Below are positions 1 through 64,000 of a stretch of 64,000 nucleotides of DNA, piece after piece. Within the stretch, counting starts at the first letter, position 1. Every line of letters begins with the position of its first letter. The position numbers and the translations under genes are program-made. Source of the DNA: Owenia fusiformis (Eukaryota > Annelida > Polychaeta > Sabellida > Oweniidae); contig CAIIXF020000008.1 of the NCBI GenBank assembly GCA_903813345.2, forward strand, positions 31,208,867-31,272,866, read 5' to 3'. Below the pieces are notes generated by a model. It ran no database searches. It was not told where the DNA came from and saw only the letters and a program-made list of their open reading frames with translations.

Positions 1-1403
1 ATTCTGCATCAGGTATCGGGTATATGCTTGTATTCTCAGTAGGTATCACTTGTTGGTAGTTTCATATTCTGGACAGTGTCTAGCCTCGAGTAGTCTGGCT
101 TAAAGCCCTGTTGTTGAAGTCTGGATAAGTGCGGTGCAGGGGCCTTGAATCAAGACTAATCCTAAAGAAATATGTCCTGTGGTATTCTGTATTCCGAATT
201 ATGGAGAAATGCAAGAAAATGATGTGGTTCAATTTACCTACTTGGCAGAAAGAAAATGTATGAACTAGGAATGATCAGAGAAATTCTACATTCAGCTCAA
301 CATAAACTATTCATGATTTCTTATGTGGAGGGCCTGGAATCATCCATATTCCCCACAAAATATATATAAAAACTAACGTTCTTTTAATCGAATTTAGTAT
401 GTTTCTCTCCTACCTACAGTCTAAAACACTTGACATTAGATTTGATTTAAAGGAACAGGGGGGGGGGGGGGGTGTTGCGATGTCTAACACTTAACGGTTA
501 TCAGTGATTATTACTGCGGATGACAGATTTACAGCATCTTCAACCAGGTTAAAGACTACTTGACAATATATTATATAGCATAGCAGTTCTGTTTTATAAT
601 ACCCTGGAGCTTACAGGCTTGCAGGAATCACTACACTCTTACTAATCGAAGATAACTTTATAGTTTTGATGCTGATAAATCTAAATGACTCCAAAAGTAG
701 CTGCCATGTCTTGTTATTATGGAAGTATGAATATATAAAGTAGATTGCAGTTGCTTATGAAAGTTGAAATATTGGAATTACTGCAGTTTTGATGAGGTTG
801 CTGTTTTTTGATTGACTAATGGAGTAAACGTTCCACGAGAATCAATGACGTTTATAAAGCAATAAAATAACAAGTTCATTGGAGCAAGCTATTTTTCTAT
901 GTGTGACTTAGCCACGATTGACCATCTACAGATCCATGAGTGATAATACCTCAATGAAATCATGTACTTTTGAATCCATTTTGATTATATAAGGCAAAAT
1001 CTAATGGGTTATCTCTACTCAAAAGAATTGTATATGAAACTCTCTTTTAAAGATGCAGAACTCAGCTCTTAAAAATAAAAATGGTAATTTCAAGAGACTG
1101 ATGTTAAATTGGTAGAATTGCTCTAAAAGCAATTGTCTTATTGGACAGATTATAGTTAATAAGTAAATCATAGATATCTGCATTGTTACATCCTTGTGGA
1201 ATGTTCACCTGGAGATAAAGCACAGGTATCTCGTTAAAGTGATATGGCCTTCGTTTAAGGCATTTTTAGCAAAATCTATTGAATATCATACGAAGAGCAT
1301 TGTCTTACCTTGCTACTAGGGTAACTTCAGCTCATATAACTCAAGGATAGCGGAGATTTCTCATATTGAAGTGGGTACATTGAATTTGATTTCACATCGT
1401 CCA
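1..1403. other. Upstream region without a recognised gene
   Basis: No coding exon, RNA gene or element with clear ends was seen. It is AT-rich and contains a run of about 15 G at 458-472. It precedes the promoter of the transposase-like gene that starts at 1556. Confidence 0.6.
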
Positions 1404-1449
1404 TTTCGAATTATGCGCACAAGTTGATGACGTCATCAACTCATGAGTT
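1404..1449 (+). promoter_or_regulatory. Promoter word pair TTTCGAATT / CRE in overlapping palindromes
   Basis: TTTCGAATT lies at 1404-1412. A full CRE (TGACGTCA) lies inside the perfect 18 bp palindrome GTTGATGACGTCATCAAC (1424-1441). It overlaps a second perfect palindrome, CAACTCATGAGTTG (1438-1451). The block is about 120 bp upstream of the ATG of the transposase-like gene. CREB/ATF bZIP proteins are the known readers of TGACGTCA; binding here is inferred. The same two words occur in the same order before the convergent gene near 15.7 kb. Confidence 0.5.
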
Positions 1450-1555
1450 GGATAATCTACACTAGACGAAATAATTGTTGTTTATTCTGCCATTTTGTAT
1501 TTGGAATTTGTGAACGCTAAAAACACTCTTGAAATAATGAAATAAGTAGATAATT

Positions 1556-4500
1556 ATGCCACGGGGCGGCTCCAAAACCGGTAAGAAGGACGAGCCTGAA
1601 TCACTTCGTAAGGCTAAACAAATATTAAAAAAGCACAATCAAACTAAACGCGAGGAGACAAGAATTCACCTAGGGAAATCTCATGAGAAATGGATGACAT
1701 TGAAAAGGAAACTGAACATCAGACAAAATGATGAACTGGCCCTGTTCCTTATAGCTTAGTGAGTAAAAATAAAATTATATTCAAGTATTGTAAATATGGG
1801 TCTGCAAAACAGTGTGTTTGTAGACCTCACCACACTTTTATACAACCTAGCCTTACTCATATCACTTCGAGAGCCATGTTATGACATGTCTCTCAAAGTG
1901 AGTAACCCTAGAAAAATCAAACACACTCCATAATCTCCTTTGATAAGCGGAGTCTAATTCATTCTAAAACGATCACTCGATGATGTTCTCAGATGTTTTC
2001 TTCAACCTAGATCGGTTGCATTTATTTTCTTTATGTCATAGATCTGGAAATGTACAACATTTCATATTCAGGGAATACCTTATTGTACCAGACTAATTTT
2101 CTTACTATAAATGCCTGGCACAACCGTCAACATGTTATTAAGTTTCGCAAGGATCCTGCCATGACCGTGGTATTGTTATTGTGATTGGTATAACCGTGAC
2201 AATGCTATATTATATTGCATGGCCTGTCATGACCGTGGCAATGTTGAAGCCTGATATGACCGTGGCTTTAACATTACCACGGTCATGACAGGCCTTACAA
2301 CCATTGCCAAAGTCATATAAGGCTTTAACATTACCACAGAAATGACAGGCCTTGCACTATAATATAGCATTGTCACGGTTATACCAGGCTTTCACAATAA
2401 CAATACCACGGTCATGGCAGGATCCTTGCGAAACTTAAAAACACTTAATAACATGGCGACAGTTGTGATAGGCATAGGTCTTGCAATATATAGCATGTGA
2501 CCCTAATAGGTAGCTATTATCATATTTAACTAAAAAGTCAGTCTGATGCATATCTATGAGTGTCTATATTTCTACATATACATACATCATACATTATATA
2601 CAATATATGTTCAATATAGTATATCCACTTCCTTTTTAGCTACACTGACAACTCAGTTGAGAAAAAAGGTGATGAAACATTGCCATATGGGTCACCTGAA
2701 ATGCCGTCAACCAGTGTCCATCAAATGCACTCAACACCTCACACCACAAGAGGAGGCCATGTGACTAAACCACCTTCTGTTTCCTCACTCAGTAGTAGTT
2801 CTAGGTATGTCATGTAAATAACAAACAAATTCAAAGGCTCAATATGCCAATGATTTCTGACTTTCAAATATTACAGCACTGCAGCAGGTCTCATTTATTT
2901 TTTTAATATTTTTTTATTACACTTGTTTTGTCAATCATTTTTAAAAAAAGTAAAAGGATAATAATGTGGTACAGTCATATAATTCATTCTAACCATATCT
3001 TTCATTGTTGTCATTGTGTGGTACTTTTGCTTTCATAGTATACAATTACATGTACATTATGTGATGTTTGAAACACAGTGACATTCTTTATGAGAAAATA
3101 CAACTTAGAATATGCTTCTATTATTTCAGTAATGGAGTACAATCCTCAATTTCCGGTTTGGAAGATATACCTGAAGAAATAACTACTAGGGCAAAAAGGA
3201 AGCGCAAGTTAATTCCTGATTTCAAATTGTATGATACCAAGAAACGAAGGTTAGTTATACATGTTTTTTTTAATATGCATCATATATTAAAAGATTACCA
3301 ATAAGTCTAAAAAATGTTGGCAAGGTCACATGTACAGTCAGAATTATTTTCCATTCAGAATCCATTATTTCCCCAATACTCTTTTTAAAGCTTTTGTAAA
3401 TATTTTACAGGGTGAATACATCATTTGATTTTGGATCCAGCACAGATACAGAGTCTGATGACCAAATTGGAGATCCAGATTTTGATCCAGATTTGGAAAT
3501 GAAAATAGTGCTAGAGTAAGTTATTTTAAATTCCATTGATTGGTCATCAGAACTTGAACATAGTTTATTTGTATGCAGTATGAATGGCAATTAGAATGGT
3601 TAAAAGCAGTCATAAGAAATCATAATATTTCAACATTTCTATCAGTTTAGATACACAGGATTCTTTCACATAAGGCTACATTTCTTGTCAACCAGCCAAG
3701 GTATCATTTTATAGATTTTTTGATTTTAGAGTACCTGGATTTGAGTGACTTTATATGACTGTTTAATTATATTTTCGAGGATGGTGCCTTTGGCAATTGT
3801 ACTGAACTTTTATTTTTTCAATGAAATGATTTCTCTAATTTTTTTCATTTTTATAAAAATGATGTAATGTTTGATGACTAAAATACAGATGAATAGATTT
3901 GTTTTTCAAATGCAATTATAGATTGATGACTTATTTGTGGCATAGAACATGTCATTCAATTAAACCAATTGCTTCAATCTTGCCACCATTATAAGAAAGG
4001 ATTACATATAAGCTTTTATTACTCAACTACTTTGCAGAGAATGTGATGCGGAAGATGTCGATGACATTGAAACGGTTACAGAAGAGGACATCCATCTTAA
4101 AATAGAAGATTCTGAAGATCAGGATCAACCACGCATAGAGAGAAAGGGTACAATACTCCACGAGGTAAACATAAAGAGGGGTGAAAAAGATCCTGACCTC
4201 CCCCAAGCTGCAATAATTCACGAGTCTAGCCTTTTCTTGCTGGTGAATTGGCTTACAACATCATCACCAGGAAGATGTGTCAGAAAGGGTTGCCAAGAGC
4301 AAGTGAAACCTGTTATTTCTTCGAGGGGGAGTGCATTCGTGATCACTTGGGTAAGGTTGCAATATATTAGTTGATAAAAAATCTTTTTTCAACCAATCAT
4401 ATACCAATCTGAATTTTTTTACAAAATATAGGGTCAAAATATTGTACTTGTATACGTAATATTGTACTTTATTCTTAGATATTCATATTTTTATAATTTT

Positions 4501-7500
4501 ATTTAACTTATTTTTATTGAAACATTTCAGTATTCTTATGATATCAGTTATTTGGTGATTTTTGTGTTTTGATGAAATTAAACGGGGGGGGGGGGGATGC
4601 CTATTGTATTGTTTATCAAGCCCTGATAAGCTTGTCTTTGAATTAGTATATATGATAGATTATGTTTTATTAACTTGTATATTTTAGACTTGTGCTAATA
4701 ATCACGAAAATCATAGATGGACTTCCCAGCCGAAAATGCCCAATGGTGTGTTACTAGGTGACCTCACATTAGCATCGGCATCTCTACTGTCAGGAAACAA
4801 CTTTACTAAAATTAAGATGTTGGCTACTAATATGAAGCTTAATTGTATTTCTCAACGCACATACAGCAAATACCAAGCAAACATCCTTCTACCTACTATA
4901 GACACCTACTACAAGAAGATTGAAAGGGAGCAAGTCGAAAAGATGAAAGGAAAAGCAGTTATACTTGGTGGTAAGTCTTCATTTTATATTTTCTTATAAC
5001 GATAAAGCCTTATATGCCCAAATGAGTCAGAAAAATCATATTACATGTGTTATACATGTCAAGTGTGAGTCTTTTCTGTAATCAAGAGTGAAATTGAAGA
5101 CATAACTAATATTTTAAGGGCGAAGGTTAGGAAATGACCAAGGTGAGATATGATTCTTATAATACATTATGAGGCTGGATATGTGATATTATCTATGGAA
5201 ACAGCTATGCCTATTTGTATTGCCAAAGTTGAGGCTTAAACAATTGAAAATTAAAAAGGTGAGGCTATGATTCATTTTATGATATCTTTGTTGAGGCTTG
5301 AGATTGGCTTTTAGCTATGGTAAGGTTATGCCTGTTTGTATTGCCAAAGGTGAGGCTGTAAGTATAAAGATGAAGAATGACAAAGGTGAGGCTATGGTTC
5401 TTTTCATAACCTGGTGAGGCTGGAAATGTGATATAACATAGGGAAAGATTAATTGTATTGCAAAAGGCGAGGCTATAAAGATTCATAATGACAAAGATGA
5501 GTCTATGATTCTTCTTATATGGTGAGACTTGAGATGGACTATTATCTATGGAAATTTTATGTCTGTTTGTATTGCCAAAGGTGAGGTTCTAAAAATGGGA
5601 AATGACTAGGGTTGGGCTTGTGAGGCGATGGTTATTTGTACTTTCATGGGTGAGCTTTTAAAAATGTGACCGTAACGAAGGTGATCTATATTATTTGTAT
5701 TATCATTATTGACCCTTTAATGTTTTTGTGACAGCGATTCATGTCCGGCATTTGACATTCAGCATCTTTAATAAATGGCAAATTGTGACATTTTTCATGC
5801 TTATGCCTTGTTATTTAAATGGAAATGGTTATTTATATATTTGAAAACCAGGAAAGTGAAATATGAGTAAATTCATTCCAGGGTTACTATAGATCTGTCA
5901 TATTAGGAAGGTGAATGCATAAGTCAGAGTAAATTATGATTTTTATTATATTTATATTTATTTTATGAAGGTGATGGAAGAATGGATTCCCCAGGATTTT
6001 CGGCAAATTACTGCACCTATACAATGTTTGATCTGGAAACGTCTGAACTTGGGTCCATGAGAATAATTGATAAAAGAGATGTCGGACTAAAGTCGCCCAA
6101 CATGGAGAAGGAAGGTTTCGAGAGGTGCATGAAGCATATGGTAGACAGTGAAGTAAAAGTTGCAGAAACTGTAACTGATGGCCATACAGGCATAGCAAAA
6201 ATAATGAGTGAGTATTTTTTAAATCACAATACAAATAACACACTCGGATGAGAAAATAGTTTAAAAGCATTTGTTAAAAACATGATGGATAAGTTTCTAT
6301 AAGTAGACCTTCAAAATCAATGTCACAAATGTATAAAAGGATAAATTATTGGTGTGAACTGTGACCATAGTCACCATAGTAGTTCAACACAGCAATCAGG
6401 TTATTGCGTATTTATTATTCAAAGAATATATTTATCAGAAGTTTGCATGTGACTGCTCTACAAAAAACATTGTCTTAATGTCTCACATTTTCAATAAATT
6501 TGTTTAATATATTAGTTTCCCAAACCATACTGATTGAAATGCAACAATTTATTTCCCAGGAGAACAGTACCCTGAAGTATTCCACAGCTTGGACATGTGG
6601 CATGGAGCCAAGGCCATAGGGAAAAAAGTGGTAAAGGTATGTTTCGTTTATTATAGACTCTTGAAAAAGGTGGGTGAATGGGGGTTGGTGAAATATTGAA
6701 TCATATTAAAATAATTATTTTTAGATTGTTATCTGGGGTGCTTTATTTTTAAATGAACCGTAATCTAAGTAATATTTACATAATTACAAAATGAGTGTGT
6801 GTCTTATTATACAAACATATTTGAAAAATTTGTTACTGATGTGACACATTTATTTAGGCATCTTCAAGTGCTGCATGCAAAGAACTGCTCCCTTGGGTCA
6901 AGAGCGTTGTCAATCAGTTTTGGAGAGCTGGAGATAACTGTGATAGAGATCTGAATAAATTCATTGTAAGTTTCTTCATGTTCTTGAACACAGATATTAT
7001 ATCAGCATTTTAGGAAAAAATAAGCCCCTTGTACTTACTTCTTACTAATGTTTGTGTACAAAGGGAATGACAAAAGAGAAATAAGATTATCAAATTCAAT
7101 TTCAACAGAAATAAAAACACTTATATATAAAGTTAAATTTTATTGAAATGATTTACTTCTACCCCATTTCTTTTTATCACAGGTTATATGGAAATCCATC
7201 CTGCATCATGTGGCTAATTCTCACGATTGGATATTCTATGAGTGCCCCCATCCTCCTATGGAAAACCCAACTAACGAGAAGGCAAAGTGGTTAAATGCAG
7301 GAAGCCCAGCACATAAGAAACTTCGAGAGATTGTCCTAGATCGTTACCTACTTGGAAAACTGAAACACTACACAAGATGCAGGTAATAAATATTAAACAT
7401 TTTTGTTTTGCTATGTCATCACTTTAAGTGATGACATATTCTAATGGTCATATTTTTTTGTGACAATGATTGGCATTTGTATTGATTTTGGTGTCTGGTA

Positions 7501-9384
7501 GTTGGCTTCTGTAACAAATACTGTTCAGATTGAATTAAATTATTTCAAAATCATCTACGATTTCTCACACGTTCAAATCTAATTTCTGAAATTTTACATT
7601 CAATGACCTATTTCACATTTTTGCAAATATATTTTTTATTTTCAGGTCAAATTCCATCAATGAGACATTTAACAGTTTGATACTAATGTATGCTGCAAAA
7701 CGATATTCATATGAGTAAGTAAATAGCAATATTTTTAACATAACTTGCTAATGTATGTATCCATCCATGCATGCATCCATCCATGTATGTATCCATCCAT
7801 GTATGCATCCATTCATGCATGCATCCATCCATGTATGCATCCATGCATGCATGCATCCATCCATGTATGCATCCATCCATGCATGTATCCATCCATGCAT
7901 GCATCCATCCATCCATGCATGCATCCATCCATGCATGCATCCATCCATGCATGCATCCATCCATGTATGCATCCATCCATGCATGCATCCATCCATTTAT
8001 GCATCCATCCATTTATGCATCCATCCATGTATGTATCCATCCATGCATGCATCCATCCATGTATGTATCCATCCATATATGCATCCATCCATGCATGCAT
8101 CCATCCATGCATGCATCCATCCATGTATGTATCCATCCATGCATGCATCCATCCATATATGCATCCATCCATGCATGCATCCATCCATTTATGCATCCAT
8201 CCATGTATGTATCCATCCATGTATGCATCCATTCATGCATGCATCCATCCATGTATGCATCCATCCATGCATGCATCCATCCATGTATGCATCCATCCAT
8301 GCATGCATCCATCCATTTATGCATCCATCCATTTATGCATCCATCCATGTATGTATCCATCCATGCATGCATCCATCCATGTATGTATCCATCCATATAT
8401 GCATCCATCCATGCATGCATCCATCCATGCATGCATCCATCCATGTATGTATCCATCCATGCATGCATCCATCCATGCATGTATCCATCCATGCATGCAT
8501 CCATCCATCCATGCATGCATCCATCCATGTATGCATCCATCGATGCATGTATCCATCCATGCATGTATCCATCCATCCATGCATGCATCCATCCATGTAT
8601 GCATCCATCCATGCATGCATCCATCCATGTATGCATCCATCCATGCATGTATCCATCCATGCATGCATACATCCATCCATGTACGCATCCATCCATGCAT
8701 TCATCCATCCATCTTTCTGTTTTTGAAATAATAATTTACCCTACTTTTTACAGTCCACCTGCATACAAAGGTAGATGTCAGCTGGCTGCCATTGACTACA
8801 TCAAACACACTGGGAGAGCTCCTCTTCGCACTAAAGAGGGCAATATCAGGTAGCTATTTATCAAGATAATGTTTATTTGTACCTTATTGGAATGGGACCT
8901 CAACACTTTTTCCTGACTTTTCCTTTTCACACAACTTTGAAAGTAATATGTAAGCAAATCATATGAAGTCACTATTTCAACTATGGCAAAAATTTGAGTA
9001 TTCCAGTCAAATAAAGGGCAGACTGAGAGATGCAGCTTCACCATATCACATAAAACTTGAATGATGGTGTAATTAAATTAAACTTTATATATATTTTCCA
9101 GGTACCAGCGGTACTTCTCTAAAGGCACTAGTGAGTGGGTTGTGTGCGAAGTGAAAGAGCCAAAGCAATACTCTTACATACCTGAGATATTAGCAGATAT
9201 AGTTCGAAAGTATTGTTCGGGTGATGTGAAGACTACTCAAAAACCAAGACTTTCAGAACAGGATCCCAGAAGAATTTCAAAGACACTGGCTCCAAAACCT
9301 CCACCAGCAACAGAGGAGTTGGTGGCGATTAAGAAATCCAGGTCAAAACAAATAGAAAAGGCCAGGGAGCAATACCACAAATAA
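1556..9384 (+). CDS. DDE transposase-like protein, 13 exons, 752 aa, intact
   Basis: Exons: 1556-1758, 2640-2804, 3130-3249, 3411-3515, 4038-4350, 4688-4970, 5971-6207, 6560-6636, 6858-6965, 7183-7382, 7646-7714, 8754-8849, 9102-9384. All junctions are GT..AG and phases match, giving 2259 nt with one stop at the end. Order: a basic N-terminal segment with [11 protein letters not shown] (about 44-54); an NLS-like RAKRKRK and an acidic stretch (about 130-230); a Cys/His cluster with RCVRKGC and CANNH spanning exons 5-6; then an RNase H-type core: D398 in [11 protein letters not shown]466 in TDGH, D487-x2-H490 in DMWH, E610 in SINETFNS. Asp, Asp, [C/D]-x2-H and Glu form the known pattern of several cut-and-paste transposase superfamilies (hAT, MULE, P, Kolobok). 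The closest relatives I recall are uncharacterised multi-exon proteins of fish, molluscs and cnidarians. I infer a nuclear DNA-binding protein, either a host-domesticated transposase or part of a large element. Superfamily not assigned. Confidence 0.82.
2111..2475. repeat. Fold-back element in intron 1 of the transposase-like gene
   Basis: The left arm starts ATGCCTGGCACAACCGTC and the right arm is its near reverse complement, ending GACAGTTGTGATAGGCAT. Long inner arms match nearly perfectly (AAGTTTCGCAAGGATCCTGCC-type sequence on both sides). The motif TGACCGTGG or its complement CCACGGTCA recurs several times, so the arms were themselves built from short repeats. No target duplication is clear. 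Confidence 0.75.
5106..5700. repeat. Degenerate tandem repeat, ~120 bp unit, about 4-5 copies
   Basis: The block TTTGTATTGCCAAAGGTGAG recurs at about 5214, 5334, 5452 and 5567, with GTGAGGCTATG-type words between. It lies in intron 6 of the transposase-like gene and has no coding character. Confidence 0.65.
5700..5815. repeat. Degenerate copy of the R2 (GTGACAT..TGCCTTGT) family
   Basis: It contains GTGACAG..., a CGGCATTTGACATTCAGCA block, then GTGACATTTTTCATGC and TTATGCCTTGTTAT. These words are shared in the same order with the R2 copies at 26.4, 34.0, 43.7 and 52.2 kb. It lies in intron 6 of the transposase-like gene. Confidence 0.45.
5971..7714 (+). CDS. Catalytic-core exons 7-11 of the transposase-like gene
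   Basis: Exon 7 (5971-6207) carries both presumed metal-binding Asp: D398 in a DGRMDSPG context and D466 in VTDGH. Exon 8 (6560-6636) carries DMWHGAK, the D-x2-H motif. Exons 9 and 10 supply the region between it and the third acid. Exon 11 (7646-7714) carries SINETFNS, whose Glu is my candidate third acid. D402 is an alternative first Asp. Spacing is 68 residues from D398 to D466 and 144 from D466 to E610. No stop or frameshift interrupts the core, so catalytic residues may be intact; activity is not shown by sequence. Confidence 0.72.
7753..8714. repeat. Tetranucleotide array (ATCC/ATGC), ~960 bp
   Basis: It is built from ATCC and ATGC/ATGT tetramers, mostly as the 16-mer ATCCATCCATGCATGC with variants. 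It sits in intron 11 of the transposase-like gene, 39 bp after the exon 11 donor and 39 bp before exon 12. No stop codons arise, so long false ORFs appear on both strands. Replication slippage is the expected origin. Confidence 0.95.
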
Positions 9385-9678
9385 ACTGACTCTTTAATGA
9401 TTGTGAATTTAATTACCACAAATGACAGTAAACATATTCAAGCAACATAACACTTGTACAGTGAGTATTGTATACAATGGGACATTGATTCACTGGTGGG
9501 GCATTGGAATATAGATAACACTAATATATAAGAACAGAAGTGTTCAGAATAAGTTTCAGAATTTTATTACATTAAACTGATGATAGAGAATTGCAACAAA
9601 GTAAGAAACAGTAAACACATTTATTTTTAATAGGCTAAACATTGCAATGATTATAAGTTTGAATTGTATAATAATTTA

Positions 9679-9960
9679 CCGTATTCTCTCTTATGAGTGC
9701 ACACTAGTAATTTCCAAAAATATTTAAAAAGGCTAACATATTAACTCATTCCAATATGCCAAAAAAAAGAAATTGCGTTAACCAAGTTCATACTCTAGCC
9801 TACAGCTCATGTATTTCTTTCTCTGAATTTAATATAATCATCAGTCAGTATAATTTTTGTAAACAAATGCATTGAAATTTCTGTTTTATTGAGACCATAT
9901 TCAACATAAAAGAGACATATGGGCTCCTTGAAACTTAGGGGCTCATTAGAGAGAATACGG
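9679..9960. mobile_element. MITE with CCGTATTCTCTC terminal inverted repeats, TA target
   Basis: The left end is CCGTATTCTCTCTTATGAG and the right end is its reverse complement with a single mismatch in the first 19 bases. TA flanks both sides (9677-9678 and 9961-9962). It is 282 bp with no ORF. The TA target points to the Tc1/mariner/pogo group. It lies downstream of the transposase-like gene. Confidence 0.8.
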
Positions 9961-10556
9961 TACTTGTAATCTGTATTTCTCGATGAAAGTGTAATTTATA
10001 CCTTTTGTACAAAGTGAACGAAAAATAGTTCATACAAGAAATCTGTATACGAATGCTGTATGAATGCTGTACACATATGGTTGCAGATCTTGTAGTAAAT
10101 GTGAAATGCATACACTCACTAAATGTTCTTGGGATATCTCCAAAACATAATTATATATAACCTACAAGGATATACTAAAAAAAAATTCCTCTAAATAACC
10201 TGTTATTTTACTTTTTACCTTTCAGGACTTATTTGTCAATTTATCAGCTAATGAACTTCTCAGATTTGAAGGAACACTTTTCTCCAACATCGAGTAAATA
10301 CTTTCAAGTTTTAATATATGTAGCTTGGTCAAGGTAAAAGTAGACAAGTGTTCCTGCCAATTTCATAATTGAATTTGCTGAGGAATTTACCAGGAGGAAT
10401 AAAAATGAACAAATGTTGTGAAAGGCTATTGGGAAATCAAAAACATTTGATCAATGATGCTATTTTTTGTGCAGGAGCACATGTATAACTTGTATACAGG
10501 GTAATTTTGTGTAGTGTAGTTAGATATGTGTAAATAAATAAGGAACATGCAATATA

Positions 10557-11158
10557 CAGGGTGTCCTGAAAGTATGGCCCCCTAGGCAGACATATACAAA
10601 AGTCTCCATAGTATTTGTCATATATCATTTTAAAGCTCATTCAAAGTTACATTGATTTTCCAAAAATCATGGTTCAACTCGGAAAAAGTTATAGGTATTT
10701 CAAAATTTAGGGTTAAGCAAAAATAAAAGTCAGTTTTACACCAAAATAATAGTTGATTTGTCTCCCTAGGCCATGTTAACAGCAGCAATGCTTTATACAT
10801 ATGACCTTAAATGTGCTTCAAATAGGGATGTGGCATTTTGTAATCCTTATAAAACCTTTTTAAGGCAGTTATGAAGAGTTTCCTTTGAATATATACCCCA
10901 ACGTCCTCTTTTTGAACACAATATCCATCATATCTTCGACAATAGCACCCATATTTTAGATAACGTTCAGGTCAGGGCTGTTTCCAGGATACAGAATTGA
11001 TTTATTTTTTGGCCAAATACTAAGTTTTGAAATGCCTGTAACTTATTACCATTTGTGAATCAATGCAACTTTGGATAAGCTTTAAAATGATGTATGACAC
11101 ATACCATGCAGACCTTGGTATATGTCTGCCTGGGGGGCCATACTTTTGGGACACCCTG
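10557..11158. mobile_element. Mariner-like MITE, 602 bp, CAGGGTGTCC ends
   Basis: The left end CAGGGTGTCCTGAAAGTATG and the right-end complement CAGGGTGTCCCAAAAGTATG match over about 45 bases with few differences. TA flanks each side. CAGGGTGTCC-type ends on a TA target are known from Tc1/mariner-derived elements. No transposase ORF remains. Confidence 0.85.
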
Positions 11159-12774
11159 TATATAAGCTTACTATTTTTTCAAAATATTATTTCACACATA
11201 GCTGTGTCCAATTACACCCAATCCAAAGATGTTTCAAGGTGAATTGTAAAACAGACAACTGGACTCTAAACAGATTAAAAAAAATATATGTTGACAACTT
11301 GGCCCTTGCACAAAGTTTCATAGAAAAATATATGCTTTTACGAGTATATACATTGTTATGAGCCATAAGAATGTGTTTCTCAAAAGAAATGTATGCAATG
11401 TTGTTTATTCACCTATTGTTATTATTCTTTGCAACCGTGAACCATTTCTGCATTCCCTTTCCTTTAAACAATATACAGAGATAAAAGATGAATCACTTCA
11501 TATTAGTAAAAGAATGTTTATCTGTATACAAGATTACAGTATGATAACATCTAATGAATTGAGTGCTAATAGTTTTGATATTATAACTCAGTTTTCTGTC
11601 AGTATACACTCTGTCTATCTGTTTCATGAGATAACTAATTTGTATGGTATTGCAAACACAGAAACTCCAAAAAACTTGTATAATAAGTTTCAGAAACATG
11701 TTTATATTTGACCTTACATTACCTTTACATTACATTGTCAAGAGTAAAGAGTAATAACTGTAACAAGAAATGTATTATTGGTGGAATGAGTGGTAATAAT
11801 AAACAATATCTGGCACTTTTAGCTATAGCCTAGATATAAACTGTATATTAGATTATTTTTGTTCAGTGTATTTATGCTTTATCAATACAAACATTGCCGA
11901 ATTTAAAGCCCACTTTATAACAATCAATTACTGCTTATTGGACTTCACATATAACCCTCGAGAAAAATATTAAATCATTTCCATAAAAATTGACATGTTA
12001 TTGGAGCAAAAAGAAAATGTCCATTTTATATAAAATACAGCATCATTTTGCATTAAACATTGCTTTCAAAATACTTTTAAATGAATGAGATCATACAGGT
12101 AAACGAAAAAATTATAGAGGTTTGAACATGGCCTATGATATATTTGTAATAACCTTTACTTTGAAAATCATAGAGGTGGGGTATAACTTTGGTAAGGCTT
12201 TACTTTGAGTATCAAACAGTATTAGTGGATAGATCAAAATTATAACAACAATTTTAACTGAGCTTTTAAAAAGAGCAATGATGGAAAATTTACAGTATTA
12301 ATAGAGAGGGGGAGTCATCAGCATAAAAGACATTGTTCCTGGGTAACTTATTTGAGCAAATGTTGGGATATAAAATCAGGATTCTACAGTGAGATACATG
12401 CAAAAAATATAATGTTATTCTGATACTGTACACAAGTATAGTCTTCAATAAATAACAATTGACATGTTAAATATAGTTTGATTTCATGCAATGACACTTA
12501 CAAATTTCTCAAAACAGTTATGAGGGGAAGGGAGGGGGATCACATATAAGCTGTTCAAATACAGTTTATTTTTCACAATCAATCTTTTGAAATGCTCCCT
12601 AAGATAGACCCTATATGAAATATGCATAGCTATAATACCCTAAGTTAAACCCCATATAAAAACACCTCTATGAACCCCAAAGTTAACTTATGTAAAGCAA
12701 AGAGTTTATAAATAAAAATGATGCTTAGGTGAGACCTAAAATACAAATATGGTCCATCTGTCTAATGTATCTCC
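11159..12774. other. Gap between the two convergent genes, no gene seen
   Basis: It is AT-rich with no coding exon recognised on either strand. It includes a minus-strand AATAAA (TTTATT at 12565-12570), about 205 bp past the stop of the P2X7-ballast gene, which is a plausible polyadenylation signal. Confidence 0.5.
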
Positions 12775-14128
12775 TTAAAACATTGTTCCTTGTTTATATC
12801 CAGTATAATGACCATCAGGTGCTGGAAATTTGTCTCTAATTCGTAGAGTGCAGCAACTAGGTACCACTTTCCTGTCTTTTTTCCCTAATCTCCCATGACG
12901 CCATAATACAAAGCACCTGTAGCCGGCATGCCGCCTACTCTTATTGATGTCCATCTGAGACGTTGCATGTAGCCCAAAGATATCCCCCCTATACAACATA
13001 TTCATGTGCAGGGCCATCTCATCTAAACAAAAAGCTTCCATTTCCTGAAATAGTAATAAATAAGAATTTAGTCAAAGTTATATCATTTTTTTAAATCTAA
13101 ATGAAATGTTTCATATTGGAATAGGATTTCAAATATTGTTTACTATACACAGAATACACTTTGAATGATTAATTTTTTCTTGAAATGTGACTTGTAGGTA
13201 GGTACGATCTTTTCCCCATAGACCCCATGTTATAAAATCACAAAAAAGTGTAATATATCTTCTTGAATTGGATAGCAAAAATCCTATTTTACAGTACATA
13301 TTTTATTTCTATAACCAGGAAACCACACAGAAAAGAAACTATTTTGATAATATAAAGCAGCCATTTTGAAAATAAGATAAATATCAGCATCTAAAATTGG
13401 AACAAAATCAGAACACTGGTATTTGAGTGATATGAAAAATGCTGATCATTTTAAATTCAGATGCAATCTGGAAATTTACTTATGGAGGATACCTCCTGTT
13501 TTCATAGGCATTGGCATATAAGATTTTAATCAAATCCATCCTCTGGTATTTGAGTTAGATAGACTATCTATGTTGTACAAAAAATGACTGACATTTTGAA
13601 AACAAGTGGCCATCTTAAAAATCTCTTCTTAAGCAAACCTCACTACTTAGGCATCAACAAATAAAATTTGCACAAAATCCATTAGTAGTATAAGAATAAT
13701 GGTGGCCATTTTGAATTGAGTTGCCATCTTATCAATAAAACAGATGACTATTCTATATTCAATATTATCTGACCCAAATTAGGCATATTGTGGTGAAACT
13801 GGTATCTACCTACTGGATAAATGGTTATTAGGAAATATTGACCATTATGCATTTTTCTAACGGATATAAATAAAATCAAACTACTGGTATTTCACTGATC
13901 TCATATTTAGATGATTTTGAACATGTGCATAGGTTTTCTAAATAATAAAGGCATTACATCATTTATTATCATCATTGAGGACACTTACTGGCATTATGCT
14001 AAGACATTCCTCTGGTATCATATGACAACACTCGTCATCAGGTTCGAGGTTGTCCCAATCACCTTCCGCTGCATGGGGTGGAGGACTCATCCACCGACAA
14101 TTGGTGCATTTACACCACCATGGAAATT
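12775..14128 (-). CDS. P2RX7_C-like domain exons (4 and 5)
   Basis: Exon 4 (14128-13989) encodes the WCKC..C cluster and the CC pair. Exon 5 (13044-12775) encodes the conserved C-terminal half and the stop. All cysteines I would expect for the P2X7-like metal cluster are present: C145, C147, C150, C173, C174 and the later SCC. The exon 4/5 junction is phase 0, so exon 5 could move as a unit. The domain ends the protein, as it does in P2X7. Confidence 0.82.
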
Positions 14129-15677
14129 CTGTCAAAAAAATGATATGGTTCATGATAAAAGGTTTGTGGCAGTGGAAAAATGAAAGTAAATCACGAATTT
14201 TGAAAATTGGAATATTGCTTCACATAAATATATATAATGTATAATTATGAGGGAAATATCTAGATTAGATACATGATCAGCTCAGGAATAACAATAATTT
14301 TTGAGGTCATTATAATATATTATTATTATAGCTCAAAATTCATGTGGTTGATTCATTGTTTGGTTTTTTAAAAAACAAATATACATACAGCAAGGACAAA
14401 TATGCAGGGCACATAAGCAAGACACAGGCAGGAATGTAAGAACAATTTACTTACCATTTGGTTCTGGTTGAGGCCCATGAGGGGGTTCGCTTTCACCACC
14501 ACCATCACGTGTCTTGTAAGATGCTTCGACAACACTATGGAAGACCCCTGGATGTTGCAGCGCAACCTGCTGCAACAGGTTTCTTACCTCACTCTCCTCG
14601 AGTAGTGTTATCGCCTCCTACAATTACAATATTTAAATTAACACAAAAATGCCAGGAGATAGGGTGCAAAGTTGTATGTTGCAAGAAAAATGTGTCATTC
14701 CTATTTCGTATCACTCTATTGGCCAAATGGTTGCCAAAGTAAATCAATTCAATGACATTTTCTTTCTAATCCAATGAGAGCATCAGCAATATATTATGTA
14801 AGAAAACAGAGGAAGACATGAACACCATAAAAACTGACTGTAAGGTATCCGCACAATGTACAAGTGTCAACACCCTCTTGACAGAGACTCTAAACTCCTT
14901 GTTGCCATGAATAAGCAATACTAACATGTAATCTGGAAACTGAGAAGCAAATTACCTGTACACGTTCTATTCTCTTGTCTCTCATTAGGGTCCATCTGTT
15001 TGCGGAATCTGCACTCATGGACACGGCAGGTTTTTTGGGTTTTGGATGGCCATCTTTGGGGGTAACTTCCCTTTTTCTTGTAGACTTAGGTTTTATAGGC
15101 TTCGTGGCTTTCCTTGGTCTTCCTTTCCCTCTTTTTCTTGCAGTCTCTACCACATCAGGTTCACTGGAATCACGCTGGAAGTGAAAATCGAATTCATTTT
15201 GAATGAATGTGATAATAGGTACAAATATTGCTCCAAGCCTCTTGTTCACATATGTAACAACTTCCCCTAACTGCTAAGCCCAGCATACAAAAATTTATCT
15301 GGACAAATGAATATTCATGGGGGACACCATAGACATAAAACACGTCACAATGCATTATAAATCGTATGTATGATGTACCTTTGGTCACAGTGACCAGTCG
15401 ATAAGCTCTAAATAGTCAGATTGTATCCTAATTTAGCCCCGGGGATTTGTAAACAAAGACCGAAAGAATAAAAATTGAGAAAATATTTTAAATTTTATTT
15501 TCAACATCTATTTTTATCTTTTAGGGCTATTATATATTAAATTTAGAAGGCCCAGGTGATACACCATTATATTCTTACTATGTAAAACGCAATATTTAAT
15601 CGTACAATATTAAGACAACGTCAATTTAGCAACAAACTTACTTCGCTACTGGTAAAGTCTGGAGATTTTTCCGCCAT
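12775..15677 (-). CDS. AT-hook protein with P2X7-type C-terminal (ballast) domain, 275 aa
   Basis: Exons in transcript order: 15677-15642, 15174-14956, 14617-14455, 14128-13989, 13044-12775. Junctions are GT..AG, phases match, and 828 nt include the stop. It starts MAEKSPDFTSSE. An AT-hook, KRGKGRPRKA, lies at about 25-34 in a Lys/Arg/Pro-rich segment. A helical-looking segment with LLQQVALQHPGVF follows in exon 3. Next come WWCKCTNCRWM (143-153) and a CC pair (173-174), then the exon 5 block with YRCFVLWRHGRLG, VPSCCTLRIRD and FPAPDGHYTGYK. This Cys order and the Y..F..WR..G / PSCC..RIR..FP...G.Y.G pattern match the cytosolic C-terminal domain of vertebrate P2X7 receptors, which binds zinc. 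There are no membrane segments, so it is not a channel. I infer a nuclear or chromatin-bound protein with a zinc-binding C-terminal fold; its function is unknown. Confidence 0.87.
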
Positions 15678-15714
15678 ATTTCTGATTTAGGTCAGAGCCT
15701 CGTTCTGAATATCG

Positions 15715-15741
15715 TGACGTCATTAACCGGGGAATTCGAAA
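15715..15741 (-). promoter_or_regulatory. Promoter words TTTCGAATT and ATGACGTCA of the P2X7-ballast gene
   Basis: On the minus strand TTTCGAATT (15741-15733) is followed by ATGACGTCA (15723-15715), about 38 bp before the ATG at 15677. Order and orientation relative to transcription equal those before the transposase-like gene (1404-1435), with 9 instead of 14 bases between the words. Confidence 0.5.
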
Positions 15742-17373
15742 GAAATTGGAGAAGAAGCTAATATTTCATTCTGTTGATATCGTTGCTCAGTTGAGTGTAT
15801 ATAGCTTTCAGGTCAGTTAAACTTTTATAAATGTACACCATTGTCACAGAGAAGTAGGTTTTTAGGGTTCGAAATAACTTCTCAAGTGTTCGGTATTACT
15901 TTAACTCAGGTAAATCTTACTTTTACCCTTACAAAAAATCAAATATATTGTTATTAATAATCTAACTTCTTACATGGTTTTTGACGGCATTTAAGTGTTT
16001 AGATTACTGAGATTTATGATTCTATTGTTCATATTTTATAGCCATATAAGTAAGAGTTTATCAGGTTTATTGGATTGATAAATATTTAGATCTTATTTTG
16101 GAAGGTCTCTGGTAAGAGTATGAATATAAGTCAAAGTTATATACATGTATACATATACATGTATAAGTATACACAATAAGATGATAATGTATCTGTAATG
16201 TAGGTGGAGTTATTTGAGAATAAGTGATGATCATAAACAACATATCAATATATCAAAACCATAAGTTGGCACAAGCCACGATGTACTATTTCTTTTTTAA
16301 ATAAATATTGCATTACTTTGATAACAAAATGAATGTTAGTATAACTATCAAAGAAGTAATGCACAAATTGGAAAGAGGATTTTTATTTATTTATGTGTCA
16401 CAACATATGTAGAGACATTAAGTGATCAATTAATAATTATAGGAACATCTGAACATGTGTATGAAATGTAGTTGTCCCTTACAGAAAATACATGTAGAAT
16501 AAAATTTACATTATGTACTTTTTATTGTTTTTCAAAAAGTGTTATCACATCAAGAAAACACCTCTCAATCCAATCATTTTTTAATAAAAGTTGAATTGAT
16601 CATCTGGAGTTATATCACAAATACATGTACATGTATATAGAATATTTGGTGAGAAATAGTTCAATATATTGCAAGGTGTATTTGTGGTACCATGAGACCT
16701 GTTATACATTAATAGATTTTAAAGAGTTTAATAGCATCCCTCGGGCATTTGATAACTGTTTAGTTTTTTTATAACCAGATATACAGTATATACAATCATT
16801 GTATACAATGTCAAGGCTTTCAACAGATGGGGGGGGGGGTTATAGTAAAAGTATCGTGAAATATCTGGGAAATTATGCAAAAAAGTACCCTGCATGTCGC
16901 TGAGTTTCTTTATAAACTACCCTCTGCCTAGTATAGACTATATTACAGTTTAGTAGCCCCATCCCTACGTCTTGGGCAGCCCAGGTCATAAATCAGCCTA
17001 CCATGCTCATGCTGATCATTTCTTAACCAATCAGTGAGCTGGAAGGAATACATGCTAAATGCGTGCTCATTGATGTCAGAGGAAATTACCATATATACGT
17101 AGAAAGTTCAGGGAAGTCGAACGAATGCAAAGGGTAGCAAAAAAGGATATTTTTCAGTCTCAGAGTAACATCTTTATAAAATAAAACATATTTTAATAGA
17201 TAAAATTGTCACGAAATATTCCAAAAGTTAAATTTCAATTATTAAAATAAATCAACATTTAAGTTTGAACCACCTGAGGTTTTCCCTACACTGTGTGTGT
17301 CAATTTTGAGTATGTTGTCAATTTGTCAAATTTCTTGAAAAGGTGACAAAAACCAATAAAAATGTTCAAAGTT

Positions 17374-17545
17374 GTCATGCCTATTTCATGCTTTTCTCTG
17401 TAAAGTTTGAATGAATTACTCGATTTCCTTGCATTTCTATACAATTAAGATTGTTGACAAAATGTCTGTTTACTTTATTCCTTGCTGATTCCACTCTTTC
17501 ACTTAACTTTGCAATTTTAAACATGACTGCCATGCCATTTTCTTC
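17374..17545 (-). repeat. R1 family copy
   Basis: The plus strand reads GTCATGCCTATTTCATGC at one end and CATGACTGCCATGCC at the other. The family core CTTTATTCCTTGCTGATTCC (reverse complement GGAATCAGCAAGGAATAAAG) lies inside. I define family orientation by the strand reading GGAATAAAGTAAACAGGCATG. No ORF is shared between copies. Confidence 0.75.
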
Positions 17546-17787
17546 AGTGTTCAGACACATATTTTTCTATTGTAAATGTATACATTAAACAGTTAGAAAA
17601 TATGCATATTAACCTGTAAAATAAACATGGTCATTTTGCCAAGTATACAATAGAAAATTGTAACACAATCAGAATTTTACATTCAGAGTAAAGCTAGGAA
17701 TAGCTGAAATATTGTCTAATGTTCTAGCCTTTGGTTCTGAGATAAGAGACATCTAAATTGAGGGAAATTGTACTTAAAAATAATCCT

Positions 17788-17890
17788 TAGTCTTGCTCCA
17801 AGACCCTGGACCCCTCTATCTACTTTATGGCCTTTTATTAAAGTACATAAGGGAGGGAGGGGGGGGTCCAGGGTCTTGGAGCAAGACTAG
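17788..17890. mobile_element. hAT-like hairpin MITE with 8 bp target duplication
   Basis: The inverted ends TAGTCTTGCTCCAAGACCCT pair over about 27 bases with the right end. ATAATCCT flanks both sides (17780-17787 and 17891-17898), an 8 bp target duplication typical of hAT elements. Its length is 103 bp. The young look of the ends suggests a fairly recent insertion. Confidence 0.85.
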
Positions 17891-18242
17891 ATAATCCTTT
17901 GATTTAGCCGTAACTGATCAGTATTCTGGATTCAATAGATCTTATAGCATATAGAACTAGGCTCTTACACTCAAGGTACAGAATGGTCCGAGTTTGTCAT
18001 CCCTCAAACTCATCTCATAAAAATGAGTGTTTTGCTTTAGGAAACATTATCATCCACAGTCAGGGGATAATGCTGATATGGTTGGGGATAGTGCTAATAT
18101 GTAGTGCTGGAAAACTGAGCCAGTAGAATGAATTGAATTGACCATCCAGACATCTCAATGAAATACCTTGTAATTGTACCGCATGTATATGTGTTTCACA
18201 AGCCATAAAACATCAATTAAGTGGCCATGGCCGTAGATTATA

Positions 18243-18415
18243 TACAGTAAAACGTGTATAGTGGAACACCTTTTAGTGAAACCCCTCCATTAGTAGAACA
18301 CTTTTTATTATTCTCGTGTCTCATGAACTCAATGTAAAATTAACCTTCAAGTAGAACACTTCCCAAGTTAAACACCATGTTGAGGTACCAGAGTAGTTCT
18401 AGGTTTTACTGTACC
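18243..18415. mobile_element. R3 family element (ACAGTAAAACxTG ends)
   Basis: It begins TACAGTAAAACGTGTATAG and ends GGTTTTACTGTA, an inverted pair on a TA target. Inside are GTGGAACACC / GTAGAACAC words shared with the R3 copies at 18.4, 35.2, 40.4 and 41.8 kb. Confidence 0.65.
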
Positions 18416-18427
18416 TTTAACCATTTA

Positions 18428-18614
18428 CAGTAAAACCTGTTTAAATGGAATATCTTTGGTAATTCTAAAAGGTGTTCATCTAATAGAGTTGTTCTTCTTA
18501 ATTCTAGTGGTTCATTTAACATTTCAAGTCAGTTTGTCTCGGAACTTTGAAAAGTGTTCTACTAACAGAGGTGTTCTACTTCTAAGTGTTTTCCACTTTA
18601 CAGGTTTCACTGAA
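18428..18614. mobile_element. R3 family element, second adjacent copy
   Basis: It starts ACAGTAAAACCTGTTTAAAT and ends TTTACAGGTTTCACTG, an imperfect inverted pair. It lies 12 bp after the first copy. Confidence 0.6.
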
Positions 18615-19083
18615 AATTGTAAAACCATTTTATGAGATGCATTTTATGAGGACATATAGCTTTAGTTTTTTTCACGAGGTTAATGTACATATAACAATAC
18701 ATTAAATTCATGTTTAACTTTTTAGTTGGTTTGATTTTGTACATATTGAAGTTTAATTTTGCCAAATGAAAATCTTCGGTTGTGTTGATTTTCATGAAAA
18801 CAAAACAAAGATGAAAAGAGGAGATTTTGGCATGGAATTGAATAAAAAGTATGTAGGGATGTAAAAAATAAGATGGAATATTGGCAAGTGTAATTTTGGA
18901 GTGGGTCACTTTTATGGCAGTGCATATGCTATAAATAGTACCACTTATGTTTTATATAAACCAACTTGGGAAAACCTCAAATGTATCTGAATATAAGCTT
19001 GTACCTTCTTAATTTAAAAAGCTCTCGTGTGCTGGGAGGTTCTTCTCATATGAGAGAAAATAGAATAAAAATTACAGAAATGT

Positions 19084-19266
19084 CAGGCCCGTAGCCAGGA
19101 TTTGCCAAGGGGGGTTAATTTTCAGAGGGGGTTCACATTTGACAATTTTGGCTCAAATATGGCTAAAATCACTTGAGAAGTGCTCAAAATGGTGAAAACT
19201 GCATGATTTTGGCAAGGGGGGGGGGGGTTGCCCGAACTCTGCGAACCCCCCTGGCTGACGGGCCTG
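19084..19266. mobile_element. MITE with CAGGCCCGTAGCCAGG ends
   Basis: The left end CAGGCCCGTAGCCAGG faces the right end CCTGGCTGACGGGCCTG. A G-run lies inside. The ends resemble hAT-type termini that I recall from several animals. No target duplication could be made out, so the insertion is old or altered. Confidence 0.65.
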
Positions 19267-19899
19267 AATATATACTTATCTATTAAGTGCATACAATTTA
19301 CAATGTTCATGTTATAGATGTTTTACTGTATTCTTCTGTCTTCCACCAAGTCTCAGACCATCCCATAAATATATTGGGGAGGGGGAGGGAAGGGTCGGGG
19401 GTTAGAGCCATTGAAGAATGACTGTTTGAAATGTTATTAGACTGAAAAAGGCTCAAGAGGCAATGTTTGAAATGCAAATTTAGAAAATACACCAATAACT
19501 AACTACATAGTAATAAGAGGCAATAGATATTTGGAGGGAATGGGGAGGGGGTCAAAGTGTGAAAAATATAAGGTGACATTCCAAGTATCTCACGAAACAG
19601 TACTCATAAGTGAAAAACACACCCTGAACAATATTTGAAGTCTCTTGATCAAAACACTTCAAAAATGTGTTCAGTCCCTACTAGTACATATCAGTTATGT
19701 TTAATTTTTTATGTTCAATTTTGACCTCAGCATATTTTAGTTTAACTATTAACTATGACAGGAATGTCTATCCACATGCATTTTTCATTAAAATCTATTC
19801 ACCTTTGCCGAACAGTGAGAATGAATTATTATATTATTTTATGAATAAATCATGCCAAAAATTTTACAGATCATGCTTAATTCAAGCTTTTCTAGGTAA

Positions 19900-20038
19900 A
19901 TTTTGAAAGAACTGTCTCTTTTTAAGTTCTTTCTATACAATTTAGAGTGCTGGCTACATGCCTGTGTACTTTATTCCTTGCTGATTTCACTGTTTTCCAC
20001 TTAATTTTGCATTTCAAAACATGCCTTTCATGGCATTT
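19900..20038 (-). repeat. R1 family copy, partial
   Basis: It contains TATACAATTTAGAGTG and CTTTATTCCTTGCTGATTTC in family order, ending near CATGCCTTTCATGGCA. Confidence 0.65.
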
Positions 20039-21297
20039 TTTCATGAATAAATCATATGTACTTGCAGGGAGCCTTGGATAATGTGAGGATAGGCGAACCT
20101 TTATATTAGATGGGATTATAGCAATATAGGATTTATATAGTACAGAAGGATAAGGTGCAGTCAAGTATCAACAAAGTGCAAACAGGTTAGTCTATTTGGA
20201 TTTTTTGTTTCAGGTCTGTTGGGGTTTGTTAAAGTTTTTGGGTTACTGCTTCTTTGGAATGTACTGCAAGCTTTTTTGTTTCCACGTTTTCACAGGGTTT
20301 AGGTGAACTGTGATTTGTGCCTGCCTTTATTTGTGTCATTATTTATCCACAGTTGTATATATCATGGTTAACGCGGCTAAGAAGGAAAGAAACCAACTCT
20401 GTTTCTACTAAACCTGCTTTTTCTTCTTCGTAATTTACTTGAAATAAATCTGGGACTTGCAACAGTACTATAGTCACCAAAGCTTTCATTCATAGGAGAC
20501 TGCAGAAGAGGGAATTCTTTGCCCAAAATATACCCTGGGAACTAAGGCTGTCAATGATAGATTATAAGCTCTTTGTGTAGAGATATAGTGTGACTCTTTG
20601 CAAAGGGGTTCTTATCTTATCTTATTTTGAGTGTCCCCATACCCTTTCCAATGTGGCAGTATGCATTAACTTTCTAATTATCGCATCCTCGAAAAAGTTC
20701 TCCAATATAGTACTAAAGATTTGCCATAATCAATTTTCTTCAATTTTTTCTTTTGACTAAACTTCTATTGAAACCCCTGAGAAAGTCTACATAAAATCTG
20801 ACCTCACACCTAGTAGAACTTCAGGACAATGTATTGAACACAGCAGGCAATCAGGTAGTTTTGTTTTGGTAGTTCCTTATCAGAAAACCTGGTCAAAACA
20901 CTTCTGTGTTGTTGCAATTGACCTCAGGCAGAATCAAAACAACTGACCACAGCTTCCTCTGAGGAAATATTTGCAACCAAACATGTTAAAGGACATTTGG
21001 GTGTTGAGTTAGAAAGAGTGCAATTTGCAAGGAATACAGAATACAAGCATGTAGTTGATACACTAAATCATCATAGAAATTCCCCAAAATTATGTCATTC
21101 TTCATGTGTTATGGAAAATGGCATGAAATAAACATAAAGTGTTGAATTACAGGGGCATTTTTTGACTAAGCCGTACCTTTATCCTAAGGTCATTGCTTTT
21201 TATGGTGTGATAGTGTGGTGTAACCCTTCCTCGAATTCCTTATGGCCAAAGCACGTATTTCTTTTTATATTTGACCGATATGGTATGATATGACATT

Positions 21298-21395
21298 TCT
21301 GTATAATTAGTGTTGATTACCTGCCTGTCTATTTTATTCCTTGCTGATTCCACTCTTTTCAGTATTTCCCATTTTGAAACATGACCATATTGACA
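21298..21395 (-). repeat. R1 family copy, truncated
   Basis: It contains TTTATTCCTTGCTGATTCC followed by CCATTTTGAAACATGACCAT. The other half is missing. Confidence 0.55.
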
Positions 21396-21903
21396 GATTT
21401 TCCAAGGGCATGTCTACATCCTTAACAAGATGCCCAAAAATATATAGACTTATAAATTGGCAAGATATCATATAAAAATAACTTTGACAACTTAATACAT
21501 CGTACATGTACATATATACAAAATGTATGTTGGTGATCATATCGGGGAGAATTTTCCTAATTACTGATTTTTAGTTCCATATTTTCACAAAGGGGAAATG
21601 TCATAGCAGCATGTAATGAAAATATTTTGATTTTGAACGATATATTCTATAATATTATGTAAATATTCTCATAAATATATGAAAGAAAAGTTCATCAATA
21701 TTGGTATGGGCTTTCAAGTAGACCATGATATTGGTGACTATCAATATCATAAAAATTATGTTAGTATTCTCATGTTTTTAGATCTACCTTGATGGTAGTA
21801 TTTCCCAGAAGCTTTGCACCAGACTGTTATAGTACTAGTGCTTGGTACACCACTGCTTTACAACCTAATTAATTAGACATAATTGTTTGTCTGAGAGTGG
21901 TAT

Positions 21904-22065
21904 CATGACGGTCATGTTTTAGAATTGAAAATAGGGAGAAAAGGAGTGGAATCGGCAAGGATTAAAGTAAACAGGCATGGAGGGGAAACTCTATATTGTA
22001 TAGAAATGTAAGAAATTCAGATAGTTCATTCAAATTTTAGAGAGAAATTGAGTGAAAAAGACAGG
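21904..22065 (+). repeat. R1 family copy
   Basis: It reads GGTCATGTTTTAGAATTG, then GTAAACAGGCATG, then TTCATTCAAATTTTAGAGAG in family order. Confidence 0.7.
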
Positions 22066-22349
22066 ATCAAAGAGAAATTTTAAGCACTGGTAGATTTATT
22101 TATTGTTACAACATTTTATGTATCATCAACATCAGAAGCATACAACTCTGCAGTTAAACCACAGTATGTGAAGACATACTTTAATTAGCTCAATTAAGAT
22201 GGTTTTAAATCATTCATATCACATAGAATGCTCATTATGAGTTTAATTGATTATTTATTATCAAAATATATTTGATATATGTTAGTACTAAGCTCGTTTG
22301 TCAAGATGACTTTAGTTATCATAGTCAGGGTTATTTTAGGTGTGCTTGC

Positions 22350-22500
22350 TTTTTCACCTTTCTCTCTAAACTTTGAATGAACTGTCTGATTTTCTTGCAA
22401 TTTTTATATAATTTATTGTGTAACTATATGCCAGATTATTTTATTTCTTGCTGATATCACATTTTCACTGTATTCTTTCATTTTAAAAAATCGTGACATT
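22350..22500 (-). repeat. R1 family copy, diverged
   Basis: It contains TCTCTCTAAACTTTGAATGA, TTTTCTTGCAATTTTTATA and TTATTTCTTGCTGATATCAC in order. Confidence 0.55.
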
Positions 22501-23970
22501 TTTATTGGCAGAAGATATATCGCCACCAGGGTTGTCATGACATTCTTTAATTACCTGTGATCACTAAAGTAGTTTGCACTTTCTCTTTTGGAAGGACTAC
22601 TTCAAAGACTTTTTTTTACTTCCTGCTCAAACTCTACAAAAAGGAATTACCTCTTTAAACTTGTATCTAAGGGATACTACAGGGTGTAGATCCCACAATG
22701 ACGAATAGGTTATTTACTTTTGCGATACAGATCTTGGTTCGGTTCTACATGTAATTTAGGTAGACATTTTAGAAAGAATTTGAACTGGCAAACATAGAGT
22801 AATCCCAGTATATAAATGCAAGGTTTTCCCACTTTGCATACATACCAACCAATTTGATTTTCAGTAGCTCATGCGAAACTTCATATCTTAGAAATCCAAG
22901 ATGCCTTAAAAGCTGTTTCAGGGGTCTCCTTAGCAGTATGCAAAGGGGAATTTTCTCTGGTTGCTTTTTTCAAAGTCTCATATTATTTTGAGGAATTTTG
23001 CTGCTTCTATGTTAAAATTATTGTATTGCTTATATTGTTTCTCTGTTTTGCCTAGTTCCAGAAATTCCACATCTGCGCGCAGAGTCTTATAAAGCGAAGC
23101 TATCTTTTTAGAAGTAAAGTCGAACAAATGCAAATGGTAGAAATTCTAGTGAAATCTTGATAATGCTTAAAAAATCAACAGTTTGTTATATGTTTAACTT
23201 GAGTGATAGCAAAATGTGTGAGAATATGTTATTGGTAACTTAGGTGTAAAGTGTTGTCATTTATGTGTCACTTGCTTGTCAGGTCTTGTCTTTTGCTGTC
23301 TTTAGCTCTCAAGTAATTGATTATACACTGTCAAAAGAAGTAACATTTTATGAACTCTGTACAGTATGTGAAATATGTCAGGAGCTTGTAGGTCTTGTAG
23401 ATCAGTGATGTCATAAGCAATAGAGCAGCTGGGTGCATTGTAGTTTGTTGAAATTTAAAAATAACATGCTACCTTGTCGATGTTCTGCTTACATCTTGTC
23501 AAAAATGATGAAAAATTGAGATATTTTTACCAAATTTGGTAAAATCGGGATTTAGCATCCTTTTATTACGAAGTTTCCAATTTTTTATTTTAACTGAAGT
23601 GATAGTAAAATGTGTTCTGGAAAATTTTGAGAAAAGTAACAAAATATAATGTTAATCAAAACTAGATTTTGAAGAATGTTCAATCGAATTCAATTGCACA
23701 TTGCTATGTAATAAATACATGTACCTACATTAGTCGTGATAGCAATTGAACTTTGATTAATTCATAAGCGATGTATGATAATATATAGCATTGGAATGTG
23801 GAATATGCAGTGAAAGCTAACAGTATGACCTGTTTGTAATACACATGTATAATGTATAAGAACATGTATTTGATTCTGATCAAAGGCTAAAATACAATAT
23901 TATGTTGAACATCTAGCAAAACATGAATATAGGTGCAAATATACATACAATGAAATTATATACAATATAA

Positions 23971-24154
23971 GTGATCCCCCCAGTATTAAAGTAAGTTGGG
24001 TAGGCGTGGCACCCACCTGTGATTTTGAAAATAGGCTTGCACCCACCCGGAAATGAGAAAATCATGAAAAATGGGCATATTTTAACCAATTTTGGTTTGA
24101 ATTGTGAAAATGACAATTTTGCACCCACCTGAGAAAAAATCCTGGGAAGATCAC
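23971..24154. mobile_element. Small inverted-end element with GCACCCACC words
   Basis: The ends GTGATCCCCCCAG and CTGGGAAGATCAC form an imperfect inverted pair. GCACCCACC occurs three times inside (about 24010, 24041, 24121). No clear target duplication. Confidence 0.5.
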
Positions 24155-26374
24155 TGAATATGAACTAGTGTTATATATGTATGGGGAGGGACATATGATC
24201 TGAACTCTATATGAAACCAAATTTTGGAAAATGAACTCAAAAAGTGGGGATATTTTTTCCAATTCTGGCCCATCAGTAATTTTGAACTTAAAGTGTCTCA
24301 CATATTCGATCAAAATTTGCCATGCAAACATGTTAGTCTACTTTACTGGCCCCCCTTGCTGTAACAAGGAACCCAAAACACATTAAAACGTAAACATAAA
24401 CCAATTAGTCACTTCACTATGAAAGTGAGGGGTGTACACTGTGTGCATGGACTAACACAATATCAGTGGTCATTTACTGTGTCAACTTAGTAACCCTTGC
24501 ATATCGTGCTCACTCAAGTATTGAATAATTTTTTTATGATCTAAATGTTTGTGGTTTATAAAATAATGTGATATATTTTAGTTAGAAATACATTAATTAA
24601 TATATTCATTCAAACAGCACTAGAATGCGGGAAGAAAGAGCAATGGTGACAAAATGCAGACAGAATTTTCCGTAAGGGTTTCAAACATTTCTGAACACAA
24701 TCATACATGTACTTCATGTGTACTGTTATTTTTAGTGCTGTATTTATAGATATAATTTCACTTATTAAAATCATATTTTCCAGCAATGACTTCAAATTCG
24801 GAACCACACCCATATCACATTTTCTTCAATAACTCCAAACATGTGTAAACATTGACCATGTGCATATAAATTCAGATTTCATGAGCTCTTTCCTATTCGA
24901 GTACCTCATACACCCCTGCATGGATTTGAGTTGGATTCGCCTTTTATACGTGAGCCAACACACTCGCAAACACTGATTGGATAAAGATTGCGAGAATCTT
25001 TAAGGCTAAGGTTGTGTTTAAATGAACATTTTAAAATGATAACACCCTTTGGTATCTATTTTTGCATGATCATTGACTCTGTTATTATTAGACCCTTTTA
25101 ATATAAGCACCTCAATATGAACACCTGCACCTTTCCATAAGTGTTTATAGTAGAATACATTACTATGTTTTAAAAGTAAGAAGACTGATTGCTGTAAACA
25201 CCTTGCTAGGTAAACACATTGTTATATTGCACACATTTCTATGGTAGACTGTATTGGTATGATAAGTTTACGACTAACATTTAGTAAACACTTTTTGTCA
25301 GAGTTACAGTCGGTTGACCATATATGGTACGATAATGCTGTAAAATTGACAATATACCTTGAGTAAATTATAATACAAATAATTCAAAATGATTCGATGT
25401 TGTATACTTTGGCTACTTATCCTGACAGTAGGGGATCGGATTTTGGCATCTACCAACCAAAATTTATAGTAAGACATATCTGCACAGAACTTTTTGATGG
25501 ACCCTAATACATATCATATGATATCATAGAAGTTTACCCCGACCTAGAATATTTAAAGGTAGCATTGGGTTATGTTGACCTTTAATCTCATGTTAGGTTG
25601 TAAACAGATCCATTTCTCTATATATTACCTGACATTTTCTAATGAGCTACATGTGTTTTTCTACCTATGCCAAGTCTTTCAAAATAAAATCCAAGTTCTC
25701 CTTTTTATTCGGTATTATCTGTCGCTGCATATGTATACGAATATAATGGAGGGGGGGCTATAACGAATACCCAACATAGCTTAGTTTATAAAATATTGTG
25801 AATTCAAATTCAGAAATGACTGTTGGTTCTACACTGCATGTGTATGATATCCGCACCAAGTGTCTCCTACAAGCACAGTCTTCATGGGGTAAAATACATT
25901 TTGAATCATTTTAAATTGGAATTTGGCTGTATAAAGAAGAGTCCAATCTTACTAAATAAAAAGAGGAAAACCATTTAAGTTAAGGTTTAAGGGTCATATT
26001 TCATCTGCAATACTCATTCATTCAATCATTCAATCACTCGTTCAGGACCATAAAGTGCAAACAATGTCATATCTGTCATATGATACCAGATGGAACAATT
26101 ACTGATATTAAGGACATTTTGTTGAAAACAAATAAGGACAGAGATAAACTATATTGTATTGGTTTATAAGTTCTCTTGAATTGACAGATATAGTATAGTA
26201 GCAAGATAGATATTGTAGCTAACAGTTTATGTGTTAACCATTGTATGACTGTCACATTGAAAATAAACAAAAAACTGAAGTAGACTAACTTCCCATTGAA
26301 TGAAGATATAAAATAGTAGAGATACAGAATGATGTCATCATGGGAAAGCATAATATCCAATATTTATGTGACCA

Positions 26375-26488
26375 CTACAAGAAGTGACATATTTCTTATT
26401 GTTATATGGTCTCCAACTTTTCTTTAGATGGTACTCAGCAGTTGTCATTTGGCAGTCAGCGTTTATACCAAATGGCAGGTGGTGACAT
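26375..26488. repeat. R2 family copy
   Basis: It begins ATGTGACCACTAC and ends GGTGGTGACATTTTGCAT, with TTATATGGTCTCCAAC inside. It is shared with the copies at 33.96, 43.7 and 52.2 kb. Confidence 0.6.
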
Positions 26489-26705
26489 TTTGCATTTTGC
26501 TGTGACATGTTAATGCCAAGTTTCACATTTTCCAAGTACAGAATACCGTTATACCTGTCTAATCTGAATGCCATTTTGATTGGCTAAAAGTGTTCGAACA
26601 CAGATGTTCACATCTCAGGGTTTTTTAACAGTGAAGAGATGGCAGATTAAAAGAATAAGATCAAAAGTGTTTACATTGAAAGATGTTTAAATATACAGGT
26701 CTTAC

Positions 26706-27328
26706 TAGGTGGAATTACACCTACGATGTAAAAGCGCTTTTTAAAATCCTATCGGGTTTCGACCCGCCTTTAGAGTCAGGTGTAATCACGATCGCGGATT
26801 TAGAAAAGCGCTTTTGTAATCCTCCCAGACCCCTAGTCATTAAAAACCGCTTTCACACCCAAAGGCGGTTTAACGTGTAGGTGTAATACCGATTGGTTTT
26901 CAAGGCGCTTTAACTCGATTTTACACTGAACGAAAACTATATTTGCGCATGAGCATCAAGCATGTTATTGATTTCCGGTGTGGAGGAAACTTCAAAAAAC
27001 AAAATTCAAATATTGTGCAAAACTCAATCAAATCACCAAAATGTCGAAACAAACATACAGTATCGGATCATTTTGAATCTCCAGAGATGGCGCTACGGTT
27101 GAAAGTGTATATCTAAATAGCAGATTTTGATGCAAATGCGATGGTTGATGGCAAATTTTTGTCTTAAATCAGTCTAAAAGCGCTTTAGAAAAATCAAGTG
27201 TAATCACGAAAAGTTGTCGTCAAGGCGCTTTTAAAATTCTGGTGTAATCAGGATTGCGGTTTTCTAGCCTACGTTACCCAAAACGCCTTGAAAACGCCTT
27301 TAGCCATGAAATAGGTGTAATTCCACTA
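26706..27328. mobile_element. TIR element, ~620 bp, TAGGTGGAATTACACCTA ends
   Basis: The left end TAGGTGGAATTACACCTA is mirrored at 27312-27329 as TAGGTGTAATTCCACTAA. The body is richer in G+C and CpG than its surroundings and repeats words of the type AAGCGCTTT, AAGGCGCTTT and GGTGTAAT. No ORF of note. Superfamily not assigned. Confidence 0.7.
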
Positions 27329-27894
27329 ACTGTATGGTACATGCCCCTCTGAAAATATGGAAAATATGCTCAGATATTCTGGCCATGTAAATGAAATCAC
27401 CTTAATATCAGCTGTATTTTGGGTCTGTTTCAGAGACTGGGCATGAGGAAAATCCAGACTTTGGTAATTTATGATGTTTACTGAAAGTTTGTTTGTGTGT
27501 GACTGGAGTTATGAATGGCATACCTTTTTCTATTGCTTTCTCGTTGATTTATGTAAAGAATAGTCTGTTGAACTACAGTAGTTTACTTTGTTTACATGTC
27601 TTATTCTCTCTATTTCTCATAAAAATGCATAATTTCTTGAACTTTTAGAATGTTGATTTTGAGCTTTATGCTTGTTTACAAAGTTTTTGCTTGATTCATT
27701 ATAATTTCCAAATTATGTCTCCCTGCTTGTAATGTTATTCAAGGGGCACTTTAAAAAGCAAACAAGTAAATGAAATCTTTTGAAGGAATATGTACAGTTT
27801 CATAGTGCTAATAAGGTCATATAGTTGATGCATGAATTAAATGGCTTCCCAGTTTCCATCCCAAATAAAAAAATACATTGTGGGCATGCCTATT

Positions 27895-28060
27895 TCACAC
27901 TATTTCTCTCTAAAATTTGAATGAAATGCCTGATTTTCTTACATTTCTATACAATTTATGTTATCAACTATTTGCCTGTTTGCTTTATTCCTTGCTGATT
28001 TCACTATTTTACACTTTATTTTATGTTTTAAATCATGACCATTGTCAATGTGACATTTTT
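27895..28060 (-). repeat. R1 family copy
   Basis: It contains TTTCTCTCTAAAATTTGAAT, TTCTATACAATTTATG and TTTATTCCTTGCTGATTTC, ending near AATCATGACCAT. Confidence 0.7.
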
Positions 28061-28319
28061 CTAAATTAGTCGATTTCCTGTTTACATGTTAGTTTTTATC
28101 ATCAGCGAATAGATAAAATATAAAGGTGAATAGCATGAACATTTTTGCGTGTATTAAAAATTCCTGAGAATTTGAAGTCTTTTCATAAGGTTTGGAAAAA
28201 CTGATTTAATTGAATTTAGTGATTGGATATAATAATTTATTAAAAGACATGGATATTGTATCGTAACGATCTGCAACAGAGAATCGTTCATTCAGTAACC
28301 TGTATGTTGATTGGGGAAT

Positions 28320-28475
28320 ATCATGTTGTTCATATTTTGAAATGCAAAATGGAGTAGGAAAGAGTGAAATCAGCAAGGAATAAAGTAAACAGGCATGTAG
28401 TCAACACTCTAAATTGTAAAGAAATGCAAGGAAATCAGGCAGTTAATTCAGGTTCTAGAGAAAAACTGAGTTACA
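28320..28475 (+). repeat. R1 family copy
   Basis: It contains GCAAGGAATAAAGTAAACAG and ACTCTAAATTGTAAAGAAAT in family order. It is one of a pair in opposite orientations with the copy at 28660-28800. Confidence 0.7.
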
Positions 28476-28659
28476 ATAAGTATGGCTATGGAGAATTTCA
28501 AACATGGGGTGGACATAGATTATCAGAATATGCCATCATTAGACAGAAGGTCTGTGGAGATAATAAATGTTTTTCTAAGTTTTATTGTTTGGAAGCTCTC
28601 ATACAGATGATTGTGTTTGTCAATGTATGGAATTGCCTGAAATATTAGTCTGTATTTTC

Positions 28660-28800
28660 CGTACTTTTCTCTCTAAAATTTGAATGAAGTGTCTGATTTT
28701 CTTGCATTTCTATACAATTTAGAGTATCAACTACATGCCTGTTTACTTTATTCCTTGCTGATTCCACTCTTTTCTCTCTATTTTGCATTTCAAAAAATGA
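28660..28800 (-). repeat. R1 family copy
   Basis: It contains TTTCTCTCTAAAATTTGAAT, TTCTATACAATTTAGAGT and TTTATTCCTTGCTGATTCC, ending at TTTCAAAAAATGACC. Confidence 0.7.
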
Positions 28801-29295
28801 CCCAGTGGTATTTGTTGGAAAGGTTGATTCCAATTATGGTATGAATGGAAGATGTATGGTGAAGTAAAAATATACCTTCATGGATCAAAATATAGTTCAG
28901 CATTATGTTACATTTTTTGCTTTCTAGTCTATTAATCTTGCACCAAACCCATGAGAACTCAACCTCTGCCATTATACACACATTCAAATAGTATGGAAAT
29001 ATAGATGGGAGGGGGTCCAGAGACTTGTTTAATAATGTTCCACACATCAATACATCTGCAAAATCCCTTCAAAATGTTCTCTTTTAGGTGAATAGAGGTT
29101 ATATTAGATTTCTACATGTAAAACCCCATGCCTAGGAATCCCCATGTTTAGTTAAAACATTATGGCACTTAAGAAAAATACATAAAAGAAAATGTCAATA
29201 TTTTTTGTTTGAATATGAAGTGTTCTGAAAGGACTGTGCACATACTTTACTACATTCCAATGGTATGTACTACAGCTCTGTGGGATTTTGAAGTC

Positions 29296-29500
29296 AGGTC
29301 TTACAGACTTAAAGGAACTTGGTTCAAAACCAGAGGGTCAGTTTATAATTTTATTGCATTGCTATGTTGTAGTACAGCTTCAGCTCAGGTCTTAAAGGGA
29401 CTTGTTTCAAAACCAGAGGGTCAGTTTATAATTTTATTGCATTGCTATGTTGTAGTTCAGCTACAGCTCAGGTCTTAAAGGGACTTGTTTTAAAACCAGT
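29296..29500. repeat. 83 bp tandem duplication, about 2.4 copies
   Basis: The unit AGGTCTTAAAGGGACTTGTT... repeats with few differences. Near identity of neighbouring copies suggests a recent event. Confidence 0.8.
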
Positions 29501-31324
29501 TTCAATTTAGATTTTTGCCACATTCCTATTGAGCTTTGGTAATTTTCTAAGTTGTCTTCAATTGGTATTGTTGATTAATTTAGATGGTTTCATAGGGTTT
29601 TGAAAGAGGCATGTTCAGATTGTGTTGGACACATCAATAAAGTACTTTTCAGCATAACTTCACATTTTTTAATGTCAATGGCCTCAAAAGGGCCTTATTG
29701 AACAGAAATTATAAACTTAAAGGGTTATACCAAGGGAACATACATGATAAAAATACATTAGAGGTGCATTTTGTTATTCGGTCAATCCGAAGACTCCAAA
29801 TATTAATTAGTAAAGAATTACCTATGGGAGCAATGCATTAAAGCCTGCATTACCTGGTATTTGGGCACGGGTCTGATCATCTGATACAAGAAACCTTTAT
29901 CAGTCTCAATATGGTCTGATAACATCTGTTCCTATTGCAATTATAGTCATAATCTATATCTATACCTTGGGATGGATGGATTATTCATTGTTATGCTCAA
30001 GCTTTAATTATTGATTGAGTTCGGAATAATTAGAAGTGAATATTTCTAGGTACAGAACTGTAGAGATGAAGCTCACTTTTAAGATGCAGGATCAAGCTAT
30101 TGTAAAGGGTATGTTGAATGTTAAGTCATGCGTGGTAATATCTGATCCCATACCCTTTTTAAGAAACTGTATCATATTTATGTTCCAGCCTCTTAGATTC
30201 AGGGATTCCAAGTCAGTTATGCTTATTGTCATCTTATATTTTCTTAACTGATAGAGGGGAGGAATGGAAATTTGAATGGAGGGTTGAGAAATGTCATACA
30301 TGTTAACTCTTGATGCATCGGAAACGTCAGACCCTTCTCTTATAAATAGTATATATGAAAAACTGACACAATGTTCACCAATCCATAATTTCTTTTAAAA
30401 AATCTGGCAAGCTTCTGTCTAAATAATTATCAAGTATGTTAAGTGAAGTATATGTTGCCAGATTTAAAGTTAAATATATCAAGTACATATTGACTATTTA
30501 GGGCTCCCCAAGAGGGGGCACCGAGGACACTTAAGTCACTTTTAAATTTTCAAAATTGTCATTTGTCACATTTTACTTGTCATATTTTGTCCGTTTCATT
30601 GCTTTTTAGTCAGTCAAAGAATTTAATGCAGGCCAGGTCGCCTTATCACACATACCCCTTGAGGAGCCCCCTGTTTCTTAACATGTATGCAATTTAAATG
30701 TTGATAGAGGCTTTGAGAATTCTAGCTCTTCAGTAATCCACACCTGTGGACACTTCATATTGTTTATAGAACTTTAGTAAGCATTACAGCGTCATTGTAC
30801 CCTTGCTCAATAGTTTGATTTTATTTGCCTCTTTAAGAGAGCTATCGTAGCCTCAGGGTAGTTACATTGTGACCTTGTTTTTGTCCTGTTTGATCATTCA
30901 ACATAACATTTATTGTCATCATTGTAATTACCATGACTGTGCAAGTAGGTAGTTTGTAGTTTCACCACCAGGTGGATGATTCATGTTAAATAATATGCCA
31001 GATCATGGCAGATGTAGGAAAAAGTCTTCTAAACTTCAATATTTATTAGATATAATGAATCAATTTTGGAGTTGTAAATTAGAAGATGTTTCAGAGAGGG
31101 GCACCAGGGCTTTAAGTATTATGAAACCCCTGGTATCTATAGCACCTTTTTAAAGACAATGAAAAGTATGAAGTATTTAAAACATTTCTCCCATGGGAGA
31201 TATCAGGAGCAATATTGATGACATTGAATGATTGATGGTATGGAGATTGTAAGGTATGGGGAAAGGTTGTAATAGTACATCATAGCATATGAGCAGATGC
31301 TACACATGTTATATTGAGGTCTCC

Positions 31325-31490
31325 TCACAAGAAAAATGTCATGGAGGTCATGTTTTAAATTGGAAAATAAGGAGGAATATAATGGAATTAGCAAGAAATA
31401 AACCAAACAGGCATGCAGTTAACACTCTAAATTATATAGAAATCAAAGAAAATCAGACACTTCATTCAAATTTTAGAGAGAAATAGCATG
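31325..31490 (+). repeat. R1 family copy
   Basis: It starts ATGTCATGGAGGTCATGTTT, carries ACACTCTAAATTATATAGAA, and ends at TTTTAGAGAGAAATAG. Confidence 0.7.
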
Positions 31491-32876
31491 ATATAGACAT
31501 GATTAAAGTGATAATATTTTAGCAAGGGTGTTTGGGTATATACTTATATATTACAAATTCTACATATTGCCATTGAAAAACATAGACTCTAAAATATATG
31601 TGAATGAGTGCCTTGCATTCATAATTTGCTACAAGACAAGGCATATATCTATAAGTCACGAAAGAAAGTTTTTTGGACACTCACAAATTAAATTAAGAAC
31701 CGGCAAGTTTTATGAAGAGCAAGCTTGCTAGTTTATTGAAAGCTTTTGAGAGGTATTGAGTCTCAGTGGTCAGACAGTCTATGTCTCATTCGTGTTTGCG
31801 ATGCAGGTCCAAGCAACTTGCGTGGTCTTAGCTAAAATCAGCTGAGATACCTTGTATATGTATGACCTCTAACAGTAACACCCAATGATGAAAAACATTG
31901 AGCAGACAACTGGGCTGAAGTCAGCATCTTTGGCCTTGGCTCACATAAAAAATTGGATATTTACCAGTTTTTAGTTCAGAATAACATTTGAAATGTATGT
32001 ATTCAGTCATCTTGCTTCAAATCGAATGGCAGCTTATATGCATGTGGTCTCATATTATTGACAGTAAGGTGGAATAGAGCCTAAAGTCCATTTCAATGTT
32101 TTATTTTTGTCAATAACATATAAAAAATAAAGAATCAAAAGATCACAGTTCTTAATATATGGAAAAATATATATTCATTCCCTTCCTGCATTGGGGTCTC
32201 ATGCAAACCTTTGATTGGGGCATTAAGTTGTAAAATTCCTTGGGTTTCATTTCAACTGCAGTCCAACTACATATTCCGATTAAGTAATATTAACATCTCA
32301 TCAGATAAAGTCAAAATCCTAATAACAATATGCTCCAGATTCCCAAGTTGCAATACAATGTCAAAATCCCACTTCATGGCTTATGGGACAAAACTATATA
32401 TTAAAATAATGGCCCTTCATGCGTCAGTGATATCACACAAACTTTCGAATGGTGCATAAGTCTCATTATGATAAACCATGACATCTCATTTCTTCTCAGC
32501 CCTGAGATGTTTCAGGTGAAACAGAAAGATGCTATGAGTATCAGAATGCATAAGCCTGAAGTCATGGGCATTTATTTTGTTGAGCATCAACAAGTATGAT
32601 GCACATTGATGTTAATAGTTTTAAAAGTTGTTTTTTGAAAGGGCATATGATGTCATGTCTATATGATGCAAAATTCTAGTAGGTCGTGATTAGTTTACCA
32701 CTTGAGTTTGGTTTTTGAACTTGACCTTAAGGTTATTAACATATTACTGTATGGTTGTTTAATGATTCAAGTACATGTACAGAGTTGTATGAATAAAAAG
32801 GATGTAGTGCTCTCCCCCAGCGGTCTTGGCTGAAGGGATCTTTTCAGGGCAACATTTTAAGATTTTGCAGTTTTTG

Positions 32877-33848
32877 GCTCACACAGTGAGCCTATGGGAT
32901 TGACCAGGCGTCCGTCCGTCCGTCCGTCCGTTGGTCCGTCCGTCCGTCTGTCCGTCCGTCCGTCCGTCCGTCCGTCAACATTGGCCGCACAAATTAAAAC
33001 TGCTATTCGGATTGAGTCATATCCACATTCATTTTATGCATATCCATAATGCCTATTTGACCTATCATCGCCATTTCCCAAGTTCGCCCGGTTTCCGAGA
33101 AATTGTGCATTTTGACGTCAAAAAGTCAACTTTTCTGTAAATACTAGACACTTTGTTGAAGTAGAACTTTCAAATAACTTTTAGTAGTTGGTGTATATGC
33201 AACTTATGTCCTCTGAAGATCTTGGAATTACGGTTTTTGGTGTTTACTCTATAAAATTTGAAAAAAGTAGCACTTAGTCATTTTCAGGAAACTTTCTCAT
33301 GTATAAAGTCAATGGCAGGTTTTGTGATTGACAAAATTCTTAAAGTTTGCCTTATACTTGATCATTTCCTGCAATAAATTACATCATTAATAGATTTAAG
33401 CATTCCCTACATATTTCTCAATATATGTCAGCATCAAATTTTTACCGTTTTTGAAATATTTGACGTCAAAAAACAGTAAAAATAAGTTATTTTTCAACTT
33501 GCTTCAATTTGACCAAATTTTTTTTTGAAAATCATCTACAAGTTGCCAGGAGTTCAAATCTGACATTAGCTTTAGGATTTGACCTTTACTTGACCTACAG
33601 TGACCTTCGAAAGGTCAAAACAAGTTGTTTTTCAAATTGATTTTTGGATGTAAATTTTGGTCAGCTTAATCACAAAAGACCTTACTGAGCTCTGAATAAG
33701 TAAAATTTTCAAGGTCAAAGGTCATCAAAGTAGGTCACATAACTATGCTATCTAAGTTTCTCAAAGTTCGAGACTACAAATCCAAATCAATATTTTTGTT
33801 TGAAAGTCAGGATATAAATTCCTCTGAAGGTTCCAAACTGTGTGAGCA
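32877..33848. mobile_element. Non-coding element with GCTCACACAG ends and a (CCGT)n tract
   Basis: GCTCACACAGTGAGCCTATG at the left is answered by CTGTGTGAGCATAGGACC at the right. A (CCGT)n tract at 32909-32977 follows the left end. The body has TTGACGTCAAAAA words at about 33113 and 33461. No protein is encoded. Confidence 0.6.
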
Positions 33849-33954
33849 TAGGACCGTGGGTCCTTCATTAGTATATTCAATGTCTGTTTTTGGAATTTTT
33901 AGTGCAGAATTTAATGGTTCATATGTTTTGAAAATATTTTAGGATTTTTATATT

Positions 33955-34079
33955 TCTACCACAAATGGTGACATATTGTTATGGTCTCCAAATTTTTTTG
34001 TGGACAGTGTTTAGCGTTTGGTGTTCAGCATTCAGTGGTTGGTGTTCGATGTTTTTAACTAGTTACAGGTGGTGACAAT
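33955..34079. repeat. R2 family copy
   Basis: It contains GGTGACATATTGTTATGGTC and, after a TTGGTGTTCG stretch, GGTGGTGACAATTTGCATAT followed by TTAATGCCTTGT. Confidence 0.65.
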
Positions 34080-34302
34080 TTGCATATTAATGCCTTGTAA
34101 TATTTGTTGTGCATATTTTGCATAAATTTTTGCAATTTCATCAAATCTAGGATGTTTTAATTTTGTATTCCTTGCTCATTGCTCATATGAAATTTTGATT
34201 AAAGGAGAATATTGGCAGGTTTATGATGTTTAATAGGTATATTTGGCAAAGTATCTTGCTTATAATTTATGATTATATATTTGACACTTTATGCTTTACA
34301 TA

Positions 34303-34462
34303 CAAGGAAAATCCCATGGTGGTCATTCTTTAAAATGTAAATTAGATTGGAAAACAGTGGAACTAGCAAGGAATAAAGTAAATAGGCATGTAGTCAACAC
34401 TCTAAATTGTAGAGAAATGCAAGAAAATCAAAAAGTTCATTCAAATTTTGAAGAGAAATGGC
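34303..34462 (+). repeat. R1 family copy
   Basis: It starts AAAATCCCATGGTGGTCATT and carries GCAAGGAATAAAGTAAATAG and ACACTCTAAATTGTAGAGAA, ending at GAAGAGAAATGGCATGA. Confidence 0.7.
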
Positions 34463-35148
34463 ATGAAATAGGAAGATTTCAAGTGACAAACTCTTTTTTC
34501 ATTATATCAGCTTCCAGTGTTGTGGGTCAACTTCCTGAAAACTTGAAATCAGCACAAATGAAAATGTAAACCAACATTAAAAATAAAATTAGAGCTGATT
34601 TCAGAATAGCCATTCCCTGACACTTCATAAATGGAATTAAAGGGAGTAGGGAGATCGCTTAAAAACAAACTACAGTGTACATGACTTGATTAATACTATA
34701 GTTCTTAGTTATGTTACATGTAGTTTGATTTATTCCCTTAATAAATACTTGACACTAAATCTGACAGTGAAGGTGTAAATATGCAAGAAAAACTTGATTT
34801 AAATGTAGTTATAAAATTTGAAGGAATGTTTGTAACCTGTTGCTATAGAACAGGAAAATGATGAATTGAGTTTTTATTTGAACAGCCACAGTATAGGAAG
34901 GAACACACATGTACAGTATATGATACCTGATCTGATTTTAAATTATGAGGAAGGTTTTGATTACAGTACACCTGAATTTGAAAAGCTATATGGTCTATAT
35001 TGATTTAGAGCATCGTTCTAAAAATATTCAAAGGTCATATTGACTTGTTAAAATCATGATTAAATTAACTCTCTCTATATATGTGAAGCTACCGGTATAC
35101 CTACATGAAAAATGTCATCTTGATCACGGTTCTGAAATGAAAAGTACA

Positions 35149-35390
35149 GTAAAACCTGACTTATCTGATTGTCCCAGGGACTGGCCAAAGGTGTTTGGAT
35201 TGGAAGGTGTTCACATTTCAAGGTTTTAGTTAAACATTTGAGTCAATAAGAGGATCAAAATTGGAACTGAAAAGTGTTTCGATTAGAGAAGTGTTCCGAT
35301 TATAAAGGTGTTCAGATGGAATGGTAATCTGAGTAATTAGAGAGCTTTTTTAGATACGGGAGGTGTTCAGATAAGGAGTATATTCTAATT
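35149..35390. mobile_element. R3-related element
   Basis: It starts ACAGTAAAACCTGACTTATC and has GGTGTTTGGATTGGAAGGTG and later GGTGTTCAG words. The right end is less clear than in the 18 kb copies. Confidence 0.45.
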
Positions 35391-35653
35391 CATTCATAGA
35401 CATTTTTTCTTTTTTGATTTCAGCTTATTTTTCGGCATTGCAATTTATTAAAAAATAAACTAAACATTTTTATTATTAAGTAATTTTTTATTTTGAATTG
35501 AGCATTAAAGATTTTATGTCTCCCTCTTCATAGAAACATGGTGATTGTCACATTAAATAATCTGCCTGTGACAATAAAATAAACTGTTATAACAATAAAA
35601 TAGGACAATAAAATTACAACTGTTCACTAACCTAACCTGTTTACTAGTTTTTT

Positions 35654-37323
35654 ATGTCCCCACCACATAGTGTGGGGCCATATTGTCGGCCTAGGCGCGT
35701 CCGTCTGTCCGTCTGTCCGTCTGTCTGTCCGTCTGTCTGTCCGTACGTCCGGCAGTTTTCTCCAAAACCGCTACAGATATCACCTTCAAATTTTCAGGGA
35801 TAACTTATGAGTGCATACAGATGTGGATGAAAAAAATTAGTTTTTTATGTCCCCACCACATAGTGTGGGGCCATATTGTCGGCCTAGGCGCGTCCGTCTG
35901 TCCGTCTGTCCGTCTGTCTGTCCGTCTGTCTGTCCGTACGTCCGGCAGTTTTCTCCAAAACCGCTACAGATATCACCTTCAAATTTTCAGGGATAACTTA
36001 TGAGTGCATACAGATGTGGATGAAAAAAAATTAACTCGATACCTACTTCCTGTCGGCCATTTTGAAGTCAAATGCTAAAATCCTTGTCTGCAAACTTTAA
36101 GAAAAACTGCTTCACAGTTGCTTTTAAAACTTTAACATCTTGTTCAGCTCACTTCATTCTAGATCTGATTAGGTTTTGGACCTGCTAGCTCAGTCATGTC
36201 AGCCATTTTGAATGTCTTAAGAAAAGTTAGCGCGCGATAATACTTTGTATCATATTGAATGGTGTTTTTGAGTTTTCATACTTTAACTATTTAGTAGCTT
36301 TATAAATAATTTCAGATGTACTTTGCTGTAAAAGCCTACTTTATTGTTAACAGTAGTTATATGTGATAATTTTGTAAAAAGAAATCAGCAAAAACTCATA
36401 AGGACTTTTTTATTGTCGGCCATTTTGGATTTTTCGGTCCTAAAATCTTGTCTGTAAAGTCTTGTCTACCCGTTTTCAGGTGAACCGTTTGGTGGATCAA
36501 TTTCAAATTTTCAGGGATGATTCTTAGTATAAAAATCTAGATCTCATTAGTTTTTTGGCATTCTGGGTAAATGTCAAGGCAGCCATTTTGGATTTTCCGT
36601 CCTAAAATCTTGTCTGTAAAGTCTTGTCTATTCGTTTTCAGGTGAACCGTTTCGTAGATCAATTTCAAATTTTCAGGAATGATTCTTAGTATGAAAATCT
36701 AGAACTGATTAGTTTTTTGCATTCTGGGTAAATGTCAAGGCAGCCATTTTGGATTTTCCGTCTTAAAATCTTGCCTGTAAAGTCTTGTCTACGCGTTTTT
36801 AGGAGAACAGTTAGATAGATCAATTTCAAATTTAGATGATTCTTTGTATGAAAATCTACATCTGATTACTTTTTTTGCATTCTGCGTAAATGTTAAGGCA
36901 GCCATTTTGGATTTTCTGTCCTAAAATCTTGTCTGTAAAGTCTTGTCTACCCGTTTTCAGGTGAACCGTTTGGTAGATCAATTTCATATTTTCAGGGATG
37001 ATTCTTAGTATGAAAATCTACAAACAGATTAGTTTTTTGACATTCTGGGTAAATGTCAAGGCAGCCATTTTGGATTTTCCATCCTGAAATCTTGTCTGTA
37101 AAGTCTTGTTTACACATTTTCTGGTTAACTGTGTGACGGATCAATTTCAAATTTTCAGGGGTGGTTCTTAGTATGAAAATCTAGAACTGACTAAATTTTT
37201 GGCATTCTGGGTAAATTTTAAGGTGGCCACTTTGGATTTTCCGTCCTCAAATTGTATTGGTAAAGTCTTGTCTACTCATTTTCAGGATAACCATTTCACG
37301 GGATCACCACTTGGTGGGGACAT
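35654..37323. mobile_element. 1.67 kb element with ATGTCCCCACCA ends and internal tandem repeats
   Basis: ATGTCCCCACCA at 35654 is matched by TGGTGGGGACAT at 37312-37323. The left part is an almost exact tandem duplication of about 192 bp (35645-35836 and 35837-36028), including (GTCCGTCT)n. The right part is six copies of a ~162 bp unit opening with GGCAGCCATTTTGGATTTTC. No protein is encoded. It shares its outer words with the shorter R2 family, so the two may be related. Confidence 0.7.
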
Positions 37324-38334
37324 TTTGTACACATTTGTGTTCTTATATTTTGATGCTATATTTTTTTTATTCTGATGCTATATTTTGGTCCAGAAGGGTA
37401 ACCTTACATGAAAAAAGCATTTTTCTGCATTTTTAATTTAAAAAATTAGTGTAATTTATTTTGATAGCTAAGAAACTGGTTCAGAACACTTCTTTTTTTG
37501 CAGTGATGCAAACATGTAGCAAATATATATAAAAACATTTGTTTAAAATAGTTGAGAAAGTTCAAGATTTTGATGGTGATTAAAAGAGTAATTTGTGGTA
37601 GTAAGTTAAAACTGACAGCATGATCCTTTAAGTAAAACTGACTTGATAATCATATCAAGACCCTTTAAGCAATTATATGTATTAAGTGAAGTGCAATCTA
37701 CCTCAATTTTAAGAATGCTTTCTTATCTTTACATTCAATTTATTGCTTTTGACACAAATATCTGTTAGAGGCAGAGCTACTGTTCTTGTGTGATGAATGT
37801 ATAAAAGTCATTCGATACATGTACATGTATATTAAGACCTACCATAATGAAATACTGTTCAGTTCTTTGAATTTCTCCACAGCTTTGATGCAAGTTGGTG
37901 CTGTACTTATTTGAAAATGAAAAAAATCATGAAAAATTGGCCTATTTCGGCCAAAGTTTATATGAATTTTAGAAACAAAAATTTGACAACTGAAGGAAAT
38001 TACCTTTACCAGCTATTTATCATTGTGGGATTCACAGTCTGTATTATCCCTTGGAATACACACTTACTTTAGGTTGAGAGACTGATAAATCAGAACATTG
38101 GCTATTTATGGAACCCCTGCATGTCTATGTGAAATTTATGGGAGAGGCGATCAAAAATCGTTTTCCTGCCAGTAGTATTGCAAATTGTCTGTATTCACAT
38201 TTGTAATCTGCATATGATTCAGTTTTACATTATGAATTGGCGTTATAATCTTTAAGCTTATCCTAAAGCTGACAAGTTGGGCTGTTTATGCCTCATATCT
38301 CATAGGGTGAAACGACCCTTACCAGCAATGATCT

Positions 38335-38495
38335 CATAGTATGCACTTTTCAATCATTCTCCTACTCTAAAATTTGAATAAAGTGCCTGATTTTCTTGCA
38401 TTTCTATACAATTTAGAGTGTTAACTTCATGTCTGTTTATTTTATTAACTGCTGATTTCACTCTTGTCCACTGTATTTTGAATTTCAAAACATGA
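38335..38495 (-). repeat. R1 family copy
   Basis: It contains CTAAAATTTGAATAAAGTGC, TTCTATACAATTTAGAGTG and a changed CTGCTGATTTCAC core, ending TTTCAAAACATGAT. Confidence 0.65.
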
Positions 38496-38604
38496 TATCA
38501 TTAGAATATACTACTCAGTTAGGTTGCACTTTATCTTTGGAAGTCCAGAACTATCAACTGAACATTAGTTTGTTTGCGATTCTTGTTTGAAATATCCGCC
38601 TGCT

Positions 38605-38760
38605 CGTGCTTATTTCACTCAATTTCTCTCTAAAATTTGAATAAACTGTCTAATTTTCTTGCATTTCTATACAATTATGACACTTGACTACATGCCTATT
38701 TACTTTATTTCTTGCTGATTTGGCTATTTTACACTTTATTTTGCTTTTTATAAATGTGAG
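38605..38760 (-). repeat. R1 family copy
   Basis: It contains TTTCTCTCTAAAATTTGAAT, TTCTATACAATTATGACA and TTTATTTCTTGCTGATTTGG. Confidence 0.65.
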
Positions 38761-39079
38761 ACATTAGATATTTTATACATTGGTTATATAGTTACAATCT
38801 TTACTTAACATACATACATATAATTCAATCTAATTCAAAAATTAATAACGTTACACAATTATGTATCTCAAGTTTCCCTTCTGTGAGATTGTGTGATGTA
38901 ACAGTTTGAAATTGATCAGAATTTTTATCAAATATTATAGGTTTTTATCTGTAAATATTGCTTTGTTTACCTGCTTTTGGTATATGACAGTAAACAAATG
39001 CAGAGGTCTTTCTCTGTGCTGCATTTGTTTACTGTGACATATATGAAGTACACTTTTTATTAAAAAAATCCAAAATTAA

Positions 39080-39929
39080 CACCCTATGCAGACAGAGCCT
39101 GTGGGAAATATTGGGTGCGGAGCAAATGAGCGGAGGGTGCGGAGCTAACGGTTATTTTTGAATTTAAATTTGGGATATTTCTGAAACTAAGCCGTTTTGG
39201 GACTTCAAATATACCAAGATATGTGTATTTGACACCAAATATCAATACAATTGTGAAAATAGTAGCGCAATTCATTCTATAGCGACGCAGTGTGCCTTAA
39301 ACCTTTCCCAGACCTATATATTTTGAAATTATCCTTTTAATACTGAGTCCCCAGCATTCATAAAAAATGGTGTTCAAGGTGCACTATCTATACAAATTAT
39401 TTTTGCATCTTGGAAGCCAGGCAGTATCTGTGTGATTTTATAAAAATTCGGAAATGTTCTTCAGATATGAGCCCCTCTAAATATTGGGTGCGGAGCAGCT
39501 CCATAAACGTAGCTCCGCACCCACTATTTAGAGGGGCTCATATCTGAAGAACATTTCCGAATTTTTATAAAATCACACAGATACTGCCTGGCTTCCAAGA
39601 TGCAAAAATAATTTGCATGGGTAGTGTATCTTGAACACCATTTTTTATGAATGCTGGGGACGCAACTATTAAAAGGATAGTCTCAAAATATATAGGTCTG
39701 GGAAATGTTTAAGGCATACTGCGTCGCTATAAAATGAATTGCACTACTATTTTCACAATTTTATTGATATTTGGTGTCAAATACACATATCTTGGTATAT
39801 TTGAAGTCCCAAAACGGCTTAGTTTCAGAAATATCCCAATTTTAAATTCAAAAATGACCGTTAGCTCCGCACCCTCCGCTCATTTGCGCCGCACCCAATA
39901 TTTCCCACAGGCTCTGTCTGCATAGGGTG
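39080..39929. mobile_element. 850 bp near-perfect palindrome (fold-back element) with ATTAA target duplication
   Basis: The two arms of about 410 bp are reverse complements with few mismatches. The outer ends are CACCCTATGCAGACAGAGCC and its complement. The centre at about 39487-39518 is a further hairpin, GGGTGCGGAGC ... GCTCCGCACCC. ATTAA flanks both sides (39075-39079 and 39930-39934). TTAA inside ATTAA leaves a TTAA target open as an alternative. Mirror-image ORFs in the arms (minus 39084-39275, plus 39734-39925) are a by-product of the symmetry. Confidence 0.9.
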
Positions 39930-40282
39930 ATTAAGCTAACAAACAAACACACACAAACAAGCAAACAACCAAACAAAGAAATAAATTCACAATTATTTTG
40001 AATAATATACTGTTATATAATTTCAGGCTTGTATTTTGTATAAATACATTGGTAGATAATATTGAAATATCGAAAAAAAAAATTTTAATTTTTTAAGTTT
40101 ATTTCTAATAATCAATATAAGTAAAAATCTCATTGCTAAAATTTTATAAAATTAGCAGCAATTACAACATAATTTACAAGATATAAATTGATATGTTGAA
40201 ATAAAAAACAACATGTACAAACAAACAAAAAATAGACAACAAGATAACCCATTGTTTTGTGTGTTTCAGTGCCTAATGCAGA

Positions 40283-43200
40283 ATGTCGGGGTCAGCCTCT
40301 ATAGATGAGGTAGAGGCCGCTAAAGAGTTTGAGAAAGGGCGTATCAGTCAACTAAAAGACGAGCGGGTTTATATACAGAAGAAGACTTTTACAAAATGGA
40401 TAAATTCCTTCTTAGAGAAGGTAGGTAGAGTAAAGCCTGTCTAAGTGGAACATCTATAGTACCTCTAAAAATTGTTCTACTCGGGAGGTGTTCAACCCAT
40501 AAATGTTCATTTAGTTTTCGGTCAATTTGGACTCTAAAGTGTTCCACTTACTTAGGTGTTTCAAAAAACTTATTTCACTACAAATGATCAAAAAATAATC
40601 ATAATGTTATAATGTTACAATGATACAAATATTTAAATTTTTATAGAAATTGGAAAATATCACACAAAATCATTGAAAATTAAGCCATCAGAATATCATT
40701 ATTTTTTAATCTTTTGCTCATTTCTTTGATTAAACACTTTTTCTAGTGGAGTGTTAATCATTGGTACATCACTTTCAGTCATCAAATTGCTGATTATGAT
40801 TTTATATGTTATTAAACTGATACTGATTTTTCACTAATTCTTCTTTTGTTCTCCATCACAGGTGAATATGGAGGTGGACGACATCTTCACAGACCTCGGG
40901 AACGGGAGAAAGTTGATGAAATTACTGGAGATAATCTCGGGCTCCAACCTCGGCAAACCAAACAGAGGAAACATGAGAGTACAGAAAATCGAGAACCTCA
41001 ACAAAAGTTTAATATTCCTTAAAAGTAGAGGAGTAAGTATTTTAATTTGAAATATGAAAAGGATTTAATCAAGTAAAAATGTGGGAATATTGGAGTACAA
41101 AAAGTAGAGTTAATGTCATGTTTTTTTCCGTTTTAGTTATGTTTCTTTAATGCAGAGATATGGGTAATTTTTTAATTTAGATAATACTTTTAACTCCATT
41201 TTATTTCATTTTGTTTGTAATTTATCCATACATTGTACTGATTATGTTATGTTTATTTAGGTATCAGACTTATTCTTGTCTTCTTTAATTTAAATTTTGC
41301 CTTTACTTCAGGTGAGGTTAGAAAACATAGGAGCTGAAGATATCTTAGATCAAGACAAGACACTCATTCTAGGTCTCATATGGACTATCATTCTCAGGTT
41401 CCAGATTGAAGAAATTGAAATTATCGTGGTAAGTTACACGTGGTGCCTTTCTCTTACTTTAATTTCCCTTCTTTATTGATGATTCAGTTCAACCACGTTC
41501 AAAACCTACATGCGAAAACCTGCAAATCCATACGCTTTTGGCAGACCCACTGGCAATGAGATTAAAAGGCTTTAATGTATTTTGATTATTGTCATGTGTT
41601 AGGTTTTAATAAAGCAATGCATTCTTGGGGTTCACTAGAATTTCTCAGAACAGGCTAAATAAATGAAAACAACAGGCAAAGTTAATAGAAATCATATATT
41701 TAACATGGGAAAGTTGAAAAGTTCCTAAAAACAACAGGCATGTTTGTGAAAACAACTGGTGAAAATCGCCTGCATTCTAATAAAGCAATACTTAATTTTG
41801 ATATACAGTAGAACCTATTTAGGTGTAACACCTTTGATACTTGTACTTGTAAAAAGGGTTCCACTTCGGAGGTGTTTCATTTATCAGGGGTTTCATTAGC
41901 AGCAGGCAACAGGCGATTTTCACTGGTTGTTTTCACAAAATCGCCTGTTGTTTTTAGGGACTATTTAACCTTTCCATGTTAAATTCATGTTAAATTCATG
42001 TTTTCATTTATTTAGCCTGTTGAGAGAAATTCTAGTAAAACTCCTTTATACAGGTTCATTTAACATAAAGCCAGTTGAAGTGTCCCACTTCTAGAGGTGC
42101 TCACTCTTTACAGGTTTCACTGTATTTCATATTTTCCTTTAGGACGAAGATAATGAAGGTAGTGAAAAGAAATCTGCCAAGGATGCCTTGTTGCTATGGT
42201 GTCAGAGGAAAACAGCTGGTTACCCTGGTGTTAAAATTGAGAACTTCAGCACAAGTTGGAGAAGTGGTCTGGGTTTCAATGCTCTTATACATGCACACAG
42301 GTGAGATAGATGGCGGTGTAAGATTATACTAGAATTTTAAGACTACGCTGGAATTATAAAACTATACTAGAATTATAAGATTATAGTAGAATATGCCCCA
42401 TCAATACATAGCTTCGTTAGCTACACCTCTGGGGTCACAAATCATTGATCATCTTAAAATAGACAATGATTTGTGCAGAATTGTATGGAACCTTGACTCG
42501 GGTCATCCTGACACAAAGCTATTTCCCTTGCCCAAATCCACAACTAATTGCTTGTAGTTCAGTTGTTAGAAGCATAATAAATTTAATATCATTAGGTTTG
42601 CAATAAAACTGCTCATCCATTTAATTAGAAACTAAGATACTCCAAATGAATATTTTGTTTAATTTCTTTTGTTCTTTTTAAACATTTTCTAGGCCTGACC
42701 TGATCCAGTATGATATGTTGAACCCCAATGACCATTTAGACAACCTAAACAATGCATTCACTGTGGCTGATGAGAAACTAGGCATTCATAGACTGTTAGA
42801 TGCTGAGGGTATGTACATTAAACATAAGTTATAGGCTCCCTATGAATTTTACAAGCTTAATGAAAGGTTGGGGATCTGATTTGTTTAAATTCACAGAGAG
42901 TAATGACTTTTATTTTGGCACTCTTGCAAATAAATTCAGTTTCATGGATTTTAAAAATTATTTGGGGGAACTCTTAAAAAGCCCCCAGGTCCTCTTTCTG
43001 CCCCCCCCCCCTTCCCAGTTGAGTATCATGAAATCTCGCGAATAATATATTTTATTCTAATGATGTCTACTTGAGAGACTAACTCATTTTGCTTGGTTAC
43101 ATCAATTGAATACTTCTTTTGAGTGTTTGCACTCCTTTTGTATCAAATGTATCAGTTCAAGTGTTTAAACAGAAATGAAATAACATATAGGTAGTGTTAT

Positions 43201-44054
43201 CAGTTTATAGTCAATAAAAGGCAAACATATTTTGCTTATCAGCAGTATCATTTATTTACTCATTTATAAACAATATGAATTCAGATGTGAATCTCAGGGG
43301 AGCTTGTTCAAGATAAATTCACTGATTGTAAATATGAAACTTTCCCAAAATCAACAATCTATTGTTTTAAATCAACAATGAATACAATATATACAATAAA
43401 TGCATATCTCATTGTCTAGCAACATCGTCTAGTTTCATAGATGTGTCATCAGAAAATTTATTTTTCAATGTTACCTTTAAAGAGATGCCTCATATTATAA
43501 CTGGCATTGTGGACTGCTCAACATTTGAAAGTAAGATTTAAAAGACAGAGTTATTAAACTTATTAGTCTGTATGGGGTGATTCAAAAATAGGTGAGGCGT
43601 TTGAATAGAGGAGGCAAAACTGAAGTTGGATTTAAAGAACTTCAAATTTTCTCAGTAACATTTTTTTCTGTAAATTATTTAAAAACAACTATTTTTATGT
43701 CACCACCAAAAGTGGGGACATATTGTTATGGTCTCCATCTATTATATGACGGTGTTTGGTGGTTGGCGCTTTGTGTTTGGTGTCTGTAACAAATGGGAGG
43801 TGGTGACATTTTGCATGTTTATGCCTTGTTCTGGAATATTTTGGTGAGGCTACTGCCTCTGCCTCACTTACAATTGCCTCACTTGCCTCAGAGCTAGTTA
43901 TGATGTTGCTGTATCTCATACATGCATCTTCTCTGTTTCAGATGTGGATGTCCGAAGACCAGATGATAAATCTATTATGACGTATGTCTCTTCATATTAT
44001 CATTACTTTGCCAAAATGAAGAAAGAAGAAACTGGGGGTAAAAGAATTGCCAAA
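40283..44054 (+). CDS. Spectrin actin-binding CH1-CH2 exons (1-6)
   Basis: CH1: [15 protein letters not shown] (exon 1), [20 protein letters not shown] and [19 protein letters not shown] (exon 2), IGAEDILD and [13 protein letters not shown] (exon 3). CH2: [19 protein letters not shown] and [18 protein letters not shown] (exons 4-5), [20 protein letters not shown] and [13 protein letters not shown] (exons 5-6). These are the standard beta-spectrin actin-binding signatures and read without interruption. Splice phases run 0, 0, 0, 2, 1, 0. Confidence 0.96.
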
Positions 44055-47000
44055 GTGAGTATGAAAGCTTTTATGACTTATAATAAATGTACTGGTAGTT
44101 GCAAATGTTGGAATGTCAGTCATTGAAGGTGTTAGCAAAAAATCAGATTATTTCGAGAATTCTGTGCCAAAAATGTGAAGATTCTATGCCAAAGTCAAAT
44201 TCTATTGTTCAACCAGTTATGAAGATGCCGTATTTGTGGATTGATGTTTGGTTTGGAAGAGAATCACCTCCATGATGTATGTGTAAAATAGCATAAACTT
44301 AACAATCTTGAATTGTTTTGTTTGAGTGATATATCATTTTCTTGTTAGTTGGATTATCTATCCAATGGCATATTAACTGAACTGTGGAGAAATGAAATAA
44401 GAAGATAATTTGTTGTTTTTAGGTTGTTGGAAAAATTATGGATCTAGATGGCGCTCAAACAGACTATGAGACTCTGACGTCAGGTCTCTTAAGATGGATT
44501 CAGCAGAAACTTCAACTCATAAGTAGCCGTAACTTCCCGAATTCCCTCGATGGAATCCAAAAAGAGGTTGTCAATTTTAAGACATACAGAACAGTGGAGA
44601 AACCACCCAAGTAAGTGCAGTCTTGAATGTGATTCAAGTCTTGAAATAGGATTCAAGTCTTGAATGTGATTCAGAACAAAGGGATAAAAAATTCAAGGAT
44701 TAAAAATGGAATTACAAAAAACACTCTTCATCACTGAATTAATTTGAGGATCATTTTTCCTGTTTTACTTGAACAATCAAACATACAAAACAAACCAAAA
44801 TTCTCTGCAAAAATTCTCATTGTGAAAAAATGAAAGCTTTTTATAATTTCATTATATTATCATGATAACATCTTAGTTTCGTTCCAATTTTCATCTCTGT
44901 CTTATCTCTATTGTGTTAAGGTACCATGAGAAAGGCAATTTAGAGGTTGCATTCTTCAATATACAAGCCAAACTGAAAGCCAATGGCAGAAGACATTATA
45001 CACCCCCAGAGGGCAAACTGCTGCATGACATTGAGAACGCATGGACAGTTCTCGAGAAGGAGGAACACAAGAGGGAGATCGCTCTAAGAGATGAGATGAT
45101 CAGGTAAGAAATAATTCATTCCATATGATACAAAAAGGTGCTATGTTGAATCTAAAAAGAGCGATGTTGTACCTAAAAATGGTGCAATGTTGTTCCTAAA
45201 AAGGTGCAATGACTATTGTGCCTAAAAGATGTCATGTTGTACCTAAAAGGTACAGTGTTGTATCTAAAAAGATGCAATGATGTACCCAAAAAGGTCAATG
45301 TAGAGCCTAAAGGGGTGCAATGTTTGAACCTAAATAGCTGGAATGTTGTCGCCGCTTAGATGATGACTGGCGGTGTCTCACCTTTATTGTGTGCATATTT
45401 CTAGACAATCTGCTCAAATTGATTTGAAATCTTTAGGGATGTTTTTGGAATGAAAATCTAAAACTGTTTAAATTTTGATATCAAATGGACATTTCATCAT
45501 TTTTTAGGCAAGAGAGGCTCGAACAGTTAGCAGAGAGATTTGAGCGTAAGGCCATGCTGCGTGACTCGTGGCTGACTGACATGGCAGCTGTACTTGCCAA
45601 ACATAAATGGGGAAACAGTACAGCTGAAGTGGATGCAGCTGTGAAAAGACATGAGGCTATAAGTGCTGAGATCCTCGCTAGGGTATGTTTTACCATAAAA
45701 TATAAACTGAAAAAGAGTGGAATCAGTAAGGAATGAATTATAACAGTAAACAGGCATGTATTCAATTCCTAGTTGATGCAACAACTCCTAATATTTAAGC
45801 TGTGATTGTCAAATGGTTATTTAAAATATTTTGGTACCCCATACTATGCATGGTATTCTTTTCCTTAAATAAAAGTTGTCATCTCTATATATATTATGTC
45901 ACTAAATACTGTTAATTCCCGCAATTTTTTGTGACCTCCATTCAGCATCGGTGTATAATGTCCGTGGTGTTATCTGTGACATATTGTTACACTTTTGTAA
46001 CACATTTGCAGGCGTTGACATTCTTGTATATTTATTGAATTTTCATCAACCAACATTTCCTTTTCTTGTATCCATTCATATATTCTCTTTATATAATATT
46101 TAATATCTTTTTTCAGAGCGATCGTTTCCATGCATTAGAGGTTATGGCCAATGAACTGATCAAGGCAAATTACCATGAGAAACTGCCAGTGAGCAAAAGG
46201 TAGGAAAGAAATCATACAAGAGAAAATGACACTGTCACTGTCATGTTAAACATGCAAAATAGAGTGGAAAATATGGGAATAGTGTGAAGAGACATGTCGT
46301 CAGAACTTAAACTTTGATTTTGAAAAATGTGTAATACAGATTTACGGTGGAACAAGGAACAATGTTTTTGGTTACAAAAATAGATAGGAATTTTGTTTGA
46401 GAATTATTGATTTATAAATGTATGATTTTATTTCTAGACAAAAGGAAATAGAACAGAAATGGCTGAACTTGCTTGATGAGCTAGATGTTAAGAAACAAGC
46501 TCTTGGAACTATAGCTGAGCAGATAGGGATGTTCCGTGAAATGGAGAGCATTCTAGCTGAGATGAAAGAAATTGAGGTACTGACATGTTGACCTCATTTT
46601 CAGGAGATATCATGAAGAGATCTCATGGGTTGGTTTATAACAGTGCATGATTAATAATTTGTAATATTAACATATTGTTACTAATTTTGGGTTCATTTTT
46701 ATGTGTTAGGTCAAATGGTTTATTTTACATGTTGATGAAGTACACATAATTATATGGGAATATGGGAGAAATTAAAAACCCATGGCTTCACCAGGGAGCA
46801 AAAACTTTTACCCTGTTCCCTGAAACTTTCTTTTTGTTAAATTTTGATCGATATCATTGTTTTGATTGGATCTCTTACATGATCGTCATAACATTTTTGG
46901 ATGCTTTGATCATTTATTTTTCGTTGATGTATTTTGCATGGTTAATATTCCATTTTTCATTTTTCATTTTAACACTATAACCCCCATTATTATCCCACTA

Positions 47001-50000
47001 GAATTTGTACTAATAAGTACTAACACACTAAAATTTTGCTTTACTATAATATTAATTTTAGCACAAGTTGAATTTCAAAATTAACTTGAGTCGTTGGAGT
47101 AAATTAATGCTGCAAATCTCCATCAGATGTCGCTGCGGGTGTGATGGTAGCGCTAACGAGACCCTCATGGAGGTGACCAATCGGATTGCATTCTATAATG
47201 ATATATCAGTCAGTGCATGCTGGGATTGCTCATGTTAGCGATTCATATTTTGGTGGAAGTGGCAAATTGAAATATGTGCCATAATATAAGAGTGCATGCT
47301 GGGATATGAAAATTCTCGTGAACTAGTATAAAAGGGACCAATATTTCTCCTTTCTCTAACGCGATGCCAAATGGAAGGTTTCATTGGAATGTGACAAGTT
47401 TTGAACTTATGTGGTGTGAAATTCTGATTCTTGTCCTTGATGAATATGTAAAACCTGAATAAAATCTGTCCTCTAATGGTTTCTTATATTTTCATTGAGG
47501 TTGAAAGTTTGGAGATCTGGTCCTTGGAGATGTATTGCTATCATAATAATGTAATTTCAAAGATTTATTAGTTAGGCTAGTGCATGTTTATATCCTGTTG
47601 AACCTCAAGTATTTTTTTTAGATTAATAAAAGTTAACAAAGAAGACCACTTTGGTTAGATACTTCTGTTGCAAAATTGATCACTGGTGATCGTGGTTGTA
47701 ATGCACTAATGAGTCAGAAGGGTTTGGTTGCATAAAAGCAGATTTGTTTGTGTTTTTGCAAGTTGTCAAAATATACTGTCTTGGTCGATTATGTAATGTC
47801 ATATTGCATGGGCTATAAATCTAAAAAGAAAATATTACAGAATTCTACTGTAAATTAATTCAGTTGTATGTCTCGGCATAAATACTGTGTTTTTAGTTGA
47901 GCGATGTTCTTTCAAGAAATTGCTTACAATTAACAAATTTTACTTAAAACATCATATTCACTATGGCCTGTCAGTGATTAAATATTGCCCATAATGCATC
48001 TGGATTTGCAGTTGTTTTAAGTTTAGAAAATATTAGAAGATTGGATGACTTTATAATTATCTGCTGATTGATCAATTGCCATTATTTTATCAAGATTTCT
48101 AAAAGCTTTTCCCATAATTCAAAAACTTTTCCAACATATCATCTGTTTTCTAATTATGCACCAGCATTCTTGCTAGATATCAGAATTTACACCAGAGTGT
48201 AAATATATCCCATAATGCATTTAATTAAACAGACACAATTTTCGGTTTCAGAGCAGTGTAAGGTCAGGTGACTATGGCAAACATCTTCTGGGAGTTGAGG
48301 ACCTCCTTCACAAGCACAGCCTCGTAGATTCCCAGATTAATTCTCAGAGAGACCGCATAATGAACTTAAATAAACGTGCCAACACACAAACTCCCGGAAC
48401 AAAAGACGCAGATTTGTTACAAAAACGTCTGCAGCATTTGAACCAAGAGTTTGCAGAGTAAGTTTCAGATTTTGTTCCCCGCTCATTTAGCCGTCATGTC
48501 TATAAATGGGAAAGGGGTCAATCAGGGGTCCAGCATCTCAAATAAATCAAAAACCATCTAAAATTATGAGATGGAATTTTATGTTTTAGATAAAGATTAG
48601 CAGAACCTTCTTGAAAAGCAGCAATTAGAAATTGAAATTAATGTTTTTGCAGATCTAAATAATGGGTATCTGTTGTCAAAACAACTGGAAAATCTGAATC
48701 ATCAATATATAATGTTTTTTTTAAAATAGCTAAAAGTAACTAAAACATTTTGTTTTCAGTTTGGATAAATTGAGTAAGGATCGCCAGAAGCAACTAGAAG
48801 AGTCGAAGAAATTCTTCCAGTTTATCCAAGACAGTGAGGAAGAGGAATCATGGGTACTTGAGAAACAGAGAGTCGCCAAATCACAGTCCACCGGCAAAGA
48901 TCTCCTAGCTGTGCTAAGTCAACTGAAGAAACATGAGGTGTGTGAGATAGTTGAAAATTAGAATAATGCCATTTTGGTTAATTGAAAATATAAAACAAAC
49001 CCCAAGAAATTGTTGGAGAAGTCTAGGAAAAAGAGATGAATTGGCAAGAAAGAAGTACAGATGTTTAGCGAAAGAAGTCTTGGAAATTGAGGTAGTTCAT
49101 CTCAAGGAGAGAAAAATTGGTTTTGATTTCAAACGGTATTACATAAAACTTGTCATTCTTAGAAAATACTACAGTAACTGTATAGATATTTGTAATAAAA
49201 CTCAAACAGTGGAGACGATAACCCCATTTAACGTGTTACACGGAGATTGCCATTTTGCACGTCAATTGACGTGAATCACGCTAATAAGCAGAATGTCAAT
49301 TGTAATTCATAATTTGAAACACCAGGTTAATTAGAAGACCCAGTGTTTACAATATATACAATCTAAGTAATATTTCTTTTATAGTACGTATACTTAGGTA
49401 AACATTAATGATATATTAAATCCCAGGGAAGTATTTCATTCCAAAATTGTGGAGAAAATGCCGTTCAATCTTGTGAATTTTCTGTCAATGTTACGAACCA
49501 ATGAAATCACCACCGAACTTGCATTCTTGGAAAGTCTAAATCGATCGATGGAACGCTTTTCATTGCATTTTCTTCAAGTAGTTAATCTAATCTAGCACTT
49601 GTATGCAGGAATTCGCGATCTTATGTGGCAATTTTGCGCTAAAACTAATCAAAGTTACCTCTCACGAATCCTAGAAAAACGCCATATTGGAATTACTAAT
49701 GCTCCTTCAATTGTCTATTTATCGTCTTTCCGACGGGTTTTACGGCAAAATTGGTACTGACCCAATGGTATTTTAATCTCTTGACACAACGTGAGCCCCA
49801 AATTCCGAGAAAAGACCACTGGAAATCACTAAAATGGGGTCTACTTCCCCTCTTCTTTTTGACCGGAAGTGTTTTCCTGACCTTGATATGTTGCTGATTT
49901 TTTCGTTTTTTTCCTTGCTGGATTTAATTTTTAAACCTTCTTTGCGATGATCCAATGATTACCTTAAATGAATTATAAACAATTTAAATTCCTATCCCCA

Positions 50001-53000
50001 TTAGATCAGAATTTATTAGTTTTCTTTCCATTGTTTGTTTACTTCTGGTTTGCTGTTGAATAAATATTTCTTGTAAACATTGACGAAAGCACATCATAAT
50101 AGTTGTTAGTTCAAAATGCAACCTGGACAATAGCAAATGTTTATGATTATAACTATTACATACGATGCAGATCATGATTTACCCACTAGTTTCCAAGTTT
50201 ATAACTGCCTGTCGTCCTGCCGATAATATGTGAAACTTTTAAAAGATGATAGTTTATACGTCAAATGCCGTGCAAAATATTGCACATCACTTGACGGACA
50301 TGACGGCAATTGCCGCTATTATCTATTGACATGCGCACTTATGCTTTATAATTTCATGTCAATTGTCGTGCAACATGGCAATTGCCGTACTTCACGTTAA
50401 ATGGGGTTATCGTCTCCACTGTCAAATATTCAATTATAAATAAATTTTATTCAAGTATTCACCTTAAAGGGCTAGTGAGTCTTGAAATATAAGTTATTCT
50501 TATATATTGAACATATTTTGAAAAATATTTAGGTTGTAAAACCGAATAAATAATCCAAAATTATTTCATTTTAGGGTCTTGAAGCCGAAATGCAAGCAAG
50601 GCAACCAAAATCTGAGGCACTCTGTGTGATTGGTCAAGAACTGATACAAAATGAACACTATGCAAAACGTGATATAGGATCGCGGATTCGTAGCCTTCAA
50701 GACAATTGGCTTAAGCTACAACAACTTGCAGCTGCACGACGAACCCGACTTGAAGATGCGGCTGAATCGCAACAAGTAAGAATTAAAGGAATTATAAGGG
50801 ATAGAAAGTGTACATTGTCAGAAGATGACATAAGTCACATGTTCAAATTCAATTTCTCTAAAAATGTACAGGTTTCCCTAATAACTGGCTATAATACTGA
50901 CTACGGAAATAATTAAACAGTTTACATATGCCATCTATTTTGTGAATACCTGCGCATCTTTCACAACTTCAGTTTTACTTGCGAAATATGCACAGGTATT
51001 CATTCACCTTAACAGAATGAACTATTTGTTGTAATATTAAACCCAATGTATTCAAATAGATGGCATATGTGAAGTAATTAATTTTTGTGATCAGTCGAGT
51101 CAGTTATGTAATGAGGGAAAGCCGTAACACAATGTTTAGAGAACTTAAAAGTGCACATGTACTGTAGAATCATGGCCATCTAGGGATTAGTTATCCCCTT
51201 CCTATTATTTACGTGCCCTGTCATGTTCAAAGGCAGAAGGGAAATTGTTGTAATTAGGTCCCTGGACAGTCCCTAGAAAACCAATTTAGAGGGGGAAAGT
51301 TAAATCCCTGGGTGTCTTAAGATTACCTGTTTATGTACAAGTTATTTAAAATGACATACATGTACAATATATTGATGTATACAGTTATAGTAAATATATT
51401 GCCATCCAATCAATTTACATTTACACGATTTTGAACAAAATGCTCAATTGGCCGGGCACCTGCCGATGAATCGGAGCAAATGTGAACCAGCCATTACTTG
51501 ATACTTCTAAAGATATATTTGAATTGTTTTACTACGATCATTTAGATTGTTTTACTCCTATAAGTTACTTAAATTGTTTTTCTACTTACTATAACTTAAA
51601 TTGTTTTACTCCTAGAATTTAACATTTTTATTACTATAACTAACATCGCTTTACTACTATTTTAGTACTATACAGATGCCAATGAAGCCGAGTCATGGAT
51701 GCGTGAGAAAATGCCTTTGGTCTGTAGCGACGACTATGGCAAAGACGAAGCAAGTGCTAAGGTATGTCGAGATAGCCTGTTTTAAAATTGTAAAAATTAA
51801 ACAGCAAGAATGACAATGACAATGGCATGAAGTCAATACTACGTTGTGTAAAAATTCAAGAAAATTTGGCAGTTAAGTATATTCAAATTTTTGAGAGAAA
51901 AGATGAGAAATAAGCGTGACCATTTGATTTTTATCAATATCTTATATCTCAAATCGGAAAAAAATGCCTGTCTCAATGAAACTCAATCTGACAAAACATA
52001 AAAGCTTCAAAATAATTTGAATACTATCACGAAGTCTTTAATTTTTCTATAATGTCATGCATGCATTTGGTTATTGAAGATAATTTTTTTGTAAATGTAA
52101 CTAATGATGATAATTTATAAATAAATTTAAAAAAAAACAAAAAAAACTAAGTCTTTAATAAAATGATTGAATTACTTATAAGGATGACCTTAAAGCAAGG
52201 TTATTGTTTTTGTGTCACAACCAAAAAGTGGTGACATATTGTTATGGTTTTATGACAGCGGTTGGTGTCTGTTACAAATGGTGGTGACATTTTGCATATT
52301 AATGCCTTGTAATTCATTATTTTATATTTGTCTTTCAGTCATTAGCCATGCGGCATAACCGACTAGATGAGGAGATCAACGCATACGAAGATGACATCAA
52401 CAGACTCAATGAACTCTCTACAATGATGACTAAGGCAGGAACAATGGTGAGAAACTCTTAACATCATTATTAAAAAATCAGAAATCAGAAGTCAGAAATC
52501 GAATAATTTTTGAGTATTTTTTTGTAAAGATGGCAAATTAATATCATTATGAATTGTAATTGTTTATAAGTTGCAAGTGAAATTGAAATTGAAATTGAAA
52601 TTGAAAAACTACGACTTTTGTCCAATTTTCATGAAATTCAATTTTGTTGTATAAGATACGTACACTTAAGTACACTTAAGATTATTACGTGGGCTACACT
52701 GATAACACATCTGAAAATTGATTGGTTCCGTTAAGTTGATTATCATGGACTTTGGTCAATTGTATTGTGATTTCCAATACGTCATATTCTTAAATAAGCT
52801 ATAGCTTTTATAACAATATTAAGAGAATAGGTGGATAAAGGTAAAACTCTACGTCATCTCTCCAAAAATAAAACCCCCATGAAGTTAATTTTAATAGCTA
52901 TCTGATACTTAAGCTCATAGTAATTATTCCCCAGTTTAGCCATTGGTCATTCTTCATGAGTTGATTAATATGTGATTAATATGACAACAGACACGCCTTT

Positions 53001-56000
53001 TGCATCATTGGTGCGACTTCTCATGCCGTAGGTTCATGACGCATTACTTACGAGTCACGGAGATGTGTTAATGAAAAATGGTTATGATTACTTTAACAAA
53101 TTTACAATATTGGGTAGATGTGCTAATTTTTGCGATGCACTAGGCGGGACATTCTGTCTATCCATTAGTTCACAAGTGTTGACAATTAAGAGTTGTGTGT
53201 TAGTTGCCATGGGGCTAGATATTGTATATCCTCTGAAAATTAAATTTCTCGAGATTTTATTGCTCTCTCTTACAGTTTTTTTTATGTTTACTCATTTGAT
53301 TTTAATAAAATGATAGACTTTCAGGCATACTATCTTGGTGTCATTCCCTTTGCTTTAAATGCTGCCTTAAGCCTGACAGTTTCCAGAATTGGCTACGACT
53401 ATAGTGCATATATAGCAATAAAGAGTATGATAATTGGCAAATTTTAATGAGTAGCTGTATCTTTAAACTGTACTAACATACACTCACCTCCAAAAGTTTG
53501 GCAAAAGTAGATTTCCCATTGGATAGCATGTTAAAACCTGTTTATATTTTGGATTTCAATTATTTTTCACATAGTTGCATGAGGTCAGAAATTAAATACA
53601 AATTGATTTTATTGAAAATATGAAAAGGAAGTTTTTATTTTGATAAAGAACACTGAAAAATATGCATTAAGTTAATATGTGGTTAAATAGGGGAGGTGGT
53701 TTTGCCAAACTTATTGAGAGAAGTGTAAGTCCATTGTATTTATTTCATAATTTTAATGCAAAAAATATTTTCCATTAGCCTACAAATAATAATCAACCAA
53801 GAAACATTTGGGGATCGGAACATAATAAAACGGTTTGTTTATACTGTACATATATTTCTTCAAGATCTAATAAATGTTGTTGTCGCTCAACATGTGTATC
53901 CATAGAAACAGTCATGGAGGCCATGCCTATTCTACACTTTAAAATCAAAAGAATTCTCTCATTTTTCGATACTTCAGAGAGTGGAAATGTCGTCTGCTCA
54001 TGCTTATTTCACTGATTTCTCTCTAAAATTTGAATGAACTGCCTGATTTTCTTGCATTTCTTTATAATTTAGAGTATTAACGACATGCCTGTTTATTTCA
54101 TTCCTTGCTAATTCCACTCCTTTCCACTCTATTTTGCATTTTAAAACATGGCCACCATGACAAGTTTTATTTGGAATTGTAAACATTTGTGTTGTTGTTA
54201 TAGTCTAAATATAAAACACCAAGACAGGTATTGTATGTCAGAATATTGATATTGTAGAATATTGATATTGTAGAATGTGAATGTTTGGCTTGAGATATGA
54301 CAATCTTAATCTATTGATCTGCTCAATGGGTATCATTTTTATTTTACCATTTTTATTATGTCAAATACATTTTCAAATGAACTTTGAGCAGATCATATAG
54401 ATGTTATTTAAATGAACAGTATATATTATACAGGGTGGTCCAAAAAGATGTATACATTTTTGATAAAGTAGCATGTTTTATTATAAGTAAACTTAACAAG
54501 TTCACAATTCTATAAGAAATGACTTTGAAAAAAATTGTTAAATTTTCCCTTCAATAGAAAAAGCTAGTACTCTATCAAAAATGTATGCATCTTTTTGGAC
54601 CACCCTTTATATGAGTGTGTAGCATGGCTTTTTCATGTTTATGTAAGGCGAGATGGGAGAAGAATATAATGATAAGTCGAATTCCTTGAAACATCTTCGG
54701 ATTCAGCCCAAAAATCGTGACCCCATTGAGGTCACAGTTGTGGATGCTCCCCAACAATATGGCGAAAAGTAATGGCTGACTTATTGTGGTACTTCGTTGT
54801 GGATGCTCCCCACCAATATGGCCAAAAGTAATGGCTGACTTATTGTGGTACTTCGTTGTGGATGCTCCCCACCAATATGGCCAAAAGTAATGGCTGACTT
54901 ATTGTGGTACTTCGTTGTGGATGCTCCCCACCAATATGGCAAAAAGTAATGGCTGACTTATGGTGGTATTTCGCTGCAGATGCTCCCCACCAATATGGCC
55001 AAAAGTAATGGCTGACTTATTGTGGTACTTCGTTGTGGATGCTCCCCACCAATATGGCCAAAAGTAATGACTGACTTATTGTGGTACTTCGTTGTGGATG
55101 CTCCCCACCAATATGGCCAAAAGTTGTGGATGCTCCCCACCAATATGGCCAAAAGTAATGACTGACTTATTGTGGTACTTCGTTGTGGATGCTCCCCACC
55201 AATATGGCCAAAAGTAATGGCTGACTTATTGTGGTACTTCGTTGTGGATGCTCCCAACCAATATGGCCAAAAGTAATGGCTGACTTATTGTGGTACTTCG
55301 TTGTGGATGCTCCCCACCAATATGGCCAAAAGTAATGACTGACTTATTGTGGTACTACGTTGTGGATGCTCCCCACCAATATGGCCAAAAGTTGTGGATG
55401 CTCCCCACCAATATGGCCAAAAGTAATGACTGACTTATTGTGGTACTTCGTTGTGGATGCTCCCCACCAATATGGCCAAAAGTAATGGCTGACTTATTGT
55501 GGTACTTCGTTGTGGATGCTCCCCACCAATGTGGCCAAAAGTAATGGCTGACTTATTGTGGTACTTCGTTGTGGATGCTCCCCACCAATATGGCCAAAAG
55601 TAATGGCTGACTTATGGTGGTATTTCGCTGCGGATGCTCCCCACCAATATGGCCAAAAGTAATGGCTGACTTATGGTGGTACTTTGTTGTGGATGCTCCC
55701 CACCAATATGGCCAAAAGTAATGGCTGACTTATTGTGGTACTTCGTTGTGGATGCTCCCCACCAATATGGCCAAAAGTAATGGCTGACTTATGGTGGTAT
55801 TTCGTTGTAGATGCTCCCAACCAATATGGCCAAAAGTAATGGCTGAGTTATGGTGGTACTTCGTGCCTTGTATCGATTCACGTGTTGAAACAAACAATCA
55901 GAGGTGACAAATAGATGATAATTCATCCTAACTATGTGTGAATTGCAAATATGGATAACAGATCAATTACAACTTGTTATGCTCCTACCTGCTTATTATT

Positions 56001-57420
56001 CCTAAATAAACAGCAATTTCATGTGTAGATATTTTCATAAACACCATATTTTGCTTCATCCAGCTTCGAAGAAACCAACGATGCTATCATCTATTGATGG
56101 TGAAAGTTGAAGATGATTTCAAATTAAAACAATTTTTGGACTATTAGGATCCAAATTAGGGAATTGTCCTTTTAAGTTCACAATTAAATCAAGGGTTGAT
56201 TTTGTAGTAAATCCAAGCTTTATTTAAACAAGTAGCTAAGATTAATTACAAATCCATGCTTTACTTGAACAAGAGTCTTAAGGTGTGTTGTGATTTAAGG
56301 TTCAATTTAAGACGAGTATACAATAAGATATGTATACAATAAAAAATTATAAGACAAGTATACAATAACAATTAATTGTATATGATTGTGCATGTGTGTG
56401 TAGGTTGTGTATGCGTATGTATTGGTTTAAAGAATATGGTAGCACATTTTTAAACATCATTGTGCTTTCGTGAAATGTACACTGGCAATTAACAGTACTA
56501 TACAGTGCTGCTCATGAAACAGTGCTGGACAGCGCTGTAAAACGGTACTGTACATTGCTGTTTTCTAAAACAGTGCTGTACAATGCTGAAAAAAGTACTG
56601 CACTATGCTGCTCAAAACAGTGTTGTTAGAATAGCACTGTTTTGCTCATTCTGCACTGTTCAGTACTGTTTACAGCACTTTACAGTGCTGCAAGATTATG
56701 TTGCGGATTGGGGGATGTATTATGCTTTTGTGAACATTTTTTATGCATGAGCTGCACGGTTTTAGAAGTTATAAAACTTCACATATTCATAGTGTATACC
56801 TGACATTTTTAATGATTTAACAAATCATTAGTGAAATATATTCCAGCATTTTATAACATTTATGTAGCAATTTTAACACAAACTTATTAATATTAACTTA
56901 TTTTAAAACATTTACTGCTGCTTTTGGTGTAGCCAGCTATGAGGAAGGCGAGTCTAAGAAAAATATCTTTCAGACTGAACCTGTGAACATGATGCCTCGG
57001 AATACTATGCCATCCCAGTTGGCTTACATTTTGCCTCACCTATTTCAATGTGCCTCATCTTATTTCAATTTGCCTCACCTAATCTTTGGATGCTGGCTAG
57101 ACTCCTTACTCCCATAACTTGTATGAACAGAATAATTTATTTACTAGAATAGTACCTCACTTTTATTATCAACAATGCAAGATTTTGACTCAAACTGTTT
57201 CAACAATTTTCAGGCCTCTCCCGGAGCTAAATTTAAGGCGTTTGAGTTCTCAGACCAAGATCTTGAGGAACCAGCAGCGGAGGAAGAGCCAGAAGAAATA
57301 GAAGTTGAGGAAGTTGTCGAGAGGGAGGTATTACAGGATGTCGTTGAAGAACGGAAAATTCCCCAGGTTAAATCTGCCTACCCTTACAAGGGCCAAGGAC
57401 TGGATATACCAAAAGGAGAG
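40283..57420 (+). CDS. Beta-heavy spectrin, 5' half (17 coding exons; runs off the window)
   Basis: Coding exons: 40283-40420, 40862-41032, 41312-41428, 42143-42300, 42693-42808, 43942-44054, 44423-44610, 44921-45103, 45508-45682, 46117-46199, 46438-46576, 48252-48457, 48760-48937, 50575-50775, 51666-51761, 52339-52446, 57214-57420. All phases match; 859 residues are in the window. The start [20 protein letters not shown] follows a splice acceptor at 40268-40269, so an untranslated exon lies upstream. Two CH domains (about 16-142 and 155-271) bind F-actin; about four spectrin repeats follow, then an Asp/Glu-rich linker and the first part of an SH3 domain. An SH3 domain after the fourth repeat is the mark of beta-heavy spectrin (Drosophila karst, C. 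elegans sma-1, related to vertebrate SPTBN5), the apical partner of alpha-spectrin in epithelia. The remaining repeats and C-terminal part are beyond the window. No defect seen. Confidence 0.95.
40432..40570. repeat. R3 family copy in spectrin intron 1
   Basis: AGTAAAGCCTGTCTAAGTGG starts 12 bp after the exon 1 donor and runs on with GTTCTACTCGGGAGGTGTTC and GTTCCACTTACTTAGGTG. It is an older, diverged copy. Confidence 0.5.
41807..42122. repeat. R3 family copy in spectrin intron 3
   Basis: It starts ACAGTAGAACCTATTTAGGT and ends TTTACAGGTTTCACTGTA. Its middle (about 41893-42030) carries an extra block with ACAGGCGATTTTCACTGG, whose inverted relative stands just upstream at about 41640-41772. 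Confidence 0.55.
42809..43941 (+). other. Spectrin intron 5 (1.1 kb)
   Basis: It holds a C-run at 43002-43011 and the R2 copy at 43697-43809. Nothing else was recognised. Confidence 0.6.
43697..43809. repeat. R2 family copy (best preserved)
   Basis: It starts ATGTCACCACCAAAAGTGG and ends GGAGGTGGTGACAT, an inverted pair of ATGTCACCACC. The shared block continues past the right end as TTTGCATGTTTATGCCTTG, so the true element border may lie further out. 113 bp between the inverted words. Confidence 0.7.
44423..52446 (+). CDS. Spectrin repeat exons 7-16
   Basis: Heptad-rich triple-helical repeats begin with LLRWIQQKL in exon 7 and include [52 protein letters not shown] and [12 protein letters not shown]. 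Exon boundaries do not follow repeat boundaries strictly. Exon 16 ends at about residue 790 within what would be the fifth repeat, after which the linker and SH3 exon are inserted. Confidence 0.93.
45133..45347. repeat. Degenerate ~24 bp tandem repeat
   Basis: About nine copies of an AAAAAGGTGCAATGTTGTACCT-like unit, diverged, in spectrin intron 8. Confidence 0.65.
45706..45768 (+). repeat. R1 fragment next to a spectrin exon
   Basis: AAAAAGAGTGGAATCAGTAAGG through ACAGGCATGTATTCAA, beginning 24 bp after the exon 9 donor. Only the central part of the family is present. Confidence 0.55.
46577..48251 (+). other. Spectrin intron 11 (1.7 kb)
   Basis: No repeat family or gene was recognised in this AT-rich intron. 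Confidence 0.5.
49207..50421. mobile_element. 1.2 kb TIR element with 5 bp target duplication TCAAA
   Basis: The ends CAGTGGAGACGATAACCCCA pair perfectly over the first 29 bases, and imperfectly to about 66. TCAAA flanks both sides (49202-49206 and 50422-50426). Sub-terminal words such as CAATTGACGTG and GGCAATTGCCG recur. No transposase remnant was seen. It sits in spectrin intron 13. Superfamily not assigned. Confidence 0.87.
51515..51665. repeat. Degenerate TAAATTGTTTTACT tandem tract before spectrin exon 15
   Basis: About five copies of a word like AAATTGTTTTACTCCTATAA run up to the splice acceptor of exon 15, so they form its pyrimidine-rich tract. Confidence 0.6.
51790..51915 (+). repeat. 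R1 family copy, strongly diverged
   Basis: GGCATGAAGTCAATACT, AATTCAAGAAAATTTGGCAG and TTCAAATTTTTGAGAG occur in family order. Confidence 0.4.
52211..52291. repeat. R2 family copy, short
   Basis: TGTGTCACAACCAAAAAGTG ... GTGACATATTGTTATGG ... GGTGGTGACATTTTGCAT, then TTAATGCCTTGT. It lies in spectrin intron 15, just before exon 16. Confidence 0.65.
53481..53725. mobile_element. Tc1-like MITE (AGTTTGGCAAAA ends)
   Basis: The ends CACTCACCTCCAAAAGTTTG and (complement) CACTTCTCTCAATAAGTTTG share AAGTTTGGCAAAA and are flanked by TA on both sides. 245 bp without an ORF. The AAGTTTGGC word is typical of Tc1-type termini. Confidence 0.7.
53998..54158 (-). repeat. R1 family copy
   Basis: It starts TGCTCATGCTTATTTCACTG, carries TTTCTCTCTAAAATTTGAAT and TTCATTCCTTGCTAATTCC, and ends AACATGGCCACCATGAC. 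A partial copy of the outer end (CATGCCTATTCTACACT) lies just before it at about 53921. Confidence 0.75.
54431..54607. mobile_element. Mariner-like MITE (CAGGGTGGTCCAAAAAG ends)
   Basis: The left end CAGGGTGGTCCAAAAAGATG and the right-end complement AAGGGTGGTCCAAAAAGATG match over about 34 bases. TA flanks both sides. 177 bp, no ORF. Confidence 0.85.
54738..55863. repeat. 59 bp minisatellite, about 20 units
   Basis: The unit starts TTGTGGATGCTCCCCACCAA and continues TATGGCCAAAAGTAATGGCT. Two units are cut to about 32 bp (near 55122 and 55389), each followed by the same ATGACTGAC variant, which shows block duplication inside the array. Located in spectrin intron 16. Confidence 0.95.
56488..56695. 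repeat. ACAGTGCTG short-word cluster
   Basis: About fifteen variants of ACAGTGCTG and its complement CAGCACTGT lie close together in both orientations, ending in TTTACAGTGCTGCAA. It can form many small hairpins. Confidence 0.7.
57214..57420 (+). CDS. Spectrin acidic linker and first part of the SH3 domain (exon 17)
   Basis: Residues about 791-859. A Glu-rich linker is followed by [20 protein letters not shown], the RT-loop start of an SH3 domain (the ALYDY-type motif reads SAYPY). The exon ends in phase 0 at GTAGGT, so the domain is split by an intron. I found no matching second half (with the expected Trp-Trp) before the window ends. Confidence 0.88.
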
Positions 57421-57912
57421 GTAGGTGTTAATAAGTCATTATCAATTGTTCCACCGAGTTAAGTTTGAGCAGGGATAGAGAGTAGCCATCTATTGATTCA
57501 TCTGTTTGTCTATTTCCTTATTTGTCTCTCTGGGTGATAACTCAAATACTAGTTGACAGAGTTTGTTCCAATTTTAATAAGCTCCTGCCTTAAGGCATAC
57601 AACCTCTACTCGTGAAGGCATTTCAAATATCACTTCTCAATTCAAAACTTATTGATAAAAATGTAATCTTCAAATTTTAATTTAGTGTTCAAATTAGTAG
57701 GGTGCTGGTAAAATAATCTCTGACTGTTGGTACATTATTTGAAAAAAAATTCAGTGCTGGAATGGATTATTTATAAATTAATTAAAATTATATTTAATAT
57801 CTAATTAAAGTTGCTGTTGGTGATGATAATGCCAGTATATATGGAAGTAATTTTTTATCACACAAAGGATATTTTCTCATATTGAGGTATCGCGACATAT
57901 TACATAAATAAT

Positions 57913-57918
57913 TTTATT
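57913..57918 (-). terminator. Polyadenylation signal AATAAA of the GPCR gene
   Basis: TTTATT on the plus strand, about 70 bp downstream of the GPCR stop codon. Confidence 0.5.
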
Positions 57919-57987
57919 ATTTTTCTGTACAAATTATTATTTTGATCAATCAATTTACTTATACAAATATAATATACTACTATATCA

Positions 57988-59451
57988 TCATTGAGCAATA
58001 GGCAACCCAAGTTCAGAATTTTTCTTTTCATTGTTCGTTGAAAAAGCAGTTTTCTGATGGACGCCGTTGTAGTGGTGACTTTGGGTGGAGCGATTTTTTG
58101 TAAGTACTTCCGGTGTGAAAGGACCACACGGGGTATCATAAAGTTGGACTTGTAACACTTTGATGTTACATTTTCCTGCATTGTCAATTGTTTTTACGTC
58201 AGGTTTTGTTGGCTTTTCATCCTTGACTTCTACAGTGATGTCACTTGCAGATGTTTTTCTGTCTGATGTGATGTCGAGTAATTCCACATTTGTATGATTT
58301 TTCTTTGCTTGAATAACAGGGGTTGTCAACATATTTTGAGCCGATACTTCTTTCACATTTAGTTTTGTCAAAGAATTTAGTTTGTCTCTTGTCCTTGAGT
58401 TAAAGGTGTCGCCATTAGTAGGGCTGGTAGAACTGTCCCGGAAAATGATTGTATTACAAGAAATCTTAGCACACTGCCTGCGGAAAGACCTTTTGAAATC
58501 TTTCCTGAAAATCCCATAGACTAACGGATTAATTGCACTCGCAACATATTGAAACCATGACGCAAAAAGATTAGCATAGGCAGGCACCATGTTTGTATTT
58601 TCAAGAACAACCTTGAGGAGTTTAGTGACACAAAATGGTGTCATACATATGAAGAAAAAGGCCACGACGATGAGGAGACTTGTGATTGTCTTTTTTGTGT
58701 GCTTGCTTTTAGATTGCTCCTTTCTCGTCTTTTTCTGTGTTGAGCCATTCAGTTCAGTTATGTCACCAATGCTTGGGGCTGCTGGCATGCTCTTATCCAT
58801 TCGTTTCACCTCCTTAATGATCTTTAAGTAGCAATAGATCATGATGATCCCTGGGAGTAGAAAACAAATGATGAATGCGGCGATGACGTAGATTACGGCT
58901 GCTTGATAGTTCCAGTCGATGGCGCAGATGACCTCCCAATAATCATACTGTATCCAGTCCATAATAATCGGCACCGAACCAAATATAAGTCCTAAAATCC
59001 ACCCGTACATCACCATACCGACTACCCTTTGTTTTGTTATCATCGTCACATATTTCATTGGATGGATAATAGCCATATATCGATCAATGCTGACAAAAGC
59101 AAGTGTTGACATTGAAGCGATTATGAACACATAGTTCAATCCACAGTTTAAAAGGCACCATATTTTTGGCATTTCGTCAGCATCTGTGACCAGTTGCACG
59201 AATGTGGTCATCATGATAAGACTTGCTGTACACAAATCAACAATACTTAGATTTAGGATGAAAATGTTTGATATCTGCTCCCGAAGTCGTGAGTTTGTTT
59301 TGATCGCCATGATCACTGCAACGTTTCCAATGACGGAAAACACAATGATGAAAAAGAGGATGATTCCTGAGATGATAATAGCGATGTTGTCACGGCGTTG
59401 AATAATTACTGTTGCATTGTGGGATGTATCGTTCCATTTAACGTCATCCAT
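57988..59451 (-). CDS. Class A (rhodopsin-family) GPCR, orphan, 487 aa, nested in a spectrin intron
   Basis: The coding part is one exon. N-terminal NDTS and NAT are glycosylation sites. Landmarks: N43 in TM1 (GNVAV), D72 in TM2 (NLSIVDL), C99 at the top of TM3 with a Cys in the second extracellular loop (VICAIDW), D123-R124-Y125, Trp in TM4, Pro in TM5, CMTP in TM6 and NPLVY in TM7. The tail is about 150 residues, Ser/Thr-rich. TM3 has Asn at the place of the amine-binding Asp (3.32) and TM7 has Tyr, not Lys, at 7.43, so neither an amine receptor nor an opsin is supported. TM6 lacks the usual CWxP Trp. Some patterns recall GPR161-type receptors, but this is weak. CAG after a pyrimidine tract directly precedes the ATG, so an untranslated exon upstream is likely. 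AATAAA lies about 70 bp past the stop (57918-57913, minus). Confidence 0.95.
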   Translation of the reverse strand: MDDVKWNDTSHNATVIIQRRDNIAIIISGIILFFIIVFSVIGNVAVIMAIKTNSRLREQISNIFILNLSIVDLCTASLIMMTTFVQLVTDADEMPKIWCLLNCGLNYVFIIASMSTLAFVSIDRYMAIIHPMKYVTMITKQRVVGMVMYGWILGLIFGSVPIIMDWIQYDYWEVICAIDWNYQAAVIYVIAAFIICFLLPGIIMIYCYLKIIKEVKRMDKSMPAAPSIGDITELNGSTQKKTRKEQSKSKHTKKTITSLLIVVAFFFICMTPFCVTKLLKVVLENTNMVPAYANLFASWFQYVASAINPLVYGIFRKDFKRSFRRQCAKISCNTIIFRDSSTSPTNGDTFNSRTRDKLNSLTKLNVKEVSAQNMLTTPVIQAKKNHTNVELLDITSDRKTSASDITVEVKDEKPTKPDVKTIDNAGKCNIKVLQVQLYDTPCGPFTPEVLTKNRSTQSHHYNGVHQKTAFSTNNEKKNSELGLPIAQ

Positions 59452-59465
59452 CTGAAAAACACAAA
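59452..59465 (-). promoter_or_regulatory. Putative 3' splice acceptor abutting the GPCR start codon
   Basis: The minus strand reads TTTTTGTGTTTTTCAG and then ATG. The pyrimidine-rich run and CAG form a good acceptor; the upstream exon was not identified. Confidence 0.55.
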
Positions 59466-62400
59466 AATGATGAATTAAAAATGAAACAAAATAGCTTGTG
59501 ATGCAGCATTTGTGTATTAAAGAATATAAACCAATTTTAACTTAAAAGAATGATTATTAGTGTTTTCACCTTAAATCTATTTACCATAATTACACCTTAG
59601 ACCTTCTTGCTGGTTAGCTCTGGATTCTACCAGTCCATATGATCCATTGTAAAAAAAAAATATTGTTTCATTTCTTTTTTTTCTTTTTATTTATTTTAGT
59701 ATTAAAGAAAACTGAGTGACAAGTAGAAATGCTGAATTGAATTGAAAAATAATTATTGTTCATTTTGATATTCAAAAATATTTGTACTTAGACACAATTG
59801 TTAAATTGGTTGAACATTTTTGGATGAAAGCTGAAAGCTGAAGTCATCTAGGGCCATAACTGGGTCCTAAGGCAAAATGGACATTAGCTGGATTTGCTAT
59901 TGTACACAATCGGTCTTTTTAAAATATTGTTATTAACAAGTTTGATACAATACACAAACAATTGAAAACGTTGAAGAATTATAAAAGTTTCAGATAAACT
60001 TAAACTAAACAAAAACAAAAACTAAACAAAAACAAGTGCAGCTGAATTTATTTAGTTTTTTAAATAACATTGACTGCTTCATTTAGGATGCATTTATTGT
60101 CTTTATGCAGATTAAACTCATAAAAATTAACAAGACTTAAAAACAATGAATTACGGTATTACCTTTTTTCAACGTTGCCTAAGTAAATAAACTTGCATCA
60201 GTTTTTTTTGAAAATGATCACATAAAGTTCATCTATCCCTTTTGCGACAAAACTTCATCAAACTTTTTCTCATTTTCTTGCCTTATTGTACAATGAAAGA
60301 AAATCTAGTTTATCCTTGCTGGTTCAAATCCTCCCCCTCTTTCAAAACTTGACTGCTAGGGTGCTTTACCTAATGCTTATTTGCAACGATTTTATATTGT
60401 ATTTAATTAGAACTGCATATTATCTTTGTTATATATATAAGTATAAGATATGTAGTCACTCTGCGGCTTATGATAACTTGAAATTGGCTTCACGCATGTT
60501 TATATAGCAGCATGAATGCCCTCTATAGTATATGTATGAGTGTTTGTTAACACGTTTCTTATTGTTAATAGGAGTTGTATTGAGAATATATTAATTAGGG
60601 AGCATCTCAAAAGTTCAATGTAGGATTATTAACTATTTGCACAGTTAATCTATGACCCCTCCCTCCCCATCATAACTGTATTTGAGAAATGTTGATATTT
60701 TTTGGTTTCGAAAATCACAGTATATCTTACACTACATGCATTTATATATTTGTATATGGCCTCATTCGATCCAGACCAGACCCTATTGACAAAACTTTCA
60801 TATTTGCCACTTGGATTGGCATAGACAGGCTTCAGAACGCTCATTTTTAGTTTAATAACGCAGATGCGAGTAGGTAGTTACCAGTTTCACCACCAGGTGG
60901 CTCGTTCGGGTCAGATAGCTTGGCGGGTATAGTAAAAAGTTCCCTTTAACTTAAATTACATCTGTTTTAGTGGTTCAATTTTCATATAACCCTTATGTAT
61001 CTAATAGTTATGCAAATCAAAATATGTCCAGTAAATGAAAATGTTATCTGACCAGTACAAGAAGAGATATTTTACTTTTTGTGATTTTGTAGCATGGGCT
61101 CTATGGAGAATCAACCTGAACTAGAAGTCACACTTTCAAAAATAATTAAATTTTCAAACTTGATAAACAATTTTCGGAACCATATTTCTAGATACTTTTA
61201 CATGTAGATTTCAAATATAACATCGCTTTGACTAAATTTTGAATATTTAATGGCGTAAATCAAGATTTTTCCTATTCGCATCTAGTCTATTTACTTTGTT
61301 GTGTTAATGTTTTTTTATTATTTTTTTATTTATCGTACCAGAAGTGCACTGGACAAAAAGTGCATGTACTAATGAAATTCCAGGGAACGATGTTGGAAGG
61401 GTAACTTTTACGCTAATGACCCCCTCTCTCCCTAACCTTGCAAATACCATTAATTTCCTGATATTGATCTTTCGAAATGCTCCCTTATTGTGATGTGTTA
61501 AATTTGACACTCATGTAATACTCCCATTTCATCCATATTCCCTTGGCAGTATCTGGGATAGACACTGCGGCGGGTAAATGAAAAATCATAATCAGACTAA
61601 ATTAGACCATTTTTAGTACTACTGTGTTTGTAAATTGCTCAGTTCTATAGTTCACCACATGTGGGTTCATCTGCCCAATACAACCAATTAAGTTCTTGAG
61701 ATCTTTCATTGGTAGTTGGAACTTACACGGTGCCCATGTCAATCTGCGCGCCTACTAGGCACACAGTTTGAGACTCTGACAAACTGCGCTCATATTTCAA
61801 AATGAAAGACGGGGAGGACACGACTCCCGAAAAAAGCCAGAATATCGTCATTTAGCATTTATTCAGCCATGATATATTTGTTCCACCCCTGCTTTTTGAT
61901 TTTTCTTGCATGAATATGTTGTATTTTGACACACAGTTAACCCCTTTAAATGAATAAGTGATTCCTTCGGGCGTTTTAAAGATATCCATTATGGGTGACC
62001 AAAATTAGCTGAAAGCAATTAATCACATGAGTTTTCCCTATGGGAAAATAACATGGGAAATATTGTTTTCCACTTTATCTAAAAGGAATCACTTATTCCT
62101 TTAAAGGGGTTAACTGTATGTCAAAACACAACATATTGATGCAAGAAAAATTTAGAAAGCAGGGGTGGAAGGGTTTTTTCAGAAAAATTACGTGGGTGGG
62201 TTGTTTGCATCTTCCCTGTCTCAAAGTCGAAATTATTTTATCATCTCTTGGAGTGCTTTTCCTGAAGGTAATGCATTGGTCTAACATATGCACCTGTTTA
62301 AATCCTCAGAAAATAGCTAAAATACAAAATATGACTGTCCGAAATCTGTTGCGATACTTTCCCTCCTCCTTTGCCTCACTGACCTTTTATTGTTTCTCAA

Positions 62401-64000
62401 AATATATTCTCCAAATCAGGAAATTTGAGTGATGAGCAGGAAAATTTTGTAGGGAATTTCAGTTACAGGGGTTCATTTTTGGAACTGTCAAACTTATGAT
62501 TTGGTAGCAAGTCATTGTTCGTCACAAAATAAAGAATGATTTACGATCATACCAAAATTGAAACCCAGTATAGTACTGTTTATTTGATGATATAAAAATT
62601 TCCAATTTTTTGTAGCTAAAATTGCGAACCTCAAACAGAAGTGAAGATACATATTTTTTTTAATCATGTGATCGGTTCTTATCCAATGAGAAAGCGAGAA
62701 ACATTTCAATGATTTAATAAATGTAAATAACATATAATATGACTCATTGCTTGTGCATTTGGCAGACATGCCTTGTTCCTACCCTATGAAGAATAACAGC
62801 AAAATAGCACCAGTGGGCAAACTCCACAATGCTTTCAAATTAATTAAGATATATGTAATATGAATAGGTCTTAAAATTGACCCCAGTGGCTCTGCATCAT
62901 ATGTATTACTTTACACATGTATATTGAACTTTGTCAGCGGTGAAAGTAACAAACATTGATTTTATGGAAAAAATCTCCAGGTATGCAATTGTAGAAAAAT
63001 ACAATAAACATGATTTTTCTGAATGGTAAATTGACTTAAAGAATGTAGAATTGATAAGGAATAATTTAAAATCAACATAATTAATACACATGTAGATAAA
63101 TATAGGTACACAATAATAGTCCAAATTCTTTAAAAAAGAAGGAAAATAAGGCAACATTTTTAAATAGTACCCCACACACAATTTTGTCGCCTACTTTGAT
63201 GTATTGTAGAAAAATATCCAAAAAGAGTTTGCTTATGAAATTTGGCATACTTTAACTTGAAACATTTTGTGATACTCAAATTTTTTTTTTGGAAATTTAA
63301 GTAATATTGACGAAAAACAAGCAGTTTTTAAATATTCATGTTTTAACAAAATTCAACGAAAATTTCCAGTTTTGCAGTTTCAAAGAGAGTTCAAATCATT
63401 TTGATTACATTTTGATTACAAACTTATTGCATTACATATGGTTTATCTGTTCTCTTAAGATATTGTTACTATGTGTTTGAGATGTTTTAACTCCTAAATA
63501 GGAATATTTTAAGGGTGGTTTTATTATTGTTAAAGAGTGAAGACCCCTATTAATTATTCTTTCAATACATGGGTAGGTGCATGTATCATATGGCTTGAAG
63601 TCTAAAAAGGTTTATCAGTGCATTAAAAGACATCCCTGCGTGGATTTCTATCCCATCCTACCACTACAGCATTTCCTACTTTCTCACTCGATTAAAAAAT
63701 CGCATCTCATAAAATCTCAAGAAAATGCTTGTATTTTGTTTAAGTTATTTAAGGCATGATTAACAGTGAGCTTGCACTCTTCAAAATTTCGTTGGCCTAC
63801 GATAGGGAGGCAACATTCGTCCAATGACTCACAGGTTGCCACCGACCGCTTACCTTTTGTTGGACAACATGAAATGATTCACATGGATTTAACATGTGAC
63901 CTTTCAGAGGTAACAGCATAAATTGTAACATTATAACAGTCACTCCTGCTTGGTTCAGTTTTGCTTTTACCTGTGGGTTATAATGGTGTTTGATAGGATA
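59466..64000. other. Remainder of spectrin intron 17, no further coding exon seen
   Basis: I looked for the second half of the spectrin SH3 domain and found no candidate. It holds a fold-back element at 61881-62170 and otherwise AT-rich sequence. The GPCR promoter and first exon should lie in its left part. Confidence 0.5.
61881..62170. mobile_element. 290 bp fold-back element (TTCCACCCCTGC ends)
   Basis: The left arm (61881 to about 61972) and right arm (about 62080 to 62170) are reverse complements with few mismatches, sharing TTCCACCCCTGCTTT, ATATGTTGT.TTTTGACA and AGTTAACCCCTTTAAA. The loop is about 110 bp. No sure target duplication. Confidence 0.8.

Follow-up and report, generated by a model that had tools for sequence, protein, structure and literature searches.

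A KolX-like ballast gene convergent with a Kolobok-type transposase in Owenia fusiformis

What would a stand-alone relative of the P2X7 receptor tail, preceded by an AT-hook-like motif, be doing in an annelid genome? The question is raised by a minus-strand gene at positions 12775-15677 of the 64,000-nucleotide stretch of Owenia fusiformis DNA analyzed here (the window, to which all positions given without a contig refer). The initial annotation described five exons with an intact frame, a P2X7-type ballast domain with all the cluster cysteines and no channel part, and an AT-hook, and took this combination as a sign either of an ancestral nuclear role of the fold or of a mobile-element product. 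The descriptive part of this account is correct because the exons, the matches to P2RX7_C and P2X7, and the complete cysteine clusters are all found. The spliced model of the gene, called here KolX-like for reasons given below, consists of exon 1 (15642-15677, MAEKSPDFTSSE), exon 2 (14956-15174), with the AT-hook-like sequence RGKGRPRK and a Lys/Pro-rich stretch, exon 3 (14455-14617), with the N-terminal part of the Pfam match, exon 4 (13989-14128), with the clusters WCKCTNC and CCHMIPEEC, and exon 5 (12775-13044), with RHAGYRC, VPSCC, RIRDKFP and the stop codon. The open reading frame of 828 nt encodes 275 amino acids plus the stop, and all four introns are GT-AG. The model is backed by a paralogue on C4, where the comparison covered exons 2-5 and splice sites lie at equivalent places for three of the four introns, and also by a decayed duplicate on C8.

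In the Pfam search of the 275-aa translation, residues 80-270 match the P2RX7_C family (PF20478) with E=7.1e-27 and 95 bits, well above the cut-off of 23.5. Among the PDB sequences (phmmer, E<=1), all four distinct matches are P2X7 (2.7e-16 to 5e-15), with the similarity spanning residues 135-270. The motifs WCKCTNC, CCHMIPEEC and VPSCC align with the three zinc-cysteine clusters of P2X7 that define the ballast domain (PMC7016195, available text), and all eight cluster cysteines are kept. Exon 5, the longest, was folded alone, with the mean pLDDT of 70.6 and pTM of 0.63, and in the Foldseek search with this model, the best 11 of the 39 matches are all P2X7, at probability 1.00 and E values of 8.3e-3 to 4.1e-2, none at or below 0.001. 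The likeness to the P2X7 ballast (PDB 9e3q, 8tr5 and others) is one of sequence and, for exon 5, possibly also of predicted fold. Alignment by eye indicates that the equivalents of the GDP contacts R546, H547 and R578 of P2X7 are kept, whereas R574 and K583 are replaced by T and A. As judged from these comparisons, the KolX-like gene is real and resembles the P2X7 receptor tail.

Unlike P2X7, the window protein has no channel domain. The six P2X_receptor matches listed all lie at C8:33.75-33.77 Mb (33.749-33.768), ~2.5 Mb from the KolX-like gene, and among the ballast matches listed, none falls at C8:33.749-33.768 Mb; within the reach of these searches, the P2X channel and the ballast are thus encoded separately in this genome. 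Ballast proteins that exist apart from the channel have been described before, from sponges to fish, with the ballast always C-terminal and the N-terminus variable (Rump et al. 2020, PMC7016195), and the window protein resembles these NANOR and other stand-alone ZCD proteins in having a C-terminal ballast, a variable N-terminus and no channel. The available text of that account mentions neither transposons nor AT-hooks; its Figure 6 text refers to two markers, given without names, whose linkage with ballast genes extends over different animals, and it might be guessed that Kolobok transposases are among these. A connection to transposons was drawn by Kojima and Bao (2022; PMC9587614). In the available part of the paper, they attribute the ballast fold to KolX, a protein of Kolobok transposons of the Kol0 lineage, derive P2X7 from a P2X4-like gene that fused with KolX, and regard nanor as a probable domesticated KolX.

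The window encodes a putative Kolobok-type DDE transposase on the plus strand, at 1556-9384, so that the two genes are convergent. The ORFs of this region already resemble those of a transposase. When the 651-aa transposase ORF of L023, a different ballast locus, was compared with the window by tblastn, a linked set of matches was obtained, including 5970-6221, 6870-6974 and 7180-7362 (E=2.4e-18), and a separate match at 9097-9255 (E=1.2e-4); a short, stop-containing part of the linked set, at 9667-9723, was taken as chance. The GT-AG splice model comprises 12 exons encoding 717 aa with no stop in the frame: 1556-1758, 2640-2804 (exon 2, for which no counterpart was found in the C4 copy), 3130-3249, 4038-4350, 4688-4970, 5971-6207, 6560-6636, 6858-6965, 7183-7382, 7646-7714, 8754-8849 and 9102-9384 (exon 12, with the stop codon), with exons 6, 8, 9 and 12 additionally covered by tblastn. 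The best-scoring splice sites were used throughout except for exon 6, for which the second-best acceptor was chosen because it matches the C4 junction, whereas the best-scoring one would drop the GDGR motif.

Two candidate catalytic aspartates, in GDGRMDSPG and TDGH, are found in exon 6, the DxxH motif (DMWH) in exon 7 and a candidate catalytic glutamate in exon 10. Both D motifs, the DxxH and the E motif align among the window gene, the C4 copy, L023 and L024, with the L024 fragment ending before the E, and from this conservation, the D and E residues are predicted to be the catalytic ones. The DxxH motif is defined for Kolobok in the available text of PMC9587614, where a zinc finger between the second D and the E is also described. 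No Pfam family was found in the 717-aa protein. One of the transposase introns contains a tandem array of a 16-bp unit at 7751-8712 (~59 copies, ATGCATGCATCCATCC) that creates long spurious ORFs.

On the right of the two genes, a TTAA at 15901-15904 is a possible, unproven element end, and the similarity to a decayed copy at C8:11.7 Mb stops at 15908. As terminal inverted repeats, the pair 1234/15901 was considered, and its left side was rejected because a dispersed repeat starts there: the segment 1234-1439, beginning at a TTAA, is 95-96% identical in at least 13 places. The TTAA-anchored pairs around the window genes score at most 7, compared with 5-9 in 20 control regions, and another scan of the locus for terminal repeats revealed nothing better. 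Another repeat is located at about 2264-2499; farther along the window, there is an open frame with a spectrin repeat (50575-50916, E=3.7e-12) and one of a rhodopsin-type GPCR (57988-59541, 7tm_1, E=7.4e-51).

The window pair has a sister on C4, where the ballast exons occupy 3.9036-3.9076 Mb and the other strand carries the transposase at 3.910-3.916 Mb. All nine introns modelled in the C4 transposase share the alignment column and phase with introns of the window gene, in which two additional introns are present. In the C4 model, exons 7 and 8 form a single exon because the frame continues through, and one acceptor is a tie. Across 651 codons, the two transposases share 63% identity; synonymous divergence between them is saturated (pS 0.823), and nonsynonymous divergence is lower (pN 0.243). 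The respective values for KolX exons 3-5 are 0.915 and 0.215 (171 codons), exons 1 and 2 having been excluded because the C4 tail does not align. The decayed duplicate at C8:11.735-11.738 Mb (L015) has 87-91% identity with the window gene over exons 2-4 and contains stops in exon 4; with L013 and L014, it forms a 30-kb cluster (C8:11.711-11.741 Mb) of decayed KolX genes, both C4-type and window-type, and one transposase exon. Among the matches listed, there is no near-identical further copy of the window pair. Thus, the pair appears to be low-copy and subject to purifying selection, although the same signs would be produced by selection within a mobile lineage, which conservation between two paralogues alone cannot distinguish from selection in the host. 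The low copy number suggests retention by the criterion applied to Kolobok transposase genes of Xenopus, which are low-copy and kept by selection, with synteny shown across species (Hikosaka and Konishi 2018, PMC6004289). Some of those genes also have an intact DDE, like the candidate residues of the window gene; KolX is not mentioned in the available text.

The same genome contains much younger relatives. Four copies of one family (L005-L008) all encompass an intronless ORF of 234 aa; the one that was scanned, from L005, matches P2RX7_C with E=1.3e-15, and all four places match in the genome search. The main blocks of these copies are 99.1-99.8% identical, and on the right, all four end at one and the same base, beyond which the flanks differ. 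Two copies were followed as far as both termini; their lengths with the TTAA are 9,739 and 10,533 bases, and they start with TTAAAGATGT and finish with ACATCTTTAA; they accordingly combine a TTAA target with 5'-RR termini, in agreement with the TTAA target and RR/YY termini given for Kolobok, and with the TTAA ends and 5'-AG start of Kol0, in the available text of PMC9587614. A transposase-like ORF lies on the strand opposite the ballast ORF, and in Pfam, its fragment gave sub-threshold matches only (best, MULE, 6.2e-4). By its ends and identity, this family is a recently mobile Kolobok element.

The pairing of ballast with transposase extends beyond these families. With two transposase queries, 14 of 19 transposase loci were found within 20 kb of a ballast match, compared with 0.085 expected under uniform placement. 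For this count, 14 of the 18 matches of one query were used (the other four being second exons of the same loci) and all 11 of the other, along with all 44 P2RX7_C genome matches and 12 further ballast places including C3:14089075 (E=0.00124). The count favors pairs because both queries were taken from the neighborhood of ballast genes; with the five query-source loci removed, the figure is 9 of 14. Furthermore, the 14 loci are not independent events: one is the window, four are copies of the mobile family that served as query sources, and the C4 sister and two equally scoring loci, on C2 and C483, are also among them. With a third, broader query, a ballast match is near only 16 of 41 transposase loci, and a transposase is near 16 of 42 ballast loci; this count used 18/18, 9/11 (E<=0.01) and 49/49 matches of the three queries, respectively, all 44 P2RX7_C matches and 51 of 76 further places (E<=0.001); the locus at C3:14.08 Mb is near in the first count and far in the second because the ballast E cut-offs differ. 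Among the additions from the third query are many ORFs with an identity of 20-25%, possibly from other lineages of transposases, and the ballast loci without a detectable transposase may be decayed, may be host genes, or may have transposases too distant for the queries. Two other candidate companions were considered. The ORF at L003:2516-3163, located near one ballast match, which we take to be transposase-like, has no Pfam match and 30 matching places in the genome, many of them in open frames of 550-1000 aa, and like the YqaJ match of L011 (just below its cut-off), it was rejected as a general companion, there being, by eye, no consistent closeness to ballast matches.

The AT-hook consensus consists of a GRP core with basic flanks, and the window protein does contain the AT-hook-like GKGRPRK that the initial annotation spotted by eye, without profile support. 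The Pfam AT_hook model has no match in the 275-aa protein; genome-wide, this 13-position model is silent, and the search with it is uninformative because the controls are silent too. The exon containing the motif has no match in PDB at E<=10. A basic-GRP-basic core appears in 0.5-0.8% of shuffles of the exon, a pattern picked after the sequence had been seen, and bare GRP in 5%. To assess how widespread the core is, the ballast strand was scanned for [KR].?GRP[KR] in open stretches of at least 25 aa, across 22 stretches with ballast sequence, one of which (L001) comes from the window and leaves out exon 2. The 21 others, or 17 when L002, L005, L008 and L009 are merged with the longer stretches that contain them, include many short ones in which the N-terminal exon may be missing; the core occurs in a single one, the decayed duplicate L015. 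In the C4 sister, the place of the AT-hook-like tail is taken by an RG-rich one. Because the core is found elsewhere only in this duplicate and the C4 tail is RG-rich, the motif does not look ancestral and is rejected as an ancestral mark of the fold, and the suggestion that it reflects an ancestral nuclear role is not supported. A basic tail of some kind may be general in the sub-lineage of the window and C4 genes. In the open-licence literature searched, we found no work joining an AT-hook to Kolobok, and none relevant by title on AT-hooks with P2X7, whereas one paper turned up for KolX together with Kolobok and one for the P2X7 ballast domain together with transposons.

What, then, is the gene? 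Most probably, it is the KolX of an old, low-copy Kol0-type Kolobok locus, convergent with the transposase, kept by selection and possibly domesticated or nearly so. Like Kol0, as described in the available text of PMC9587614, the window combines a ballast protein with cysteine clusters and a DDE transposase bearing DxxH, and KolX beside a transposase, in convergent orientation, is what is found both in the window and on C4; unlike Kol0, the window copy is low-copy, carries the AT-hook-like tail and has no terminal repeats that could be found. Its two genes are split into five and twelve exons. The pair seems to be kept in place rather than part of an active element because it is low-copy, old and intact, and terminal repeats were not found. 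The other suggestion of the initial annotation, a mobile-element product, stands, given the convergence with a Kolobok-type transposase and the inclusion of a recently mobile element of the same genome in the family. It is rather unlikely that the pair is instead an autonomous Kolobok that still moves, or was silenced recently, with one or two intact copies, conserved by selection within its own lineage. The intact candidate DDE and DxxH residues, the end of the similarity to the decayed copy beside TTAA 15901, the decayed or fragmentary relatives at C8:11.71-11.74 Mb, C3:16.13 Mb, C149 and C6:16.63 Mb, and the recent movement of L005-L008, another family of this genome, would all be in line with such mobility, but neither a near-identical copy, among the matches listed, nor terminal repeats at the pair were found, and the C4 pair, the one other sister that seems intact, differs from it to saturation at synonymous sites.

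It is far less probable that the gene belongs to the host, with a long-standing role in the nucleus and no tie to transposons, next to which the transposase is a chance neighbor. Such a history could be suspected from the AT-hook-like tail and from the stand-alone ballast genes reported across animals (PMC7016195, available text), but the C4 sister and the mobile family share the two-gene layout, in the count with two queries, most transposase loci lie near ballast matches even when the query sources are left out (9/14, or 14/19 with them, compared with 0.085 expected for the 19), and the family is named KolX in print (PMC9587614, available text). Least credible of all is a broken P2X7-type receptor or an artefact of joined chance frames: the domain is, indeed, best known from P2X7, but the P2RX7_C match at 7.1e-27, the C4 copy, which conserves both the frames and the splice sites, and the distance of ~2.5 Mb to the P2X channel exons all speak against it.

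If the gene is, as preferred here, a retained KolX, the transposase and KolX would work together in the nucleus, a plausible site of action because transposases act on DNA: the transposase would act on DNA ends, KolX could serve as a zinc-folded partner or a DNA tether, and the basic, AT-hook-like tail of the window KolX may add a contact with AT-rich DNA. A more specific scenario, which we put forward tentatively, is that the transposase-KolX module was co-domesticated at two old loci, with the candidate catalytic residues intact, and that one KolX gained an AT-hook targeting AT-rich chromatin.

Stand-alone invertebrate ballast proteins (PMC7016195) and their transposon origin (PMC9587614) are already known from the available texts of these papers, and the general claim is not new because the link between KolX and ballast has been published (PMC9587614). 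What is added, on the strength of the gene models, is one more member, an intact, low-copy, multi-exon transposase-KolX pair with an unusual tail. The tail of a medically important receptor is thereby tied once more to the transposon accessory protein published as its source, and mobile, decayed and long-kept forms of KolX coexist in the genome concerned. With a young KolX-bearing element as well as old, retained pairs, this is a good genome for asking what KolX does in transposition, and if the co-domestication scenario is true, P2X7 and nanor would be only two among several independent host uses of KolX.
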